From positions 1-64,000 of IMG/VR virus record IMGVR_UViG_3300035687_000002: a stretch of DNA of 64,000 nt. One strand, given 5' to 3'. Each line of letters begins with the position of its first letter. Positions within the stretch are counted from its first letter, which is position 1. The translations under genes and the position numbers were made by a program. This DNA is from a virus. Below the pieces are notes generated by a model. That model had not been told where the DNA came from, searched no databases, and worked only from the letters and a program-made list of their open reading frames with translations. Positions 1-64,000 of the stretch are shown here, one piece after another.

Positions 1-2
1 CC

Positions 3-104
3 ACAATGGGCTCACATACCCGAATACTGTACGTAGACATGAACGGCTCGTACGATACGTTCCCTTTGTATGTGATTAACTCTTCAGTCTCTCAAAAGGA
101 GTAA
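3..104 (+). CDS. 3' end of an unidentified CDS (partial)
   Basis: An open frame runs in from the left edge and stops at TAA 102-104. The peptide includes ILYVDMNGSYDTFPLYVI, a soluble-looking sequence I do not recognise. It ends just before the tRNA-like genes. Too little is visible to name a family, and it could be a chance frame. Confidence 0.4.
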   Translation, partial: TMGSHTRILYVDMNGSYDTFPLYVINSSVSQKE

Positions 105-117
105 CTGTTGAGTAAAT

Positions 118-242
118 GGTGGGGTGGCGAAATTGGTAGACGCAACATTTTATGATAATGTCAACAAAACCAAGTATCTTTAAATGAGGAACAACTGAGT
201 TAGCTGGCGAAAGCTTGAAAGATTCAGACCTGTTCCTCACCA
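118..242 (+). tRNA. tRNA-like RNA, His-like anticodon AUG, abnormal 3' half
   Basis: GGTGGGG (118-124) can pair with CCTCACC (235-241). A canonical D arm follows (GGCGAAATTGGTAGACGC). The anticodon-like arm is ACATT/AATGT with loop TTATGAT, giving AUG. The 5' GGTGG start resembles bacterial tRNA-His. At 125 nt it is about 40 nt longer than a class II tRNA and has no standard T arm. Instead a long hairpin is formed by GAGGAACA (185-192) and TGTTCCTC (231-238), which competes with the acceptor pairing and is followed by ACCA. It may be a degenerate tRNA, a tRNA with an insertion, or a tRNA-mimic such as a Y-RNA-like RNA for the Ro60-like gene downstream. Confidence 0.4.
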
Positions 243-243
243 T

Positions 244-317
244 GTAGAAGTAACTCAGTTGGCTAGAGTGCTGATACCCGGTATCAGAAGTCGTAGGTTC
301 GACTCCTACCTTCTACA
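244..317 (+). tRNA. tRNA, anticodon probably CCG (Arg), unusual C33
   Basis: A complete cloverleaf is visible: acceptor GTAGAAG/CTTCTAC, D stem ACTC/GAGT, anticodon stem CTGAT/ATCAG, T arm GTAGG/CCTAC with loop TTCGACT. The anticodon loop reads ACCCGGT, so position 33 is C, not the near-universal U, and positions 34-36 read CCG. A32:U38 and C33:G37 could also pair, leaving a CCG triloop. No CCA is encoded. Identity is therefore uncertain; gene status is fairly sure. Confidence 0.72.
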
Positions 318-414
318 CAATTATTAACTTTGGACACTTACAATCAAATTAAAGCTGGTATTCCAGCATTTGAATGTTAATCAAAAGGAAAAAGTGTCCT
401 ACAAAACCATCAAC

Positions 415-2259
415 ATGGCAAATTTAGCAGTTCAAGTGAACAAAAAGACAGACAATCCATTCTACGGAATGAGAAACACTCTCGAGTTCTATCAGAATGC
501 CTCGAAAGGGACAATCAACCAAGGTATGCTCGACAGAAGCTGGGCTGAAGCTCAGAAAAGTAAAGAAGGAAGAGAGATGTTCTTCTCCTTATTATTCTCT
601 ATTGGAGATATTACTGCTCGTCAGCACAATATCTTTAAAGGAGTGAAAACGGATAGTGGTGGTTCATCACAAAGGGAACCATTTCTGTTAGCCTTCGAAT
701 GGCTTAAAAAGACGAACTATCCACAATTCAAGAAGTTCCTGTTTGCAAACTTGTTCAATGAATTTACTTCATTTGATACATTACTTAAGAACAGGGTAAA
801 AACAACCAAAAAGACCAAGAAAGTTGTATCAGTTACTTCCAGTTTTGATGGTACAGATGAATATCTGAATGACCTTGCTGACTTTTGTGCAGGTGTTATT
901 AAAAGAAGAAATCCTTCTGATAAGCATCTGTTGGCAAAATTCCTTACAAGACCAAGGTTAAGTAAGAGGAAGAATCACAAAACCATGCTTCTGGAAACGA
1001 AAGCAAACATGGGTGCAAAACAACACTTCCTGAAATTGGTGTGTGATAAAGCCAATCTGCCATATGTGAAGAAAACAACACATGTTGAATTCACTGGTTA
1101 CATTAACTGGAGAAAGGAATACATTGGTGAACTGGAAAGTGTAATGTTTGCCTCAGGTAAGGTGAGAGAATTTGATAAGGATAGTTTCCTGTTATTTCTT
1201 GACAAACTGCCAGCAACTGCTCGTTATAGAGTTCGTTGCAGGGTTCTGGATAAGGATAACAAGTGCAAGGAGAAATGGGGTGATATTGGTAACTGGTTCT
1301 TAGCTTGGGAGAAGTTTAAGGAAGCAAAGCAGACCGAGGTACGTGTAGTAGAAGAAAAGGTTCGTCAGGGAACAGCTACTGAAGAAGAAAAGGAAAACGT
1401 GGTAAAGCTGAAGAAAGAAGCTAAAGTTACTGTTGGTGCTGTTGAATTTGAGAAATTATTCACAGAAATAATCCTTGGAACTGTTGATAAGTTAAAACTA
1501 CAGCCATTCCTTGATAAGATTAAGCTGGAATTCAACAATCTGGTGTTTGTGGATGATTCACGTTCAATGACTACTTACAAAACCAATGGTATTACAGCCT
1601 TTGATTTTGCTGCTTTCATGGCTACAATCTGTCTTACAAAGAACCCATCTGAAGAAGGAAGGTCATTACTTGGATTTTATTCAAGTCATGCAAGGTTGTA
1701 TAATACAATGACAGCCAGAGCTCCTTTAACAGGTAATTCAATTCTGCGTACAACTGCACAGAAGGTAAGTCAGCCATTACTGGACCCAAATCTTCATTTC
1801 CTTGATAACCTCAAGAGAATAAGAGAGTTTAGTCATGCTGTACAGACAGGAAACGGTACGAATATTAGTTCTATTCCGGAATACCTGAACCAGCAATTGC
1901 AGGGAGATTTAACAATGACTGAACAATTACAGCATTTCCCTGTTTGGACCATCATTTCCGATGGAAACTGGAATAACATGCCTTCTCCAGAGAGCTCAAT
2001 CAATGACTTTATGAAGAGATGTGAGAAATACTTTGGCTTCAGACCATTTATCATCGCCATTGATGTTGCCGGGGCATCTTCAGCTAAGGCTGACAGATTC
2101 TCAGGTATTGACAATTTCATGTTTGTTCCACCAAATCCAGCTCAGATTGAGCAACTGTTAACAAACTTTAAGGATATGGATGTAATGGATGTTTATACAC
2201 CATTGCAATCATTCCACAGGTCAAACAGATATGAACTGGTGAGAAAGAACACAATTTAA
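415..2259 (+). CDS. Ro60/TROVE- or DUF2828-like protein with C-terminal vWA domain
   Basis: A protein of about 614 aa. The N-terminal two thirds are helical and basic with repeated motifs typical of TROVE/DUF2828 scaffolds. The C-terminal third is a von Willebrand A domain: MIDAS DDSRS, GTN for the metal-binding threonine, and a later ISDGNW strand. Bacterial Ro60 homologues bind Y RNAs with tRNA-like modules and work in RNA quality control, and tRNA-like genes lie directly upstream here. I prefer ATG 415 to TTG 370. A rho-independent terminator follows. The vWA call is firm; choosing between TROVE and DUF2828 needs a profile search. Confidence 0.6.
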   Translation: MANLAVQVNKKTDNPFYGMRNTLEFYQNASKGTINQGMLDRSWAEAQKSKEGREMFFSLLFSIGDITARQHNIFKGVKTDSGGSSQREPFLLAFEWLKKTNYPQFKKFLFANLFNEFTSFDTLLKNRVKTTKKTKKVVSVTSSFDGTDEYLNDLADFCAGVIKRRNPSDKHLLAKFLTRPRLSKRKNHKTMLLETKANMGAKQHFLKLVCDKANLPYVKKTTHVEFTGYINWRKEYIGELESVMFASGKVREFDKDSFLLFLDKLPATARYRVRCRVLDKDNKCKEKWGDIGNWFLAWEKFKEAKQTEVRVVEEKVRQGTATEEEKENVVKLKKEAKVTVGAVEFEKLFTEIILGTVDKLKLQPFLDKIKLEFNNLVFVDDSRSMTTYKTNGITAFDFAAFMATICLTKNPSEEGRSLLGFYSSHARLYNTMTARAPLTGNSILRTTAQKVSQPLLDPNLHFLDNLKRIREFSHAVQTGNGTNISSIPEYLNQQLQGDLTMTEQLQHFPVWTIISDGNWNNMPSPESSINDFMKRCEKYFGFRPFIIAIDVAGASSAKADRFSGIDNFMFVPPNPAQIEQLLTNFKDMDVMDVYTPLQSFHRSNRYELVRKNTI

Positions 2260-2282
2260 GGCTTTTCAGACCAACTATAACA

Positions 2283-2313
2283 GGGCTCTTCAGAAATGAG
2301 GAGCCCTTTTTTT
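2283..2313 (+). terminator. Rho-independent terminator
   Basis: GGGCTC and GAGCCC form the stem, extended by TTC/GA pairs across a short AGAAAT-type loop, followed by seven T. It ends the Ro60-like transcription unit. Confidence 0.85.
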
Positions 2314-2332
2314 ATTACTTCAAATCAAAATC

Positions 2333-2509
2333 ATGGATGAGAAGAAAGCAGCAGAAATTTATGATTATATTGATGATAATCATGATAAGACTCTAAATTA
2401 CATTGCACGAGGTCTTAAGTTGAGTATAAAAGAAGCTTATAGTTATTGTGAAAAATGGGCAAAGCATGTAAGAGCAGAATTCATCTTTATGTTAACTAAA
2501 AAAGAGTAA
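2333..2509 (+). CDS. Small helical protein, 58 aa
   Basis: A short frame begins at ATG 2333 after the terminator and stops at TAA 2507. The acidic N terminus (MDEKKAAEIYDYIDDN) is followed by a segment (LNYIARGLKL) that could be part of a helix-turn-helix. The next gene starts two bases downstream, as in an operon. Family not recognised. Confidence 0.6.
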   Translation: MDEKKAAEIYDYIDDNHDKTLNYIARGLKLSIKEAYSYCEKWAKHVRAEFIFMLTKKE

Positions 2510-2510
2510 T

Positions 2511-2696
2511 ATGGATTATACCATGTGCAACTCATCTACAAAGGGTAAAAAGGAGCTAAAATTAATAATAGAGCCAACTAATACACTTGAAAGACAATTC
2601 TTTAGTGAATTGTTCGTTGGAGGACTTGCAACAATAGAAACTGTCCCTAATTCAGACAATATAATTATTACGCTGAAGGACAAAAATGAATCATAA
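2511..2696 (+). CDS. Hypothetical protein, 61 aa
   Basis: Begins one base after the upstream stop. It has a lysine-rich N terminus, then a mixed sequence ending in a predicted beta segment (NIIITLKD). No motif or family recognised; support comes from tight packing in the row of genes. Confidence 0.55.
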   Translation: MDYTMCNSSTKGKKELKLIIEPTNTLERQFFSELFVGGLATIETVPNSDNIIITLKDKNES

Positions 2697-2710
2697 TTAA
2701 ATCAAACGCT

Positions 2711-3961
2711 ATGTTTAAAGACGTCTTTGTTTTAAAGAAAAGCTCTTATCACGCAAAATTGATGAGATACTTATGGAAGCTGGACCCCACTGACTTTAGT
2801 CACATGTGTCCGTACTGGTGGTTATCTGTCTTCAATCACTTTGCCATCCTCTTCGTGGCCCCAATTAAAGAAGGTTTTAGGTTACTTAAATATATCCTAA
2901 AACTTGTATACATTGGATTAGGTATGGCTCTAAAACCTGTATATAAGTCCATTATGATATGGATTGAAGAAGGTAATAAAAAGAGAGAAATACGTTGGGA
3001 AGCCAAACAAGAGATAAAAAGACGGAAAGAAAAAGCAATCTGGGATAAATGGAGTGCATATTATAAAGCACATCCGGAAAAGTTGCTTGAACTCAAAAAT
3101 AAGCAAGAATCAGCCTATGAAAGAATAACACAGAAACTGAGACAATGGCGTTATGACGATTGGAGAGATATATCACACAAAGTTCATAAGGTTGCAGAAA
3201 AGCTAGCTGATGATGAATGGATAAAAGAAGCTGAAGAAGCTAGAATAAAAGCTGCTCAATATTTGGAAGAGAAGAAAAAACAATTTCTATCCTTTTATAA
3301 AGGTGATGATACTGAAGCTCTCTTGAGTGATGGAAGCTTTGAAGTTGTTTTACGGAAGTATGAAAAGGAGAAGAAACAAGCTCAAATTGAAGCTGAAGCT
3401 GCAAGATTACGTGCTAATAAAGCCCGGATTAATCATATTCTTAAGATGACAAAACCAATCACAGCATTTTTAGCTTATACTCTCGGAAGTGCAGCTGTTT
3501 TAGTAGCTTTATACTATGTTTGGCAATTTATCTATTGGTCTTATGAAGGATTTACTAGTGTAAAACATACAACTTATGTTGATATGGGAAATATACTTGG
3601 TAAAGTTGGACTAGTACTACTTATTATAGCTGTCTTTTTATTATTAGTATTCTTTGTCCGTGAACTCATTCTTAAGATAGCATCATCAAAATTTCACTGG
3701 CCAAAAGTTCTTACATTTTATAATTATTTTCCAAAAAAGGAATATAGTTGGACTAAAGAGGCTGAGGTACGAAACTTAAGAAAACAAAGGAGATTAAAAA
3801 GAAAGGCTTTTATAGACAAGTATATCTTAGACCCAGTACTTAATGTACTCTCTTTCATCTATGAAATTATATCCAAATTCTGTAAAAGTATCAGGAATGC
3901 TGGTATCTTTGTGGTACAGATGCTCAAAAACAATTGCCCAGCAATCGAGTGGCGTGACTAA
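2711..3961 (+). CDS. Membrane protein with long charged coiled coil, 416 aa
   Basis: An amphipathic or membrane-associated N terminus (around residues 30-80) is followed by a highly charged helical region (about 90-240, many K/E/R/W) and two clear membrane helices near residues 250-275 and 295-320, then a basic C-terminal tail. It probably sits in the host inner membrane with large cytoplasmic helices. Another membrane protein lies after an inserted homing endonuclease, suggesting a former two-gene membrane unit. No known family recognised. Confidence 0.65.
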   Translation: MFKDVFVLKKSSYHAKLMRYLWKLDPTDFSHMCPYWWLSVFNHFAILFVAPIKEGFRLLKYILKLVYIGLGMALKPVYKSIMIWIEEGNKKREIRWEAKQEIKRRKEKAIWDKWSAYYKAHPEKLLELKNKQESAYERITQKLRQWRYDDWRDISHKVHKVAEKLADDEWIKEAEEARIKAAQYLEEKKKQFLSFYKGDDTEALLSDGSFEVVLRKYEKEKKQAQIEAEAARLRANKARINHILKMTKPITAFLAYTLGSAAVLVALYYVWQFIYWSYEGFTSVKHTTYVDMGNILGKVGLVLLIIAVFLLLVFFVRELILKIASSKFHWPKVLTFYNYFPKKEYSWTKEAEVRNLRKQRRLKRKAFIDKYILDPVLNVLSFIYEIISKFCKSIRNAGIFVVQMLKNNCPAIEWRD

Positions 3962-3972
3962 ATACTCTTTTA

Positions 3973-4004
3973 TTTGGTAATATCAATTAATTGTTGTATC
4001 TTCA
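3973..4004 (+). promoter_or_regulatory. Bacteroidota-type promoter of homing endonuclease
   Basis: TTTG at 3973-3976, 20-base spacer, TATCTTCA at 3997. A 7-bp inverted repeat TTAATTG (3987-3993) / CAATTAA (4019-4025) brackets the -7 box and the start codon. Confidence 0.65.
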
Positions 4005-4008
4005 CATC

Positions 4009-4608
4009 ATGAAAAAGACAATTAAACTAGGAGATAAATTTAACAGACTTACTATTATCGAATTTTCACACAAAAACAATGCTTATCAGAATTACTATAA
4101 GTGTTTATGTGATTGTGGTAATAGTAAGACTGTTAGATTAGACCATTTAAAGAGTGGAAAAATAGCATCATGTGGATGCATAAGTATAGAAAATCCACCA
4201 GCTAAAACTCATGGAATGAGAAATTCCAAGATATATAGTATATGGTGTGATATGAAAAAGCGTTGCTATAACCCAGCTACGCAGAACTATAAGTACTATG
4301 GAGGTAAAGGAATTACAGTTTGTGAAAGGTGGATGTCTTTTGAGAATTTCTTGGAAGATATGGGAGAATTACCTACTCAAACCTCATCAATTGAGAGGTT
4401 GGAAATTGAGAAAGGTTATTACAAGGAGAATTGTAAGTGGATTGAATTAAATGAACAAGCAGCAAATCGCTCAAATACAATATGTATACAAAGAAATGGT
4501 ATATCTTATTCTCTTAGGAGAATAGCTGAAAAGTTAAAGATAGACTATGGAAAAGTCTACAGATTGTATAAAAATAACTCACTTTCTTCCTTAAAATGGG
4601 AGGGTTAA
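4009..4608 (+). CDS. Homing endonuclease, zinc-ribbon HNH/AP2-like family
   Basis: A 199-aa protein with an N-terminal zinc motif (CLCDCG and SCGC), then the WCDMKKRCYNP and YYGGKGITVCERW blocks, then GYYKENCKW, all typical of free-standing phage HNH/AP2-like homing endonucleases. A C-terminal part (SLRRIAEKLKI) looks like a DNA-binding helix-turn-helix. It sits between two membrane protein genes and has its own promoter. I start at ATG 4009 because it follows the promoter at the right distance. Confidence 0.8.
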   Translation: MKKTIKLGDKFNRLTIIEFSHKNNAYQNYYKCLCDCGNSKTVRLDHLKSGKIASCGCISIENPPAKTHGMRNSKIYSIWCDMKKRCYNPATQNYKYYGGKGITVCERWMSFENFLEDMGELPTQTSSIERLEIEKGYYKENCKWIELNEQAANRSNTICIQRNGISYSLRRIAEKLKIDYGKVYRLYKNNSLSSLKWEG

Positions 4609-4625
4609 CTAAAAAACCAAAAAAC

Positions 4626-5384
4626 ATGAACAAAAATTATCTGAAGTTATTCATTTTAACTTTATTATTAATGCCTACGACGTCTTACCTCGTAGTTCAA
4701 ACTTTCAACCTTGGCGATGGAATGTGCTGGATATTGGGCTTAACCAGTCTTGCAATGATTATCTTAACATTTGCCTATGCAGTAGACGATGATTTAGCCA
4801 AAGCGGAAGATAATATCTTACCTGCCTTTAAATGGTTCAGAATATGGCTTATCATTATATTCATTGCAGCCTTGGTGCCAGTAAATGGTCCTAAGAAAAT
4901 GTTTAATGAGAGTGTTGTTTCATATAATGCTTTCACTCAAAAGAGTCAACAAAGAGGTGTGTATTTCGATAAGATGTGCAAAAGCTACTATCAAAAAAAA
5001 GAGATATCCTTCATCAATTTTGACCAGTTCAGGCAAATTACTACCATTGTAATGGATAACAAAAAGGATGGTGCTCAATTGGCATGGAAATGGTTATCTG
5101 AACAGAAAGTTATTCCTTTTGAGGAGTTTACAAGTATGTGGAAGGACCTGTCCAATTATGTAGAGACTCAGAGAGAAGGTTACTATCAGCTAGAGGTTGA
5201 ATGTCAGCAGTTGGCAAATGTTAATAATACGTTGCTGGATATTTATCCTAATAACTTTTATAACGTCTTCCTCAGACGACCACATGTTGATTACAAATAC
5301 GGATTTACCAGTGATAAAACAGTGGAAGTATTTGCTACAAGAAGAGAAAATCTGCCTGTTAGCAAGTATGACACTTTGAAATAG
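4626..5384 (+). CDS. Multi-pass membrane protein, 252 aa
   Basis: Three hydrophobic helices fill roughly the first 100 residues (LKLFILTLLLM, CWILGLTSLAMIILTF, IWLIIIFIAALV). A soluble domain of about 150 residues follows, probably on one face of the host inner membrane. ATG 4626 is preferred over 4596 because the latter overlaps the endonuclease. It ends with TAG, which matters because the phage seems to carry an amber suppressor tRNA; read-through would add only about seven residues. No family recognised. Confidence 0.65.
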   Translation: MNKNYLKLFILTLLLMPTTSYLVVQTFNLGDGMCWILGLTSLAMIILTFAYAVDDDLAKAEDNILPAFKWFRIWLIIIFIAALVPVNGPKKMFNESVVSYNAFTQKSQQRGVYFDKMCKSYYQKKEISFINFDQFRQITTIVMDNKKDGAQLAWKWLSEQKVIPFEEFTSMWKDLSNYVETQREGYYQLEVECQQLANVNNTLLDIYPNNFYNVFLRRPHVDYKYGFTSDKTVEVFATRRENLPVSKYDTLK

Positions 5385-5394
5385 CTAGGTTTAG

Positions 5395-5425
5395 GGAGTT
5401 TCTGAATGGTCAGGCTCCTTTTTTA
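5395..5425 (+). terminator. Rho-independent terminator
   Basis: GGAG/CTCC and CTGA/TCAG form a stem directly after the membrane protein gene, followed by six T. Confidence 0.75.
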
Positions 5426-5525
5426 ACAATGCATTAACGTTGTAATAAGATGAAAGTCTTTATCTTTATTATGAAAGGGAATTCATAGTAGACCTTCGTT
5501 TTCTCTATAATCTCTAAAATAAATC

Positions 5526-5558
5526 TTTGATTATTTAGAGATTTATTTGTATATTGTA
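5526..5558 (+). promoter_or_regulatory. Promoter with 10-bp inverted repeat
   Basis: TTTG at 5526, 20-base spacer, TATATTGT at 5550. A perfect inverted repeat, AATCTCTAAA (5509-5518) and TTTAGAGATT (5534-5543), flanks the -33 box. It drives the broken HNH gene. Confidence 0.65.
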
Positions 5559-5560
5559 TC

Positions 5561-5976
5561 ATGAAACAATGTATAAAATGTAAAGTAATCAAAAAAGAAG
5601 ATGATTTTGTTTATGAAAATAAAGCTAAAGGAATAAAGCACACAGTTTGTAGCTTATGTCAAAGAGAATATAAAAGAAAACATTACTACAAAAATAAACC
5701 AGCTTTTTATAAGAGGAATGAGAAAAAAGGCAATCACTTAAAAAGCTAATTCAAGACTCTAAAACATTCTGTATTTTATGTAATGAATCTGAAAAAGTAT
5801 GTCTGGATTACCATCATCTTAGAGATAAGAAATTTTTAATGAGTCAGGGTCACAATAAAGGTTCACTATTAAAAGTTGAAGAAGAAATTAATAAGTGTAT
5901 AATCTTATGTGCAAATTGTCACAGGAAATTACATGCTGGAATAATTAAATTACCTGCAGATATAGTTCAGGGGTAG
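5561..5976 (+). pseudogene. HNH homing endonuclease broken by a frameshift
   Basis: The first frame (5561-5749) encodes a zinc-finger start (CIKCKVIKKEDDF, CSLCQREYKRKHYYKNK). After a run of A around 5720-5727 the frame moves by -1, and the rest of the family continues to TAG 5974: FCILCNE, LDYHHL, then CIILCANCHRKLH, the typical HNH core end. One missing A explains the break; a programmed shift is possible but the site is not a perfect slippery heptamer. The last 21 bases overlap a tRNA gene. Confidence 0.7.
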
Positions 5977-6027
5977 AACATGGCTCTCTAAAAGCTTTTG
6001 TCAAGAGTTCGATTCTCTTTATCTGCA
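5956..6027 (+). tRNA. Amber suppressor-type tRNA, anticodon CUA
   Basis: A complete cloverleaf: acceptor GCAGATA/TATCTGC (perfect), D stem GTTC/GAAC, anticodon arm TGGCT-CTCTAAA-AGCTT (four pairs plus one mismatch at 27:43), T arm AAGAG/CTCTT with loop TTCGATT. U33 and A37 are normal and positions 34-36 read CUA, which decodes UAG. No CCA is encoded. Amber suppressor tRNAs are known in gut phages that recode TAG. Here TAG also ends several genes, so any decoding would compete with termination. Read together with the TAG inside the PTH2-like gene 400 bases downstream. Confidence 0.75.
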
Positions 6028-6080
6028 CTAAAAGATTAAATATGAGCTAGATATTCAAAAATGAACAAACAGAAAGAATT

Positions 6081-6299
6081 GTGTTCCACTTTAACAAGAA
6101 GCACAACGAAGATTCAACAATTCCTCAGTGGATTGTTAAGACAAAAGGTCAGACATTTTATGTAAACCACCTAGATTCAGAAGTTGGTTTTTCAACAAAA
6201 GAAACTCCTGATTCTCCACACACCAAAGGAGCTCTCCAATTTAGAGGCACTTTAGAGATAGTTGAGGATGAATCCGGAATAGTAGCAAAAATCAAATAA
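6081..6299 (+). CDS. Small hypothetical phage protein, 72 aa
   Basis: Starts at GTG 6081. Contains IPQWIVKTKGQTFYVNHLDS followed by SPHTKGALQFRG, a pattern I associate with a conserved small protein of Bacteroidota phages of unknown role. It lies between two tRNA genes. The start is uncertain because no ATG is available in frame. Confidence 0.55.
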   Translation: MFHFNKKHNEDSTIPQWIVKTKGQTFYVNHLDSEVGFSTKETPDSPHTKGALQFRGTLEIVEDESGIVAKIK

Positions 6300-6305
6300 T
6301 AAGAA

Positions 6306-6381
6306 GCTCCCTTAGCTGAGTTGGTAAAGCACTTCCCCGCAAAGGAAGGGACCCTATGTTCGAATCATAGAGGGAGCTCCA
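6306..6381 (+). tRNA. tRNA-Cys (anticodon GCA), C33, CCA encoded
   Basis: Acceptor GCTCCCT/AGGGAGC, D stem AGCT-type, anticodon arm CTTCC-CCGCAAA-GGAAG, T arm CTATG/CATAG with loop TTCGAAT, discriminator T and encoded CCA. Positions 34-36 read GCA (Cys). Position 33 is C instead of U, the second such tRNA in this window. Confidence 0.8.
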
Positions 6382-6409
6382 ACCATGACAAAACATGGTA
6401 TTTACAAAT

Positions 6410-6766
6410 ATGAAAGACATAGATTTGATGTAGAGACAAGGTAAACTTGTCACAGTCACTAGAATGGACCTTGCAGACGGGTATAAGTCTGTACAAAGCT
6501 GTCATGCAGCAATTAATTTTATCTTTGAGCATCCGGGACGAGCGAGTCCTTGGTTTAATGAAAGTAACACTTTAGTTCAGTTGGAAGTTCAAAATGAAGC
6601 CCAGCTTCGTTTATTGATTGCAAATTGTGAACGAAATCAACTGTGTTACACTGTATTTAGAGAGCCAGATATTGGCAATCAGATTACAGCAGTGGCTATT
6701 GAGCCATCATCATTAACCCAAAAGTTGGTACGTAAAATACCACTATTACTTAAAGATAAAAACTAA
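6410..6766 (+). CDS. PTH2-like peptidyl-tRNA hydrolase with in-frame TAG at codon 8
   Basis: The clear PTH2-type core is MDLADGYKSVQSCHAA with FREPDIGNQITAVAIEP near the C terminus. These enzymes free tRNAs from stalled peptidyl-tRNA. The standard-code frame only opens at ATG 6464, which would omit the first beta strand. In the same frame upstream lies KLVTVTR, the expected strand, back to TAG 6431-6433 and then ATG 6410 (MKDIDLM, TAG, RQGKLVTV). Reading TAG as an amino acid gives a 118-aa intact protein, and a CUA tRNA lies 400 bases upstream. Alternatives: a truncated start at 6464, or a shift from the short frame beginning at ATG 6385. Confidence 0.6.
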
Positions 6767-6771
6767 TTAAC

Positions 6772-7047
6772 ATGTCAGTAGCAAATAAAACTCTAGCTAT
6801 GAAAACCAGAGTGTACAATCAGATAAGAATAACCCTTTACAAAAGAAACATAGACAGTTTCACTCTAGAGGAAAAGCAAAGACTCTTCGATAAAATCTTC
6901 GGCTTAAATGCTGAAACACATTGGGAACTCAATGCTTACAAACAAAAGAGGAGAGATGTAAAAGAGCTATACAATGCTCGAGTTGCACGAGGGTACAATT
7001 TCAAGAAAAAGACCAAGAAAGAAGATTATTTACTAACTAAATCCTAA
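6772..7047 (+). CDS. Basic hypothetical protein, 91 aa
   Basis: Follows the PTH2-like gene by five bases. Lysine/arginine-rich and helical (RNIDSFTLEEKQRLFDKIF, KQKRRDVKELYNARVARGY). Possibly binds nucleic acid, but I recognise no family. Confidence 0.6.
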   Translation: MSVANKTLAMKTRVYNQIRITLYKRNIDSFTLEEKQRLFDKIFGLNAETHWELNAYKQKRRDVKELYNARVARGYNFKKKTKKEDYLLTKS

Positions 7048-7060
7048 TCCGGGAATAAGG

Positions 7061-7146
7061 ATGTGTCTCAAACTTATTAGAGATAAGTTAACCTCACTAA
7101 GAGCTTGCCAAGCCAGTGATGCGGGTGCAAATCCCAGCTGTTCCTG
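7061..7146 (+). tRNA. Degenerate class II tRNA-like gene, Ser-like anticodon AGA
   Basis: GGGAATA (7061-7067) pairs with TGTTCCT (7139-7145) with two G-U pairs. An anticodon-like arm ACTTA-TTAGAGA-TAAGT gives U33 and anticodon AGA. A long variable arm follows (CACT/AGTG outer, GCTT/AAGC inner), as in tRNA-Ser, then a T-like arm GCGGG/CCC-A-GC with loop TGCAAAT. The D arm is reduced to about 14 nt. It may be a decayed or highly derived tRNA-Ser. Confidence 0.4.
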
Positions 7147-7209
7147 AGAGGGTTCATGGAGGTAATCTAATAATGACAACATTGGTAAATGAATCAAACA
7201 TTTATAATT

Positions 7210-7356
7210 ATGTCAAAATTAAGAGTAGGGCATGCAGCCAATTCCAAGTTAAATGGAGAATGGGCCAAACATGCAAAGAAATGGATGAAAAGGGTAACAT
7301 CTGGAAAAAGACGAGCCCAAGATAAGATTCTAATAAGAAAAGAAATTACAGAGTAA
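7210..7356 (+). CDS. Small basic protein, 48 aa
   Basis: ATG 7210 to TAA 7354. The sequence (SKLNGEWAKHAKKWMKR then TSGKRRAQDK) is strongly basic and resembles small conserved phage proteins with a WAKH-x-KK pattern, as also seen at 16191. Probably nucleic-acid associated by charge only. A terminator follows 14 bases downstream. Confidence 0.55.
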   Translation: MSKLRVGHAANSKLNGEWAKHAKKWMKRVTSGKRRAQDKILIRKEITE

Positions 7357-7370
7357 CATCGGGTATTTAC

Positions 7371-7403
7371 AAAAAGCCTCTGCAGAAATGTAGAGGCTTT
7401 TTT
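7371..7403 (+). terminator. Rho-independent terminator
   Basis: AAAAAGCCTCT and AGAGGCTTTTT pair across a GCAGAAATGT loop, then a T run. It closes the tRNA/PTH2 region. Confidence 0.85.
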
Positions 7404-7423
7404 ATTACTTAAAAATTAACAGA

Positions 7424-7639
7424 ATGGCAGAGTATGCAGAACATTTGGTTGTTGAACAACTAGGGAAAAAGCACGATTTACGTGTGGTAGGAAACACAAT
7501 TCAGGAATTACTACCACCAGCATCAAAAGGTGATATTGGCAAGAAGAGTAGAGGTAAAATTGACTTCCTTAAGAAGTTCAAAGGTTACAGATTTACCTAT
7601 GTTGACAGTTTTAATGTCAGCTACACCCGTAAAAATTAA
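7424..7639 (+). CDS. Hypothetical protein, 71 aa
   Basis: First gene after the terminator. A helical N terminus (AEHLVVEQLGKKHDL) is followed by a basic, beta-rich end (KGYRFTYVDSF). The next gene starts three bases after the stop. Not recognised. Confidence 0.6.
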   Translation: MAEYAEHLVVEQLGKKHDLRVVGNTIQELLPPASKGDIGKKSRGKIDFLKKFKGYRFTYVDSFNVSYTRKN

Positions 7640-7642
7640 CAT

Positions 7643-8098
7643 ATGGACCAACAAATTGTCTCGAAAGAGACACTGATTAATGGTATTAGAGAAGCCATTA
7701 CTCATGTTAACAGAAATCTCTATGAATGGACAAGAGGTATCAAAAAAGGTAAAATTCAACTTACCTTCTCTCATTCAGAAATAACCGGATTAGCTCGTAA
7801 TTGGATTGTCCGTCTACTACGAGGGGTAATTGGATACAGAGAGGCTGATATGATATTCAGAGGTATGGTCGTAAATGTAGACTCTGAAGAAGCATATATT
7901 TCAGGTATTTTTCTGTCTTCCAGTGGAGAATATTATAAGATTTATAATACAGTAGCTGAAGTGTTACGTTTTATGAATTATGAATCCTTGAAATATAACC
8001 CAAATGACTACAAGGAACTGGGATATTCAGAAAAGAAGCTTGAATTTGACCCATTCTTCTTTGTATCATTCTCAGCAATTGATTCTATCAAATTTTAA
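7643..8098 (+). CDS. Hypothetical protein, 151 aa
   Basis: A mixed alpha/beta protein in tight operon order. Contains GYREADMIFRGMVVNVD followed by a strand-rich region and an acidic, aromatic tail (FDPFFFVSF). No membrane segment or catalytic motif that I can identify. Confidence 0.6.
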   Translation: MDQQIVSKETLINGIREAITHVNRNLYEWTRGIKKGKIQLTFSHSEITGLARNWIVRLLRGVIGYREADMIFRGMVVNVDSEEAYISGIFLSSSGEYYKIYNTVAEVLRFMNYESLKYNPNDYKELGYSEKKLEFDPFFFVSFSAIDSIKF

Positions 8099-8107
8099 AA
8101 CTATAAC

Positions 8108-8554
8108 ATGTCAGACACAACCGAAGACCTGAAAGAAGGTCAACAACTAGAGTCCGAACAGGACAAAAAGGACAAAATTTCCAAAAATCATGCAGCTGCG
8201 TTGGATTTTGTCAAAACACTCTTAGGAGGAGATGAAGCCTTACTTCCTCGAAAGAGTCTTGGAACAGAGGGAACAGCTAATGTTGTTGCTCTCCTTTTCA
8301 AAGATGAACAGGAAGAATTTGAAAAGAAAGCTCTTGAAGAGCTAAAAACCCTTCTCAAAAAGTATTTCTTATTCATGGATGAAATGAGTAAGGCTAAGAA
8401 AGAGCTGGAACAAAAGGAACAGCAGAAAAAGAAAGAGTTTACTGAAGCAGTGAACAATTTCAAGAAAACTATCTCCGAAAGGGATGTAAGGAACGAAGGG
8501 TACGCTGAAGCACTTAAGAGTGCTAAGGAGGAGTTGGCAAAGGACAAAGAATAA
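8108..8554 (+). CDS. Charged coiled-coil protein, 148 aa
   Basis: Very rich in K, E and Q, with heptad-like patterning from about residue 60 onward (ELKTLLKKYF, KKELEQKEQQKKK). Likely a long helical cytoplasmic protein, perhaps a scaffold or partner of the membrane proteins downstream. Low complexity limits any family call. Confidence 0.6.
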   Translation: MSDTTEDLKEGQQLESEQDKKDKISKNHAAALDFVKTLLGGDEALLPRKSLGTEGTANVVALLFKDEQEEFEKKALEELKTLLKKYFLFMDEMSKAKKELEQKEQQKKKEFTEAVNNFKKTISERDVRNEGYAEALKSAKEELAKDKE

Positions 8555-8585
8555 CTAATTTGACTCACTTAAAACTGAAAAAAGA

Positions 8586-8840
8586 ATGAAGACTCCCAGA
8601 TTAATTGCCTCGGCAAAACCCGGTGTTCATGAAGTTAAAATCTTCAATTGTTACATTAAGAAAAGTGGCTATGTAAAGCCCACTCACATGTATCGTGTCA
8701 GTAAATTTAAGTACGCCCGAGTCAGAAAAGCCATATTCGAAGAACAACCAACCGAAAAAGCTTTCATATCAGCTGTATTAACTATAGCTCATAAAACATT
8801 GAGAGCAAATCTTGAACAATTTAATTTAGAAAACACATGA
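8586..8840 (+). CDS. Hypothetical protein, 84 aa
   Basis: Basic protein (CYIKKSGYVKPTHMYRV) overlapping the next gene by four bases. No family recognised; translation is probably coupled to the Ppx-like gene. Confidence 0.6.
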   Translation: MKTPRLIASAKPGVHEVKIFNCYIKKSGYVKPTHMYRVSKFKYARVRKAIFEEQPTEKAFISAVLTIAHKTLRANLEQFNLENT

Positions 8841-9814
8841 CAAAGAAAAGCCTTCCTATTATATTAGGAATAATATTTCTAGGACTTGTAGGATACAAGT
8901 TCTATGATTACAAGCACCCGAAACCAGTAGTAGCTCATCCAACGGAACAAACCGTGAGCACAAAGGACGGGACAGCAACTACAGAACCAGCCTCTAATCC
9001 AAAAGGTTCTTCCATTAATGTAACCACTGAAGTACCTATCAACGGTGTCTACAAAGGTGTTATTGAAGTTGGAGCTTCCGGCTTCAATTCTTTCGTTATC
9101 AATATGGATGCCAATAAGAATTGGGAACTCGTAAGTAAGGAATTTGGAAAATCACTTGCTTATGAAGGCTTTATAACAGAAGAAGATGTGAAAAAAGGAT
9201 TGAAGGATTATATCTCCTCTATCTCAACCAAAGGGGTTGCTGGGAGAAATATTCATTTTGTAATGTCCTCTGGAGCACTTAAGAATGAGAAGACAAAGCT
9301 GATAGCCTCTGCCATTGAAAAGATGGGTTATGTGGTAAATCGAGTTACTCCAGAGCAAGAAGGTAAATACGCTCTAAAGGCACTTTTACCTAAGGCTTAT
9401 TTTGATAATTCTTTTGTGGTTGATATTGGAAGTGGAAATACCAAAATTTCGTGGTATGAAAACGGAAAATCCAGAACAATTGAATGCTCAGGTGCCAAAT
9501 ATTATCAGGATGGTAAGAAAGATGCAGATGTATATAATGAAATTGTAGAAGCATTACAAAGTATACCTGTACCCAAAAGGGAAAACTGCTTCATTATTGG
9601 AGGAGTACCCTTTCAACTGGCGAGTAAGGTAAGAACTGGTAATGAAAGATTTACTTTGTTGAAACCCTCTGATTTTTATAGTGCCGGAGATGATGTAAAA
9701 CTTCGTTCAGGATTAAATATTTACCGAGGATTGGAGGATGGAACTAAATGTAATACCTTCATATTCGATTGGGATGCCAACTTCACCGTTGGATTTTTAT
9801 TAAATCTAAACTAA
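8837..9814 (+). CDS. Membrane-anchored Ppx/GppA- or actin-fold ATPase-like protein
   Basis: A 325-aa protein with one N-terminal membrane helix (LPIILGIIFLGLVGYKFY), a Pro/Thr/Ser-rich linker (about residues 30-70), then an actin/ASKHA-type domain: first phosphate loop GVIEVGASGFNSFVI, a middle EQEGKYALKAL block and second loop FVVDIGSGNTKISWY, then IIGGVP. This order fits Ppx/GppA exopolyphosphatase/(p)ppGpp phosphatases best, though ParM-type filaments are possible. A membrane anchor is unusual for either. The next gene also encodes a membrane protein, suggesting a joint complex. Confidence 0.55.
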   Translation: MTKKSLPIILGIIFLGLVGYKFYDYKHPKPVVAHPTEQTVSTKDGTATTEPASNPKGSSINVTTEVPINGVYKGVIEVGASGFNSFVINMDANKNWELVSKEFGKSLAYEGFITEEDVKKGLKDYISSISTKGVAGRNIHFVMSSGALKNEKTKLIASAIEKMGYVVNRVTPEQEGKYALKALLPKAYFDNSFVVDIGSGNTKISWYENGKSRTIECSGAKYYQDGKKDADVYNEIVEALQSIPVPKRENCFIIGGVPFQLASKVRTGNERFTLLKPSDFYSAGDDVKLRSGLNIYRGLEDGTKCNTFIFDWDANFTVGFLLNLN

Positions 9815-9818
9815 TAAC

Positions 9819-10670
9819 ATGCTAAACGTAAAATCAGCGGATTTAACCAATCCGTTTCAGAAAGGTGTAGCTCTTCTAATGGTTGGTGCTGTTTTGGTGA
9901 TTCTGTGGTTCCTTTTACCACCACTTATCACAATATTTGCTAACATTTGGATACTTATAGCACTTGCAGTTCCGATGCTCTTCCTGATATATAGTTATGA
10001 AGCTTTTTGGAGCCTATTCAAACGATTATCATGGAATATGACGAAGAAAATGATATCTTCTGATAAGCTTTGGTATCTTTGGCAAGGTTATAATTACCTC
10101 TTAGGTGAGAATGACAAAATGGCACAGGACCTTAAAGCCATAACAGCTTCACGTATTCAATCTCAGAAAACACTTCAGTCAATAGCTTCTGATGCTACTA
10201 CAGCTTCAAAACTCCATGAACTGGAGACTAATCCTACTCAAAGGAGGGTTCTGGAAGTTAAAGTGAAAATGCTTGACCAACAGTTTAAGAACATTGAACC
10301 AAAGGTTTTAGCTGCTGAGCAACTGGAGAAAGATTTGATTGACTACTATGAAAACAGAGTAGCTGATACACAGATTCTCAAAATAAACTTGGATGGCAAA
10401 GCTCAGGAGTACGAACTGTACAAGCAAATGGCTAAAGCTACAGCCAATGCTTCAAATTGGATGAAAAACTCTACTGAGATGGTAGCATTTAATGAGTCAT
10501 TGAAGCAAATTGATGCTTCTCTTGATTCATATACTGCTGATATTGAAGATTTTAGGAGAAATGTTCTTCCTAAGATGAGTAGTAATTCAACAGAGAGAAC
10601 CTTGAATGCTCAGGAAGGTGCTGCCTTAATTGAACAGTACAAGAAATCAAGATTGTCAATTGCAAATTAA
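9819..10670 (+). CDS. Membrane protein with long helical domain, 283 aa
   Basis: Two adjacent membrane helices near residues 17-60 (ALLMVGAVLVILWFLLPP, ILIALAVPMLFLIY) are followed by about 200 residues of helix with PspA/IM30-like coiled-coil character. Five bases follow the Ppx-like gene, so the two are probably co-translated and may form one membrane complex. Function unknown. Confidence 0.6.
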   Translation: MLNVKSADLTNPFQKGVALLMVGAVLVILWFLLPPLITIFANIWILIALAVPMLFLIYSYEAFWSLFKRLSWNMTKKMISSDKLWYLWQGYNYLLGENDKMAQDLKAITASRIQSQKTLQSIASDATTASKLHELETNPTQRRVLEVKVKMLDQQFKNIEPKVLAAEQLEKDLIDYYENRVADTQILKINLDGKAQEYELYKQMAKATANASNWMKNSTEMVAFNESLKQIDASLDSYTADIEDFRRNVLPKMSSNSTERTLNAQEGAALIEQYKKSRLSIAN

Positions 10671-10675
10671 TTATT

Positions 10676-10852
10676 ATGAATGAGACCGTTGAAATGCTAA
10701 CAGAGATTTTATCAAGTATTACTGATAGTCCAAGGATTGCAGAACTGCAGGCAAAATATGCCAAGCAACTGCTTGATTTCTTTATGGCTCAAGGTTTTAC
10801 CAGAGAAGAGGCTCTACAGTTGATAATTGCATCACAGCAAAAATTAAGATAA
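10676..10852 (+). CDS. Small helical protein, 58 aa
   Basis: ATG 10676 to TAA 10850, overlapping the next ATG by one base (TAATG). Sequence such as AKQLLDFFMAQGFTREEALQL looks like a UBA-type three-helix fold. Family not recognised. Confidence 0.6.
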   Translation: MNETVEMLTEILSSITDSPRIAELQAKYAKQLLDFFMAQGFTREEALQLIIASQQKLR

Positions 10853-11163
10853 TGAGCAACACACTTTATGTACATGTTAATAATCATGTAAACCGTAAAT
10901 CCTACCGGAAAATGACTGGTAGAGAACGAAAACAAACCCAACCAAGCTACACCGTTGCTGGTGTCTTGGAGGGAGATACAATAACATTCGGAATAGCTGT
11001 TTGTAGCAGAGAAGATTCTTTCTCTAAAGAGACAGGTAGGAAGTTGGCTTTAAAGAACCTTGATATCAAAACAAAAGTAACTCTTTCTGACCATGTTGTT
11101 AAAAATATGGGAATTGGGAAATATTTTGTGGCAAAAGCCAAAAGATTGATAGAAAAGGGCTAA
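10852..11163 (+). CDS. Conserved phage hypothetical protein, 103 aa
   Basis: Starts in the stop of the previous gene. Basic N terminus (NRKSYRKMTGRERK), then YTVAGVLEGDTITFGIAVCS and a C-terminal helix. I recall similar proteins in Bacteroidota phages with no known role. A long structured non-coding region follows. Confidence 0.6.
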   Translation: MSNTLYVHVNNHVNRKSYRKMTGRERKQTQPSYTVAGVLEGDTITFGIAVCSREDSFSKETGRKLALKNLDIKTKVTLSDHVVKNMGIGKYFVAKAKRLIEKG

Positions 11164-11168
11164 ATTTG

Positions 11169-11577
11169 CTAAACAGGAGCAATAGATAGATATGTTATGA
11201 CGTGATTCCGAAGTAATTCTTGACACATGTAACAGTTGACCTGAGTATGAGTAATAGAGATTAAATCCTTTGGGATTAGAACGAGCCTCTTAATACAATA
11301 ATACTAAAAGCTATAGTCGGAAAACATTGACACGACTCTAAATAAGAATATTCGATGAAAGTCGAAATGTGTTGCTATCCTTGAGAAAGATAGGACTGAA
11401 CAGACGCTATGAATGAATAGTATGCTCCTTTGGAGTAGATTCAACAGTACAGACAACACAAATGAGTTCTCAGCAAGTAGTTATCATTCGCACTCAGAAA
11501 TGGGTGGCTGTGGTGGAGGTAGGCTCGGATAACTATGTGACCCCAACCCATTTAGGTGCGAATCCTACTAGGTTTAG
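11169..11577 (+). ncRNA. Large structured non-coding region, about 410 nt
   Basis: No convincing frame spans 11164-11616. The stretch is dense in local hairpins: AATCC/GGATT (near 11265), TAGTCG/CGACT (near 11315-11340), TTCGA/TCGAA (near 11352), CTATC/GATAG (near 11377), CTCC/GGAG (near 11428) and AAATGGGT/ACCCATTT (near 11498-11552). A T-arm-like AGGTGCGAATCCT sits at its 3' end. CTAAAC (11169) can pair with GTTTAG (11572), closing the whole region. It may be a large ornate RNA of the ROOL/GOLLD kind (which are found near phage tRNAs), or decayed tRNA genes. No group I intron core is obvious. Confidence 0.45.
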
Positions 11578-11616
11578 TTAACAGGAGGGTGCTAATCTTT
11601 AAACAAATAAATATTT

Positions 11617-12090
11617 ATGAAAAAGGTTTTAGTAGGATTAACGCTTATTTGCTTGTCATTGACAGCAATGGCACAAACAAAGAAGTTAGACGTACCACAA
11701 TTGTACGTAACTGCTTCAGTTTCACCTTTATTAACATCTGGCACTTTTGACAACAAATCATTAGCTTCCGGGGAATTAGGTATTAAGGTGAAAAAAGTGA
11801 AATTTGGTGTAGCAGTTGGCTCAACTTCTCTGTCAAAAGGGAATTGTTACACCACAGTAAGAGTTACGCCTACCCTTTGGGAAAGTGGCAATTTTTCAGT
11901 GAATGGCTCACTGGGAGGTGGAATTGTTTGGACCAGCAGGAACTTCATGACAGAGTATGGAGCTTCAGTTGGTTATAACATTGCCAAGAACCTTCAGCTA
12001 TCAGCTGGACTTGGTGGGTTTTACTTTACAGGTTCAACCACATCAGGAAGTGTTCCCTTTGCAACATCGGGGCTTACTTTTAGCTTCTAA
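11617..12090 (+). CDS. Secreted outer-membrane beta-barrel-like protein, 157 aa
   Basis: A clear signal peptide (MKKVLVGLTLICLSLTAMAQ, cleavage after AQ) is followed by short amphipathic strands rich in G, S, T and aromatic residues, ending in a terminal FSF, typical of outer-membrane barrels. Such a protein on a phage could change the host surface, for example superinfection exclusion; that role is inference. A terminator follows. Confidence 0.7.
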   Translation: MKKVLVGLTLICLSLTAMAQTKKLDVPQLYVTASVSPLLTSGTFDNKSLASGELGIKVKKVKFGVAVGSTSLSKGNCYTTVRVTPTLWESGNFSVNGSLGGGIVWTSRNFMTEYGASVGYNIAKNLQLSAGLGGFYFTGSTTSGSVPFATSGLTFSF

Positions 12091-12101
12091 ATTATTAAAT
12101 G

Positions 12102-12131
12102 AGGAGGTTCACAATCGTGGACCTCCTTTTT
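12102..12131 (+). terminator. Rho-independent terminator
   Basis: AGGAGGTTC-type arm pairs with GGACCTCCT across a short CACAATCGT region, followed by five T and A-rich sequence. Confidence 0.8.
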
Positions 12132-12142
12132 AAATTGAAATT

Positions 12143-12529
12143 ATGGATAAAAGAAATCCCTATAGCTTTCAGGATAGAGTGAGAATGATACGTAATGTCT
12201 TTACCAGAGAAAGGGTGATAATCCATAAATTGATGGATATCCCTAAAAGCAATGAAAAATGGAGTCAAAGTATTGATTATATTGCTTCTCTATATACTGA
12301 CCCAATCCTACTTCACTCTAGAGACAGTTTTAAACCTCATTATCTTGGTAAATATCCTCTAAAAGAAGTTCCTGAGCTTGAGGGTTACTCAGGTACAAGA
12401 TTACGTGAAGAAATTGATGACCGTTGGGATTGCAATGGAGACTCACCAGATGGCAAATGTGACTATCATGAAGATGATACAGAGCAAGATTCCTGCATTT
12501 ATTGTGGACAACCAGAAGAAAGAAAATAA
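12143..12529 (+). CDS. NMN-adenylyltransferase-like C-terminal fragment, 128 aa
   Basis: RNPYSFQDRVRMIRNVF resembles the N-PFSFEER-MI block of NadM-type NMN adenylyltransferases, and GYSGTRLREEI resembles their ISGTxIRE motif. The N-terminal GxFxxxHxGH nucleotide-binding motif is absent, and an in-frame TAA upstream leaves no room for it. The C terminus carries cysteine pairs (CNG, KCDYH, CIYCG) that may bind zinc. So this is either a truncated NMNAT or another nucleotidyltransferase relative, of interest beside the NAD+ genes at 21-27 kb. Confidence 0.45.
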   Translation: MDKRNPYSFQDRVRMIRNVFTRERVIIHKLMDIPKSNEKWSQSIDYIASLYTDPILLHSRDSFKPHYLGKYPLKEVPELEGYSGTRLREEIDDRWDCNGDSPDGKCDYHEDDTEQDSCIYCGQPEERK

Positions 12530-12531
12530 CT

Positions 12532-13158
12532 ATGAAAGACATTGAAATCAAAGAAACCTGCTATAAAGGTACCCGAATCCTCTTTGGCAACAGAAAACGA
12601 GACTTTATTGAACAATCAGTTCAAAGACTCATTACGGAAGGATTCACAGAAATGTCGATTCCAATAATTCAGCTTCAGGAGACCTTTAAAGGAAAAGTAG
12701 GAGAGGAAAACAACAATCTCATGTTCAATTTTCAAGACAGAGGAGGAAGAGATATATGTTTGGCTCCAGAATATACGGCAATAGTCCAAAAACTTGCGTC
12801 TACAACTTTCAAACATAAAAAGGACGTCAAATTATTCTACATTCAGGAATGTTTCAGAGGAGAACGACCTCAATCTGGAAGATATCGTCAATTTACTCAA
12901 TTAGGGGTTGAAATACTTAACCCTACAAAAGATTACCTTGGATATCTGAAGGATTTAGCTGTAAGCCTTTATAAGAGCATTCCGGGCTCATTTGAGCTTA
13001 GAAGTGATGTAAAGAGAGGTTTGGATTACTACAAGGACGGAAAGGGCTTTGAAATAAGCTGTAATAACTTAGGTGCTCAAAAACAGGTATGTGGAGGAGG
13101 AGAATATAAAGGAGGAGTCGGATTTGCTTTTGGAGTTGATAGATTGTTATTATTATAA
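12532..13158 (+). CDS. Mini class II aminoacyl-tRNA synthetase, HisRS/HisZ-like
   Basis: A 208-aa protein covering just a class II catalytic core: motif 2 FRGERPQSGRYRQF, the histidine-site block RGLDYYKDGKGFEI and motif 3 FAFGVDRLLLL. These are HisRS/HisZ hallmarks. Normal HisRS is about 420 aa with an anticodon-binding domain, which is missing here. It might charge a phage tRNA or tRNA-like RNA without anticodon reading, act as a HisZ-like allosteric subunit, or bind other RNA. A His-like tRNA-mimic lies at 118-242. Confidence 0.75.
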   Translation: MKDIEIKETCYKGTRILFGNRKRDFIEQSVQRLITEGFTEMSIPIIQLQETFKGKVGEENNNLMFNFQDRGGRDICLAPEYTAIVQKLASTTFKHKKDVKLFYIQECFRGERPQSGRYRQFTQLGVEILNPTKDYLGYLKDLAVSLYKSIPGSFELRSDVKRGLDYYKDGKGFEISCNNLGAQKQVCGGGEYKGGVGFAFGVDRLLLL

Positions 13159-13168
13159 ATTATATAAT

Positions 13169-13516
13169 ATGAATAGACGTAATTTTTTAGCTGGATTATT
13201 TGTATTACCTTTAATAGGTAAACTTATTCCAGCATCAGCTGAGGTGACCAAAAGAGTTCCTCGTAAATGGGTACCGAAAGATATAGTTCCAAATCTTATT
13301 GTTACCAGAATGGACAACTTTTGTACTATAATAAAATTCGACTCAAAAGAGCAAGGGTTTTATATGACTAAAGTAGATGGCTTAAGCATGGACGTAATGG
13401 AACGAAATAACTGGAATAAAGCCAAAAGACTTACTAGAGAAGAAGTATGTGAGTATTTAAACTGTCCTTCTAATGCTGGAGGTCATTACTTAACCCCTAA
13501 CTTTAATGGAAGATGA
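13169..13516 (+). CDS. Exported protein with twin-arginine signal, 115 aa
   Basis: Begins MNRRNFLAGLFVLPLIG with cleavage near PASA, a good Tat signal (RRNFL). The rest is small and soluble (KWVPKDIVPNL, FYMTKVDGL, CEYLNCPSNAGG). Tat export implies folding, perhaps with a cofactor, before crossing the inner membrane. ATG 13169 is chosen because the longer frame overlaps the HisRS-like gene. Function unknown. Confidence 0.65.
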   Translation: MNRRNFLAGLFVLPLIGKLIPASAEVTKRVPRKWVPKDIVPNLIVTRMDNFCTIIKFDSKEQGFYMTKVDGLSMDVMERNNWNKAKRLTREEVCEYLNCPSNAGGHYLTPNFNGR

Positions 13517-13914
13517 CAGAAGAGTTCAGAAATGTTGCGGAGATATATTTATCTCGTACAGCAAAACCTCTTGATGTTGAGGAACATACCTATAGAAATT
13601 GTAAGGTATGGACTTTTAGAAGGGTAGTTCAGAGATGGAGACCAACAGCAGCAGGATTATCATGGTATAGAGAGAATAACAAGTTACATGATAAATCATA
13701 TAATGATATACCAAGTGAATTCAGAGAATTCTATATACATGAGTTTTGGACAGCAATCTCTGACTATTTCATAAAATACAGTTGTGAGTTTGAGGACCAT
13801 CCACATAATGAAATAGGAGTTTCTTATGATAGAGAGGAGATTACATATAGAATTCACAACTATATTGATAATCACTATGCAGAAAAAGTATTATCAACGG
13901 AAGATATTCCTTAA
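13513..13914 (+). CDS. Hypothetical protein, 133 aa
   Basis: Overlaps the Tat-signal gene by four bases. Acidic and aromatic (WRPTAAGLSWYRENN, FYIHEFWTAISDYF). No motif recognised. About 54 bases separate it from the polymerase gene. Confidence 0.6.
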   Translation: MTEEFRNVAEIYLSRTAKPLDVEEHTYRNCKVWTFRRVVQRWRPTAAGLSWYRENNKLHDKSYNDIPSEFREFYIHEFWTAISDYFIKYSCEFEDHPHNEIGVSYDREEITYRIHNYIDNHYAEKVLSTEDIP

Positions 13915-13968
13915 GTGGCCTTGTCAGCCCTCGGGTACGATATTGTATCAGCATGATAACACATAGAC

Positions 13969-16020
13969 ATGTTAATTGCACATAACACAGACAAAAAGAT
14001 TGGTATTTGTGATATTGAGACCATGGTTGAACTATTCGACGCAGGTTTCTACAATCCAGATACCAAAGAATGGCACGAATTTCAAGTGTCAAAGTACAAG
14101 AATGAGCTTTTCGAGTTCGTTAAGCATTACACCTCTGGAGAATATGATTATTTAGTTACGTTCAACGGAATCAACTTTGACCAACAGGTCATGGAATATA
14201 TAGTTGATAATCATCAGAAATGGTTTGATTTGGAAAATCTCCAGATTTGTAAGAAAATCTCTGATTACGCTCAAAAGGTAATTGAAGATAGTAATTATGG
14301 CTTATTTCCAGCCTGTAAAGAACACCAATTCACAATTCCACCTTTAGATGTGTTCAAAATCCTTCACTTTGATAATGAGGCCAGAAGAACATCATTGAAA
14401 TGGTGTGCCTTTATACTGAACATGGACGTGGAAGAAATGCCAATTCATCACACAAGGCTGGGATTAACAGAAGAAGATGTGCAATTGATTCAGAATTACC
14501 GTCGTAATGACGTAGAAGTTACTGAAGGAGTATTTAATCTCATATTAGGAAATGTTGACCTACCTGAGCTTAAGGATTACAAAGGTAAAAACAAGATTCA
14601 GGACCGTTTTGATGTTCAGAAAGAAACAGGTATGCAATGCTTGAATTGGAGTGACGTTAAGATTGGTGAAGAATGGAACAAATTGAACTATATCAAAGAG
14701 GAAAGAATAGCTGATGAGAAGAGTATCTTCCCAAAGAAGGTTGTTTATCCTTATGGTAAAAAGTTTAAGGAGTTCTTTCCTAAGAGTATGAAATTTACTA
14801 CTCCAAAGCTTAAGAAATTCATAAAAGAACTTGGAGAAACCTTTGTATTAGCTGAAAAGCAGGAGTTTCCTATTACTATTGGAAATACTGTTTACACAGT
14901 TGCTAAAGGAGGATTGCACTCAAATGAGAAGAATAGAAAGCTCAAAGCTTTGATTGGCTACCTCTTGAGAGATGCTGACGTTGGTGGTCAATATCCAAAT
15001 TTCATCATTAAAGAACCAGTTTGTCCTCCACACTTGAAGATTACTATCATTAAGATTGCTGATAGGAATGTAAAGAATAGGTCAGTTTACAAAAAGGAAG
15101 CTAATAGACTTAAAGCAGAGGGTAAGCATGATGAAGCAAGACCTTTGATGGGATTGCAGGAAATGCTTAAACTTTGTAATAATGGTGGTCTCTTTGGTAA
15201 GCTAGGACAGAAAGGTTCATTCCTTGAATACCCGGAAGGTTTGCTGAGGGTTTGTATGGGCAATGAGATTGAGATTTTGATGCTCATTGAAATGATGGAA
15301 GAAGCTGGTTTTCAAGTAGTTAGTGGAAACACTGATGGTATTGTAACTATGTTTCCAAAGGATAAAGAGCCTTTGTACAATGAAATTTGTGCTAAGTGGG
15401 AAACTCAGGTAGGAAACTTTGAGAATGGTAAGCTAGAATATGTTGATTTTGAAGGTTTATGGCAGGATTCTATTAACTCCTACATTGGCAAAAAGAAAGA
15501 TGGAGGTGTTAAGAAGAAAGGTAGATTCATGACTGAATTTGAAATCAACAAAAATAAATCTGCTAGAATTATTCCATTGGCTCTAGAGGCATACTTTATA
15601 GAAGGAAAGAGTCCGGAAGCTTTTATTAGGGAGCATAAAAATATCTTTGATTTCTGTATAGCTAAAAAAGCATCTGGTAAAATGCACTATGAAGAACAAT
15701 GGAGTGATGAAACAGGGGTAACAAAGAAAGTACATAAGAAATTAGTACGATATTTCCTTTCAACTAAAGGCTCAGTCCTTTGGAAAAGAGGCTATAACAA
15801 CTTTGGAAAAGCAATGAATAATCATGTCAACGCTCCTAATTTACTTGGACAACCTTTAATAACCTACTTTAACAAGTTTTTTACATCAGAGAACTATCAT
15901 ATTGATTATGACCAGTATATTCTGGAAGTCTTAGAACGTATAGACTCTCTTGAGAAGAGTAAGAAGGCAAAAGCATTTGTAGAGTCACTTTCAGGAACAC
16001 AACAATTAACATTATTTTAA
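13969..16020 (+). CDS. Family B DNA polymerase with 3'-5' exonuclease
   Basis: 683 aa. The exonuclease motifs are visible: Exo I ICDIETM at the start, Exo II FNGINFD (about residue 67), Exo III YRRNDVEVTE (about 180). Polymerase motif A is RDADVGGQYPNF (about 340), motif B is KLCNNGGLFGKLGQ (about 400) and motif C is GNTDGI (about 450). These motifs vary from the usual SLYPS and YGDTDS, as in some Bacteroidota phages. It is the likely replicative polymerase, with the primase and helicase at 30-39 kb. Shorter than most family B enzymes because it lacks an N-terminal domain. Confidence 0.9.
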   Translation: MLIAHNTDKKIGICDIETMVELFDAGFYNPDTKEWHEFQVSKYKNELFEFVKHYTSGEYDYLVTFNGINFDQQVMEYIVDNHQKWFDLENLQICKKISDYAQKVIEDSNYGLFPACKEHQFTIPPLDVFKILHFDNEARRTSLKWCAFILNMDVEEMPIHHTRLGLTEEDVQLIQNYRRNDVEVTEGVFNLILGNVDLPELKDYKGKNKIQDRFDVQKETGMQCLNWSDVKIGEEWNKLNYIKEERIADEKSIFPKKVVYPYGKKFKEFFPKSMKFTTPKLKKFIKELGETFVLAEKQEFPITIGNTVYTVAKGGLHSNEKNRKLKALIGYLLRDADVGGQYPNFIIKEPVCPPHLKITIIKIADRNVKNRSVYKKEANRLKAEGKHDEARPLMGLQEMLKLCNNGGLFGKLGQKGSFLEYPEGLLRVCMGNEIEILMLIEMMEEAGFQVVSGNTDGIVTMFPKDKEPLYNEICAKWETQVGNFENGKLEYVDFEGLWQDSINSYIGKKKDGGVKKKGRFMTEFEINKNKSARIIPLALEAYFIEGKSPEAFIREHKNIFDFCIAKKASGKMHYEEQWSDETGVTKKVHKKLVRYFLSTKGSVLWKRGYNNFGKAMNNHVNAPNLLGQPLITYFNKFFTSENYHIDYDQYILEVLERIDSLEKSKKAKAFVESLSGTQQLTLF

Positions 16021-16021
16021 A

Positions 16022-16190
16022 CTAGGTTTGTGAATTAAACCTTAAGAGAAAATGGAACCATGAGCAGGTAAAGGGCACTGGAAAGACCGACCACAGCGTG
16101 TGATAGTCACGTCTGCTCTCTTGGTTTGAAAAGAATCCCAGAAATGGGGCAGTGAAATAGAGCCAAATTCTCTTATTTAAACCAAATATT
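16022..16190 (+). ncRNA. Structured intergenic RNA, about 165 nt
   Basis: Between the polymerase and the next gene, nested pairings can be traced: GGTTT/AAACC hairpin (16026-16042), AAGAGAA/TTCTCTT closing arm (from 16044 to about 16176), AACCA/TGGTT, GAGCAG/CTGCTC and a CGTG/CACG tip near 16097-16113, then CCCAG/GGGG-type hairpin near 16138-16150. No frame explains it. It could be a small RNA, a leader or a cis element. I match it to no known class. Confidence 0.5.
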
Positions 16191-16421
16191 ATGCCAAAAA
16201 GTAGAAAAGAAAGACCTTCCTCAACAGCAGGTAAGGCAAAAGGAGACAACTGTCACAGGTCACAGATGAAGAATTTATGGGCTAAAGACAGTAAGTTTTA
16301 CAGGAAAAATCCTAGAGAATTCCTTAAAGCTGCTATACTTATTAGCGGTATGAAAGGTAATCATCCAACAGCCGAGGTTATTGCCATGAGAAATGGTGAT
16401 ATGCTTGGAGAAAACAAGTAA
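16191..16421 (+). CDS. Small basic protein, 76 aa
   Basis: Starts right after the structured RNA. Lysine/arginine-rich (PKSRKERPSSTAGKAKG, KFYRKNPREFLKAAI). The pattern suggests nucleic acid contact, but no family is recognised. Confidence 0.6.
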   Translation: MPKSRKERPSSTAGKAKGDNCHRSQMKNLWAKDSKFYRKNPREFLKAAILISGMKGNHPTAEVIAMRNGDMLGENK

Positions 16422-16422
16422 T

Positions 16423-16746
16423 ATGAGAGGAATAACTTGGAAACACCGAATGGGAGGTTGGGAAGGATGGATTAAAGAACAAAAAGAATGGTGCTCCTTT
16501 CATGTATCTGGAACCTATGTTCAAGACTTACGAGAAAGCAGAAGTTCTAAGAAGTACAAATCTCCAAATGCCTACAGAGCAGAAAACTCCACTGAAGGTA
16601 AAAGAATAGCTGAGGACATCTATAATGGTGAAAACCTCGAAAAGCATGAAGCCAACAGGCAAGCTCAAATAGCTGAAGATAAAAAGTCAGCAAAACTTAT
16701 ATCTGATGCTGAAAAATTTATTAAGAAGCTACAAAAACAGAAGTAA
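16423..16746 (+). CDS. Hypothetical protein, 107 aa
   Basis: ATG 16423 lies one base after the upstream stop, so it is preferred to 16393. N-terminal aromatic beta segment (GGWEGWIKEQKEWCSF) then a helical, basic C terminus. The N-terminal half recalls small AP2-like DNA-binding sheets, but this is weak. Confidence 0.6.
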   Translation: MRGITWKHRMGGWEGWIKEQKEWCSFHVSGTYVQDLRESRSSKKYKSPNAYRAENSTEGKRIAEDIYNGENLEKHEANRQAQIAEDKKSAKLISDAEKFIKKLQKQK

Positions 16747-17522
16747 TGTATTACATCATTCAAGAGAATCTCTTTAGAGAGCACCACTTCAATACTCTAA
16801 TAGAGCATTTGAAGAGATATAATATGGACTATGAAGTTATACCCTTCCGTCCATTTACTGATGAACTTGAGTTCAAAACGGACCGTAAAAACGTTTGGGC
16901 TTTCGGGTCCACAAATTTAGCTGTTGTAGCTAAGAAATATGACTGGTATCCGGGCTCAATGTATAATGAAAACCATGATTTGACTGTTTATGGAGCTCAT
17001 TATGGCAATCACATGCTTAACTCTGATGGTAAAGTCATCAATTTTGGAGATAAAGTTCCAGAAGATTATCCGCATTTGTTCTTTGCTCGTCCTACAAAGG
17101 ATACGAAGCAATTCAGTGGACAAATATTTACCCATGAAAGCTGGAATGAATGGAGTCAGGAAATTGAGGATAGCTCACTTAAACAAACTTTAACAGCAGA
17201 AACACAGATTCTCATAGCTCCTCTAAAGGAAATTCAACAGGAGATACGCTGTTGGATTGTTGACGGTAAACCTGTGACAATTAGTCAATACAAAATTGGT
17301 AGAAGAGTTAATTACCTGAACATGGACAATAATCAGGAAGCTCAGATATTTGCTCAGCAAATTTGTGATTTATATTGTCCTGCAGATGCCTTCGTATTAG
17401 ATATTTGTCTATCTGAAGATGAGTATAAAGTGTTGGAAATCAATTGTATAAACTGCTCAGGCTTCTATGATGGTAATATGTCAAAACTCATACAAGCTCT
17501 TGAGGCAAAATTCAGCAAATGA
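16746..17522 (+). CDS. ATP-grasp domain protein (DUF4343-like)
   Basis: 258 aa. Contains QEIRCWIVDGKPVTISQY and the metal-binding end FVLDICLSEDEYKVLEINCIN, typical of ATP-grasp ligases of the DUF4343 type. The N terminus (YYIIQENLFREHHF, WAFGSTN) matches the pre-ATP-grasp region. Substrate unknown; such enzymes ligate carboxylates to amines or thiols. Overlaps both neighbours by one to four bases. Confidence 0.75.
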   Translation: MYYIIQENLFREHHFNTLIEHLKRYNMDYEVIPFRPFTDELEFKTDRKNVWAFGSTNLAVVAKKYDWYPGSMYNENHDLTVYGAHYGNHMLNSDGKVINFGDKVPEDYPHLFFARPTKDTKQFSGQIFTHESWNEWSQEIEDSSLKQTLTAETQILIAPLKEIQQEIRCWIVDGKPVTISQYKIGRRVNYLNMDNNQEAQIFAQQICDLYCPADAFVLDICLSEDEYKVLEINCINCSGFYDGNMSKLIQALEAKFSK

Positions 17523-17791
17523 CACATTTATTAATACCTCTAGAGAGCCTTAAGAAGGAGATAGAGAATAACAGAAGATATCTGGATTCTGTCGAAAGAC
17601 GATTAAGAAACAGTAGCTGGGATAAACTGGATACAGCTACAGAAGTCCTCGAAAACATACTAACTCATAAACAAATATCTCTCGATGAAGAAGATATAGA
17701 AGCAAAAGCTATAGAATATCTAATCCGTAGTAATAGTTCAGAAACTTTAAATCATTTTGAGCCTAAACAAGCATTAAAAGACTTACTATGA
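17519..17791 (+). CDS. Helical hypothetical protein, 90 aa
   Basis: Overlaps the ATP-grasp gene by four bases and the next gene by four. Mostly helical and acidic (LKKEIENNRRYLDSVERRL). No family recognised. Confidence 0.6.
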   Translation: MTHLLIPLESLKKEIENNRRYLDSVERRLRNSSWDKLDTATEVLENILTHKQISLDEEDIEAKAIEYLIRSNSSETLNHFEPKQALKDLL

Positions 17792-18000
17792 TACAAACTT
17801 GGGAAGAAATGGAAATGTCTGGCGAGTGGGATGATTATGGTAGTATGGCAAGAGAATTTGCTAAACTTCATGTAGAAGCACAAGCTGAAGCTATACTGGA
17901 GAAATCCAAAGATTGGAAAGATGCTTCTAATGGTTATTCTTATCAACCTATAGATAAAGATTCTATATTAAATGCTTATAGTTTAGAAAATATAAAATAA
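17788..18000 (+). CDS. Hypothetical protein, 70 aa
   Basis: Acidic, tryptophan-containing small protein (MIQTWEEMEMSGEWDDYG) at the end of a tight four-gene run. Followed by an inserted NUMOD4-HNH gene. Not recognised. Confidence 0.55.
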   Translation: MIQTWEEMEMSGEWDDYGSMAREFAKLHVEAQAEAILEKSKDWKDASNGYSYQPIDKDSILNAYSLENIK

Positions 18001-18001
18001 C

Positions 18002-18481
18002 ATGGAAATTTGGAAAGATGTAATGGGATATGAAGGTGAATATCAGATTAGTAATACTGGTAAGGTAAAGAGCCTAATTAGTAAAAAGAAGAAGATATTA
18101 AGTGCTGGTATTAATACAAGTGGGTATTATCAAATACGACTTAGAGGTAAAAGTGTTTTAGTTCACACGCTTGTAGGAAAACATTTTGTTGCTAATCGTT
18201 TTAATAAACCACAAATTAACCATCTAGATAGCAATAAACTAAATAATAATGATTGGAATCTAGAATGGTCTACAGGTGTGGAGAATATAGCACATGCTCT
18301 AAAATCTGGTAATATCAAAAGAGGTATAGGACATAATCCTAATGCTAAATTATCTTTAGAGGATATAATCTATATAAAACAAAATTACAAATATGGTAAT
18401 GGATATAAATTAGCACAACAATTTAATATAACATCTGCTAATATATCATCTATTGTCAATAATAAAACTTGGCAAAAATGA
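18002..18481 (+). CDS. NUMOD4-HNH homing endonuclease
   Basis: 159 aa. NUMOD4 start WKDVMGYEGEYQISNTG, then HNH-like VHTLVGKHFV and INHLDSNKLNNNDWNLEW, and a C-terminal helix-turn-helix (GYKLAQQFNITSANISSI). It lies within the operon without an obvious promoter of its own and overlaps the next ATG by four bases. Confidence 0.85.
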   Translation: MEIWKDVMGYEGEYQISNTGKVKSLISKKKKILSAGINTSGYYQIRLRGKSVLVHTLVGKHFVANRFNKPQINHLDSNKLNNNDWNLEWSTGVENIAHALKSGNIKRGIGHNPNAKLSLEDIIYIKQNYKYGNGYKLAQQFNITSANISSIVNNKTWQK

Positions 18482-19152
18482 CAAAAATATTTAAACAAGA
18501 CTCTATTATTCCTATAGATGGAGGATATGTAGTAGTTGATAAAGAAGCTAAAAAAGGTGATTATTTTTATAATATTGTTAATGAATGTGTTTATGGTCCA
18601 GCAATGGATTATGAATTATTAAATAATATTGATTTTAAAGTAATAGCTTCTATAGGTATTCGTATTGAAGGAGTTCCTTTAATTGAAGAACCATTACCAG
18701 ATATACATGTATTTGAGGTATACAATCCAAAAGCTGGTGAAAAAGCTAATTCAAGAATACATGTTTGTACTTTTATAGATGAACAAGATGCTATTAATTT
18801 TTGTAAACCATACACTCATTTAGAAATATTGCCAAATTGGATAAAAGGTACAAATAATCAAAAACAATACACAGAAGCTGATGTAAGAAAAGCTTTTAAA
18901 GCTGGGGCAAGAGCCAAATCAATGCTTAGTTCAGTAACTAATTCATGGGATAAAGCTTTTATAAATTTTGAAGAATCATATATCAAATCTCTACAAAAAG
19001 TACCTATAAGTGTAGAATTAGAGTATGAGTACAATAACATAGCAAGTTCTATGAAAGGAGGAAAGCAAGGTTGGCAATTTAAAATCACTAATACTGAAAC
19101 TAATACAATAACACCAATTAAAATTGAATATAATGACATACATACAACTTGA
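18478..19152 (+). CDS. Hypothetical protein, 224 aa
   Basis: Contains DGGYVVVDKEAKKGDYFYN, EADVRKAFKAGARAKS and GGKQGWQFKITNTET. The ADVRKAFxAG segment recurs in phage proteins of unknown role. No catalytic motif recognised. ATG 18478 overlaps the HNH stop. Confidence 0.6.
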   Translation: MTKIFKQDSIIPIDGGYVVVDKEAKKGDYFYNIVNECVYGPAMDYELLNNIDFKVIASIGIRIEGVPLIEEPLPDIHVFEVYNPKAGEKANSRIHVCTFIDEQDAINFCKPYTHLEILPNWIKGTNNQKQYTEADVRKAFKAGARAKSMLSSVTNSWDKAFINFEESYIKSLQKVPISVELEYEYNNIASSMKGGKQGWQFKITNTETNTITPIKIEYNDIHTT

Positions 19153-19390
19153 TAACTTCAATGGTAATCTGTCCATTGTTTGTAAAGACGATGGAAGTGG
19201 AGAGCCACTTATTTTTGATAATCTGAAGAAAGCTCAAAACTCTCTTGAGGAAAATTGTCAAAATGGACAAGTTATACCTCTTGAAATAGATATGATATAT
19301 CTAATTAAAGAATTATCTGAAGCTGCTAAATCTGGTGGAACAACTGTTCACATAGATGATTTAGTTGCAGATGTACTCAATCACCCCTAA
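19133..19390 (+). CDS. Hypothetical protein, 85 aa
   Basis: ATG 19133 overlaps the previous gene by 20 bases. An N-terminal strand pair (LSIVCKDDGSGEPLIF) is followed by helices. Not recognised. Confidence 0.55.
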   Translation: MTYIQLDNFNGNLSIVCKDDGSGEPLIFDNLKKAQNSLEENCQNGQVIPLEIDMIYLIKELSEAAKSGGTTVHIDDLVADVLNHP

Positions 19391-19401
19391 ATCAATAGAA
19401 T

Positions 19402-19803
19402 ATGACAACACAAGAAAAGAACTTAGCCATAGCTGAAATGCTAGGAGCTAAGGTGGAACCTTGGTTAGAAATTCAACAACCATATTACAAGGGAACAATA
19501 TATAATCCTTTAATAGAAGGAGATTGGTGCTGTGGAATGAAAGATAAAGATGAATGCCTTGAAACGCTTGGTCGTCATGCAAAATATGACTCTGATGCTA
19601 ACTGGCAATTCTATGCTCTTGAGTGGATTGAAGCTCGGGGTCATCCTATATACATCGTTAAGACTGATGTTGTAATAAAGAGTAACGGAACAATATCTAC
19701 ACCATCTGTCTGGAATGGAACTCAGCATAGGTTTCCAAATAAGAAAGAAGCTATATTTGAAGCTCTCTTTCAATTCTCACAGTATTTAAAAAAGCAAACA
19801 TGA
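19402..19803 (+). CDS. Hypothetical protein, 133 aa
   Basis: Starts NLAIAEMLGAKVEPW and contains HRFPNKKEAIFEALFQF. This start and end pattern occurs in many small phage proteins (DUF2591-like), function unknown. Overlaps the next small gene by four bases. Confidence 0.6.
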   Translation: MTTQEKNLAIAEMLGAKVEPWLEIQQPYYKGTIYNPLIEGDWCCGMKDKDECLETLGRHAKYDSDANWQFYALEWIEARGHPIYIVKTDVVIKSNGTISTPSVWNGTQHRFPNKKEAIFEALFQFSQYLKKQT

Positions 19804-19958
19804 AATCAAATTGGTTAGAATTCATTGAAGATACAGGAGACTGTGTTGGAGGTGTACTTATTGGCTATGCAATAGCTAAGGACCAAGTATTAACAGGAGT
19901 AATTGGAACAATCCTAGTTCTACTTTCTGTTTTTCTTAAACACTATAAACCTAAATAA
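19800..19958 (+). CDS. Small single-pass membrane protein, 52 aa
   Basis: ATG 19800 to TAA 19956. Acidic start (NWLEFIEDTGDCVGG) and a C-terminal hydrophobic helix (VIGTILVLLSVFLK). Possibly a small inner-membrane protein. No family recognised. Confidence 0.55.
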   Translation: MKSNWLEFIEDTGDCVGGVLIGYAIAKDQVLTGVIGTILVLLSVFLKHYKPK

Positions 19959-19959
19959 G

Positions 19960-20523
19960 ATGCAAACAGCACAAAGCTGGTGTATTGAACGACACCAAAA
20001 AACAAATCATTATTATGATAAATACCTACCATATGAGATGCACTTGAGAATGGTTGTTCAGGTCTATAATGATTTCAAACATCTCTTACCAAAGAATTTT
20101 ATAACAACAGAAGAGTCTTGCTACCACAACTCTTTTCAAATAGTAGATATTACTCATTCAACAATTGAAGATGCATGTTGGGGACATGACCTTTATGAGG
20201 ATGCCAGATGCTCCTACAATGATATCAAACAAATGTTAGGTCAGGAAGTTGCAGATATTATTTATGCAGTCTCTAATGAAAAAGGAAAAAACAGAGCAGA
20301 AAAAGCAAATGAAAAGTACTATGAAGGAATTCGTAATACAAAAGGTGCTACCTTTGTAAAACTTTGTGATAGAATAGCAAATGTTCAATGGGGAAAATTG
20401 ACTAAAAGCAGAATGGTTGAGAAATATAAGGAGGAAAACCCTCACTTTCTCAAAAGTGTAAATGCCGATATGTATCCTGAAATGAGAGATTACTTGATTA
20501 AACTTTTTGATAATGGCCTATAA
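19960..20523 (+). CDS. HD-domain hydrolase, SpoT/MESH1-like
   Basis: 187 aa with HD motifs in family order: H in EMHLRMVV, then CWGHDLYEDARC, then FVKLCDRIANV. This HDxxED plus KLxDRxxN pattern marks (p)ppGpp 3'-pyrophosphohydrolases and MESH1-like enzymes, which may also dephosphorylate NADPH. It could blunt host alarmone signalling. The substrate cannot be told from sequence. Opens the nucleotide/NAD region. Confidence 0.75.
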   Translation: MQTAQSWCIERHQKTNHYYDKYLPYEMHLRMVVQVYNDFKHLLPKNFITTEESCYHNSFQIVDITHSTIEDACWGHDLYEDARCSYNDIKQMLGQEVADIIYAVSNEKGKNRAEKANEKYYEGIRNTKGATFVKLCDRIANVQWGKLTKSRMVEKYKEENPHFLKSVNADMYPEMRDYLIKLFDNGL

Positions 20524-20914
20524 TTTATTTTTAGATGACATTCGTACACCGAAAGTAGCAGCTTCTTATATGCATCCTGATTATGCTGATATGCTTCTTA
20601 ATATGAAGTGGATTACGTGTAAGGATTACAAGGAATTCGTCAACTTAATTAGCAATACTGGACTACCTGAATGGATTGCATTTGACCATGATTTGGCAGA
20701 TGAGCACTATTCTGTGATAGATACAATGGATTGGGAAACATATAATAAGCAGGAGAATAGAGAGATGACAGGTTTGGATTGTGCCAAATGGCTGGTTGAG
20801 TATTGTATGGAGCACAAGAAACCTCTTCCAAAGTATTTTATTCATTCTATGAATGATGTGGGTTTGCATAACATCAAAAGTTATCTTGAAAACTATAAAA
20901 AGCACTGTGAATGA
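20513..20914 (+). CDS. Cyclic-phosphate processing receiver-like protein (cPP-RR)
   Basis: 133 aa. LFLDDIRTP at the start, WIAFDHDLADEHYS in the middle and YFIHSMNDVGLHNIKSYL at the end follow the cPP-RR family, proposed to act on cyclic phosphates in RNA repair. ATG 20513 overlaps the HD gene by 11 bases. Confidence 0.7.
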   Translation: MAYNLFLDDIRTPKVAASYMHPDYADMLLNMKWITCKDYKEFVNLISNTGLPEWIAFDHDLADEHYSVIDTMDWETYNKQENREMTGLDCAKWLVEYCMEHKKPLPKYFIHSMNDVGLHNIKSYLENYKKHCE

Positions 20915-21225
20915 AAATGCTCTTCTATGAAATATTAGTTCCAACAATAAGTAATGAAGGAAAACCCTTTCGAACGAGATATCACAAGGTGTGGGATTCG
21001 AAAGTAAGGAAGATTACAGGTGGATTAACAATAATACCACCTATCAAAGGTCAATGGGTTTCATCTGCAGGAGAACTTTTTAAAGAAAGGATGATTCCTG
21101 TGAGAATAGCTTGTACTAAGGAACAAATTGAAAAAATAGCAGATATAACTGCTGAATACTATTCTCAGAAAGCAATTATGTATTATCTAATTGCAGAAGA
21201 GGTAACAATTAAAAATTACGAATAA
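20911..21225 (+). CDS. Hypothetical protein, 104 aa
   Basis: Small beta-rich protein (YEILVPTISNEGKPFRTRYH, WDSKVRKITGGLTI). The pattern recalls a conserved phage protein with no assigned role. Overlaps both neighbours. Confidence 0.55.
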   Translation: MKMLFYEILVPTISNEGKPFRTRYHKVWDSKVRKITGGLTIIPPIKGQWVSSAGELFKERMIPVRIACTKEQIEKIADITAEYYSQKAIMYYLIAEEVTIKNYE

Positions 21226-21701
21226 TGGATTTATTATCTTTGACTATCTTTGGTAGCTTTGTATGGTTCTGCATATTCCTTGCAGCACTAATTATTGCAT
21301 TCTTCTGGTCAGAAGGTGCTGAGGAAGGAAGTATTGCATTCGTTGCAGTAGTTGCTTTTGTTCTGGTAAATCATTTTTGGGGAAATATTCCTCTTCTCCG
21401 ATTTGTTACTTGGATTAATGTTTTTGCATATCTCGGAGTAGGCTTCATTTATGCTGTAATTCGGGTTTATTTTTATGGACGAAATACAAAATCAGACGAT
21501 TCAAGCTCTTATTACACCACAAGGGCTATTAATGAGCTAAAAGGTAATGTATTTAGGTGGTGGTTTATCTGGCCGATATCTTTAATATATTGGGCAATCT
21601 CTGACCTCTTAGGAGATTTGTGGAATTGGATATACCAGCGTTTTGAAGGATTGTTTGAATATTTCTTTAAATTAGGTCAAAAAAGCAATAAAAAAGTATA
21701 A
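21225..21701 (+). CDS. Multi-pass membrane protein, 158 aa
   Basis: Three or four hydrophobic helices (FGSFVWFCIFLAALIIAFFW, IAFVAVVAFVLV, WFIWPISLIYWAI). Located between unknown and NADAR genes. No family recognised. Confidence 0.65.
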   Translation: MDLLSLTIFGSFVWFCIFLAALIIAFFWSEGAEEGSIAFVAVVAFVLVNHFWGNIPLLRFVTWINVFAYLGVGFIYAVIRVYFYGRNTKSDDSSSYYTTRAINELKGNVFRWWFIWPISLIYWAISDLLGDLWNWIYQRFEGLFEYFFKLGQKSNKKV

Positions 21702-21702
21702 T

Positions 21703-22173
21703 ATGAAATGGGACCAAAACACAGATGAATACGTCAATAACGGTACATCTATAAAAGGATTTGCAGGAGAAAACAGATGGCTAAGTAACTTTTGGCCTTG
21801 TGTTATTGTATTTGAAGACATGGAATTCAAAAACAGTGAGGCAGCCTTTCAGGCAGCTAAGACCAAATTCCTTGTTGAAAGAGAACCTTTCCAAATTATG
21901 GAAGCTGGTAAAGCTAAAAGAGCTGGAAAAGAACTTACTTTAAGACATGATTGGGAAGAAGTCAAATTACAAATAATGTATAACATTCTCAAAGATAAAT
22001 TCTGCAGAAATCCGGAATTAGCAGTTAAACTGCTTGAAACGGGAGATAAATACCTTGAAGAAACAAACTGGTGGAATGACACTTACTGGGGAGTTTGTAG
22101 AGGAGTAGGGCAAAATCAATTAGGTATCATTCTTATGAGAGTAAGAGATGAGCTTAAGCTAAATCAATGTTAA
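21703..22173 (+). CDS. NADAR/YbiA-like N-glycosidase (DUF1768)
   Basis: 156 aa. Family blocks are clear: ENRWLSNFWP, NSEAAFQAAKT, LRHDWEEVKLQIM, KYLEETNWWNDTYWGVC and QNQLGIILMRVRDEL. NADAR proteins remove ADP-ribose from guanine or hydrolyse riboflavin intermediates and pair with ADP-ribosylation systems. Located upstream of the NAD+ salvage-like pair, so it fits an ADP-ribose theme. Confidence 0.88.
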   Translation: MKWDQNTDEYVNNGTSIKGFAGENRWLSNFWPCVIVFEDMEFKNSEAAFQAAKTKFLVEREPFQIMEAGKAKRAGKELTLRHDWEEVKLQIMYNILKDKFCRNPELAVKLLETGDKYLEETNWWNDTYWGVCRGVGQNQLGIILMRVRDELKLNQC

Positions 22174-22174
22174 T

Positions 22175-22204
22175 ATGTTTGAAAGAATAAAATATCCGGA
22201 TTAA
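22175..22204 (+). other. Duplicated start remnant of the PRPP-synthetase-like gene
   Basis: ATG followed by FERIKYPD and TAA. The intact gene at 22845 begins FERIRFPDG. The nine-codon fragment is separated from it by the GIY-YIG gene, so it looks like the original 5' end left behind by the insertion. Confidence 0.7.
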
Positions 22205-22205
22205 A

Positions 22206-22237
22206 TTTGGTGATGTCGGGATAATTTAGTATATTAG
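22206..22237 (+). promoter_or_regulatory. Promoter of GIY-YIG gene with 9-bp inverted repeat
   Basis: TTTG at 22206, 20-base spacer, TATATTAG at 22230. AGTATATTA (22228-22236) and TAATATACT (22246-22254) form a perfect inverted repeat over the -7 box and start codon. Confidence 0.65.
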
Positions 22238-22241
22238 TATT

Positions 22242-22841
22242 ATGGTAATATACTCTATACTAAACAAAATAAACCTGAAAAGGTACATTGGCTCTGCTGT
22301 TAAATTTAACAGACGGAAGAACTATCATATTTCTAAGTTAAGGAATGGAAATCATGACAATTCCTATCTTCAAAACTCATGGAATAAATATGGAGAATCT
22401 AATTTTGAGTTCCTCATTTTAGAGAAGCTTGACACTGAAGAAAATTTAATTCCAAGAGAGCAATGGTGGATAGATAATACTCCTTCTCAGTACAACATCT
22501 GTAAGATTGCAGGTAATTGTGCTGGAAGGAAGCATACAGAAGAAGCAAAAAGAAAAATAGCATTCTATAATACTCATCTTAAAACTTATTCAGAAGAGAC
22601 AAGAAAAAAAATATCTGATAGTAAAAGAGGAGTAAAGAGAGATGTTTCAAAATGGAATAGAAAATATGTACCGAAAAAGGTATATGAATACTCTTCCTCT
22701 AATAAATTTGTTAAAGAATGGAAATCTGTAAAAGATTTTGCAGAATTTTACAAGTTAGCAAAAAGTCATGTTTGGAACTGTGCTAACAAAAATAAACAAT
22801 TAGAGAAATTAAGGGTAATTTTATCATTTATAAAATATTAA
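22242..22841 (+). CDS. GIY-YIG homing endonuclease with NUMOD3
   Basis: 199 aa. VIYSILNKINLKRYIGSA is the GIY-YIG start, followed by the NSWNKYGESNFEF block and CAGRKHTEEAKRKI (NUMOD3), with a C-terminal DNA-binding end. It interrupts the 5' end of the PRPP-synthetase-like gene and has its own promoter. Confidence 0.88.
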   Translation: MVIYSILNKINLKRYIGSAVKFNRRKNYHISKLRNGNHDNSYLQNSWNKYGESNFEFLILEKLDTEENLIPREQWWIDNTPSQYNICKIAGNCAGRKHTEEAKRKIAFYNTHLKTYSEETRKKISDSKRGVKRDVSKWNRKYVPKKVYEYSSSNKFVKEWKSVKDFAEFYKLAKSHVWNCANKNKQLEKLRVILSFIKY

Positions 22842-22844
22842 ATT

Positions 22845-23666
22845 ATGTTTGAAAGGATACGATTTCCTGACGGTCAGATATCTGCCAAATGGGTACAAGG
22901 TGACAATAGTCATGTAATAAGACAAAGACTAAACTCTTATGAGGATTTAATGTTCTTAGCAGCAATAGGAGAAATAGGAAAGAATAAGCATGAAAATTAT
23001 GATTTATTTATTCCTTGTATGTTTGGACAGAGGAGTGATAGAAGATTTGGTCCAGACCAATCTTTTGACTTAAAAATTATTACAGATGTAATTAATAGCT
23101 GTAACTTCTGGAAAGTTGAAGTCTTTGACCCTCACAGTGACGTTACCTTGGCTTTGATTAATAACTCGAAGAAAAGAAGCTCTCTTGAGTTCGTTGTGAA
23201 AGCTGTTGCAGATATACGTCAGAAAATGTGTGATGAACAGCTTTCTCCGGGATTGGATGATATATTACTAGTATCTCCAGATGCAGGAGCTTATAAGAAA
23301 GTTTTTGAATTTGGAGAGAAATTAAATCTCCCAGTTATGGGAGCTATGAAACATCGTGATAAGGACGGAAAAATTACTTTAATGTTCACTCACGATGTAG
23401 AAGGAAAAGATTGTCTGATTGTAGATGATTTATGTGATGGAGGTTACACTTTTGAGTTATTAGGGAAAGCTCTAAGAGAACACAAAGCTCGGAAAGTTTA
23501 TCTCTATGTGAGTCATGGACTTTTCTCTAAAGGATTTATAGAACTTCATAAGATAATTGACCATATTTACTGTACGAATTCTCATCATGATTTGAATACT
23601 TTCGAATTTGGAATTGGAGGAAGTATTCCGGTAACCGATTATGTAACACAATATAAAGTAATATGA
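22845..23666 (+). CDS. PRPP-synthetase-like; candidate ADP-ribose pyrophosphate synthetase (Adps, NARP1)
   Basis: 273 aa. Prs features: FGQRSDRRF, the ribose-phosphate strand VFDPHS, a flexible loop MKHRDKDGK and the PRPP loop CLIVDDLCDGGYTF. In phages, Prs homologues paired with a NAMPT homologue form the NARP1 pathway. There this enzyme pyrophosphorylates ADP-ribose and its partner adds nicotinamide to rebuild NAD+. The partner here is at 25683. Specificity for ADP-ribose rather than ribose-5-phosphate is inference. Confidence 0.78.
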   Translation: MFERIRFPDGQISAKWVQGDNSHVIRQRLNSYEDLMFLAAIGEIGKNKHENYDLFIPCMFGQRSDRRFGPDQSFDLKIITDVINSCNFWKVEVFDPHSDVTLALINNSKKRSSLEFVVKAVADIRQKMCDEQLSPGLDDILLVSPDAGAYKKVFEFGEKLNLPVMGAMKHRDKDGKITLMFTHDVEGKDCLIVDDLCDGGYTFELLGKALREHKARKVYLYVSHGLFSKGFIELHKIIDHIYCTNSHHDLNTFEFGIGGSIPVTDYVTQYKVI

Positions 23667-24088
23667 GTGATAAATATTTAGAACCAACAGCAAACTTTAA
23701 TAGATTATTATCTGAGTATAAAAGATATGGTAGTATTACTGTAGCTTATGATTTTGATGATACCATTCATGACTATCATGGGACTGGTCACACATATCCT
23801 CTGGTAAAGCAACTACTGAAGGATTTGAAATCAATTGATTGTAAACTTGTATGCTGGACAGCTTACAAAGATTTAGGGTATGTTGCAGAATTTCTTGAGA
23901 AAAATGATTTACCTTTTGATGCAATTAATGATGGAGGTATTCCATTACCTTGGGAAAGTAAAAAACCTTTCTTCTCTGCATTACTTGATGACCGTGCAGG
24001 ATTAATTTCCATGTATAACGATTTAAGATTATTAGTTAACACTATAAAACAAGAAAATGAGAGCACAAAAGAAACCAGTAATAATTGA
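23663..24088 (+). CDS. HAD-superfamily hydrolase
   Basis: 141 aa. VAYDFDDTIHDYHG is motif I, LVCWTAYKD motif II and LLDDRAGL motif III, the standard HAD phosphatase order without a large cap. Substrate probably a nucleotide or sugar phosphate, by family. Overlaps the Prs-like gene by four bases. Confidence 0.78.
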   Translation: MSDKYLEPTANFNRLLSEYKRYGSITVAYDFDDTIHDYHGTGHTYPLVKQLLKDLKSIDCKLVCWTAYKDLGYVAEFLEKNDLPFDAINDGGIPLPWESKKPFFSALLDDRAGLISMYNDLRLLVNTIKQENESTKETSNN

Positions 24089-24332
24089 TTACCACATATT
24101 CGATGGTAACATTGATAATGTTGCAGAATTTGCAAAGTCATTCAAGGAGAAATTTAACGACCACTTTACATTTAAAGAAGGTAAAGAAGGACTCGAATTA
24201 TACGTTAAGACTTTAGAAGGAACTTCTTACAATGTTCCTAAAGGTTATGTTATAATTAGAGGAGTCAAAGGAGAATATTATCCTTGTGACCCAGCTATCT
24301 TTGAAGAAACATATGTAAAATTCCTTGGATAA
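24057..24332 (+). CDS. Conserved phage hypothetical protein, 91 aa
   Basis: Starts MRAQKKPVIIDYHIFDG and ends VIIRGVKGEYYPCDPAIFEETY, a pair of blocks typical of a widespread phage protein of unknown function. Overlaps the HAD gene by 32 bases in another frame. Confidence 0.65.
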   Translation: MRAQKKPVIIDYHIFDGNIDNVAEFAKSFKEKFNDHFTFKEGKEGLELYVKTLEGTSYNVPKGYVIIRGVKGEYYPCDPAIFEETYVKFLG

Positions 24333-24336
24333 ACTT

Positions 24337-24801
24337 ATGAAAATATTTACTCCTCCAGATTATCCTCAGCTTAATGGACCCTCACTATTCCTTGGTGGAA
24401 GTATAGAAATGGGGAAAGCTGACAACTGGCAAGCACATTTAATAGGTTTATTTGAAAAATCCAAGAATTATGGAACATGGACTTTCCTTAATCCTAGAAG
24501 AAAAGATTGGGATAGTACATGGAAACAGGATATAAGCAATCCAAGCTTTTATCAGCAAGTAGACTGGGAACTCACTTATCTCGAAAGAGCAACAGCACGA
24601 GTTTTCTACTTTGCCGCTGATACCATTTCACCTATTACTCTTATGGAACTAGGAAAATTTGGCAATTTACCTAATACTTATATTATTTGTAACACAAATT
24701 ATCAAAGAAAGGGAAACGTTGACGTATTTTGCCACAGATATCAAATACCCCAATTGTGGGGACCTTCTCAACTTGTTGAGATTTTACACACAAAAGTTTA
24801 A
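24337..24801 (+). CDS. Nucleoside 2-deoxyribosyltransferase-like protein
   Basis: 154 aa. LFLGGSIEMGKADNW, LNPRRKDWD, WELTYLERA and TISPITLMELGKFG are typical of the second deoxyribosyltransferase-like family. It may cleave or transfer nucleobases on nucleosides or nucleotides. Such folds also occur among ADP-ribose and SLOG-type proteins. ATG 24337 chosen since the upstream TTG overlaps a stop. Confidence 0.75.
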   Translation: MKIFTPPDYPQLNGPSLFLGGSIEMGKADNWQAHLIGLFEKSKNYGTWTFLNPRRKDWDSTWKQDISNPSFYQQVDWELTYLERATARVFYFAADTISPITLMELGKFGNLPNTYIICNTNYQRKGNVDVFCHRYQIPQLWGPSQLVEILHTKV

Positions 24802-24804
24802 ATA

Positions 24805-24843
24805 ATGGACCCAATATTATTAACTGATTATTACAAGACATGA
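24805..24843 (+). other. Duplicated start remnant of the NAMPT-like gene
   Basis: ATG then DPILLTDYYKT and TGA. The intact gene at 25683 begins NPIILTDYYKV. The bases differ at synonymous positions, so this is a diverged remnant, not a recent copy. It lies upstream of an unknown gene and an EndoVII-type HNH gene that separate it from the intact gene. Confidence 0.7.
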
Positions 24844-25160
24844 GAATAATTAAATTTGAAGCTGATACAGAGGAATTGGCAGCAATTATACATTTCTCAG
24901 TTAGAACCCTCGAAAGAGGGTTTTTTGTTCCACATAGTTATATTAAACTTCTTGCACTTATATCACAAGTACAAGAATTCGCAACAACAGAGCAGATATG
25001 CAAAATGGCTCTTGAGAGAAAGATTGTATTCTCTGAACAAGTTGTTAGGAACTATATGGCAACACTCAAAAATTTTGGTATAATAACTAAACCAGCTGAG
25101 AACAAAAGAAGTATAGCTAAACCATATATCTTCAAAAATAAGGATACATTGCAAAAATAA
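24840..25160 (+). CDS. Hypothetical winged-helix-like protein, 106 aa
   Basis: Starts inside the TGA of the remnant. Helical with a possible winged-helix region (TEQICKMALERKIVFSEQVVRNYMATLKNFGII shortened here to its two cores TEQICKMAL and VVRNYMATL). It contains a strong terminator-like hairpin near its start. Probably resident rather than mobile, but it lies inside the interval inserted between remnant and intact NAMPT-like gene. Confidence 0.55.
   Translation: MRIIKFEADTEELAAIIHFSVRTLERGFFVPHSYIKLLALISQVQEFATTEQICKMALERKIVFSEQVVRNYMATLKNFGIITKPAENKRSIAKPYIFKNKDTLQK
24905..24926 (+). terminator. Intragenic terminator-like hairpin
   Basis: AACCCTC, loop GAAA, GAGGGTT, then six T, all inside codons 22-29 of the hypothetical gene. 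It has every feature of an intrinsic terminator. Confidence 0.6.
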
Positions 25161-25162
25161 GA

Positions 25163-25194
25163 TTTGGAAATGTATCCAGAATTTCGTATCTTTA
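25163..25194 (+). promoter_or_regulatory. Promoter of EndoVII-type HNH gene
   Basis: TTTG at 25163, 20-base spacer, TATCTTTA at 25187. A 9-bp perfect inverted repeat GGATACATT (25142-25150) / AATGTATCC (25169-25177) surrounds the -33 box. Confidence 0.65.
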
Positions 25195-25198
25195 TGGT

Positions 25199-25714
25199 AT
25201 GGAAAAAAGAATATGTACAGGTTGTAATCAGGAGAAACCCCTTGATTCAGACCATTTCACCAAGGACAAATATGACAAGTCAGGATTTACATATAGATGT
25301 AAAATCTGTAGAAATGAGACTAGCAGAAAATGGAATCTTAAAAATCCTGATAAGGTCAAAGAAGCCAACCTCTTAAATAGGGACAAAAGGAAGAAATTTT
25401 ATAGTTCTCCTGAAGGAATTGTTTGTTCAAGAAAAGCTCATCTTAAGAGAATGTATGGTATCACTCTTGATGATTTCAACAAGATGTTGAAGAATCAAGG
25501 AGGAAAATGTGCTATATGTAGAGGAACTGAGACTCGTGATAAGCATAAAGTTATGGCCGTTGACCATGACCATAAAACGGGAAAAGTTAGGGCTTTATTA
25601 TGTTTTAAATGTAATTCAGCTTTGGGTAATTTCAACGATGACCCTGAGTTATTAAAAAAGGCACTTAAATATTTAAAAAATTATGAATCCGATAATATTA
25701 ACGGACTATTATAA
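25199..25714 (+). CDS. Endonuclease VII-like HNH homing endonuclease
   Basis: 171 aa. A zinc start (CTGCNQEKPLD, CKICRNE), then the EndoVII core MYGITLDDFNKML, GGKCAICRGTE, AVDHDHKTGKVRALLCFKCN and LGNFNDDPELL. Its 3' end overlaps the start of the NAMPT-like gene by 32 bases, so it has become fused into the 5' end of that gene. Confidence 0.88.
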   Translation: MEKRICTGCNQEKPLDSDHFTKDKYDKSGFTYRCKICRNETSRKWNLKNPDKVKEANLLNRDKRKKFYSSPEGIVCSRKAHLKRMYGITLDDFNKMLKNQGGKCAICRGTETRDKHKVMAVDHDHKTGKVRALLCFKCNSALGNFNDDPELLKKALKYLKNYESDNINGLL

Positions 25715-27236
25715 GGTCGAACATTTTAGGCAATATCCTAAACATACTTCGATGATTTATAGTAATCTTACGGCTCGAAAGAGTAGAATAAAAGGAGTGA
25801 ATTCAATCATATTCTTTGGATTACAGCACTTTCTTCACAAGTATTTACAAGGTAAATTCCAAAAGGAATTCTTTGATACGCCTTGGGAACAAGTAGAAGA
25901 AGAATATAAATTTGCAATTAACACTTCTACAGAACATATTAAGGCTTTACATGAATTAGGATATCTTCCGATTTGTATAAAAGCAGTAGCTGAAGGAACA
26001 AGGGTTCCAATCAGGGTTCCTTGTATGACCATTTGTAACACCAAACCAGAATTTTACTGGCTGACAAACTATCTTGAGACACTCTTGAGTTGTCAACTGT
26101 GGCAGCCAATAACTTCAGCTACCATAGCTGCAGAATACTGGAAAATACTATCTAAATATGCAAAAGAAACTACTGGTTCAGATGCTGGAGTTCAGTGGCA
26201 AGGTCACGATTTTAGCATGCGTGGCATGTCTTCTGTGGAGACAGCTATATTATCAGGAATGGGTCATCTTACGTCCTTTACTGGTACCGACACTATTCCT
26301 GCTATCTATGCTTTGCGTAATTCTTATAAAGCTACTGGTCTTATTGGTGCATCTGTGCCTGCCACCGAACACTCGGTGATGTGCATGGGAACCAAAGATG
26401 ATGAAATTGGTACATTTAAGAATTTACTTGATATATATCCTACTGGTATTCTATCAGTTGTATCTGACACTTGGGATTTGTGGAAAGTTTTAACAGAGTA
26501 TTTACCTGCTTTAAAGGAGCAAATCCTTAGCAGAGATGGTAAACTGGTGATTCGTCCTGACTCTGGAGACCCAGTTGATATTATTTGTGGTACTTCAGAA
26601 CTTGAGGACTTGATAGATAGAATCACTAATGAAAATGGTAGTGCAAGTAGAGTAACTCCTCAGCAGAAAGGTTCTCCAGTCGAAAAAGGTGTAGTTGAGC
26701 TTCTGTGGGATGTTTTCGGAGGTACAATTGTAAAAGGAGCTGATGGTAATGAGTACAAAGTGCTGGATAGCCACATTGGAGCAATCTACGGAGATTCTAT
26801 TACACTCGAAAGGGCTACTCAGATATGCGAACGTCTAAAAGCCAAAGGTTTTGCTTCTACAAACATAGTATTTGGTATTGGTTCTTACACCTACCAGATG
26901 AATACCAGAGATACCTTTGGTTTTGCTGTAAAAGCTACCTATGGTGAACTTACTCATGTAGCTACTGAAGATATGTTTGACCAAGGTGGTCCTTCATTAG
27001 GAGAAACATGGATAGAACCCCGAGAAATCTTCAAAGACCCAATCACTGATGATGGTACCAAAAAGTCCTTAAAGGGTCTTATAAGCATCCAAATGAGCGT
27101 AGAAGGGCAATTAATAGCCAAGGACCAACAAACATGGGTACAAGAGGCTACAGGTTACCTTCAAACCGTCTATCTGGATGGTAAAACCACCAAAGAATAC
27201 ACTTTGGAGGAAATTCGTAAACGTATAAAACAATAA
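25683..27236 (+). CDS. Nicotinamide phosphoribosyltransferase-like; candidate Namat (NARP1)
   Basis: 517 aa with NAMPT blocks throughout: ILTDYYKVEHF, YSNLTARKS, HDFSMRGMSS, FTGTDTIPA, PATEHSVMC (catalytic His), VSDTWDLWKV, VIRPDSGDP, GAIYGDSIT and FGIGSYTYQ. NAMPT joins nicotinamide to PRPP. In NARP1 the phage homologue joins nicotinamide to ADP-ribose pyrophosphate to give NAD+ in one step, after NAD+-depleting defences. The Prs-like partner is 2 kb upstream. Assignment as Namat rather than NAMPT rests on this pairing. Confidence 0.9.
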   Translation: MNPIILTDYYKVEHFRQYPKHTSMIYSNLTARKSRIKGVNSIIFFGLQHFLHKYLQGKFQKEFFDTPWEQVEEEYKFAINTSTEHIKALHELGYLPICIKAVAEGTRVPIRVPCMTICNTKPEFYWLTNYLETLLSCQLWQPITSATIAAEYWKILSKYAKETTGSDAGVQWQGHDFSMRGMSSVETAILSGMGHLTSFTGTDTIPAIYALRNSYKATGLIGASVPATEHSVMCMGTKDDEIGTFKNLLDIYPTGILSVVSDTWDLWKVLTEYLPALKEQILSRDGKLVIRPDSGDPVDIICGTSELEDLIDRITNENGSASRVTPQQKGSPVEKGVVELLWDVFGGTIVKGADGNEYKVLDSHIGAIYGDSITLERATQICERLKAKGFASTNIVFGIGSYTYQMNTRDTFGFAVKATYGELTHVATEDMFDQGGPSLGETWIEPREIFKDPITDDGTKKSLKGLISIQMSVEGQLIAKDQQTWVQEATGYLQTVYLDGKTTKEYTLEEIRKRIKQ

Positions 27237-27237
27237 T

Positions 27238-27747
27238 ATGAAAAAGTTCGAAGAATTATCTATACCTCTTCAAAAGAAGAGAATAGTAAGAGATGCGATA
27301 GCACAAATACAAGCAGGAGTAATTGTTCCTACAGAAGGAGAATATTTCTATCTTCCTGATACTCATGGAGAGAAAGATTTACAAACTATTCTTAAGCGTG
27401 GGGAAACTTATACCTGTGAAGCATGTGCAAAAGGTTCACTTTTTGCGTCATGTGTCATAAGTACAAATGAAGTTAGTACGAGAGACAGTCTCGGTTCTGA
27501 ATCATTCCAAAGTAATAAATTAAAGAAATGGTTTTCTTACCTTGAGTTAGATATGATAGAGACTGCGTTCGAGAAGGAGATTATAACCGATAATGAAGGT
27601 GCCTTACGTAATGAATATGGCAATGAAAATACTCTTGCTAAGAGTTGTGTAAGGTTTGGTAAGAGGTTCAAATCTGATAAAAATAGATTACTTGCTATTC
27701 TTAATAATATTCTTAAGAATGGTACTTTTAAACCAGACAAGAAATGA
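27238..27747 (+). CDS. Conserved phage hypothetical protein, 169 aa
   Basis: Follows the NAMPT-like gene by one base. CEACAKGSLFASCV and LDMIETAFEKEI recall a recurring phage protein of unknown role with a C-x-x-C-x-x-G-SLF motif. Overlaps the next gene by four bases. Confidence 0.6.
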   Translation: MKKFEELSIPLQKKRIVRDAIAQIQAGVIVPTEGEYFYLPDTHGEKDLQTILKRGETYTCEACAKGSLFASCVISTNEVSTRDSLGSESFQSNKLKKWFSYLELDMIETAFEKEIITDNEGALRNEYGNENTLAKSCVRFGKRFKSDKNRLLAILNNILKNGTFKPDKK

Positions 27748-28319
27748 CAAATCGAGAATGGATAGCAAAAGGTCACACAGGATGTACCTTTGCAACATTA
27801 TTTGCTAAAGAGCCCCAATCAGTCGGTTGGGGCTTTTTTACTCCTGTAGATTTCCTCTTTGGAGCACATAAAGACTTTCTGATGGTATCTATTGAGTTTG
27901 TGGATGCTGAAGCAGATTTCTGGAATAAGAATAATGTGAAAGAATGGGCTCTATTAAACGGATTCTATCTTGAAGACACTTCAGAGAAGACTGAAGGACT
28001 CCGTATTAAATGTGAACAAGGAGCGAGTTGGGTGCAATATTTTGGACCTGACAGCCATGTTCCAACCAGAAGAACTCCACATCCAATGTTAATGTTTACC
28101 CAAAAACTAGGGCTTGGATACTATGCAAAAGTAGGTTTTAAGGGTGTTTTACACTTAGCTCATGCTTGGTATGATAAAATATCTGAAAGAGTCTATGATT
28201 TACTTTGGGAAAGGAGCTATCAACAGACCAAAAAGAAACTGGGACAGTCACCAGATATAAACTCGGCTGCTAAAACCACATGGATGAAGACAGATACATT
28301 GGATACGGTAAACTCTTAG
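27744..28319 (+). CDS. Hypothetical protein, 191 aa
   Basis: Contains EWIAKGHTGCTFATLFA, then GASWVQYFGPDSHVPTR and PHPMLMFTQKLG. Not recognised functionally. An intrinsic-terminator-like hairpin lies in codons 23-32, and the gene ends in TAG, overlapping the next gene by 40 bases. Confidence 0.6.
   Translation: MTNREWIAKGHTGCTFATLFAKEPQSVGWGFFTPVDFLFGAHKDFLMVSIEFVDAEADFWNKNNVKEWALLNGFYLEDTSEKTEGLRIKCEQGASWVQYFGPDSHVPTRRTPHPMLMFTQKLGLGYYAKVGFKGVLHLAHAWYDKISERVYDLLWERSYQQTKKKLGQSPDINSAAKTTWMKTDTLDTVNS
27811..27839 (+). terminator. Intragenic terminator-like hairpin
   Basis: AGCCCCAA, loop TCAGTCGG, TTGGGGCT and six T, inside the 5' part of the 191-aa gene. An eight-pair GC-rich stem. Confidence 0.65.
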
Positions 28320-28528
28320 AGTTACCATCCGGAAGGGTCGGTTTAGAACTGAGTCTCAATAACCTAGAGGAAATCTTCAACGAAATCCAAAGAGTCAGAG
28401 GAACAACAGCTAGGAATATTAAAATCTTAGTTCTACCAGTTAAACCTCATAATGTCACTGATTGGAGAACTCATTCTGTTAAGATTGGTGAAAGCAAATA
28501 TAAACAATCACTCATAAAAGAACACTAA
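28280..28528 (+). CDS. Hypothetical protein, 82 aa
   Basis: Begins inside the 3' end of the upstream gene in another frame. YGKLLELPSGRVGLELSL and IKILVLPVKPHN suggest a small alpha/beta fold. Not recognised. Confidence 0.55.
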   Translation: MDEDRYIGYGKLLELPSGRVGLELSLNNLEEIFNEIQRVRGTTARNIKILVLPVKPHNVTDWRTHSVKIGESKYKQSLIKEH

Positions 28529-28809
28529 TGGAATTTATAGAAGTAATAAAAAAGTACCTGCAAGACAAAGCTCCTTTACATGAGCTTAATCAGGTTGATA
28601 GAATCCTTACAGAAAAACTAAAGCAGACTCCAAAACTTGAGATTGACCGAGATGCAGCTGAAAAAGCAATAATTAGAAAGTGTAATGAAATGTGGAACGG
28701 TGAAAACAAGCTGTCTGTACTTAAATTCTTTAAGGAGATGACGGGAATGGGTTTGAAAGAATCTAAAGATTGGTGTGACACCAACATTTTTACTAAAGAA
28801 CCATCATGA
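28528..28809 (+). CDS. Ribosomal L7/L12 C-terminal-like small protein
   Basis: 93 aa. The C-terminal part KLSVLKFFKEMTGMGLKESK resembles the L7/L12 C-terminal motif (K-VIK-VREITGLGLKEAK). Stand-alone L12-like domains occur in phages and could bind translation GTPases; that is inference. Overlaps neighbours by one to four bases. Confidence 0.6.
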   Translation: MEFIEVIKKYLQDKAPLHELNQVDRILTEKLKQTPKLEIDRDAAEKAIIRKCNEMWNGENKLSVLKFFKEMTGMGLKESKDWCDTNIFTKEPS

Positions 28810-29228
28810 AAATACTCTTAATAGGACAAGCTCCTCCAGCAGCCAAGCAAAGAGTACCTTACGATACAACCCTTCTTTATGAAATATTAAGTTGGGTTGG
28901 TATATCTAAGGAAAAAGCTCAGGAAATGTTTGAATTTGAAGCTGTTAGTGATAAATTTCCCGGTTTTCTTGAAAAAGGACATAAAACACCTTCTCAGGAA
29001 GATATGGACAAACATTGGTCTAGCACTCTCGAGAGTAAAGTACAGGCTGCAGACAAAGTTTGGCTTTTGGGTAATGTGGCACGAGATTATTTTTATTCAA
29101 AGCCTAAAACTTGGAGTTGCAACCTTGAAATATTAGAGACTCTACATCCAAGCAAACTGAACTACAGCAGAATTCACGCTCAAAAAGAGCAATTAATCAC
29201 CAAGATTGAGTCATTTTTATCTAAATGA
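28806..29228 (+). CDS. Uracil-DNA glycosylase-fold-like protein, 140 aa
   Basis: KILLIGQAPPAAKQRVPYD at the start (glycosylase-type G-Q-x-P loop), FEFEAVSDKFPGF, KVWLLGNVARDYF and LETLHPSKLNYSR (HPS motif) follow a small UDG-like family of phages. Whether it removes uracil is unknown. A second, intron-split UDG lies at 42.4 kb. Confidence 0.6.
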   Translation: MKILLIGQAPPAAKQRVPYDTTLLYEILSWVGISKEKAQEMFEFEAVSDKFPGFLEKGHKTPSQEDMDKHWSSTLESKVQAADKVWLLGNVARDYFYSKPKTWSCNLEILETLHPSKLNYSRIHAQKEQLITKIESFLSK

Positions 29229-29239
29229 CAAATCGTCAC

Positions 29240-29270
29240 TTGGAACTGACACATAAAAAATTTAATTTTG
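29240..29270 (+). promoter_or_regulatory. Candidate promoter for the replication operon
   Basis: TTGG at 29240, 19-base spacer, TAATTTTG at 29263, in a 46-base gap before the gene at 29275. Confidence 0.55.
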
Positions 29271-29274
29271 TACT

Positions 29275-29487
29275 ATGGAAAAAGAAACAACAGAAATAGC
29301 ATCTGTATTTACAGTTACTAATTTCAGAACAGGAGAACAGGTAGAAGAAGTTATTGAAGGATATGGACAAGATGCCATTAAATGGCTTCGTAATGAGTAT
29401 CCTCGTCACACCAAGTTTGTATTAGACGGATTTGAGTTTGACGGAACCTTTGTACCTTTGTATATAAAAAACCGTCATCATGATTAA
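29275..29487 (+). CDS. Hypothetical protein, 70 aa
   Basis: Small acidic protein (ASVFTVTNFRTGEQVEEVIE, FVLDGFEFDGTFVPLY) just after a promoter. Overlaps the next gene by eight bases. Not recognised. Confidence 0.55.
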   Translation: MEKETTEIASVFTVTNFRTGEQVEEVIEGYGQDAIKWLRNEYPRHTKFVLDGFEFDGTFVPLYIKNRHHD

Positions 29488-30127
29488 CATTGAGAAATAT
29501 GCCTCTATTTTAGAGCAAGGTTTGCTTCTAGACCATTATTCTCTCCTCTGTTGCCTTCGGGATGGAGAAGAGCTTCCTAAAAGTAAACGGATAAAAGGAT
29601 TTATAAATCTTCTTCATAAAAAAGGTTATCTATCCAAAGACAAACTGACTTCCAAGGCAATTGAACTTATTGATAGTGATAGTGTAGTTTGTCCTAAGCC
29701 ACCTGTTATAGAGTCTACTGTTCCAGTGATAACTACAAAAGGATTGTTAAAAACACCAACTGTGAGTGATGATTACCTTGAATGGGCGAAGGTTCTACAT
29801 CAGAAATTACAAGACAGGTTAATAGAAAAGACTGGTAAGAAACAACAAAGACCTATTGTCAGAGGTACAGCATATTCATTTTTTCCCAATCTTGCGGATT
29901 TCTCTAAAGTTTTGTTAAAGGTTATTATTCTTTACAAATTAAAAGATTTTGATAAAATTGACAAATGCTTGATAAGATTCCTTGATAGAAAAGTCAGGGA
30001 AAATAGCTGGACTCCTTTACTTAATTATTACATAATGAAAGATGGAGCTTCAGCTTTAGTAACTGATATGGGAAATACAGAGGAAGAAGAAAACAATGAT
30101 GCTAACCCTTCAATTCATATTGTATGA
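29480..30127 (+). CDS. Hypothetical protein upstream of helicase, 215 aa
   Basis: The N-terminal 70 residues look like a winged helix (LLDHYSLLCCLRDGEELP, INLLHKKGYLSKDKLT), then a linker and a helical C-terminal domain. Overlap with the helicase gene suggests a helicase loader or partner; this is inferred from position only. Confidence 0.55.
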   Translation: MINIEKYASILEQGLLLDHYSLLCCLRDGEELPKSKRIKGFINLLHKKGYLSKDKLTSKAIELIDSDSVVCPKPPVIESTVPVITTKGLLKTPTVSDDYLEWAKVLHQKLQDRLIEKTGKKQQRPIVRGTAYSFFPNLADFSKVLLKVIILYKLKDFDKIDKCLIRFLDRKVRENSWTPLLNYYIMKDGASALVTDMGNTEEEENNDANPSIHIV

Positions 30128-31227
30128 TACAATTAAAAGATAACCTAAAAGCAGAGATAAAGAGAGGTAAGGAAGGAAAGAACATGACTATTCCTATAAA
30201 CTTGACAAAACTTGGTGATTATATTGAGATTGGAAGGAATACTATGTACACTGTTGGAGGAATTACTGGTTCCGGTAAATCAACCATCGTTCAGGAGATT
30301 TTTCTTCTGAGTGTAATGGATTGGTGGTTAAAGAATCAGGAAACAACCACTATTAAGCTGAATGTTATCTATTTTGGAATGGAGAGGAAAATGTTCATGT
30401 ATGCAGCAAAATGGATTTCCAGAGCTATATTCAAAGAACAAGGGATTAATATTCCATATATGAAAATTCTTCATAGAAGAGGTAAGAGTCTTGATGAAAA
30501 AGAACAAAAACTGGTTGATATTTATATGGACCAATTTGAACTGTGGCAGAAAGATGAAACTCTTATTGTTTTTGAAGGTACTAAGAATCCTACAGGAATT
30601 AGTATCTTTATAGATAATTTTGCCAAAAGACACGGGGAAGTTATTCCTCGTAAGGATGGAGAACTGGAATCAAAAAGTTATGAATCCAAACATGATAACC
30701 ATTTAGTGATAATTATCACTGACCACATTGGTATATTGAAACCTGAGAAGGTTGATGGTAAAACCAAAGCAAATTTGGACAAATTCTCAACTGCCATGAG
30801 AGATGCCCGTGACTTATACGGATTTAGTCCAGTGATTGTTCAGCAATTGAACAGAGGTGTAAGTGATGTGAGTAGATTAAAATTGGGTGATACTCTTCCA
30901 AAACTTGCTGACTTTGCTGAAACTTCAACTACTGCACATGATAGTGACGTGGTTTTAGCACTACTTGACCCTTATGCAATCTTGCCTGAGGGAACAAATA
31001 TGGACGTTGCAGGTTACAATCTACAAAAGATGAGAGACGAAAGAGGAGCCAAATTCTATAGAAGTCTTCACATATTAAAGAATTCCTTTGATAGTAATGG
31101 TATCTTTATTCCTCTAGCCTTTCACCCTTATTTCGGTATGTTTAAAGACATGCCCAAGAAGTCAAAAGATATGACTGACCTTGATTATCAGTCTATTATA
31201 GACGGAAGTTACTTTTTAACGGAATAA
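30124..31227 (+). CDS. DnaB-like replicative helicase
   Basis: 367 aa RecA-type ATPase: Walker A GGITGSGKST (about residue 48), VIYFGMERKMFMYAAKW as in DnaB, Walker B LVIIITDHIGIL, and IVQQLNRGVSD as motif H3. No N-terminal DnaG-interaction domain is visible, as in many phage helicases. It unwinds the fork for the family B polymerase. Confidence 0.85.
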   Translation: MIQLKDNLKAEIKRGKEGKNMTIPINLTKLGDYIEIGRNTMYTVGGITGSGKSTIVQEIFLLSVMDWWLKNQETTTIKLNVIYFGMERKMFMYAAKWISRAIFKEQGINIPYMKILHRRGKSLDEKEQKLVDIYMDQFELWQKDETLIVFEGTKNPTGISIFIDNFAKRHGEVIPRKDGELESKSYESKHDNHLVIIITDHIGILKPEKVDGKTKANLDKFSTAMRDARDLYGFSPVIVQQLNRGVSDVSRLKLGDTLPKLADFAETSTTAHDSDVVLALLDPYAILPEGTNMDVAGYNLQKMRDERGAKFYRSLHILKNSFDSNGIFIPLAFHPYFGMFKDMPKKSKDMTDLDYQSIIDGSYFLTE

Positions 31228-31228
31228 C

Positions 31229-31465
31229 ATGAATAAAGAACAATATCAATTATTAATAACAAAACCAGAGATTCCAATAGAACTCTGGTACGAATTTTTC
31301 CTCGAAAAGGGTGGAGCTAATATTGGACTTGAAGCATTTGTTGATATATTCACAAATATGCTTATGGGTGTCAGTATAGTTTCCAAAACTGGTCCTAAAT
31401 GGGTCAGTCTCGAGACTGCTTTGAGGAAGTTTTATGGGCATTATAACAAAAAGTTTGGATTATGA
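31229..31465 (+). CDS. Hypothetical protein, 78 aa
   Basis: Small protein between two helicases (IPIELWYEFFLEKGG, SLETALRKFYGHYN). Overlaps the SF2 helicase start by four bases. Not recognised. Confidence 0.55.
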   Translation: MNKEQYQLLITKPEIPIELWYEFFLEKGGANIGLEAFVDIFTNMLMGVSIVSKTGPKWVSLETALRKFYGHYNKKFGL

Positions 31466-32859
31466 TTACTCTTCGAAAAAACCAAGAGGAACCCGTCAAA
31501 ATAGGAACAGACTATTTCCTGTCAGGAAAGTCAATACCTTCTTTGATGGTTGAACCTGTAGCCTTTGGAAAGTCCGTGGTAATAGCTCATATAGCTCATG
31601 CCATTAAGGACTCAGGAAAAACATTATGTCTTCAGCCCTCTAAAGAGTTACTTGAACAGAACTACAACAAACTAGTGTCTATTGGAGGGTCAGCAAGTAT
31701 ATTTTCAGCCTCCTTTAAGCAGAAGGAATTTGGAGACATAACTTATGCTACTATTGGCACCATTAAGAACCTCGGGAGTGAATTCAAACGGAAAGGGTAT
31801 AAATATCTAATAGTTGATGAAGCTGATAGATATCCTCGTGCCAATGATTCTATGTTTGGGAAGTTTCTAAAAGACTCAGGTATTAAGTCAGTACTTGGAT
31901 TTACAGCCACACCTTTCAAGCTACAGACCAACAGTTTTGAAATGCAAGCCTATAGTTTGACAAAAATGCTCACAGCCAGAAGCAAACACGGTAATTTCTT
32001 CAAAGATATTATTCACATAACACAAATCTGTGATATCATAAAAGATAAGTATTGGACGGAATTGTTATATGAACAGTATGACTTTGATACTGGAAAGCTG
32101 ATATACAATTCAACTAAGGCTGAGTATACAGACGCTTCTATTAAAAGTGCTTATGAAGACCAGAATATTGATGAGAAAATCATTCGGAAGGTTAGGGAAC
32201 TAACTGATAGAAAGAGTATTTTAGTCTTTGTGCCTTCTGTAAGTGATGCAATAAGCCTTGCTTCGAGGATTCCAAGTGCAGTAGCAGTCTATGGAGATAT
32301 GCCAGTCAAAGAGAGAGATGAAGCTATTGAGCTATTTCGTTCTGGAGACGTAAGAGTAGCTATAAATGTTAATGTTTTGTCAATAGGATTTGACTATCAA
32401 GAGATTGATTGTATCATTCTTGGCAGACCGACAGCTTCTTTATCCTTAAATTATCAACAGTTGGGTCGTGGAACAAGGATTCATCCCAATAAGAAGAATT
32501 GCCTGATAGTAGATTTTGTTGGGAATACTGTGAAGTTTGGCAAGATAGATGACTTTATGTTTAAGAAAGTGTTAGGACTGTGGAAATTGTATGGAACTGG
32601 AGGCGTTTTATTGACTGGGATTCCAATTCATACCATTGGTGCTGTTACTGAAGAATCTGACAAGAAGGAGATTCTCCGGAAGGAGAAAATTAGCACAGCT
32701 TTGAAGGATGGGAAGGTTCTTGTTACATTTGGTAAGTTTGAAGGTAAGCTGGTAGAAGAGACTCCTGTTTGGTGGAGAGATTGGGCTCTGATTAACCTCG
32801 AGAGAGGAGCTAAGACAGGTCCTGTTTTAGATGAAATTTTACGTATTAACAACAAATAA
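31462..32859 (+). CDS. SF2 DEAD-type helicase, RadD-like
   Basis: 465 aa. Motif I PVAFGKSVV, motif Ia LQPSKELLEQN, motif II YLIVDEADRYP, motif III GFTATPF, motif V VNVLSIGFD and motif VI QQLGRGTRIHP, then CLIVDFVGN as in RadD. Motif I lacks the usual GSGKT, reading AFGKS. A C-terminal region includes LVTFGKFEGKLVEETPVWW. Probably a repair or branch-processing helicase. Confidence 0.85.
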   Translation: MITLRKNQEEPVKIGTDYFLSGKSIPSLMVEPVAFGKSVVIAHIAHAIKDSGKTLCLQPSKELLEQNYNKLVSIGGSASIFSASFKQKEFGDITYATIGTIKNLGSEFKRKGYKYLIVDEADRYPRANDSMFGKFLKDSGIKSVLGFTATPFKLQTNSFEMQAYSLTKMLTARSKHGNFFKDIIHITQICDIIKDKYWTELLYEQYDFDTGKLIYNSTKAEYTDASIKSAYEDQNIDEKIIRKVRELTDRKSILVFVPSVSDAISLASRIPSAVAVYGDMPVKERDEAIELFRSGDVRVAINVNVLSIGFDYQEIDCIILGRPTASLSLNYQQLGRGTRIHPNKKNCLIVDFVGNTVKFGKIDDFMFKKVLGLWKLYGTGGVLLTGIPIHTIGAVTEESDKKEILRKEKISTALKDGKVLVTFGKFEGKLVEETPVWWRDWALINLERGAKTGPVLDEILRINNK

Positions 32860-32869
32860 ATATACAATT

Positions 32870-33262
32870 ATGTGTTTAACAACAAGAGATGCAACAATTA
32901 AGATTGCAGAGCAGGATATCCAAGTCTTTAAGAACTTGTGCTATCCCAGAGTATCTTTTCTTAAGGGTTTATTTAAACCGAAATCAAAATGTCCTACTTC
33001 GATGTTTAACGGATATTTATATGAGGAAGGGGTTACTCAGCCAAAAGTTACACTTCAGCCTCGCTCTTTATTCAGAGATAAATCTGAATATTCAGTTGAC
33101 GAAGGATATCATTCATACCTAACTCCAATTCAAGATTGTAATGCAAAATTTGTCATTCCTAAGGGAACGAGATATATCGAAGGTCAATATGGGTTTGGTA
33201 ACAAAAGTGTTCCAAATTATGTGTCAGAAACCATCGTCTACGTAGGCAAAATTGGTAACTAA
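32870..33262 (+). CDS. MC-start small protein family, member 1 (130 aa)
   Basis: Begins MCLTTRDATIK and ends with IPKGTRYIEGQYGFGNKSV. It shares the MC start and an IPKGxxY block near the end with genes at 37673 and 42018. Beta-rich, no catalytic motif. A phage-specific paralogue family of unknown role. Confidence 0.6.
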   Translation: MCLTTRDATIKIAEQDIQVFKNLCYPRVSFLKGLFKPKSKCPTSMFNGYLYEEGVTQPKVTLQPRSLFRDKSEYSVDEGYHSYLTPIQDCNAKFVIPKGTRYIEGQYGFGNKSVPNYVSETIVYVGKIGN

Positions 33263-33320
33263 TTGACTATCAACTGATAGCAAAATTAGTAGAAAAAACG
33301 ACTAAAAAGTTTTAGAAAAG

Positions 33321-33352
33321 TTAGGTAAATTCACAAAGAAGTTGTATATTTG
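33321..33352 (+). promoter_or_regulatory. Promoter for the recombination operon
   Basis: TTAG at 33321, 20-base spacer, TATATTTG at 33345, in a 122-base gap upstream of the Sak4-like gene. Confidence 0.55.
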
Positions 33353-33384
33353 TTGTCCGATTAAGTAAACAATAACTATATAAT

Positions 33385-34191
33385 ATGGCAGTAAAACAAA
33401 TTGTAGAAACAAAGCAAGCAGACAACATTTTCGAATTACCAACTGAATTAACCACACCAGAGATTAACATGCAATCCTGCATCTTATTCGGACTTCCTAA
33501 ATGTGGTAAAACCACTCTTATTTCAAAGCTTCCAAACTGTTTAATTATTGATACCGAGAACGGTAGTGATAAAATCAGTGGATTAATTAAGAAGGTTCCT
33601 GATGATAGGGGACCAGTAGGAAAAATGAAATGGCTGGATGAATTTGCTGATTATCTTATTGCACAGGGAAGACCTTATGATTATGTAGCAATAGACACTT
33701 TTAGCGAAGTGAATGACATGGCAGAATGGAGTGGAACTTACCGTTACATGAATTCTCCACAGGGAAAATCCTTCAATAGAGTTGATGGTGAGAAAGGTGG
33801 AACTATGCTAAAACCTCTGGATGATGCTTATGAAAGTGTTCATACCATTGGAGAAGGTTTTGGTTACAGATGGTCAAGAGAAGATACCTTGCGTGTCTTT
33901 GAGAAGTACACTAAAGTTGCTAAGAAATGTGTATTCTTTATTTGTCACGTAGAAGATAAGTATATTGCTTTGAAGGAGAACACAGATGTGTTAGTTCCCA
34001 AGCAATTAGCTTTAACTGGAAAACTGAGAAACATTTTACCTCGTAAGGTTGATGCTATTGGTTATGTGTATAATGATGAAGGTACAATCAAAGTAAACTT
34101 TACTGGTAGTGAGGAAAGAGTTGGTGGCAGTCGTGCTGTTCATCTGCAAGGCTACAATGATGTAGCTGATTGGTCTAAGATTTTTATTTAA
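33385..34191 (+). CDS. Sak4-like RecA-fold recombinase/ATPase
   Basis: 268 aa. Walker A LFGLPKCGKTTL (about residue 35), CLIIDTENGSDK, Walker B YVAIDTFSEVND and VFFICHVEDKY with a C-terminal KLRNILPRKVDAIGY. This order matches phage Sak4-type single-strand annealing ATPases, normally encoded with an SSB. A candidate SSB is at 36622. Confidence 0.75.
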   Translation: MAVKQIVETKQADNIFELPTELTTPEINMQSCILFGLPKCGKTTLISKLPNCLIIDTENGSDKISGLIKKVPDDRGPVGKMKWLDEFADYLIAQGRPYDYVAIDTFSEVNDMAEWSGTYRYMNSPQGKSFNRVDGEKGGTMLKPLDDAYESVHTIGEGFGYRWSREDTLRVFEKYTKVAKKCVFFICHVEDKYIALKENTDVLVPKQLALTGKLRNILPRKVDAIGYVYNDEGTIKVNFTGSEERVGGSRAVHLQGYNDVADWSKIFI

Positions 34192-34218
34192 AACCAAGTC
34201 CCCGAAAGGGGCTCGAAT

Positions 34219-34575
34219 ATGATTACAATATTGATTATTTTATTTCTTCATTGGGTAGCTGATTTCGTCATGCAATCTAATAAGATGGCAGTTGGAAAGT
34301 CAAGTAATTGGGAGGATTTGTTGAACCATACAGTTCTATACTCTTGTGTAATGACTATCTTTTCTATTATTTATGCAGTTGCTACTGAAAGCTGGGGAAT
34401 GTTGTTCTTTGGACCTATTACTCTAATATGTCACACAGCTACAGATTACTTTACTAGCAGATTGAATGCCAAATTGTGGCAAAAGGAAAAGAGGTGGGAA
34501 TTTTTTGTCTCTATTGGTTTCGACCAATATTTACATTATGTCCAGCTTCTACTAAGTTTTTATTTTCTTTCATAA
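34219..34575 (+). CDS. DUF3307 membrane protein, 118 aa
   Basis: LFLHWVADFVMQSNKMAVGKSSNW and LLNHTVLYSCV match DUF3307, a small inner-membrane family with three helices. Role unknown. A short CCCCGAAAGGGG hairpin without a T run precedes it. Confidence 0.75.
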   Translation: MITILIILFLHWVADFVMQSNKMAVGKSSNWEDLLNHTVLYSCVMTIFSIIYAVATESWGMLFFGPITLICHTATDYFTSRLNAKLWQKEKRWEFFVSIGFDQYLHYVQLLLSFYFLS

Positions 34576-34589
34576 TATAAATCAACAAA

Positions 34590-35465
34590 ATGTCAAAAAC
34601 CAACGAACAACTCCGTAATGCCTACAAAAAGGCTAATGTTAATCGGAGAGAAAGAATTGTTGCAAAAAGTGGTCTGAAAACAGAGTCACGCTATCTCAAA
34701 TCTCTCCAGAGTGAATCAGTTTCAGTTGCTCCTTTACCGTCCTCAGGGACAGATATGCTTGACCAAGTGATAGCATTTGATACAACCTCCAGTATGGACA
34801 GTTACATCTCGGCTGTAAAAACTCATGTGAAAGACCTTATTCCACGTTTATTTGCAGAAAACCCTTCGTTACGTCTTAAAATCGTAGCTTTCGGAGATTA
34901 TTGTGATATGCCAAGTGCAGACAACTTTGGAAGAGCATATCAGGATTCCGGATTATCCGATAATCCTAATCAACTGATTGATTTTGTACTTAAAGCTCAA
35001 AGCACTGGAGGTGGAGACCTTGATGAGTTCTATGAAGTAGTACTTAAGAAGGTAGTTGAAGAAACTCCTTGGAGAGAAGGTTCTAAAAGAGCTTTACTAT
35101 TAATTGGAGATTGTGGACCTCACGCAGTTGGTTACAGCAACCCTCCTCAAGTAAGAAATGCTCAAATTGATTGGAAAGAAGAAGCTGCTAAAGCTGTTGG
35201 ACTGGGTATCCAAATTGATACATTGAACTGTGGTAATTCAGCTGTAGAAACCTTCTACAAACCTCTGTCAAATATGACTGACGGTATTAACTTACCATTC
35301 TCTACACAGAGTAAAACTCAGGAAGCTATCTATGCAGTTACTTCTGTAAGGGGTTCAAGTATGTCCAAAGCAGCTTTCTCTGCAAGAGGAGCATCAGCAG
35401 ATATTCTGGAAGATGCTGAACTTGGAGCAACTTACTCTGCATTAAGTAAAAAATTAATTGACTAA
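34590..35465 (+). CDS. von Willebrand A domain protein
   Basis: 291 aa. Residues about 50-230 form a vWA domain: MIDAS FDTTSSMDSY, then LRLKIVAFGDYCD, GGGDLDEFYEVV (metal threonine replaced by GGGD region) and ALLLIGDCGPH. Such phage proteins may be chaperone or signalling partners. A different vWA protein is at 415. Confidence 0.78.
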   Translation: MSKTNEQLRNAYKKANVNRRERIVAKSGLKTESRYLKSLQSESVSVAPLPSSGTDMLDQVIAFDTTSSMDSYISAVKTHVKDLIPRLFAENPSLRLKIVAFGDYCDMPSADNFGRAYQDSGLSDNPNQLIDFVLKAQSTGGGDLDEFYEVVLKKVVEETPWREGSKRALLLIGDCGPHAVGYSNPPQVRNAQIDWKEEAAKAVGLGIQIDTLNCGNSAVETFYKPLSNMTDGINLPFSTQSKTQEAIYAVTSVRGSSMSKAAFSARGASADILEDAELGATYSALSKKLID

Positions 35466-35478
35466 TAAAACAACAAAT

Positions 35479-36039
35479 ATGACAACTTTTAGTAAAATAA
35501 CACCAAAGACAAAACTTTCAGAAACCCAATTTTACAGCATTGATAAAATTGTAGGAGATAAATTATACGTTGTTAATGAAGACAACGAACGTATTGAACT
35601 TCCAAAGAAGTACGTTGAAAAATGTCTTGTAACATCAGATAATGTTGAGACCACACAAACTATGAGCAGAACAGATTTAACAAATCTTTTCTTATCCTCT
35701 TCAAATGTGGTAATGACAGTAACTTACAACAAGAAAGTTGATGAAAAAGAGGTTGAGAAAGCTGTTGCTGCCCTTTATCCCAATAAAGGTGGTAAAATCC
35801 TTTCAGAAGCTGACTTCAAAAAACAAGTAAGTAGTTTGTTAAAGACTGCCTTGGATGGTGAAGAGAGGACGATGGTAGGACGTCATTATGGCAATCAGGA
35901 TGAATTTGGTCGTGTACGTTTCATTGATATGGAAATTACAAAAGACCCTAAGAAAGACTATGATACCCGTCAAAGGTTAGTAGATACACGTACAATCAGT
36001 TGCCTGATTCTTCGTGGTGTGAAATATTGTGTAAAGTAA
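35479..36039 (+). CDS. Hypothetical protein, 186 aa
   Basis: N-terminal small beta domain (KIVGDKLYVVNEDNERIEL) and a C-terminal half with VTYNKKVDEKEVEKAVAALY and DTRTISCLILRGVKY. Probably nucleic-acid related because it lies between recombination genes; family not recognised. ATG 35479 chosen since it leaves a normal gap. Confidence 0.55.
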   Translation: MTTFSKITPKTKLSETQFYSIDKIVGDKLYVVNEDNERIELPKKYVEKCLVTSDNVETTQTMSRTDLTNLFLSSSNVVMTVTYNKKVDEKEVEKAVAALYPNKGGKILSEADFKKQVSSLLKTALDGEERTMVGRHYGNQDEFGRVRFIDMEITKDPKKDYDTRQRLVDTRTISCLILRGVKYCVK

Positions 36040-36609
36040 TTGAGGAAAGTTTTTATTTATACTATAACAGACCCAAGAACTGGAGAGATTAGATATGTGG
36101 GTAAATCTGTTGATTTATACAATAGATTAGCTAAACATATTTGTACTGCAAAGAAATCAACCAAGTGTCGTAAAAATGCTTGGATAAAAGGAATTCTTAA
36201 TGCAGGATTCTCTCCAGTTCTTGAAGTTATAGATGAATGTAACGAATCTAATTGGATTCAGACAGAACAATATTGGATTTCTCAATTAAGAACTTGGAAC
36301 TTCAATTTATTAAATGAAACAGAAGGAGGAGAAGGAGTTATTTTATCTGGTAAGAATAAAAGAATGATTCCTATTTACGAGTTTACTAAAGATGGTAAAT
36401 TTATGGAAAAATTTGAAGGATACTTAGATTTGAAAAATAAATATCCTACCTTTGAAAGACAAGGCGTACAATCCTGTTGTCTAGGCTACTTAAAAACCTA
36501 CAAAGGTAAAATTTTCTTGTATGACATGTGTGTAGAACAAAGACTTCCTTTCTTAGGAAGAAAAGCGACTCGAATGAGTCCTCGGCTGACAATGAAGTCA
36601 GCAAATTAA
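36040..36609 (+). CDS. GIY-YIG homing endonuclease
   Basis: 189 aa starting at TTG immediately after the upstream TAA. FIYTITDPRTGEIRYVGKSVD is the GIY-YIG start, followed by NAWIKGILNAGFSPVLEVID and EQYWISQL. It has no separate promoter. Its last 70 bases hold three consecutive perfect hairpins. Confidence 0.88.
   Translation: MRKVFIYTITDPRTGEIRYVGKSVDLYNRLAKHICTAKKSTKCRKNAWIKGILNAGFSPVLEVIDECNESNWIQTEQYWISQLRTWNFNLLNETEGGEGVILSGKNKRMIPIYEFTKDGKFMEKFEGYLDLKNKYPTFERQGVQSCCLGYLKTYKGKIFLYDMCVEQRLPFLGRKATRMSPRLTMKSAN
36543..36602 (+). repeat. Three tandem perfect hairpins in the 3' end of the GIY-YIG gene
   Basis: CTTCCT/AGGAAG (36543-36559), GACTC/GAGTC (36567-36580) and GCTGAC/GTCAGC (36585-36602) follow one another just before the stop codon. 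No T run follows, so they are not a plain terminator. Confidence 0.55.
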
Positions 36610-36621
36610 AAACACATTTAT

Positions 36622-37596
36622 ATGGCAGTAACAGGAAAACAGAAAAAAGTAACAGAGTTTAACAGTTTATCAGTAGGATTCACATCCATGAAAATTGTTG
36701 CAGTAAACCCAAACAGGGCAGAGCTTAATGCAATCTTAGGCAAAGAGGACACTGAAGGTGACAAGGAAATCACTTATTTAGGCACTGACCAAGAAGGTGC
36801 TGACAGAATGAGAATGCTATTTGTTCTTAAAGATGACAAAAATGACAAAACATTCTTTCATTCATTCAATCTGACCAATAAGGTTAGGAAGAATAAGGAT
36901 AAGGACAAATGTCAAATTGTCAATTCAACTTGTTCTACATCATGGGCTCCTTTAATTCCAGCAGTGGATAAAAAGGGAAAACCAGTATTAGATGAAGACG
37001 GAAAACCAACTTACTCTGAAGAGGTTAATGAAAGCCTAATTCAGGATTGGTTTGCCAACTTTACAACCAAGGAGAAGGAAGTTCTTGGACCAAAGAAATG
37101 GAGGAAGGCTTTATCAGGTGAGGAAGAACTGGTAACATTGCTAAGAAGCTGGCTTGGACGTCTTGACTTTATGGACCCTGAGACTGAAGTATTCGTTGAT
37201 ACAAGTAAATTGTTCAAAGAAGACTTTAAAGAGTTAAGGGAGTTAATAAGTCTGGATGAAGAAGGCAAATTCACAGCAGGAGGATTAGATACAGAATTTG
37301 TAGTATTACTTGGAGTTAGAATTGACGAAGAGGACCCTACAAAGAAATATCAGCAAGTGTGGGCTAAGTCATTCTTACCTGCAGGTTTTATGAAGTACAT
37401 TAATAACGGGATGAAATTCCCAACACCTTATTCACAGAAAGTATGGAAGAAATTCCAAGAAGAAGTGACTGGAGAATATGGCTTTAATGGATTCACAGAA
37501 CTGGTACCTTTAAAAGATTATGATGAAGCTGCTCATCTTGCAGCTGGTTCTGAGACCGGTAAAGAAATTGCTGCTCCTCAGACCTCTGAATATTAA
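36622..37596 (+). CDS. Candidate single-stranded DNA-binding protein, 324 aa
   Basis: A K/E-rich protein made at the end of the Sak4 unit (TSMKIVAVNPNRAELN, RMRMLFVLKDDKNDKTFFHSF). The length, central beta region and acidic C-terminal tail suit a phage SSB, and Sak4 genes are usually linked to one. No OB-fold signature can be proven by eye. Confidence 0.45.
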   Translation: MAVTGKQKKVTEFNSLSVGFTSMKIVAVNPNRAELNAILGKEDTEGDKEITYLGTDQEGADRMRMLFVLKDDKNDKTFFHSFNLTNKVRKNKDKDKCQIVNSTCSTSWAPLIPAVDKKGKPVLDEDGKPTYSEEVNESLIQDWFANFTTKEKEVLGPKKWRKALSGEEELVTLLRSWLGRLDFMDPETEVFVDTSKLFKEDFKELRELISLDEEGKFTAGGLDTEFVVLLGVRIDEEDPTKKYQQVWAKSFLPAGFMKYINNGMKFPTPYSQKVWKKFQEEVTGEYGFNGFTELVPLKDYDEAAHLAAGSETGKEIAAPQTSEY

Positions 37597-37616
37597 GGAA
37601 TTGTACGGGATTTTTA

Positions 37617-37646
37617 GAGGAGGGCTGAGAAATCAGCTCTCCTTTT
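37617..37646 (+). terminator. Rho-independent terminator
   Basis: GGAGGGCTGA and TCAGCTCTCC pair around a GAAA loop, followed by six T. Confidence 0.8.
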
Positions 37647-37672
37647 TTATTTAACTATTAAAATTTACTATT

Positions 37673-38035
37673 ATGTGTTTTTATAATAATAATAAACAAA
37701 AGGGTGTAAAGGTTGCCAAAACGGCAATTAAAGTATACAAAGCACTTGATATACTATCACGTAAAGCAGGTACAACTAAACTTGTTTCTCCATATTATCA
37801 TGCAGTTGAATGGAAGAAGGGAGTTGTGAAGACGTCAAGCGTTGCAAAATCCACCACGAGGATTCCTTATATCCTAAATAGGGGTTTACACTCTGCTAAG
37901 ACTTTAACTGAAGCTCGTCAGCATAGTCGTAAAGTGTTTACTGCAGTTATTCCTAAAGGCTCTCTATATTGGGAGAATAATAAAGAATATATCTCCAGTG
38001 CATTGAAATTAATATCTGGTATACCTCTAAAATAA
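37673..38035 (+). CDS. MC-start small protein family, member 2 (120 aa)
   Basis: Begins MCFYNNNKQKG and contains VYKALDILSRKAG, LVSPYYHAVEWKKG, NRGLHSAKTLTEA and AVIPKGSLYWENN. The order VYK, SPY, GLH, AxxIPKGxxY is shared with the gene at 42018 and partly with 32870. Unknown function. Confidence 0.6.
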   Translation: MCFYNNNKQKGVKVAKTAIKVYKALDILSRKAGTTKLVSPYYHAVEWKKGVVKTSSVAKSTTRIPYILNRGLHSAKTLTEARQHSRKVFTAVIPKGSLYWENNKEYISSALKLISGIPLK

Positions 38036-38040
38036 TATTT

Positions 38041-39078
38041 ATGGTAAAGGGGAAAGTAAAAAGTAGCACTCTAGAGAAGGATGATATTCTCTCTAAAATC
38101 ACGACCTATGATATTTATCGTTTTTATCAAGGTCCTTTTAACATCAACGAAGTATGTATAAACTATCATCGTGGTGAGACAAATCCTTCCCTTATTATAT
38201 CAAGCAGGCTGTCTGTCAATTTAAAGCACAAGGATTTCGGTGATAAGAACTGGAGTGGTGATTGTTTTAATTTTGTACAGCAGATATTCTCATGTGATTT
38301 TCCAACAGCATTACGTATCATTGATAGAGATTTTGGATTGGGATTTACTGATGGAAAAGTGAAGAAAGATAGGAAGGTAATTACATGGGAACAACCTGAG
38401 ATAGAGGAAAAGCGTCCACCTCTCTTCCAAGTTATCTACTACTCAACGATGCCTAAAAAGGCATTAGATTATTGGGATAAATTTGGAGTGGGAGCTGATA
38501 TGCTGAAAAAGGAGAATATATATTATCCTGCAGAGATTTGGAGGAATAGGAAGAAGATACCAATGGGTAACTTACTAACATTTGCCTATCACTATCCAGA
38601 TATAGATAGCTGGAAGATTTATCGCCCATTTGCTCCAAGGAGACAGGATGATACTCCTATCAACCAATGGAAGTGGGATAGTAATGTACCATTTGACTAT
38701 ATCGATAACATGAAGGCAATTACTGGAGAATGCCCGGCTGTATACTTGGCCAAGTCCAAGAAAGACAGGTTAGTATTACAGAATGCCCTCCAAACAGACT
38801 GTATTGCTGATGTACAGGCAGAAGATGCTGGCTGTTTATCGTTTGATAATCTGGAAAAATTCAAACAGGTTGATAGAAGATATATTATCTCTGATAATGA
38901 TAAGAAAGGTAAGGAGTTTTCATGGTGGCTAACAAAGGAGCATGGCTTTAAGCATATAAATGTTCCTGATAACTACCTAATAGACTTACCTAAATGTACA
39001 GATTTTGCAGATTTGTGCTATTATCATGGTATGGATATCGTAACCAATCACTTTAAATCAAAAGGAATAATACTTTAA
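38041..39078 (+). CDS. TOPRIM DNA primase (DnaG-like)
   Basis: 345 aa. An N-terminal CHC2-like fold (INYHRGETNPSLIIS, HKDFGDKNWSGDCFNFVQ) without the usual zinc cysteines, a middle domain (MGNLLTFAYHYPDIDSWKIYRPF), then TOPRIM: VYLAKSKKDRLVLQNAL and RRYIISDNDKKGKEFS. It makes primers for the replicative helicase/polymerase. Loss of zinc ligands is unusual but seen in some phages. Confidence 0.75.
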   Translation: MVKGKVKSSTLEKDDILSKITTYDIYRFYQGPFNINEVCINYHRGETNPSLIISSRLSVNLKHKDFGDKNWSGDCFNFVQQIFSCDFPTALRIIDRDFGLGFTDGKVKKDRKVITWEQPEIEEKRPPLFQVIYYSTMPKKALDYWDKFGVGADMLKKENIYYPAEIWRNRKKIPMGNLLTFAYHYPDIDSWKIYRPFAPRRQDDTPINQWKWDSNVPFDYIDNMKAITGECPAVYLAKSKKDRLVLQNALQTDCIADVQAEDAGCLSFDNLEKFKQVDRRYIISDNDKKGKEFSWWLTKEHGFKHINVPDNYLIDLPKCTDFADLCYYHGMDIVTNHFKSKGIIL

Positions 39079-39081
39079 CGC

Positions 39082-39110
39082 TTTGTTAACATTTTATTTT
39101 GTATCTTGTA
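39082..39110 (+). promoter_or_regulatory. Candidate promoter of GIY-YIG gene
   Basis: TTTG at 39082 and TATCTTGTA at 39102, with a 16-base spacer, shorter than the others. A CTTGT/ACAAG hairpin (39105-39119) overlaps the -7 box. Confidence 0.45.
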
Positions 39111-39124
39111 TAAAACAAGTAACT

Positions 39125-39820
39125 ATGAAATGTGGAATTTATAAGATAACAAACCTGCTGGACAGTAAAATATATGTTGGACAATCTGTTAATGTGGAAA
39201 AAAGATGGAAATATCACCTAAGTAGACTTAAGGGTAAAACTCATCCAAATCCTCATCTCCAAAGTTCTTGGAATAAGTATGGAGAGAAATCCTTTAGAAT
39301 GGAACTAATAGAGGAGTGTAATAAGGAGAAGCTATGTATAAGAGAGAATTTCTGGTGCCGAACTTTTCAATCATATGATAGAAAGAAAGGATATAATCTA
39401 ACCATAACTTCAGATTCTAAGAAATATACTCTTACTGAAGAAGGTAGGAAGAAGATTGGTGATGCTCATAGAGGAAAGAAATTGAGTGAGGAAACAAAAC
39501 AACTAATTTCTATTAGACATATGGGAAAAAAACTCTCTGATTTAACAAAAAAGAGAATGAGTAAACCGAAAGGTGAATGGACTCAAGAGAGGAAGAAAAA
39601 TCATAGTAAGATAAGAAAAGGAAAAGGTCCTACTCTCACAGAAAAGTGGTTAGAAGCCAAGCTTAAACCAGTACTTTATATAAGTCCACTCGGTAAAGAA
39701 ACTCCTTACAATTCAGTAAAAGAGGCTTCAGATTCCACAGGAATTTTATCTACTCATATAGTAGCTTGTTGTAAAGGAAGATTAAAATCTATATATAAAT
39801 CACATTTTAAATATCAGTAA
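39125..39820 (+). CDS. GIY-YIG homing endonuclease with NUMOD3 repeats
   Basis: 231 aa. KCGIYKITNLLDSKIYVGQS is the GIY-YIG start, then QSSWNKYGEKSFRMELIEEC and two NUMOD3-like helices (GRKKIGDAHRGKKLSEETK). A C-terminal DNA-binding end (VKEASDSTGILSTHI) follows. ATG 39125 lies just after its promoter. Confidence 0.9.
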   Translation: MKCGIYKITNLLDSKIYVGQSVNVEKRWKYHLSRLKGKTHPNPHLQSSWNKYGEKSFRMELIEECNKEKLCIRENFWCRTFQSYDRKKGYNLTITSDSKKYTLTEEGRKKIGDAHRGKKLSEETKQLISIRHMGKKLSDLTKKRMSKPKGEWTQERKKNHSKIRKGKGPTLTEKWLEAKLKPVLYISPLGKETPYNSVKEASDSTGILSTHIVACCKGRLKSIYKSHFKYQ

Positions 39821-39821
39821 A

Positions 39822-40184
39822 ATGGTAAGAAGACATCAAATATTAGGTAGCTCTGATTTCAAAGAAAGGCAACTTGCTTATGCAAGAGGTTCAAAAAACT
39901 TCCCAAAACTTAAATACCTATTAGAATTGTTTGGAATGAAGAAAACTACGGAATATAAACAGGTAATTAAGCATGTAGATACTCATTATTGTACATGTGA
40001 TAGTCCACACAAATGTAATATTCATATTCATCCTTCTCAGAAAGTTCAAAACGCATTAAATGTACTAATGGAGGCTATGGCTGAATTTGATGATTCAACT
40101 TCCGCTAATAGCTACCTCTACTTTAAATCAGAACATAAGGATGGAGAATTTGAAAGTATTACACAACAAAAAACTAAGAAATAA
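39822..40184 (+). CDS. Hypothetical protein, 120 aa
   Basis: Basic N terminus, then HYCTCDSPHKCNIHIHPS, a Cys/His cluster that may bind zinc. Lies between a homing endonuclease and the AEP-like gene. Family not recognised. Confidence 0.55.
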   Translation: MVRRHQILGSSDFKERQLAYARGSKNFPKLKYLLELFGMKKTTEYKQVIKHVDTHYCTCDSPHKCNIHIHPSQKVQNALNVLMEAMAEFDDSTSANSYLYFKSEHKDGEFESITQQKTKK

Positions 40185-40910
40185 ATGAACTACAAAATAG
40201 TAAAGGATGAAAAACTTCTGAGAGATTTCATTGAATGGCTCCCAGAATTGAAAGAGCACGAGAAGTATTACTTCTGTCTCTTTGCCCGTAACAAATATTG
40301 TAAAGAACTCAGTCACATCAAAAGTGATAAAGCTCAGCTAAAACGATTTGTTACAGATAAGGAACGTATGTTCCAGAAAATCAAACAGTTAGAGATTGAG
40401 GTTGGTTGGTATATGCAGAGAGAGTTTCCAGTTCCGGAAAGTGCTTTAGCATTATATGTAACTGTTAATCCCAGAAATATGTTCAAGGCTACTGTTAATA
40501 CAATGTGTAAACTGGCAAACTCAATCCGAGACCAAAATGTGAACATGAATGCTCATCAGGAAGCCTTATCTGAGATTCAGAAGTCAAAGAGCAGAACTTG
40601 CTGGATAGATTTTGATATTGATTATCCAAATGAGATACCTGAAGTGGTAACTTATGAAGACAAGAAATACACTGACTATACTGAATTCATAAAGTATAGA
40701 ATATCACAGCATGTAAATGGTGATGCTGTTACTTTACTTAAAACCAGAGGAGGACTTCATTGCTTAATAGACCCTAATAAGGTCGAAGAACAATTTAAGA
40801 AGACTTTTTATGTAGGTCTTAGTAAGATGGCAGACCAGAACGGAGACCAAATGATTCCTGTTCCCGGATGTACTCAAGGTATGTTCATTCCTCACTTTAT
40901 TAATCTTTAA
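40185..40910 (+). CDS. Possible archaeo-eukaryotic-primase-like protein, 241 aa
   Basis: The C-terminal half has TCWIDFDIDYP (AEP motif I, hhhDhD) and LLKTRGGLHCLID (AEP motif II, GxH), then MIPVPGCTQGMFI. The N-terminal half is helical and basic. This fits a small AEP/PrimPol fold, but a clear third acidic motif is missing. It may be an inactive relative. Lies downstream of the TOPRIM primase. Confidence 0.5.
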   Translation: MNYKIVKDEKLLRDFIEWLPELKEHEKYYFCLFARNKYCKELSHIKSDKAQLKRFVTDKERMFQKIKQLEIEVGWYMQREFPVPESALALYVTVNPRNMFKATVNTMCKLANSIRDQNVNMNAHQEALSEIQKSKSRTCWIDFDIDYPNEIPEVVTYEDKKYTDYTEFIKYRISQHVNGDAVTLLKTRGGLHCLIDPNKVEEQFKKTFYVGLSKMADQNGDQMIPVPGCTQGMFIPHFINL

Positions 40911-40917
40911 TTTTGTA

Positions 40918-40949
40918 TTTGGTAATTTCAGAAATTTTTCGTATTTTGT
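40918..40949 (+). promoter_or_regulatory. Promoter with 11-bp inverted repeat
   Basis: TTTG at 40918, 20-base spacer, TATTTTGT at 40942. TGTATTTGGTA (40914-40924) and TACCAAATACA (40949-40959) form a perfect inverted repeat enclosing the promoter. Confidence 0.7.
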
Positions 40950-40964
40950 ACCAAATACATTATT

Positions 40965-41534
40965 ATGATAATTCTTGAAAGAGAAACTAAAGACAAATTT
41001 GGCTATGAGCCAAGTAAATTACGTCCAAGCAGTGAAAAACTGGTTGTATGTATGTGTGAACATTGCTCTAATATTCTAGAAAGAAAATTTAGAATGGCAA
41101 AAAGGAATAAGTTATGCTTAAAATGTTCAAATAAAGTTAATGCTAATACATCCCTTGAACAAAGGGGAGAAAACATGAAAACATGGCATAGTAAGAATTT
41201 ACATCCAAGACTTGGTAAAATAAGTCATGGAAAGAGAGGTATATATGCTGGAATCTTTATGAGAAGTTCTTGGGAGATAGCAGTTGCTAAATATTTTGAC
41301 TCAAAAGGAATTACTTGGCAATATGAACCCAGAGCGTTTCCCATCATTGTAAATGGTAAAAATTATACCTATACACCTGACTTCTATCTACCAATTCAGA
41401 ATTGTTATATAGAAGTTAAAGGGTATTGGAGGGATAATGCAAGAGAAAAGTTTGAACAATTTGAAAAAGATTATTTACAAATAAATATAAAAATATGGAA
41501 CAAACAGAAATTAAAGGACCTAAAAATAATTTAA
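40965..41534 (+). CDS. PD-(D/E)XK-type homing endonuclease
   Basis: 189 aa. N-terminal zinc clusters (CMCEHCSN, LCLKCSNK), then RSSWEIAVAKYFDSKGITW and the nuclease core YTPDFYLPIQNCYIEVKGYW (D and ExK). This is the Vsr/I-Ssp6803I-like type of homing endonuclease. It overlaps the macro-like gene by 40 bases, again invading a 5' end. Confidence 0.78.
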   Translation: MIILERETKDKFGYEPSKLRPSSEKLVVCMCEHCSNILERKFRMAKRNKLCLKCSNKVNANTSLEQRGENMKTWHSKNLHPRLGKISHGKRGIYAGIFMRSSWEIAVAKYFDSKGITWQYEPRAFPIIVNGKNYTYTPDFYLPIQNCYIEVKGYWRDNAREKFEQFEKDYLQINIKIWNKQKLKDLKII

Positions 41535-42007
41535 GGGTCACACCTGAGGATATCGGAGAGTTGGAGAAGAATCAGGTTTTTGTTTTTGGAGCTAATGAAG
41601 CAGGTATTCACGGAGCTGGAGCAGCTCTATATGCCTCTAAACGATTTGGAGCTCATTTAGGGCTTGGATTTGGATTTGCAGGAACATCATTTGCCATTCC
41701 TACCAAAGATTGGGAAGTAATTCCTTTACCTCTAAAGGTAATCGAATTTTATGTAAAGCGTTTTATTACCTTTACAAATGGTCATTACCACAAGAAATGG
41801 AATTTTATGGTAACAAAGGTAGGTTGTGGGTTGGCTGGTTTCACTCCAGAGCAAATAGCTCCAATGTTCAAAGACTGTAGAAACCAAAAGAATATCTGGC
41901 TTCCTCAGGATTTTCATGATGTTCTGGACGGAACTTATGTAGCTCCAAAGGTTACCTTTACTCCAGTAATAATTGACCATTCAAAAGATACAAAAATCAC
42001 ACTTTAA
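41495..42007 (+). CDS. Macro-domain-like phage protein (A1S_2505 type)
   Basis: 170 aa. VFVFGANEAGIHGAGAALYASKRFGA resembles a macro-domain ADP-ribose loop (shown in part: GANEAGIHGAGAA), followed by SFAIPTKDW and VTKVGCGLAGF. I recall this as a phage family with a macro-like fold. If so it could bind or remove ADP-ribose, fitting the NADAR/PARP set. ADP-ribose binding is inference. Confidence 0.65.
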   Translation: MEQTEIKGPKNNLRVTPEDIGELEKNQVFVFGANEAGIHGAGAALYASKRFGAHLGLGFGFAGTSFAIPTKDWEVIPLPLKVIEFYVKRFITFTNGHYHKKWNFMVTKVGCGLAGFTPEQIAPMFKDCRNQKNIWLPQDFHDVLDGTYVAPKVTFTPVIIDHSKDTKITL

Positions 42008-42017
42008 ATTTAATTAT

Positions 42018-42410
42018 ATGTGTTTAACATTAGCAACAAGTTTTAAAACTAAGAAGGAAGCCTTGGCTGCAGCAATACCACTCATAGCAGAGAGAAGGAT
42101 GAAGGTTTATAAATCATTAAAAACAGATGGAACTCAATTTTATGCTCCATATCAAGGTATGGAATATAAAGAAGGTGAGCATTACTATCAAGAAGACCCT
42201 AAAAAGTTTGATGTAAGGGTATCAAAAACTGGAAGTAAGTGGTATATACGTATTCTTGCAGGACTTCACTGTTGTGAAACACTAGAAAAAGCACAACGTA
42301 AAATGGGCTCTGCTAAGATACAAATGATAATTCCTAAGGGAGCCGAATATTTCATTGATGGTAGTGGAAACATAGTAACAGATAATTTAATATGGCCATG
42401 GAAAGATTAG
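42018..42410 (+). CDS. MC-start small protein family, member 3 (130 aa)
   Basis: Begins MCLTLATSFKTKKEA. Shares VYKSLKTDG, APYQGMEYKEG, AGLHCCETLEKA and MIIPKGAEYFIDG with the gene at 37673. Ends in TAG 42408 and overlaps the first exon of the UDG gene by 19 bases in another frame, so this TAG is almost surely a real stop. Confidence 0.6.
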   Translation: MCLTLATSFKTKKEALAAAIPLIAERRMKVYKSLKTDGTQFYAPYQGMEYKEGEHYYQEDPKKFDVRVSKTGSKWYIRILAGLHCCETLEKAQRKMGSAKIQMIIPKGAEYFIDGSGNIVTDNLIWPWKD

Positions 42411-42613
42411 ACTACAACACATTTAAAGACAAAATGGGGGCTTGGGCACCAAAGTTCAAGCCCTTCATCGAAGGTAAGGAAATGTGGGAAATCTATCAGA
42501 AGATAAAAGCAGATTCAGCTAAAGAGACAATTGTTCCTAAGAGCACGGACACTTTCCGTGCTTTTAAGACAGTTGACCCTAAGAATCTGAAGGTTGTCTT
42601 CTATTTGATGGAT
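42392..42613 (+). CDS. Uracil-DNA glycosylase, exon 1
   Basis: First 74 residues, ending FKTVDPKNLKVVFYLMD. The following in-frame TAA lies in a group I intron. The exon ends ...GAT, with the final T expected before a group I 5' splice site. Joining to exon 2 restores VVFYLMDPYPRK, the UDG catalytic loop (GQDPYH in E. coli), keeping D and Y. An 8-bp hairpin with a T tail (42542-42565) lies inside this exon. Confidence 0.85.
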
Positions 42614-43588
42614 TAAATAACAATTGCTTAACATTTTGGATAGTCTACTATCAGATAATTTCAGTATATTTATTGTATGAAATACATACAAATTACTGAG
42701 AAAGAACAACTTGAACAATTTATAAGAGGTTCACTTTTAGGAGATGGATGGCTATCCCCACAAAAAACATCAAAGACCATGAGTTATATGGCTTTTACAC
42801 ACTCTACAAAACAACTAGATTACTTAAAGTGGAAGAGGAATTTCCTTGAAAGCTTTGGTATTTTGTGTAAAATGAGAACATATACACATAAATCTCCACG
42901 TTACAAAAGTGGAGAATGTATATCTCATAGCTTCACATCTAGGTCACACCCTTTGTTTTCTGAATATCGTCAAAAGTACTACGGAGAAAATGGCAAGGGA
43001 GTTAATAGAGAAGATGTTGAAAAGCTAGATGATTTTGGTTTAGCTATTTGGTATATGGATGATGGGAATATATGGAACAGGAAGAATAGGTCTTCTTGTA
43101 TAACCATTAATACTCAGTCTTTTACCAAGGAAGATATCCTATTTCTTATTGATTTACTCAAAAGAAAGTGGGAGATTATATCTACCTATAATAAAAGTGA
43201 TAATACAATAAGAGTGTCCTCTAAAAGTTGTGAAAAATTAATCGAAATAGTACGACCTTACATACTAGAATGTTTTAAGTATAAGATGGTCCATCTAAAA
43301 TTGGGTGAATTGCTGGAACCTCTGGAAGCAGACAATCAGCAGCCGACCTAGAGCTTAATAACTCTAGTGGGTTCAACGACTAGATATTGAAACTAAGAAA
43401 TGATGTATAGTAGTTATTGACAGGCTATACACTAGTTAATTGCTCAGAGGACAATAACATCTTAGAATATAATATATCCACGAGCTCCCAACACTTGTAG
43501 TGAAACAAGTGATGATATAGTCTGAGCTACACAAATAACAAAAGAAAGTGTAGAAGTTGGTATAAAGAGACCAACGATAACAATACTG
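42614..43588 (+). mobile_element. Group I intron in the UDG gene, 975 nt
   Basis: The 5' splice site follows T 42613; the intron ends with G 43588, as required. The 3' part has group I core elements: AATCAGCAGCCGACC (P4-P6 region, near 43333), TTCAACGACTAGATATTGAA (P7 5' strand, near 43372) and GATGATATAGTCTGAGC (P7 3' strand, near 43512). A LAGLIDADG gene occupies the 5' part and runs into the core. Splicing restores an intact 248-residue UDG. Confidence 0.85.
42677..43351 (+). CDS. LAGLIDADG homing endonuclease in group I intron
   Basis: 224 aa. LIDADG-type helices FIRGSLLGDGWL near the start and LAIWYMDDGNIW near residue 120, with the typical CITINTQSFTKEDI and KYKMVHLKL between and after. 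It should cut the uninterrupted UDG gene and spread the intron. The 3' end runs into intron core sequence and ends in TAG. Confidence 0.9.
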   Translation: MKYIQITEKEQLEQFIRGSLLGDGWLSPQKTSKTMSYMAFTHSTKQLDYLKWKRNFLESFGILCKMRTYTHKSPRYKSGECISHSFTSRSHPLFSEYRQKYYGENGKGVNREDVEKLDDFGLAIWYMDDGNIWNRKNRSSCITINTQSFTKEDILFLIDLLKRKWEIISTYNKSDNTIRVSSKSCEKLIEIVRPYILECFKYKMVHLKLGELLEPLEADNQQPT

Positions 43589-44113
43589 CCTTACCCACGT
43601 AAGTACTCGAATGGTGCCTTTCAAGCATCCGGCATCGCAATGGACTGTTCTAATAGTCCAGATGGCAAATTACAGCCATCCTTAGTTAACTGGTATGATG
43701 CCATAACCAAAGAGATGGGCTACAGGGTCAAATACGACAAATCCTTGGACTATCTCCATGAACAAGGGGTAATGCTCCTAAACACAGATTTAACCTGCAA
43801 ATTGGGTAAAACAGCTTCTCATAGCAAATTATGGGAACCTTTCCAGAAATATCTCCTCGAAGAAGTTCTTAGAAGTGAAACACATATAGTTTATGTGTTA
43901 TGTGGACAGGCTTCATTAGCTATGGAGAAATATATTAATCCTTTTTGTAAGATTATCAAGTTGAGTCATCCGGCAGCTGCATCTCACACTCATACAGATT
44001 GGGACTCCAAAGGAGTTTTTGAGGAAATTAACAAGATTATCTGGTCTGCTAACCGTTTTCATATCTACTGGGATAAAGATAAATGGGAAGAGAGCCAAGT
44101 ATTACCCTTTTAA
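43589..44113 (+). CDS. Uracil-DNA glycosylase, exon 2
   Basis: 174 residues starting PYPRKYSNGAFQASGIAMDC, followed by GVMLLNTDLTCKLGKTASH (LLLNTxLTV block), VLCGQASLAM and KLSHPAAASHT with the catalytic histidine loop (HPSPLS in E. coli). Joined with exon 1 it makes a standard-length family 1-like UDG, acting in base excision of uracil in phage or host DNA. Confidence 0.87.
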   Translation, partial: PYPRKYSNGAFQASGIAMDCSNSPDGKLQPSLVNWYDAITKEMGYRVKYDKSLDYLHEQGVMLLNTDLTCKLGKTASHSKLWEPFQKYLLEEVLRSETHIVYVLCGQASLAMEKYINPFCKIIKLSHPAAASHTHTDWDSKGVFEEINKIIWSANRFHIYWDKDKWEESQVLPF

Positions 44114-44123
44114 ATCATAAATT

Positions 44124-44297
44124 ATGCCTAACACGGAAACATGTGGGACTTGCAAGGGAAAAGGAACTATAGAAGCTCTTGTAAGTATGCACGACGATAA
44201 AAAAGAAACAGTCAAGTGTCCAGAATGTCATGGAAAGGGAGTTATTCACTGGATGACAGATGAAGAAGAACGAGATTATTGGGCAGATTATTGGTAA
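44124..44297 (+). CDS. DnaJ-type zinc finger protein, 57 aa
   Basis: ATG 44124 to TAA 44295. Two CxxCxGxG motifs, CGTCKGKG and CPECHGKG, form one DnaJ-like zinc site. A minimal zinc protein, perhaps a chaperone-type or RNA-binding accessory factor. Family certain, role unknown. Confidence 0.75.
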   Translation: MPNTETCGTCKGKGTIEALVSMHDDKKETVKCPECHGKGVIHWMTDEEERDYWADYW

Positions 44298-44314
44298 ACC
44301 TTTAAAATATTAGT

Positions 44315-44536
44315 ATGAATACTAGGAAAATTGAAGCTACAATCCGTGATGCATATGAAAAAGACGGAGTAGCTGCAGCCTGTAATGAGGCTAACAAACA
44401 TGAAATATGCTCATATGAAGTATGTAACTTCTGTGACACCGAAGTACCAACTATCAAAGGTGACCACGTTTGCCTGATATGTGGAAGTCAAACAAGAAAT
44501 GAATTACAGGAAGAAATAGAAAAAGATAATATATGA
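44315..44536 (+). CDS. Zinc-ribbon protein, 73 aa
   Basis: CNFCDTEVP and CLICGSQT form a four-cysteine ribbon near the C terminus. The N terminus is helical. Overlaps the DUF932-like gene by four bases. Role unknown. Confidence 0.6.
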   Translation: MNTRKIEATIRDAYEKDGVAAACNEANKHEICSYEVCNFCDTEVPTIKGDHVCLICGSQTRNELQEEIEKDNI

Positions 44537-45360
44537 AAAATTGGGAATCAACCAAACAAAGACTACTTGATTGTCCATTGCCTCAGGCAACAGCGACATA
44601 TACAGTAATACCCCACAAAGTCTTCTTAGAAGAGATTACGGGAGAATTGAAGGATAAAGGATATACAATAGCTGATGAAAGGTATCTTTCACTGCATAAT
44701 TGTAATGTTCTTACCGGAATGTATAGAATTCAATCAGATATTGGAGGAGAATTATCTCCAGCTATATCATTCGTGAATTCTTACAACAAGACAAGAAAGG
44801 CAGAAATCAGAGCTACAGCAGTTGTTTTAGTCTGTAAGAATGGAATGATGGGGAATATTGCTAATGGTTATTATGCCAGAAAGCACTCTGGAGATGCTCT
44901 GACTGACTTTCGTGACCATATAAAAACGGTTATTGGAGGATTGCAGGAAGAGTTTGAAAGATTAGTAAAGAACAAGGAGGAAATGAAAGCTATAACTCTC
45001 AATCCACTCATAAGGTCCTCTTTAATAGGAGATATGATTGTGAATGAGGGACTATTGACACTTAGTCAATTAGCAATCCTGAAAAAAGAGATGAAGAAAT
45101 CCATCTATTTCTCAGGAGATAGCCTTTGGGACTTCTATAACAATTGTACAGAAGCTTTTAAGGAAAATCATCCGGCAATATTTGATAAACAACATGTTAA
45201 ATTTCACACATATATCTGTGACAAATTCAAACTATCAGGCAGTAGAGGATTATATCCTTGTTTACCTGAGTTTGACCTCGGAAGACAGATATATCTGAAT
45301 TTGGATGTTATTCCTCAGGCAGATTTTGATGAAATTGAACCAGAAATAAACCTTGAGTAA
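44533..45360 (+). CDS. DUF932-like phage/plasmid protein, 275 aa
   Basis: ISFVNSYNKTRKAEIRATAVVLVCKNGMM (core shown by FVNSYNKT and VLVCKNGM) matches the DUF932 pattern of a strand, S-Y-D/N-K, and C-NGM. A C-terminal helical part follows. Family function unknown. Confidence 0.7.
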   Translation: MKNWESTKQRLLDCPLPQATATYTVIPHKVFLEEITGELKDKGYTIADERYLSLHNCNVLTGMYRIQSDIGGELSPAISFVNSYNKTRKAEIRATAVVLVCKNGMMGNIANGYYARKHSGDALTDFRDHIKTVIGGLQEEFERLVKNKEEMKAITLNPLIRSSLIGDMIVNEGLLTLSQLAILKKEMKKSIYFSGDSLWDFYNNCTEAFKENHPAIFDKQHVKFHTYICDKFKLSGSRGLYPCLPEFDLGRQIYLNLDVIPQADFDEIEPEINLE

Positions 45361-45515
45361 TGACAGCAATATTAGAATTACAACACAATGGAACCAATTG
45401 GGTGTTAAATGTTACACCAGAAGATGGAGAAGGCTTGGAAATAGTTGAGATAGCTATAACTGACGCTGAAAAAGAAGCACTTGAATTACAAGGCTGTGAA
45501 ATTTACGAACCTTAA
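45360..45515 (+). CDS. Small acidic protein, 51 aa
   Basis: ATG 45360 shares its A with the upstream TAA. LELQHNGTNWVLNVTPEDGEG then a short helix. Not recognised. Confidence 0.5.
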   Translation: MTAILELQHNGTNWVLNVTPEDGEGLEIVEIAITDAEKEALELQGCEIYEP

Positions 45516-45524
45516 ATTATTAAT

Positions 45525-46112
45525 ATGGATTATTTTAGTGCAGACTGGCATCTTGACCATGCCAATATCATCAAATATGATGGAAGACCTTTTAAAACGG
45601 TTGAACAAATGAATGAAACAATTATTCATAATGTTTGTTCAACCCTTAAAAAGGGAGATAATCTCTATTTTTTAGGAGATTTTGCTTTGACCAGAGGTTC
45701 TAATACTATGGAAGGTCACATGAAAGCAATCTCTTACACAGGAGCAAACTTGTTCTTTATAAAGGGAAATCATGATAAAGATGATACCATTAAATTATAC
45801 AAGAAATACGGTATTTATCTTGGTGAGCAGAAGAAAGTAAGAATTCCAGATAAAGACAAATCTAATGGATATCAGGAAATAGTGTTAAATCACTACAGAA
45901 TGGATGTTTGGGATAAGTCTCATCACGGAGTTTGGCATCTTCATGGACACTCACATCATTCATTACCTGAACGACCTACAGCAAGATGTATGGACGTCGG
46001 TATTAATGGAAGTTGGTATGATTATAATGTGCTGAGCTACAATCAAGTAGAGAAGCATATGTTAACAAAGAACTGGCAACCTATTGACCACCACGGAAAA
46101 TCAGACAGATGA
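45525..46112 (+). CDS. Calcineurin-like metallophosphoesterase
   Basis: 195 aa with the full set of metal motifs: SADWHLDH, LGDFAL, FIKGNHD, VLNHYR and HLHGHSHHS. Similar phage enzymes cleave phosphodiesters in nucleic acids or nucleotides. Substrate unknown. Confidence 0.88.
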   Translation: MDYFSADWHLDHANIIKYDGRPFKTVEQMNETIIHNVCSTLKKGDNLYFLGDFALTRGSNTMEGHMKAISYTGANLFFIKGNHDKDDTIKLYKKYGIYLGEQKKVRIPDKDKSNGYQEIVLNHYRMDVWDKSHHGVWHLHGHSHHSLPERPTARCMDVGINGSWYDYNVLSYNQVEKHMLTKNWQPIDHHGKSDR

Positions 46113-46315
46113 GTCCACAGGAACAAAGATTAAGAAATAAACTTGCTTTGTGGGACACTCCCGGCTTCAGTCAATTCGTAGAAGATTTGGCTGAGGCTAT
46201 TGGTCCTCTCACAGATGTCAGAAGACAAGTAGAAGTACAAAAGAAATTGTACAAATCAAAATTACAAGAATTGCAACCAATATCTAAATTCAAACAATCA
46301 AAATTAGAACTATGA
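46109..46315 (+). CDS. Hypothetical protein, 68 aa
   Basis: Helical and basic (EQRLRNKLALWDTPGF, RRQVEVQKKLYKSKL). Overlaps both neighbours by four bases. Not recognised. Confidence 0.55.
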   Translation: MSPQEQRLRNKLALWDTPGFSQFVEDLAEAIGPLTDVRRQVEVQKKLYKSKLQELQPISKFKQSKLEL

Positions 46316-46539
46316 TAGAAAATGTTAAATATAGCAGAGTAGTTGATGCTAAAGCAATGAGTAAAGCTCCCAAACAAGCTGGCTTAAGTATAAATAATGA
46401 TGAGGACTGGAGAACAAAAGACGTAGTAACCCTAAATTCCATTAATTCAAAGGATGGAATGATAACAAGTCATTTACGCTTACAAATACCCAAGGAGGAT
46501 TTACAATCAGTCATTAACGCATTAAATAAATTCTTATGA
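46312..46539 (+). CDS. Hypothetical protein, 75 aa
   Basis: Small protein with a strand-rich middle (VVTLNSINSKDGMITSHLRL) and a C-terminal helix, overlapping the rIIA-like gene by four bases. Not recognised. Confidence 0.55.
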   Translation: MIENVKYSRVVDAKAMSKAPKQAGLSINNDEDWRTKDVVTLNSINSKDGMITSHLRLQIPKEDLQSVINALNKFL

Positions 46540-48848
46540 TTATAGCAGAAAGAGTAAAAGATTTAGAGATAGTTGGAGAACATGATAGTAAGAAGGCTAA
46601 GATAAGTGTGGATAAAATGAAGAAGCTCCAATATCTTCTTACGAAGGGACTTTATAAGGACCCAATCACAGCTGTAATAGCTGAGTGGACAAACAATGGA
46701 GTTGATGGTGTCGTTCAGGCAGGTAAGAATTCTATTGAGAATCCTGTAATGGTTAATATAACTAAGAATGACAGAGGAGCTATAAGCTTATCTGTAGAAG
46801 ATAAGGGTTGTGGATTAGATGACAGGGATTTTGAAGATATTTGCATGAATTACTTAGAATCTACTAAAGAGAATGATAATGATACTATTGGACACTTTGG
46901 TATCGGAATGAAGTCATTTCTATCTCTCGAGAGGTCAGCTACCTTTACTTGTCGTAAAGGAGGGATTGAAAGGAAATATCTCGTTTATGAAGGTGATGAG
47001 TTCGTAAACTTTGACCTTATTCATCAAAAAGATACTAAAGAAGAAAATGGAGTACTTGCAGAGCTTGTTATTAAAGACTGGGGAGAGAGAGAGTTATTTG
47101 TTAAGAAAGCTAAGTCTAAGTTAGCATATTATGATACTGCAGTTCTTGTAATTGATGGTGTTATAGTTAAAAATGATATTCATAGACACCCATTATTTCA
47201 ATATTCATCACTCAATAGTAACTCTCAGATTCATATTGCTCTTAAAGATGTGTATTATACCATTGATTATGAAGCACTTGGGATACAACCAATCAACTTA
47301 CCTATTGCAATAAGGTTAGGTTTAGGTGATGGTTTAACACCAACTCCTTCCAGAGAATCATATATTACAAATGACAAGGTTAGAACGCTACTATTAGAAA
47401 AGATTAAAGGAGTAGCTGACTGGTTCGTGAAGAAATACAATGAAAAAGTCACAGAATTTCCCACTTTTATGGAAGCTTATCCATATATAGGAAAAAGTGA
47501 TTATGTAGTTCCTCTTGAAGACAGAGATTTTACAATTAATCCTCTACTGAAATACGCTAGTTTTAGACAGCTTGAGATACAGATTAAAGGTGTTACTAAA
47601 AGGACTGGTGATTGGTACAAAAGCAAGAAGAAACATTTAGTTCAGGAATATAGTCCTTGTGTACATATTCTTCCTAATGGTAAACGAATTACAAAGTCAC
47701 ATAAAATCAACAAGGATAATTTAATCTTTGACCTTAAAAAGGATGTTATTGTAGTTGGTGATGATTATAAAGGTAATGTTAGGGAGTACCTTTCGAGGAA
47801 ATATGGTGCTGACAAACTATACGTTCGTAAGAACTCATTTACAAGAAGCTTGGGAGGAAAAGTTGAGAATAAACGATATGCTGATGATGGAGAAATTGCC
47901 CCAGATAGTTACTATAATATAGTAGAATTATCCAGATTTCCTAAGCAAACATGGAGAGATTACATTAAAGAATGGCAGTTGGTAGTTTCAACTACAGTTA
48001 GTACCTTTAAGGATGAGACAAATGTTGCAACTACAAAGGATTATCTGGATTGGCTTGAAAAAAAGAGAGAATCTCAGAAAATGTCCAGAGCTTCTGGATA
48101 TATAAGTGGTTCATATACAGGTCTTAACAAGCAAGCTGGAGATGTTACTATTGCTTATGCATACGAAAGATATGGAAAAATCCACTTTAAAAAGGATGTT
48201 TATCCAATTTCTTCTCTAAAAAGTAACAAATACCTAACTATAATTGTCTCGGATGGAGATGTAGAGCTTGCAAAGAGTATTATGGAGAGAAGTAATAATC
48301 CAAACGTGAAATTTGCACGTATAGGAAAACTGGAGAGAAAAAGAATTCCAGAAAGTAACCAATTTATCACATTTAAACAGTATATAAGTATGGATAGTAA
48401 ACCATTCATGAGATTAGCTTCTTCTATTCTATTCAACCGAACAGTTGGAGAGTTTGAAGACCTATCTAAACACAAAGGAGGAGTATTTGAACTATGCTTA
48501 AAATCCTTTGTAGATGATGTTAAGAAACTTGAAGATTTTGCAAATGAGAACTTTGTTGATTGTGGAGATGAACCCGTGGAAAGTATGATTCTTCAAGTTG
48601 CACAGGACAATAATCTATTCGATATGCAATTGTGGGATGTATACAAAAGAGTACAGAACAACATCAAAAAGTATGACTTTGTCAACCTTTTGGAACAACC
48701 AAAGCATACAGATACCGAAACTATGAACAGGTATAACGCTCTGATTAATCAAGTTTTACTGTTCAGAAAGAAAAAATATGATGACCTTGAAGGAGCAACA
48801 ATAATATTTAAAACTAAAACAGAAACAGATGAAATGGTTCAAGTTTAA
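46536..48848 (+). CDS. rIIA-like protein with GHKL/Hsp90-type ATPase
   Basis: 770 aa. GHKL motifs near the N terminus: N box IAEWTNNGVDG, G1 VEDKGCGLDD, G2 GHFGIGMKSFLSL. The size and gene order match T4 rIIA, whose product has an Hsp90-like ATPase. The partner rIIB-like gene overlaps its 3' end by 20 bases. In T4 these membrane-associated proteins control lysis timing and protect from RexAB. The name rests on motif and order. Confidence 0.7.
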   Translation: MIIAERVKDLEIVGEHDSKKAKISVDKMKKLQYLLTKGLYKDPITAVIAEWTNNGVDGVVQAGKNSIENPVMVNITKNDRGAISLSVEDKGCGLDDRDFEDICMNYLESTKENDNDTIGHFGIGMKSFLSLERSATFTCRKGGIERKYLVYEGDEFVNFDLIHQKDTKEENGVLAELVIKDWGERELFVKKAKSKLAYYDTAVLVIDGVIVKNDIHRHPLFQYSSLNSNSQIHIALKDVYYTIDYEALGIQPINLPIAIRLGLGDGLTPTPSRESYITNDKVRTLLLEKIKGVADWFVKKYNEKVTEFPTFMEAYPYIGKSDYVVPLEDRDFTINPLLKYASFRQLEIQIKGVTKRTGDWYKSKKKHLVQEYSPCVHILPNGKRITKSHKINKDNLIFDLKKDVIVVGDDYKGNVREYLSRKYGADKLYVRKNSFTRSLGGKVENKRYADDGEIAPDSYYNIVELSRFPKQTWRDYIKEWQLVVSTTVSTFKDETNVATTKDYLDWLEKKRESQKMSRASGYISGSYTGLNKQAGDVTIAYAYERYGKIHFKKDVYPISSLKSNKYLTIIVSDGDVELAKSIMERSNNPNVKFARIGKLERKRIPESNQFITFKQYISMDSKPFMRLASSILFNRTVGEFEDLSKHKGGVFELCLKSFVDDVKKLEDFANENFVDCGDEPVESMILQVAQDNNLFDMQLWDVYKRVQNNIKKYDFVNLLEQPKHTDTETMNRYNALINQVLLFRKKKYDDLEGATIIFKTKTETDEMVQV

Positions 48849-50214
48849 CTGGTTTACCTCTAAAGACAGGGAAAACCTAAAGAAAAACACGGAAACAGTT
48901 GAACGTGTAGAAAAAACTCTGCAAGATGTACTTGCTGTAGTGACAAAAGTTCCTGAGCCTCTATCTACTCCTTATAAAAATATTATCTTCTCTAATGGAA
49001 ACATTACAGTTGTCTTTCCGAATGGAAATACATTGGATAAAATGAGTGTAGATAGAGAATTCTTTGAGAAAATAAAGAATGCAAAGACTCAGACTGAGAT
49101 AGAAGATTTGATGATAGACAGAGTAATTCCAGTTCCTGTAGTTGTAAACGTAAGTGAAACACAACAGGAAAGACAGATTGTTACTGACAATCTTGGTGCT
49201 CTTAGAGGTCACAAAGACTTCATTATTAATGGAAATGATGTAAGTATGAAAGGAGTGAGTCTATTAATGCCAGCTCCAGTATTAGCATCATTTATTGAAA
49301 TCCTAGAAAAAGCAGATGCAATATCTGCACAAATCCAAAAAGGTGAAAACATTGACCACTTAGTTATTGATGAAGAAGAATTGTTCTGTCAGTATCAAGC
49401 TTTAAAAATGTTCTGGCTCAAACTAGCTCTTAATCCACTACCGAGAAGTAGAGAGGATTTACTAATATTCTGTAAGAAAAATGATGTACGTATTACCAAT
49501 AATGGTAATCTTATTCTTTACAGGAGAATTGTTAGTAAAACTGGAGCAGATATCAATTATATAAGATTCATCAGTCAAACCTATTACTCTTTAAAAAAGA
49601 AAGGTGAAGACACAAGAAGTTATGCAATTGGTAAAAATAAACAAGGTACATTCTACTTTGTAGATTTGAGGGAAGAAAACTATATAATCCCAGAATTGAT
49701 TGGTAATCTACAACAAATGTATATAGAATTACCAGACTATGAGAATAATAACTTCACTGCATCTCATGATAGAAGTATGAAAATCAAAGTTGGAGGAATA
49801 TATCGTATTCCAGAAGACAAGATTAACTTGGATAATAGCATTTGTGCTGCTGGTGGATTGCATGCAGCTGCTGTTGATTATAATTACTCAGGGTTTGGAG
49901 ATACTATGGTTGTTGTTCTTGTAAATCCTTCCAAAGCTATTACAGTCCCACTTGGAGAAACTGGAAAGCTTAGGACTACAGAAATGTTCATTGCTTGTAT
50001 TAACAGCCAGCCTCAAGGGAGTCATTTTGATGAATCTGCTTTATCAGCTTTTGATGAAGAGTATCATGATTTAACCTTAGAGGAACTGGAAAAAGCAGCT
50101 GAAGCTAATAGTTTTGAAGGTCTGAGTGTTCAAAGTAATAGTCCAGCAGTTAGTTTAGTTGATTTGAGGTCAATAACTGATATGCTAAAGACACGTATTA
50201 AATATATTGTTTAA
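48829..50214 (+). CDS. rIIB-like protein, 461 aa
   Basis: The C-terminal part has NGNLILYRRIVSK, CAAGGLHAAAVDYNYSGFG and DTMVVVLVNPSKAI, resembling the domain of T4 rIIB with a C-x-x-GLH-A motif. A central VRITNNGN region is followed by a long helical part. Directly coupled to the rIIA-like gene, which supports the assignment. Confidence 0.65.
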   Translation: MKWFKFNWFTSKDRENLKKNTETVERVEKTLQDVLAVVTKVPEPLSTPYKNIIFSNGNITVVFPNGNTLDKMSVDREFFEKIKNAKTQTEIEDLMIDRVIPVPVVVNVSETQQERQIVTDNLGALRGHKDFIINGNDVSMKGVSLLMPAPVLASFIEILEKADAISAQIQKGENIDHLVIDEEELFCQYQALKMFWLKLALNPLPRSREDLLIFCKKNDVRITNNGNLILYRRIVSKTGADINYIRFISQTYYSLKKKGEDTRSYAIGKNKQGTFYFVDLREENYIIPELIGNLQQMYIELPDYENNNFTASHDRSMKIKVGGIYRIPEDKINLDNSICAAGGLHAAAVDYNYSGFGDTMVVVLVNPSKAITVPLGETGKLRTTEMFIACINSQPQGSHFDESALSAFDEEYHDLTLEELEKAAEANSFEGLSVQSNSPAVSLVDLRSITDMLKTRIKYIV

Positions 50215-50243
50215 CTTAAACGCCCTTCGGGGCTCGAATTAAA

Positions 50244-50274
50244 TTTGGTAATTTGACCAAAATGTGTATCTTTA
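50244..50274 (+). promoter_or_regulatory. Promoter of EndoVII-type gene with 7-bp inverted repeat
   Basis: TTTG at 50244, 19-base spacer, TATCTTTA at 50267. TGTGTAT (50263-50269) / ATACACA (50283-50289) brackets the -7 box. A CCCTTCGGGG hairpin lies just upstream. Confidence 0.65.
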
Positions 50275-50292
50275 ATAAAAACATACACATAT

Positions 50293-50730
50293 ATGGAAGA
50301 TTTAAAAACATGTACAAAATGTGGTGTACCAAAACCACTTAGTGAATTTTATAAAGATAAGCAGAAGAAAGATGGCTTAAGACCTGACTGCAGAGTTTGT
50401 AACACAAAACAATGTGTCAAACGTGCTAAAATTAATAGAACTTCAAGGAATTGGAATAGTCTGAAACACAAAACAGGCATTTCAAAAAACACCTATCAGA
50501 TTCTACTTGATGAACAACAAGGTAAATGTGCTATTTGTGGGAAAACTATTGGAGAAAATGGAAGAAATTTATCCATAGACCATTGTCATAATAGCAAAAT
50601 TATCAGAGGTTTACTATGCACTAAATGCAATTTTGGAATAGGCTATTTTGATGATAGAAAGGACCTACTTACAAAAGCTATTCACTATTTAGATAACAAC
50701 CTTTCAACAAAAAATATAATACACAAATGA
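50293..50730 (+). CDS. Endonuclease VII-like HNH homing endonuclease
   Basis: 145 aa. CTKCGVPKPLSEFYKDK and CRVCNTKQC zinc pairs, then KTGISKNTYQILL, GKCAICGK, SIDHCHNSKIIRGLLC and IGYFDDRKDLL, as in phage EndoVII-type HNH genes. It overlaps the next gene by four bases. Confidence 0.9.
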   Translation: MEDLKTCTKCGVPKPLSEFYKDKQKKDGLRPDCRVCNTKQCVKRAKINRTSRNWNSLKHKTGISKNTYQILLDEQQGKCAICGKTIGENGRNLSIDHCHNSKIIRGLLCTKCNFGIGYFDDRKDLLTKAIHYLDNNLSTKNIIHK

Positions 50731-51032
50731 GTTTAAAAATTGTTCACATATCAGACACTCATGGACCAGCATTCGGAATCTTAGATATGGTTGACGCTGC
50801 AAACAGAACTGCTTGGCATAAAGATGGACATGTCGGATGTGAAGACTTATTTGAAGTAATCAAAAAGAGGCTTACAAGTCTTAAACTTCATTGTTCTGGT
50901 CACATTCATGACAATTTTGGAGTTCATCTTAAAAGCGTATCTAATAGCAGAAGAGTAATGTTCTCTAATGGAGCAGTTCTGACGAATGATTATACTCAAT
51001 TAATAACCAAACCTTTAATAATAGAAATATGA
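50727..51032 (+). CDS. Internally shortened calcineurin-like phosphoesterase
   Basis: 101 aa. The first motif KIVHISDTHG and the last HCSGHIHDNFG of a metallophosphoesterase are present, but the middle GDxx and GNHD motifs are missing. Normal proteins of this family exceed 180 aa. It lies directly after a homing endonuclease gene, so a deletion during insertion is likely. Probably inactive. Confidence 0.6.
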   Translation: MSLKIVHISDTHGPAFGILDMVDAANRTAWHKDGHVGCEDLFEVIKKRLTSLKLHCSGHIHDNFGVHLKSVSNSRRVMFSNGAVLTNDYTQLITKPLIIEI

Positions 51033-51033
51033 T

Positions 51034-51300
51034 ATGGAAAATGTAATGATGATTGATAATATCTCATATAGATTGTGGGAGATTAATGTGAGAACCTTCC
51101 TTCTTAAAAGTGACTTAAATGAAGCACTAACTGGAGAAGGTCCTGTACATCTCATGCCCGCCCCTAAAAAGGCAATGCAGTTCAATGGAAAATATTATGC
51201 ATATTCAGAAATAAAACAGAAAACAAATGAAGAAAACATTCCCACTCCTCCTGAAGTACACCCAGAAGGGACAAATACAGACTTGGCAGATAACAGCTGA
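51034..51300 (+). CDS. Hypothetical protein, 88 aa
   Basis: N-terminal LWEINVRTFLLKSD and a Pro/Thr-rich C terminus overlapping the ligase gene by 74 bases in another frame. Not recognised. Confidence 0.5.
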   Translation: MENVMMIDNISYRLWEINVRTFLLKSDLNEALTGEGPVHLMPAPKKAMQFNGKYYAYSEIKQKTNEENIPTPPEVHPEGTNTDLADNS

Positions 51301-52312
51301 GGACGACCACTTCTTTACTGAAGAAGGTATTCAAGGAGGAACAATAACAACCTCAAAACCAACTATTTGTAAAGCAAAAAACGTTGGTAGAAGTAATGAA
51401 ACAACTCCAGAACAACAGGCATTGGCGGAAGCACAAGCCAAATGGCAGAAGAAGATTGATGGAGGTTATAATGAAATTTTAACAGATGAAAAGAAATTCT
51501 TTGAACCTATGTTGGCTCATGAGTTGGGAAAGTACGAGAAATTACTCTTTACTGTCCCAACTTTCATACAGCCTAAGCTTGATGGACTACGGGCTGTTAA
51601 TGCTAATAATACTCTAATGAGTAGAAATGGTAAGGCTTATCTTGCTGCTCCTCACTTGTATCAGGATAAAGTCACTCTAGATGGAGAATTGTATAATCAC
51701 AAATATCACGATGATTTCAATAAGATTGTAAGCCTTTGTAAGAAACAAACTCCAACTAAGGAAGAGCTTCAGGAAAGTAAGGACGTGGTTCAAATGTGGG
51801 TTTATGATTTTCCAGACCATGAAGGTAAATTCTCAGATAGACTTATCGCTCTAAAGAGATGGTTAGCAGCTAATCCTAATCCTAATCTTGTACTTGTTCC
51901 AACTTACGAAGTTAAAAATCAGAAAGATATTGACCGTTACCATGACCAATTTTTGGAAATGGGCTTCGAAGGTTCAATTATCCGTCTCGATTTGGGAAAC
52001 TATGAGAAAAAGAGAAGTAAACAGTTACTTAAGAAGAAAGATTTCATAGATGAAGAGTTTGTAATTCTTGATGCCATTGAAGGTGAAGGTGGACGTGCAG
52101 GAACAATTGGATATTTCGTTATGAAACATGATAAGAAGGATAAAACCTTTAAGAGTAATGTAAAAGGAGATTTTGAATATCTTGCTACTATCTGGAATGA
52201 AAGAGCAAAATATATTGGAACTAAGGCAACTGTTAAATACTTTAACAGAACTCCTGATGACATTCCACGTTTTCCATACATCATCAAATTAAATCGTGAA
52301 GAATATGAATAA
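51227..52312 (+). CDS. ATP-dependent DNA ligase with WGR-like N terminus
   Basis: 361 aa. The N-terminal 85 residues (QTWQITAEDDHFFTEEG, NVGRSNETTPEQQALAEA) look like the WGR-like domain found before some phage ligases. The nucleotidyltransferase follows: lysine motif IQPKLDGLRAV, VTLDGELYN, MGFEGSIIR and LLKKKDF. An OB end (KATVKYFNRTPDDIPRFP) completes it. Lies upstream of a SLOG and a WGR-PARP gene. Confidence 0.85.
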   Translation: MKKTFPLLLKYTQKGQIQTWQITAEDDHFFTEEGIQGGTITTSKPTICKAKNVGRSNETTPEQQALAEAQAKWQKKIDGGYNEILTDEKKFFEPMLAHELGKYEKLLFTVPTFIQPKLDGLRAVNANNTLMSRNGKAYLAAPHLYQDKVTLDGELYNHKYHDDFNKIVSLCKKQTPTKEELQESKDVVQMWVYDFPDHEGKFSDRLIALKRWLAANPNPNLVLVPTYEVKNQKDIDRYHDQFLEMGFEGSIIRLDLGNYEKKRSKQLLKKKDFIDEEFVILDAIEGEGGRAGTIGYFVMKHDKKDKTFKSNVKGDFEYLATIWNERAKYIGTKATVKYFNRTPDDIPRFPYIIKLNREEYE

Positions 52313-52880
52313 CTATATTAACCACAGCGGAGGCTGTGAAGGAGCAGATATGGAATGGGACAGAATCGGTAGAGAGCATGGGTTTAATAATCATAAGCAC
52401 TATCGTCCCTCTGACTTAAAACGTGCTTCAGCTGAAGTAAAACAACTCATTGAAACTGATGTATTTGCTGCTGCTTCAGCTTTACAACGACCAACAGAGG
52501 AATTTCCCGGAAAGGATTTAGTAAGAAGGAATTGGTTTCAAGCTAATGGAGCTGATGCTATATTTGCTATTTCCAGAATTGTACAACCTTTTGATAAAGA
52601 TAAAGGATTTTCAAACCTTACAGGGAAACAAATAGTAGCTGGAGGTACAGCTTGGGCTTGTGAAATGGCTATTCAGATGGGAAAACCTGTACATGTTTTT
52701 GATATTATTAAAGGATTCTGGTTTTATTGGAATGGAACTGAATTTAAACCTGAACTTATTCCTATTTTAACTCAAAATTATGCAGGTATAGGTTCTAGGA
52801 ATCTTACTGATTCAGCTCGACAGGCAATTAAATTGGTTTACTTAAAAACTCTAGAAAATGAGCAACGAAAAATATGCTAA
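52305..52880 (+). CDS. SLOG-family protein, YpsA-like
   Basis: 191 aa. Motifs YINHSGGCEGADMEWD and GGTAWACEMAIQMGKPVHVF are SLOG/LOG-type nucleotide-binding segments, and QNYAGIGSRNLTDSARQ ends the protein. SLOG domains bind NAD-related or nucleotide ligands in defence and ADP-ribose systems. Position between a ligase and a PARP points to the ADP-ribose theme. ATG 52305 chosen. Confidence 0.75.
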   Translation: MNNYINHSGGCEGADMEWDRIGREHGFNNHKHYRPSDLKRASAEVKQLIETDVFAAASALQRPTEEFPGKDLVRRNWFQANGADAIFAISRIVQPFDKDKGFSNLTGKQIVAGGTAWACEMAIQMGKPVHVFDIIKGFWFYWNGTEFKPELIPILTQNYAGIGSRNLTDSARQAIKLVYLKTLENEQRKIC

Positions 52881-54054
52881 ACTGATAATGGTTAGCACTA
52901 ATAATAACAATAAGTTTTATGAAATGCAAGCCAATGGTTCAAACTTTAACGTTAAATACGGAAGAGTAGAAAGTACTGTACAAACTGCAAGTTACCCAAT
53001 GCACATGTGGAGTACAAAATATAATGAGAAGATTAGAAAAGGATATAAAGACGTCACAGACTTTGTAACAGTTGAAGTGACAAAGGTAGCCAAGGATAAT
53101 ACACCTCTAGAGAACGTTAAGGAAAAGCTGGTAAATGACTTCTTGGTTTTAATGAAAGCTTACACAGATAGACTGGTTTCTACTACATATTCTGTTAAAG
53201 CTGAGGCAGTAAGTCAAAAACAAGTAGACGCAGCTCAGAAGATTATTGATGAGTTAAATAAGATGGACGATTCTACAATGACAGGAGCTAAAAAAGTAAA
53301 TGATAAACTGGTAGAACTTTACACGGTTATTCCTCGTAGAATGGGACAAGTAAATGATTATCTTTTGCCAAATATCAAACTTAATAAGACCTTGGTAAGT
53401 GAACAGGATAATCTGGATGCTATGGCTGCTCAAGTATCTTTAATCAAACCTAAAACAGCTAAAGAGAAAAAAGCCGAGACTAAAAAATCTCAAACCATGC
53501 TAGACAAACTCGGGCTCACAATGGCTGAGGCCAAGGTATACAAGGAGATTGATTACCTATTAAAGCAAAGCCATGGTAGAAAAGTTCATGCTATTTTCGA
53601 GGTTAACAAACCTGCAGAAGATAGTACGTTTGACGGCTGGGTTGGCAAACAGAAGGACAAATCAACGAAACATTTAATTCATGGTACACGTTGTACTTCA
53701 GTTATTCCCATACTTGAGATAGGATTAAAGATTCGACCTACAGGTGGAAACTTTCAGTTCTCAGGTAAAGCTTATGGTGATGGTAACTATTTCTCTGAGC
53801 ACATGCAGAAATCTTTAGGTTATACGGGTAGTGACCCTGATAAAATAATTCTCGTGTATGAAGTACACACAGGAAACCCTTTTGTTTATGATGGCTGGTT
53901 CCGGGGAAACTCATTTCCACTGAATTATTCAGAATTACAGAAAAGAGGATTCGATAGTACCTTTGTTAAAGCTGGTAATGGATTACTTAACAGCGAGATT
54001 ATTGCTTATAATGAGCAACAAAATCGCATAAAATATATCATATGGCTGAAATAA
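52858..54054 (+). CDS. WGR plus PARP ADP-ribosyltransferase
   Basis: 398 aa. WGR-type domain at about residues 10-70 (FNVKYGRVEST, KYNEKIRKGYKDV); a helical PARP regulatory region with LYTVIPRRMGQVNDYLLP; and a C-terminal PARP catalytic domain. H-Y-E triad candidates: H in KHLIHGTRCTS, Y in AYGDGNYFSE, E in LLNSEIIAYNEQQ. This is the PARP1-like layout for DNA-break-dependent ADP-ribosylation using NAD+. The domain call is strong; targets are unknown. It overlaps the SLOG gene by 23 bases. Confidence 0.87.
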   Translation: MSNEKYAKLIMVSTNNNNKFYEMQANGSNFNVKYGRVESTVQTASYPMHMWSTKYNEKIRKGYKDVTDFVTVEVTKVAKDNTPLENVKEKLVNDFLVLMKAYTDRLVSTTYSVKAEAVSQKQVDAAQKIIDELNKMDDSTMTGAKKVNDKLVELYTVIPRRMGQVNDYLLPNIKLNKTLVSEQDNLDAMAAQVSLIKPKTAKEKKAETKKSQTMLDKLGLTMAEAKVYKEIDYLLKQSHGRKVHAIFEVNKPAEDSTFDGWVGKQKDKSTKHLIHGTRCTSVIPILEIGLKIRPTGGNFQFSGKAYGDGNYFSEHMQKSLGYTGSDPDKIILVYEVHTGNPFVYDGWFRGNSFPLNYSELQKRGFDSTFVKAGNGLLNSEIIAYNEQQNRIKYIIWLK

Positions 54055-54719
54055 AAATCGGAGATGAAGTGGTTCTAGTAGAACCCTTTAAAGTATTCCG
54101 TCTCCTTAAGGATGGTAGACTGGATATTTGTGATTCAGAAGGAAATTGTATATCCGTAAACTCAAATCAAGTAAAATTAAAAACAACAGATATGAAAGCA
54201 ATGAAAGATGCTTGCCTAACAGTGGCAACAAGTTTGGCTAAAGCCAACAACACCGTAACAACTCTAGAAATTAAGACTGAGTTACGGAGAGATTATCCTT
54301 ATTTTTTCTGGACACAGGATACTGTAAGCAAATTTATGGACCAGTTAGCTGGTGATGGTGTATTTACTTACACTGACAATGGTACTTATCGTACTTATTC
54401 CTTAGTTGGTTCGCCGGTTGTAAAGCCTGTAACTCCAAGACCAAAGAAAACAATAACTAAAAATGTTGTTGCTGGAAGTGGAACTGCAAATACAGTTCAG
54501 AATACTGGCATTAAGGCTCAAGCCAAGAAGGTTGATTGGCCTGATGTATTAAGATTTGCTCAAAATCCTACATTTAAATCTGTAACTTTAATCAATGGTA
54601 AAACATTAGATAAGGATGCAATTAAAGGTCAAAAGAAATCACCTTTAGGTTACATTAGTCCAAAAATAGGAAGAATAGCAAGTATTGTAGTGGGTAGTAC
54701 CCAATATAACGTGAAGTAA
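54042..54719 (+). CDS. Hypothetical protein with winged-helix-like middle, 225 aa
   Basis: N-terminal small barrel (KIGDEVVLVEPFKVFRL), a winged-helix-like middle (VTTLEIKTELRRDYPYFFW, DTVSKFMDQLAGDGVF), a Thr/Pro/Lys linker and a basic C-terminal domain. Likely a DNA-binding accessory of the ligase/PARP unit, by position. Followed by a terminator. Confidence 0.55.
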   Translation: MAEIKIGDEVVLVEPFKVFRLLKDGRLDICDSEGNCISVNSNQVKLKTTDMKAMKDACLTVATSLAKANNTVTTLEIKTELRRDYPYFFWTQDTVSKFMDQLAGDGVFTYTDNGTYRTYSLVGSPVVKPVTPRPKKTITKNVVAGSGTANTVQNTGIKAQAKKVDWPDVLRFAQNPTFKSVTLINGKTLDKDAIKGQKKSPLGYISPKIGRIASIVVGSTQYNVK

Positions 54720-54736
54720 TTGATAATCAAGTAGTT

Positions 54737-54767
54737 GGAGAGCCTATACAGCTCTCCTTCTTCTTTT
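54737..54767 (+). terminator. Rho-independent terminator
   Basis: GGAGAGC and GCTCTCC pair around CTATACA, followed by a T-rich tract. Ends the ligase-SLOG-PARP unit. Confidence 0.7.
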
Positions 54768-54768
54768 T

Positions 54769-55468
54769 ATGGACTTAATAGAATATTTTAGAAAAAGAAA
54801 CCTCTTGACAGATGGCAAGAGTAACACTAAGACAGCAAAGAATAGTATGCCAACATATTACTTATCTTTGCAGCCGACAGACCTTAACAGTAAAGGAGAG
54901 AACTTATGTAAGTTTTCAACTAAGGAATGTAGAACAGCCTGCCTCCAGTTTGCAGGTAGACAATCATTTGATAATGTGGTAACCAGTAGGTCAAGAAAGA
55001 CAGAATATTTTGTAAATCACAGGACAGAATTTCTTGAGCAGTTATGGAATGAATTATGTAAACTCAATGCTAAGCCCAATAGAACTGAACCTCTTGAGTG
55101 ATGTAGATTGGGATTTAGAGTTTAGGAAACAAGGTCGTGATTTACGTGGCTTTAATAATATCCAATTCTATGACTATACCAAAGACCACAGGAAGGCTAT
55201 GCTAAACAATCTTCATAATTATGATTTGACTCTTTCATTCTCAGGTCACAATTGGAAATATTGCGAGCAAGTTTTAACAAATAAAGTTGCAAACGTTGCT
55301 GTGGTATTCAAAAAAGTTGTACCTTCGACGTGGAATGGATTTAGTGTAATTAACGGAGACGAAACTGACGAAAGGTTCCTTGGAGATAAGGGAATTATTG
55401 TAGGATTAAAGTATAAAGTTCCACGAGGAGTTAAGTACGAAAGAACAAAATTTGTAATAGATGAGTAG
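54769..55468 (+). pseudogene. Gp88-like phage protein split by a +1 frameshift
   Basis: The first frame (54769-55101) has NSKGENLCKFSTKECRTACL and FLEQLWNELCKLNAK, the N-terminal pattern of a gp88-type family. Moving +1 in the CCC run near 55077-55079 continues PIELNLLSDVDWD, FYDYTKDHRK, DLTLSFSGHNW and VINGDETDERFLG to TAG 55466. Joined, about 232 aa. It is either a one-base insertion or a programmed +1 shift at CCC-A. Function of the family is unknown. Confidence 0.65.
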
Positions 55469-55501
55469 GGGAAACCCTACTCTCTTTTAAACCTTTAAAA
55501 C

Positions 55502-55933
55502 ATGAATTGTTGGATTGACCAAAGTGGAAAATGTGTAAATAAACAACCAGATAATATCTATGGATTCGTTTATCTCATAACAAACCTTAATAATGGAAGA
55601 ATCTATGTAGGTAAAAAAGCTTTTCTTTATAACAAAAAGACAAGACTTTCCAAGAAAGCTAAGAAGGCTACAGGAAAGAGAGTTAAGATAGAACAAATTG
55701 ATAGTCAATGGCTTAAGTATTTTGGTAGCTCTATTGACCTAAAAGCTGATGTTGCCTTACTTGGAGAAGGTTCCTTTAAAAGAGAAATTCTTCATCTATG
55801 TAAGAACAAAGCTCAAATGAATTACATGGAAGCCAAAGAGCAGTTTTCACGAGGAGTCCTAGAAATGGGAGATAAATCCTACAATAAATGGATAGGAATA
55901 AAAGCCTTTAAATCACAATTTATAATAGCATGA
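55502..55933 (+). CDS. GIY-YIG endonuclease, SegE-like
   Basis: 143 aa. YGFVYLITNLNNGRIYVGKKAF is the GIY-YIG start, then WLKYFGSSIDLKADV and NYMEAKEQFSRGVLE with the YNKWIG end, like T4 SegE-type phage proteins. Overlaps the next gene by four bases. Confidence 0.82.
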   Translation: MNCWIDQSGKCVNKQPDNIYGFVYLITNLNNGRIYVGKKAFLYNKKTRLSKKAKKATGKRVKIEQIDSQWLKYFGSSIDLKADVALLGEGSFKREILHLCKNKAQMNYMEAKEQFSRGVLEMGDKSYNKWIGIKAFKSQFIIA

Positions 55934-56226
55934 AAGGGTATAATATAGAAATTAAAAATCTTGTTAAAGATAATTTTGTTGACTTTGATAGTTTTCGTCA
56001 AGGTATATTTTACTTTGTCGTAAGGGATATTCAGAGAGATAAAGAAATTCATGAAGATTGGTATGACCACTATGACTCAGAGGAAGATTATCGTTTTAAC
56101 CTCTACAAATTCCCAGTTCCTATTGGAGATATAGGAACATCTACAATTCGTACTCGTGATAAAGCGATGCTTTTCATGAGGTGGATTAGGAAAGCTATTG
56201 ATGATAAAACGTTTATTAAGATATGA
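55930..56226 (+). CDS. Hypothetical protein, 98 aa
   Basis: Acidic, aromatic protein (DSFRQGIFYFVVRDIQRDKE, DWYDHYDSEEDYRF). Overlaps both neighbours by four bases. Not recognised. Confidence 0.55.
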   Translation: MKGYNIEIKNLVKDNFVDFDSFRQGIFYFVVRDIQRDKEIHEDWYDHYDSEEDYRFNLYKFPVPIGDIGTSTIRTRDKAMLFMRWIRKAIDDKTFIKI

Positions 56227-56750
56227 TAAAAACAAGTAAGATAATTGAAGTTCCGGTGTCTATTGAGACCCGGAATATTGCTTATACCAAATCTGACGAG
56301 ATGGGTAAGCTAAATAATTCTATCCTTGTAGGAAAAGGGAATGAGGTAGGCTTTATAGGAGAAGAAGTGGTTAAGAAGTATCTTACGGATAATACCTCTG
56401 GAGAGATTGAAAGAGGAAATCATTATGATTTTGACTTCATCTTCAATGGTAAGAAATTTGAGGTTAAGACAAAACTTACGACTGTTCAGCCCAAGAGCAG
56501 CTATGATTGTTCAGTAGCCAACTTTAATCCTAATCAGAAATGTGATTACTACATTTTTGCTCGGGTACATGAGTTTTGGGAAAAAGCTTGGATACTTGGT
56601 TACATGACCCCTAAAGAGTACTATGAACAAGCAGTCTTTATGAAAAAGGGAGAAATAGACCCATCCAACAATTTTACTGTAAAAGCTGATTGTTACAACG
56701 TAAAAATCATTAACTTACATGATATTAGGGACTTAATTAAATCACCATGA
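56223..56750 (+). CDS. PD-(D/E)XK nuclease-like protein, 175 aa
   Basis: VGFIGEEVVKKYLTDN, YDFDFIFNGKKFEVKTKL and CDYYIFARVHEFW form a restriction-type nuclease core (D, ExK). Related phage proteins are DNA-processing nucleases. It precedes a second PD-(D/E)XK gene. Confidence 0.7.
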   Translation: MIKTSKIIEVPVSIETRNIAYTKSDEMGKLNNSILVGKGNEVGFIGEEVVKKYLTDNTSGEIERGNHYDFDFIFNGKKFEVKTKLTTVQPKSSYDCSVANFNPNQKCDYYIFARVHEFWEKAWILGYMTPKEYYEQAVFMKKGEIDPSNNFTVKADCYNVKIINLHDIRDLIKSP

Positions 56751-57856
56751 TAAAAGGAAAACAAATCCAACCAAAGGCGTTTGTAGACAAGCCTGTAATG
56801 AATTATCGAAAGTTAGATGCACTCAATCAGAGCATGCTGAAAACTTTCGATACTGACCCTATAAGATTCTACAATGAATTCAAATTAGGTAAACCAGCAA
56901 AGGAAAAGAAAGGTACAGCTCTCATAATTGGAGACCTTGTAGATTTTTATGTCCTTGGATGTAAAGGAGATGAAGTAGAATTTGCTTCTCGATTTGATGA
57001 GAAGTTTGCTCTTTTCTCTGGAGTAAAAGGCACCGGACAAGTTTTTGAACTTGCAGATGCTCTATTTGAAGAAACAAAACTCTGTGCTAACGAAAGAGGA
57101 GAAATAACATGCTCCTTTGAAACCAGATTTAATGCTGCTCTGTCAAGAGTAAGAGCAGATGGAAAGTATAAGAAGAAAGATGACGCCTACATTCTTGATG
57201 ACTTTGAAAAGAACGGATTAGTTTATTTTCAAATGTTAATGGATAATATTGGCAAAACTGTTGTAGATGTGTCACTCATGGATAAAGCCAAGATTGTTGG
57301 TAATAACCTTCTAAGGGATGACTTTACACGACATTTATTTAAGCATACTGAATATGATTACTTTACTCATTTTCCTATTGAATGGAGATATGAACTTGGT
57401 GAAGATAAAAGCATCCTCTGTAAGAGTGAAGTGGACATGCTTATCATAGACCACGATGCTAAGATTATCCAACCTATGGATTTAAAAACTACCTATGACA
57501 ATGAGTCTTTTGATTTTATGTATATTAAAAATAGTTACTATCTTCAGAATGCCTTTTACCATAAAGCAGTTAAAGTATGGGCAGAAGAAAATGGTATGGG
57601 AGATTTTCTTGTTATGCCTATGCATTTTATAGTTGGTGATACCTCGTCAAACAACAGACGCCCTTTACTCTATGAAACTTCATCTCAGGATGTGGTTAAT
57701 GGAATGTTTGGTTTTGACCTACGAGGAACTCACTACAGAGGAGTTCATGAATTGATTATGGATATAGCTTGGGCTGAAGAAAATGAAGTTTGGGACTGTA
57801 GTAAAGAAGCTTTTGATAACAAGGGTAAAATGAAATTAAATATAAATTATGACTAA
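56747..57856 (+). CDS. PD-(D/E)XK exonuclease (RecB/YqaJ-like)
   Basis: 369 aa. N-terminal LDALNQSMLKTFDTDP, then the core ILCKSEVDMLIIDHDAKI and IQPMDLKTTYD (D, DLKT), followed by YYLQNAFYHKAVK. This is the exonuclease layout used with single-strand annealing proteins; the Sak4-like gene is a likely partner. Confidence 0.78.
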   Translation: MIKGKQIQPKAFVDKPVMNYRKLDALNQSMLKTFDTDPIRFYNEFKLGKPAKEKKGTALIIGDLVDFYVLGCKGDEVEFASRFDEKFALFSGVKGTGQVFELADALFEETKLCANERGEITCSFETRFNAALSRVRADGKYKKKDDAYILDDFEKNGLVYFQMLMDNIGKTVVDVSLMDKAKIVGNNLLRDDFTRHLFKHTEYDYFTHFPIEWRYELGEDKSILCKSEVDMLIIDHDAKIIQPMDLKTTYDNESFDFMYIKNSYYLQNAFYHKAVKVWAEENGMGDFLVMPMHFIVGDTSSNNRRPLLYETSSQDVVNGMFGFDLRGTHYRGVHELIMDIAWAEENEVWDCSKEAFDNKGKMKLNINYD

Positions 57857-58484
57857 AACAATATGTGTCCATCACAACAAAGATTTGGATGGCTATAGTT
57901 CAGGAGCTATAGTAAAAAGAAAATTCCCTGATTGTGAACTTATTGGTTGGGATTATGGAAATCCTGTTCCTGAAATACCAAAAGGTTCCAAGCTGATTAT
58001 CATTGATATATGTTTTCCCATGGAAGATATGATGAAATTAGCCGATGAGAATGATGTAACGTGGATTGACCATCACTTATCTCAAAAGGTCGAATTTGAC
58101 ATCTTGGTAGATGAGCGAAAGGATAAAATTACCTACGTTTACCAATTAGGAATTGCAGCCTGTGAAATTGGATGGAAACATTTCTTTCCAGATGAAAAGC
58201 TCCCAGCAGCAATTCTATTACTTGGTGAATATGATACATGGAGAAAGCAAGATATCGAAAGATGGAATACTATGATTATGCCTTTCCAATATGGAATCAG
58301 GACTATTTGTGGTAGTGCAGAAACTTTTCCTCCACATCTCTTGGAAGACCCAAGTTATGTAGCATGTGGAAGTATTATTCAGACAGGTAATGTAATTCTG
58401 GTAAATCTTTCGTATATTGTATTCAAATGGTACAATTATGGGAAGAAAAGTAATAAGAGTAGGAAATTGTTCAAATGGTTGTGA
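57849..58484 (+). CDS. DHH-type phosphoesterase, C-terminally truncated by HNH insertion
   Basis: The N terminus VHHNKDLDGYSSGAI and LIIIDICFPM are DHH-family metal motifs, and TWIDHHLS is the DHH box. After about residue 180 (GNVIL) the frame enters the HNH gene and ends with a basic tail (YNYGKKSNKSRKLFKWL) at TGA. No DHHA1-like remainder appears downstream. DHH enzymes degrade nanoRNA or cyclic dinucleotides. Activity after truncation is doubtful. Confidence 0.75.
   Translation: MTKTICVHHNKDLDGYSSGAIVKRKFPDCELIGWDYGNPVPEIPKGSKLIIIDICFPMEDMMKLADENDVTWIDHHLSQKVEFDILVDERKDKITYVYQLGIAACEIGWKHFFPDEKLPAAILLLGEYDTWRKQDIERWNTMIMPFQYGIRTICGSAETFPPHLLEDPSYVACGSIIQTGNVILVNLSYIVFKWYNYGKKSNKSRKLFKWL
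58416..58436 (+). promoter_or_regulatory. Inverted repeat at the HNH start region
   Basis: ATTGTA (58416-58421) and TACAAT (58431-58436) pair across nine bases, overlapping a TATATTG -7-like box and ending just before ATG 58438. Confidence 0.45.
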
Positions 58485-58869
58485 TAAACCTATACATGCA
58501 AGAGGTATTTGTAGAGCTTGTTACAGAAAAATTCATTATGAAGAACACGAAAGGGATAGGAGAGGAGCCAAAAAGCATACTTTGGCTCCTTTGTTATCTA
58601 AAAGAATTGATGAATATGGATATGTTAGAATAAAAATAGGTTTTGGAAAGGGTAACAAAGATTGGGTAAAAGAACATAGATATGTAATGGAACAATACTT
58701 AGGTAGAAAACTACACAAGTACGAGAGTATACATCATAAAAATGGTAATAAACAAGATAATAATTTACCTAATCTTGAATTGTGGATTACTCACCAACCA
58801 AGAGGACAACGACCAGAAGACTTAATTGAATATGCTGAATGGATTTTAAAAACTTACAAAAATGAATAG
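58438..58869 (+). CDS. HNH homing endonuclease
   Basis: 143 aa. NCSNGCDKPIHARGICRACY is a zinc start, then EYGYVRIKIGFGKGN and the HNH core VKEHRYVMEQYLGRKL, YESIHHKNGNKQDNNLPNLEL (core HHKNGNKQDN). It sits inside the 3' part of the DHH gene. Ends in TAG and overlaps the ThyX gene by eight bases. Confidence 0.88.
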   Translation: MGRKVIRVGNCSNGCDKPIHARGICRACYRKIHYEEHERDRRGAKKHTLAPLLSKRIDEYGYVRIKIGFGKGNKDWVKEHRYVMEQYLGRKLHKYESIHHKNGNKQDNNLPNLELWITHQPRGQRPEDLIEYAEWILKTYKNE

Positions 58870-59845
58870 AATAAAGGCTGAGATAATTGCTGACTCAATT
58901 AATGAATTTGGTCAGAGAATAACTACTTTTGTTTTGGATTTTCCGAGAATCATATTATCTGAGTTTAATACTCACAGAATGATATCACGAAATTCAGCAA
59001 GTAGTAGAGCAATACCATTCAAGACAATGCTTGAAAAGGTAAAAAATGAACCTTTTATTCCAATACGTTGGATGAAAGAGCATAAGGGAATGCAGGGTAA
59101 TGAGTATTTAGATGATATATTTTCAAAACAAGCCGAGATAGAGTGGTTAGCTGCGAGGGATGCAGCTTGTTCAGCAGCTTATCAATTAAGTGAAGCTTCA
59201 GGAGTCACAAAACAAATATGCAATAGAATATTAGAACCTTATCTATATCACAAATGTATTTGTACCGGAACAGAATGGGAAAACTTCTTTGCACTGAGAG
59301 CTGAAGACGGAGCTGAAATACATATACAAGAATTAGCATATCAAATGTTGGATGCTTATAACCAAAGTACTCCAAAGCAACTGAAAGCTGGTGAGTGGCA
59401 TATTCCTTTTGGTGATAAGATGGATACAGTTAGATTAGCTTGTATGACATCATTAAATACTATAGATTTACTAAATCCTTGGACTAAGAGGATACAAGAT
59501 GCTATGGTGAAGATTGCAACTGCACGTTGTGCAAGAGTATCGTACTTAAACTTTGAAGGTAAAGATGACTACGAAGCTGATATCAAACTTCACGATACCT
59601 TACTCAAAAGTGGTCATATGTCACCGTTTGAACATTGTGCTCGGGCTATGACCAAAACAGAAATGATACATGGTACTCATGAACAAGGTACGGATTATAC
59701 TAGAGTAACATCTGAAAATCCTGAATATCAACCTAAGAATCCTTCTCAGGAAGGATGGAGTGGTAACTTTAGAGGATTTGTTCAGTACAGGAAAACAATT
59801 AAGGGAGAAAACAAGATTGATGACAGAGTTAAAAAGAAAAATTGA
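58862..59845 (+). CDS. FAD-dependent thymidylate synthase, ThyX-like
   Basis: 327 aa. FNTHRMISRNSASSRAIPF corresponds to the ThyX motif RHRxxSxNxxSxR, here THRxxSRNSxSSR. CARVSYLNFEGKDD and HMSPFEHCARAM are also typical. It would make dTMP from dUMP, beside the ribonucleotide reductase. The family is clear though the signature is atypical. Confidence 0.82.
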   Translation: MNRIKAEIIADSINEFGQRITTFVLDFPRIILSEFNTHRMISRNSASSRAIPFKTMLEKVKNEPFIPIRWMKEHKGMQGNEYLDDIFSKQAEIEWLAARDAACSAAYQLSEASGVTKQICNRILEPYLYHKCICTGTEWENFFALRAEDGAEIHIQELAYQMLDAYNQSTPKQLKAGEWHIPFGDKMDTVRLACMTSLNTIDLLNPWTKRIQDAMVKIATARCARVSYLNFEGKDDYEADIKLHDTLLKSGHMSPFEHCARAMTKTEMIHGTHEQGTDYTRVTSENPEYQPKNPSQEGWSGNFRGFVQYRKTIKGENKIDDRVKKKN

Positions 59846-60111
59846 AAAGATTATTTAAGAACCCCAAAACACACTTATTCCTAACAGGATTACTTCAAGT
59901 TACATTTGTGGCTATGAATGTAAATTTTATTGCACATGGTATGATTATTCCAATGTTACTTACAGGTTTTATGATTAGTTTGATATGGACTATTAATGTC
60001 AAAAGAATATCTATTGGTAGTTGGTGGGATAGGATTTCTTATTCTGCAGGTGCAATGGCAGGTACAGGATTAGGATATGTAATTTCTCATTGGTTAAATA
60101 CAATTTTATGA
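59842..60111 (+). CDS. Small membrane protein, 89 aa
   Basis: Starts at TTG 59842 overlapping the ThyX stop. Three hydrophobic stretches (FLTGLLQVTFVAMNVNFIA, MIIPMLLTGFMISLIW, AGAMAGTGLGYVIS). Family not recognised. Confidence 0.6.
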   Translation: MKRLFKNPKTHLFLTGLLQVTFVAMNVNFIAHGMIIPMLLTGFMISLIWTINVKRISIGSWWDRISYSAGAMAGTGLGYVISHWLNTIL

Positions 60112-60464
60112 AGTCAGAAGAACAAGCAAAAATTTACGAAGAACTACATGACAAGATAATGCAAATTACCAAGTCAAAAGCTCATGATTATGCAGGAGCA
60201 GATGTGTTATCCAACTTTAAGTCAGTTAGCAATGCTGCTAAAGAATTAGGAATAGATGTTAGCAATCCCACAGGTTATGCTTTATTTATGGTAGTTTTGA
60301 AATTAGCACGGTTAGGTAACTTGATTAGTGCAGGAAAAACTCCAAATAATGAGAGTATTGATGATAGTTTCTTAGATGGTATCAATTACTTTAAATTGGC
60401 ATATTGTTGCTATAGAGAGCAGCAAGAGAAGAGTAAAGAACGCATCGAAATACTTCCTTTTTAA
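60108..60464 (+). CDS. DUF1599/NMAD1-like nucleotide modification protein
   Basis: 118 aa. KSKAHDYAGADVLSNFKSV and DDSFLDGINYFKLA match the nucleotide-modification-associated domain 1 family found in phages with modified bases. It may belong to base metabolism; direct evidence for modified DNA is lacking. ATG 60108 overlaps the upstream gene by four bases. Confidence 0.72.
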   Translation: MKSEEQAKIYEELHDKIMQITKSKAHDYAGADVLSNFKSVSNAAKELGIDVSNPTGYALFMVVLKLARLGNLISAGKTPNNESIDDSFLDGINYFKLAYCCYREQQEKSKERIEILPF

Positions 60465-60497
60465 GGAAAAATAACATACAGAATTAAGGGTATTTTC

Positions 60498-60528
60498 TTT
60501 GAGAATCCAGTAGAATTTCGTATATTTA
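60498..60528 (+). promoter_or_regulatory. Promoter of LAGLIDADG gene
   Basis: TTTG at 60498, 19-base spacer, TATATTTA at 60521. GTATA/TATAC palindrome overlaps the -7 box. Confidence 0.6.
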
Positions 60529-60536
60529 TACACCGA

Positions 60537-60564
60537 GGGTAGGGGATTTTCCCTACCCTTTTTT
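60537..60564 (+). terminator. Terminator-like hairpin just after the promoter
   Basis: GGGTAGGG and CCCTACCC pair around GATTTT, then six T. It lies right at the expected transcript start of the LAGLIDADG promoter. It could end upstream transcription or act as a leader element. Confidence 0.65.
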
Positions 60565-60574
60565 AATTTATTAT

Positions 60575-61216
60575 ATGAATGGAATAGTAAAACATGATTT
60601 ATTTGAAACATTAGATTCAGATACCTGTTACTGGATTGGTCTTATTGCAACAGACGGTTGCATCCACAAAGGTAAATTAACCTTTAATTTACAGGAAAAA
60701 GATAAGGAGATATTAGAAAAATTTGTAAAGTGGAGCAATTATCCACTAAATATTCATACAATAAATGATAAAAGATTTAACAAAATCTTATATCAAGTTG
60801 CGTTCAGCAATCAGGATTGTGTAAAAACTCTAAATGACTATGGTATCACTGAAAGAAAGTCTGGCACCCTTAATCTCAAAATTCCTATGAACAGAGATAT
60901 TATGAGAGGGATTATAGACGGTGATGGTTGTTTTTCTAATAGTCAAAGTACTGGTATCAGGTGTAATATAGTTACTGTATCTGAAGCATTCTCTAAACAG
61001 ATATATGATTTTTATATAGATAATAATCTAAATCCTACAATAACAAAACCTAAAATAAGACAGTTGGGTCATTTACAACAATATGTAATTGCTATTCAGA
61101 AGAGGAAAGATATTCTTTTGCTTAAAGATTTACTCTATAAGGATGCAAATCTATTCCTTAATAGGAAACTTGAAAAACTCAATGAGCTTATTAAAACTAA
61201 CTTTAAAATAAAATAA
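60575..61216 (+). CDS. LAGLIDADG homing endonuclease (free-standing)
   Basis: 213 aa. Two LAGLIDADG helices: CYWIGLIATDGCIH near residue 20 and IMRGIIDGDGCF near residue 110. The rest fits a single-chain enzyme (IPMNRDIMRG, YVIAIQKRKDILLL). It sits three bases before the ribonucleotide reductase gene; no intron core is visible around it. Confidence 0.88.
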   Translation: MNGIVKHDLFETLDSDTCYWIGLIATDGCIHKGKLTFNLQEKDKEILEKFVKWSNYPLNIHTINDKRFNKILYQVAFSNQDCVKTLNDYGITERKSGTLNLKIPMNRDIMRGIIDGDGCFSNSQSTGIRCNIVTVSEAFSKQIYDFYIDNNLNPTITKPKIRQLGHLQQYVIAIQKRKDILLLKDLLYKDANLFLNRKLEKLNELIKTNFKIK

Positions 61217-61219
61217 AAT

Positions 61220-63487
61220 ATGAAAACTGGAAAAAAATTTCTGTCAGATTTGAAATTGCATACTGACTATTTCAAGTGGGACGAAAAAAAGGGTTCTTAC
61301 GAAACATGGGAAGATGCCTCAGAGGACATTATTAATGGACACAGGTTGAAGTATGGTAATAATCCGGAATTGGAACCATACTTACTCTCAGCTCTCGAGA
61401 GTGTAAAAGATATGAGCGTCTTAGCCAGTCAGAGGAATCTTCAGTATAGATATCCTCAAATTGAGAGAAGTAATTTACGTATGTACAATTGTGTTTCAAC
61501 ACATGCCATGAGGAACACTGTATTTCAGGAAGTCTTCTATCTTGCTTTGAATGGCTGTGGAGTTGGTACATCACTATTAATTCCATTCGTTAATAATATC
61601 TCTCGTGTACAAGCCAGAGAGAATGGAACAGTGACCTATATCATCGAAGATAGTATTGAAGGATGGGCAGATGCCGTTGGTGTTCTAATGTCCTCTTACT
61701 TTGTTGATAATCAGCCCTTTCCGCAATTCGCAAATTGCAAAATCAGGTTTGATGGAAGTCAAATCAGGGAAAAAGGTTCATACATCAGTGGTGGTTTCAA
61801 GGCTCCGGGATACGAACCATTGAAGAATTGTCTGGAGAAGATTGAACAGTTGATGGATAACTGGATAGCCAAAGAGGGAAATAAACTTAGACCTATTGCT
61901 GTCGGTGATATTATTTGTCACATGTCCAATGCAGTTCTCTCTGGAGGTGTAAGAAGAGCAGCTCTAAACTTTATCATTGACCCTTATGATGAGGAAATGA
62001 TAATGTCCAAGACAGGTAACTGGTATCAGGAAAATAAGCAAAGAGAACGTACAAACAATAGTGTTCTATTAATCAGGGGTGATGTTACAAAGGAACAATT
62101 CGAAAGGATTGTGAACCTGAATAATGGAATGAATGATGTAGGATTCGTGTTTGCCAATAGCTGGTTTGATATGTTCAATCCATGTTATGAAATCTCCAAG
62201 CTTCCAATTCTATACAGAGGAGACCTCAAGAAGATACTCTATGAGCACGTAGAAGAGTTTACAAGGGTTAATAAAGACCTTTTTGGAGTCCAAGGTTGTA
62301 ACCTTAATGAGATTGTAGCTGAAAGAATTAAGACCCTAGAACAGTTCCTAAGAGCTTGTCAGGATGCTGCTGTACTGGGAACCTGTCAGGCAGGATACGT
62401 TTCTTTCCCTTATCTGGGAAAAATCAGTGAACAAATCTTTGCAGGAGAGAGCTTATTAGGAGTTTCTATAATAGGTTGGATGAATAATCCTAAATTGTTT
62501 AATCCAGAGTGGTTGCAAAAGGGAGCTCAGGTGGTAATCGAGACCAATGAGAAGATAGCCAAAATAATTGGAATCAATCCAGCAGCCCGTACAACCTGTG
62601 TGAAGCCCGGAGGAAATAGTGGTACTATTGCTATGACAACTGGAGGATTGAAAGCTGAGGAGGCTGCAAGATACCTTAGAGTCATGCAAATTAACAAAGA
62701 GTCTACGGTAGCCAAATATATGCAGGAAAACATGCCATTCATGCTTGAAGAAAGTGTTCATAGTGACACAAAGAGTGATTATGTAATATATGTTCCTATT
62801 AGTGTTCCTGAAGGAGCAATCCTGAAGAATGACATTATAGGAGTTAAGCATTTGGAGTATATCAAACTGGTACAAGAGAACTGGGTTATTCCGGGAACTG
62901 TACCTGAGAGATGTGCTTATGAAGGTATCACTCATAATGTATCATGTACTGTAATTGTAGAAGATGATAAGACAGATGTAATTAATTACATATGGGATAA
63001 TAGAGAATCTTTCACAGCTATATCATTTTTATCTAATATGGGTAGTAGAGGATGGGCTCAGGCACCATACACAGAAGTTGTTCCTATGGAAGATATCATT
63101 AAGCTCTATGGAGTGGGAAGTATGTTTGCAGCTGGATTAATCGTTGATGCCTTGCATTATTTCGATGAAAATCTTTGGCTTGCTTGTTCTACAATCTTGG
63201 ATATCAAGAAGGAAATTCCTATTACAGGAACAAGAGAACAAGTTCTGCTTAAGAAATACTGGCTGGACAGAGGTAAGAAGTTTGCTAAGAACTACTTCAA
63301 AGGTGATGTTGAAAAGATGGTTAGCTGTCTTAAGGATATTCACATCTTACATAAGTGGGAAACAATTTGTAAAAAGTATAAGGATATTGATTTATCGAAA
63401 ATTTTAACAAAGCCTGAATATAAGGATGTGAGTGACTATGCAGCAACCGCTTGTAGCGGCGGCCAATGCGAAATTGTAAGGATGTAA
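61220..63487 (+). CDS. Ribonucleotide reductase, class II (B12-dependent) type
   Basis: 755 aa. The RNR barrel is recognisable: LRMYNCVSTHAM, NGCGVGTSLLIPF, SGGVRRAALNFI, FNPCYEISKL (active-site Cys region), VQGCNLNEIV, CVKPGGNSGTIAMTTGG and a C-terminal cysteine pair CSGGQCEIV. Single-chain layout without an NrdB gene nearby suggests class II (NrdJ). The phage would then depend on host cobalamin. It supplies dNTPs with ThyX. Confidence 0.85.
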   Translation: MKTGKKFLSDLKLHTDYFKWDEKKGSYETWEDASEDIINGHRLKYGNNPELEPYLLSALESVKDMSVLASQRNLQYRYPQIERSNLRMYNCVSTHAMRNTVFQEVFYLALNGCGVGTSLLIPFVNNISRVQARENGTVTYIIEDSIEGWADAVGVLMSSYFVDNQPFPQFANCKIRFDGSQIREKGSYISGGFKAPGYEPLKNCLEKIEQLMDNWIAKEGNKLRPIAVGDIICHMSNAVLSGGVRRAALNFIIDPYDEEMIMSKTGNWYQENKQRERTNNSVLLIRGDVTKEQFERIVNLNNGMNDVGFVFANSWFDMFNPCYEISKLPILYRGDLKKILYEHVEEFTRVNKDLFGVQGCNLNEIVAERIKTLEQFLRACQDAAVLGTCQAGYVSFPYLGKISEQIFAGESLLGVSIIGWMNNPKLFNPEWLQKGAQVVIETNEKIAKIIGINPAARTTCVKPGGNSGTIAMTTGGLKAEEAARYLRVMQINKESTVAKYMQENMPFMLEESVHSDTKSDYVIYVPISVPEGAILKNDIIGVKHLEYIKLVQENWVIPGTVPERCAYEGITHNVSCTVIVEDDKTDVINYIWDNRESFTAISFLSNMGSRGWAQAPYTEVVPMEDIIKLYGVGSMFAAGLIVDALHYFDENLWLACSTILDIKKEIPITGTREQVLLKKYWLDRGKKFAKNYFKGDVEKMVSCLKDIHILHKWETICKKYKDIDLSKILTKPEYKDVSDYAATACSGGQCEIVRM

Positions 63488-63493
63488 AACTTA

Positions 63494-63525
63494 TTTGGTA
63501 TATAACATTTTATTTCGTATATTTG
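63494..63525 (+). promoter_or_regulatory. Promoter inside a 15-bp perfect inverted repeat
   Basis: TTTG at 63494, 20-base spacer, TATATTTG at 63518. TATATAACATTTTAT (63499-63513) and ATAAAATGTTATATA (63530-63544) flank the -7 box exactly, ending three bases before the next ATG. Confidence 0.75.
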
Positions 63526-63546
63526 TGTTATAAAATGTTATATACT

Positions 63547-64000
63547 ATGAGTAAGAGTAAAATTGATTTGATTGGAAAGAAGTTTGGACATTTAACGGTA
63601 GTTAAAGAGATTGAAGATAGGCAAAAAACACATATAAAATATGAATGTGTCTGTGACTGTGGTAAAAGTCATAATGTATTAGGTCACCATCTCAGAAAAA
63701 TGTCTATAACTAATTGTGGCTGTATTAAAACAATAGGTAAAAATCATCATCAGTGGACAGGCTCTGGGGAAATATCTGGTGGATTTTGGTACGAAATCAA
63801 AAGGAATGCATCTGGTGAAAAAGGTGGTCGAAGAATTAAAGAAGTAACAATAACAATAGACCAAGCGTGGGCACTATTTCTTAAACAAGATAGAAAATGC
63901 GCTTTAACTGGTTTACCTCTGCACTTTCCTGAAAAGTGGAAAGGAGATTATAATGCATCATTGGATAGAATTGATTCAGATAAAGATTATTCAATAGATA
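63547..64000 (+). CDS. HNH homing endonuclease (partial, runs off the edge)
   Basis: At least 151 aa. GKKFGHLTVVKEIEDR, then zinc pairs CVCDCGKSHN and NCGCIKTIG, then RKCALTGLPLHF and ASLDRIDSDKDYSID, the HNH core start of a phage zinc-ribbon HNH family related to the gene at 4009. The 3' end lies outside the window. Confidence 0.8.
   Translation, partial: MSKSKIDLIGKKFGHLTVVKEIEDRQKTHIKYECVCDCGKSHNVLGHHLRKMSITNCGCIKTIGKNHHQWTGSGEISGGFWYEIKRNASGEKGGRRIKEVTITIDQAWALFLKQDRKCALTGLPLHFPEKWKGDYNASLDRIDSDKDYSID

Follow-up and report, generated by a model that had tools for sequence, protein, structure and literature searches.

In the viral DNA analyzed here (a stretch of 64,000 nucleotides, hereafter the window, which is part of a virus record of 146,724 bases), two endonuclease genes very probably replaced the starts of the genes they entered by donor-template repair, leaving the resident starts as short stubs. 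According to this reading, two unrelated homing endonuclease genes would have invaded conserved motifs within the first dozen codons of their targets, two genes of NAD+ synthesis, between PD and GQ in the gene of a Prs-like protein and at D-x-Y-K-T in the gene of nicotinamide phosphoribosyltransferase (NAMPT). The cut would have been repaired on an already invaded phage as a template, and the donor's own 5' end of the target gene would have been copied in behind the endonuclease gene, with the resident start left as a short stub before it. Each gene would now be expressed from a donor-derived start situated directly after the endonuclease reading frame or overlapping it.

The Prs stub (22175-22204, plus strand), putatively the resident start, is located 1 nt downstream of the NADAR gene stop and, as read directly, consists of nine codons and TAA (MFERIKYPD; ATG TTT GAA AGA ATA AAA TAT CCG GAT TAA). 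It is followed by a GIY-YIG homing endonuclease gene with a NUMOD3 motif (22242-22841, plus strand), related to the I-TevI catalytic domain. Both the GIY-YIG catalytic domain (PF01541, 2.2e-9) and NUMOD3 (PF07460), a modular DNA-binding motif positioned after it, were above the cut-off, and the product matched I-TevI (PDB 1mk0, 1.9e-11) as well as the homing endonuclease family phrog_314. The intact Prs-like gene of a ribose-phosphate pyrophosphokinase (22845-23666, plus strand; 273 aa; phrog_619, 4.4e-57; PF14572/PF00156) starts 3 nt after the endonuclease stop with MFERIRFPDGQ. Its re-supplied start, MFERIRFPD (22845-22871, plus strand), is identical to the stub in 21 of 27 nt, with three of the six shared codons differing synonymously, and the junction is located directly after PD of PDGQ. 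No relatives of this Prs were found by a sequence scan.

At the NAMPT locus, a nucleoside deoxyribosyltransferase-like gene (24337-24801, plus strand; PF15891, 2.3e-26) stops 3 nt 5' of the NAMPT stub MDPILLTDYYKT (24805-24843, plus strand), also putatively resident and composed of 12 codons from ATG and a TGA stop. The preliminary description, which attributed the displacement to homing endonucleases, noted two genes after this stub, and one of them is indeed an EndoVII-motif endonuclease gene of the F-CphI/DHHRN type (25199-25714, plus strand; PF02945, 1.3e-26; Hpy99I, 5e-9); the other, an ORF of 106 aa (24840-25160, plus strand), has no recognised domain, and domain and homologue searches with it gave no convincing match. 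Since the ATG of the latter overlaps the stub stop (ATGA), its translation could be coupled to the old NAMPT start. In the EndoVII-type protein, PF02945 spans residues 81-161 of 171, the D-H-H-R-N residues are read in the sequence, and the protein aligns with Hpy99I and EndoVII. The 3' end of its gene overlaps by 32 nt the re-supplied NAMPT start MNPIILTDYYK (25683-25715, plus strand), which is identical to the stub in 26 of 33 nt, four of the eight shared codons differing synonymously. The intact NAMPT gene (25683-27236, plus strand; 517 aa; PF04095, 3e-37; PF18127, 9e-13) encodes the N-terminus MNPIILTDYYKV (at another length of quotation, MNPIILTDYYKVEHF). Direct reading therefore bore out the stubs at 22175 and 24805 reported in the preliminary description, as well as the restarts at 22845 and 25683, and both target ORFs are intact downstream of the endonuclease genes, which, together with the lack of an intron among the Rfam matches, speaks for genes outside any intron or intein.

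When all fetched loci (about 3 Mb) were scanned with a NAMPT-start profile, the stubs scored 26.5-37.1, the lowest value belonging to the window, and the best unrelated match, that is, the best score of anything other than a gene start or a stub, was 17.8. A general scan for gene starts duplicated within 3 kb returned the window cases, another NAMPT locus (L047) and a few paralogues or noise. The two-flank peptide scan of the window gave scores of 43 for Prs and 57 for NAMPT, against a null of 150 mismatched flank pairs with a median of 30 and a maximum of 54; confidence in the Prs stub derives from the location of both copies at a start codon and not from the two-flank score. No convincing flank duplication was found at the other endonuclease genes of the phage (36040, 39083, 50293, 55502 and 58417), and pattern scans of viral contigs for window-like starts gave nothing useful.

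The structure recurs in other, unrelated phages. In Leptolyngbya phage Lbo-JY46, the stub MSFKINSLYLADGYKK with its stop is followed by an EndoVII-type gene and then by NAMPT starting with MSFKINSLYWVDGYKT; the endonuclease is 51% identical to that of the window, occupies the same NAMPT site, and its gene overlaps the new NAMPT start in the same way. In L073, an EndoVII-type gene whose product is 42% identical to the window protein and 55% to that of Lbo-JY46 is located directly 5' of NAMPT, and the stub has probably decayed, so that a clear stub is present in two of the three phages with this endonuclease family at the NAMPT site. L047 carries the stub MNPLFLTDGY, a GIY-YIG gene and then NAMPT with the start MNPLFLTDGYKC. 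Apart from NAMPT, a 46-codon endolysin stub, a GIY-YIG gene and an intact endolysin gene with a different N-terminus were found in the separate assemblies L091 and L092, and L112 represents a 3' mirror image, in which a terminase with a new C-terminus is followed by a GIY-YIG gene and the old C-terminus left as a stub. Of roughly 70 GIY-YIG loci whose choice did not depend on the feature, two were independent cases of it.

Comparison with uninterrupted homologues, suggested in the preliminary description, gave a consistent picture. In L001, the closest relative compared (NAMPT 70% identical), the Prs, HAD and NAMPT genes are contiguous, with neither an endonuclease gene nor a stub. Stubs are absent from the endonuclease-free relatives L001, L064 and PTm1 and, for the T4 case considered below, from G28; the EndoVII-type gene at the NAMPT start is present in the window, Lbo-JY46 and L073 and absent from L001, L064 and PTm1. 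A stub in an endonuclease-free relative, which the preliminary description would have counted against the insertion, was encountered only in L060, where the NAMPT stub is accompanied by a 40-nt spacer. Since this spacer can be aligned to the leader sequence preceding the endonuclease gene of L073 (stub plus spacer against the region before that gene, with the same junction, scored 61, the maximum of 1000 shuffles being 58), the L060 locus suggests an element whose endonuclease was lost secondarily. The statistics behind the decayed cases L073 and L060 are modest.

In phage T4, the first seven residues of the nrdG product (MNYDRIY) also open mobC, at whose end the intact nrdG starts with the same heptapeptide. 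In the uninterrupted phage G28, nrdD runs directly into nrdG, and the empty site is exactly the old nrdG start. Up to this point, nrdD of T4 and G28 is 90-100% identical in 30-nt windows, whereas nrdG after mobC is 37-93% identical over its first 300 nt and 97-100% identical further on. Such a divergent tract followed by nearly identical sequence indicates that mobC brought along the 5' portion of another nrdG allele. Taken alone, the T4 case has a two-flank score of 40, which is inside the null; it is convincing owing to both copies being exactly at start codons and to the empty site in the relative. The other eleven free-standing endonuclease genes of T4 showed no convincing flank duplication (mobD scored 40, with stop-containing peptides only). 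In the T4-like phage F2, SegH is located at the nrdD/nrdG boundary, where both flanks have diverged and a stub is absent; since SegH left none, stub formation is not obligatory and represents one homing outcome among others.

The foreign origin of the new gene end is seen in these sister cases. In L112, GC content is 54% in the terminase body and 52% in the stub, but 33% in the new C-terminus and 41% in the endonuclease gene. Compared with the uninterrupted Flavobacterium phage immuto, L091 shows 32 of 43 identical positions in the stub and 101 of 161 in the body, and only 21 of 43 in the new start, and the identity of L060 to L064 is 0.894 in the body, 0.848 in the stub and 0.733 in the new start. 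The foreign tract extends for about 300 bp in T4 nrdG, about 20 codons in L060 and about 45 codons in L091. Flanking co-conversion is thus clear in T4 mobC/nrdG and supported in L112 and L091. The view expressed in the preliminary description, that endonuclease genes reside inside 5' coding ends and that the working start came along with them, is upheld by T4 against G28, L091 against immuto, L112, and L060 against L064, and extends to the window by likeness. For the window, the nearest relative (NAMPT 70% identical) is too distant for a direct comparison, and therefore we infer the donor origin of its new starts from the sister cases; by the same likeness the window stubs would be the resident starts, a stub alone being too short to date the copies.

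As to the differences between the two starts, 46 of 85 shared codons (0.54) differ synonymously between stub and new start, which is close to the value of 0.495 obtained when NAMPT starts from unrelated phages are compared. The synonymous recoding noted preliminarily does exist, but at this level it does not require selection, and since 54% is about the 50% of unrelated phages, no special mimic is needed. A short purpose-made imitation of the start codons, proposed at first, was not borne out, the visible newcomers being longer pieces of a homologous allele. The most plausible reading of the new start is that of a donor phage allele which entered by co-conversion along with the endonuclease gene. 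It is unlikely, in our estimation, that the endonuclease gene is instead a dedicated rescue cassette, permanently carrying a short, selectively recoded target start by which, as in recoded-rescue drives, expression survives, self-cutting is avoided and recombination between stub and new start is prevented. In its favour, the new start shares nucleotides with the endonuclease ORF in the window and Lbo-JY46, identical runs common to stub and new start reach 5-14 nt at most, and the L060 and L091 tracts end shortly after the junction; against it, synonymous sites differ about as much as between unrelated alleles, the T4 tract extends 300 nt into the gene, and the new ends have changed in their amino acids too, not at synonymous sites alone. 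Only as a tentative proposal may it be said more generally that phage endonuclease genes include self-contained home-and-rescue cassettes, in which a cleavage-resistant gene end is selected within the mobile unit.

It is highly unlikely that the stub serves as a functional leader peptide or as an exon of a self-splicing intron. Such a role could be seen in the ATGA overlap behind the NAMPT stub, with its possible translational coupling, and in the T4 stub, which is the endonuclease's own N-terminus; however, Rfam matches in the region up to E=5 include no known intron RNA family, the downstream gene has a complete start of its own, the stub is apparently decaying in L073, and the spacing varies among the cases. 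Hardly tenable is an origin by tandem duplication of the target gene, after which an endonuclease gene would have entered and the first copy decayed: the insert is flanked by two similar starts in the same orientation, but the first copy comprises just 7-46 codons in the clear 5' cases and the junctions coincide at a single site, the stub and the new end are different alleles, and uninterrupted relatives have a single copy. Although the virus record containing the window belongs to a metagenomic collection, the probability of an assembly artefact or a chance peptide similarity is negligible, the same structure being found in the deposited isolate Lbo-JY46, in the separate assemblies L091/L092 and in T4, with scores far above background.

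Under replacement by donor-template repair, the junctions would mark the target sites. In NAMPT, the codons TAY-AAR-ACN contain the junction in the window, Lbo-JY46, L047 and L060 alike, and the endolysin junction of L091 is directly before AHETGG. These junction motifs are conserved, as would be expected for endonucleases finding the same gene in diverse phages, and nearness to the gene end would keep the re-supplied piece short. Cleavage presumably occurs at the stub junction. Being a divergent allele, the new start is probably devoid of the cleavage site, i.e., cleavage-resistant, and probably differs too much from the stub for repeat recombination to remove the insert easily. Once formed, the stub could provide the homology needed on the left side in ordinary homing.

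The nearest described precedent is provided by fungal mitochondrial homing endonuclease genes carrying foreign C-termini, namely the mobile ORFs in Allomyces atp6 and in Glomus atp6, atp9, cox2 and nad3; there, too, an endonuclease gene near the gene end brings a foreign end, the native remnant remains, and the divergence between donor and native ends is strong at the DNA level but slight at the protein level (PMC3630166). That system concerns mitochondria and 3' ends, whereas ours concerns phages, mostly 5' ends (3' in L112) and partly other endonuclease families. The window structure matches such terminus-replacing ORFs in having a gene end in use and a remnant, with foreign origin seen in the sister cases only. 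The free-standing Seg and Mob endonuclease genes of T-even phages, whose co-conversion and translational coupling have been reviewed, are likewise GIY-YIG or HNH genes between phage genes, with operon expression and flank co-conversion, but in the part of that review considered here they are described as intergenic insertions, and mobC is listed between nrdG and nrdD with its target unknown and no mention of the duplicated nrdG start (PMC2988022). F-CphI/DHHRN resembles the window enzyme in the EndoVII motif near the C-terminus (VDHDHKTGKVRALLCFKCN) and in being phage-encoded and free-standing, and differs in its association with a psbA intron, the window gene being at the NAMPT start (PMC6083498). 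In TARE and cleave-and-rescue drives a nuclease element in an important gene also carries part of the target in a version that escapes cutting, although these are engineered, CRISPR-based and not meant for self-copying by homing (PMC7046741). No published description of the phage footprint was found in the literature covered, which did not include the 2005 SegH/Hef paper (Sandegren et al., on SegH and mobC), and the T4 mobC/nrdG duplication may have been noticed before.

An intron-less endonuclease gene can apparently occupy conserved coding sequence when the gene end destroyed by its insertion is supplied along with it. Genomes are easily scanned for the footprint, which points directly to the endonuclease target motif, and its presence in T4 makes cleavage and homing open to laboratory testing. 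A gene start next to an endonuclease gene can thus be of foreign origin, with consequences for start calls and trees. Home-and-rescue cassettes, if they exist, would add a harmless residence in important coding sequence to introns, inteins and intergenic sites, and would be a natural counterpart of recoded-rescue gene drives.

Several further candidates were rejected. The L141 match proved to be a repeated group I-intron-like core sequence and not a gene end, and the two-flank scores of L132 and L133 were within the null. In Rhodococcus phage Weasels2, an HNH gene is located between Prs and NAMPT with no significant stub (18 of 1000 shuffles reached its score). The methylase 3' end candidate of Klebsiella phage BUCT541 (L348) scored 39, within the null; a suggestive DNA methylase-like C-terminal peptide follows the EndoVII-type gene in this phage.

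In the window, the EndoVII-type gene is preceded at a distance of 4 nt by a promoter-like element TTTG-N20-TATCTTTA (25163-25194, plus strand) of the Bacteroidota type, with the pattern being only mildly over-represented (10 matches vs. 6 expected in the window). A similar promoter-like site (50244-50274) precedes the second EndoVII-type gene of the phage.

At 21703-27236 the window has an NAD+/ADP-ribose gene cluster made up of NADAR and Prs genes, a HAD-like gene, a deoxyribosyltransferase-like gene and NAMPT; two of these genes carry endonuclease insertions. The NAMPT stub is adjoined by a 106-aa ORF (24840-25160) with a weak relative at another place in this phage (record positions 145334-145699, minus strand). 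At a Prs/NAMPT boundary in Rhodococcus phage Weasels2 (locus L174), an HNH gene (3421-4005) has Prs on one side and NAMPT on the other, and is absent from phage Peregrin; by sequence comparison, a decayed stub is possible at this gene, the similarity being not significant.

The second EndoVII-type endonuclease gene of the window (50293-50730; 32% identity to the first) is likewise preceded at its 5' side by a promoter-like element, which resembles that of the first gene, and is directly followed by an apparently shortened metallophosphoesterase-like gene (50727-51032); no stub was found here.

In Escherichia phage F2 (L357, 890-1840), SegH is flanked by nrdD and nrdG, and the divergence around it, comprising the nrdD 3' end and the first nrdG codons, looks like co-conversion on both sides without a stub. 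Klebsiella phage BUCT541 (L348, 1940-2470) has an EndoVII-type gene located 3' of a cytosine methylase gene and followed on its own 3' side by a second DNA methylase-like C-terminal peptide, STQVAAEFIKAF; this locus may be a case at a gene's 3' end, but the similarity is not significant.

The GIY-YIG gene in comparison locus L141 is flanked on both sides by a repeated group I-intron-like core sequence (at 3512 and 4869).
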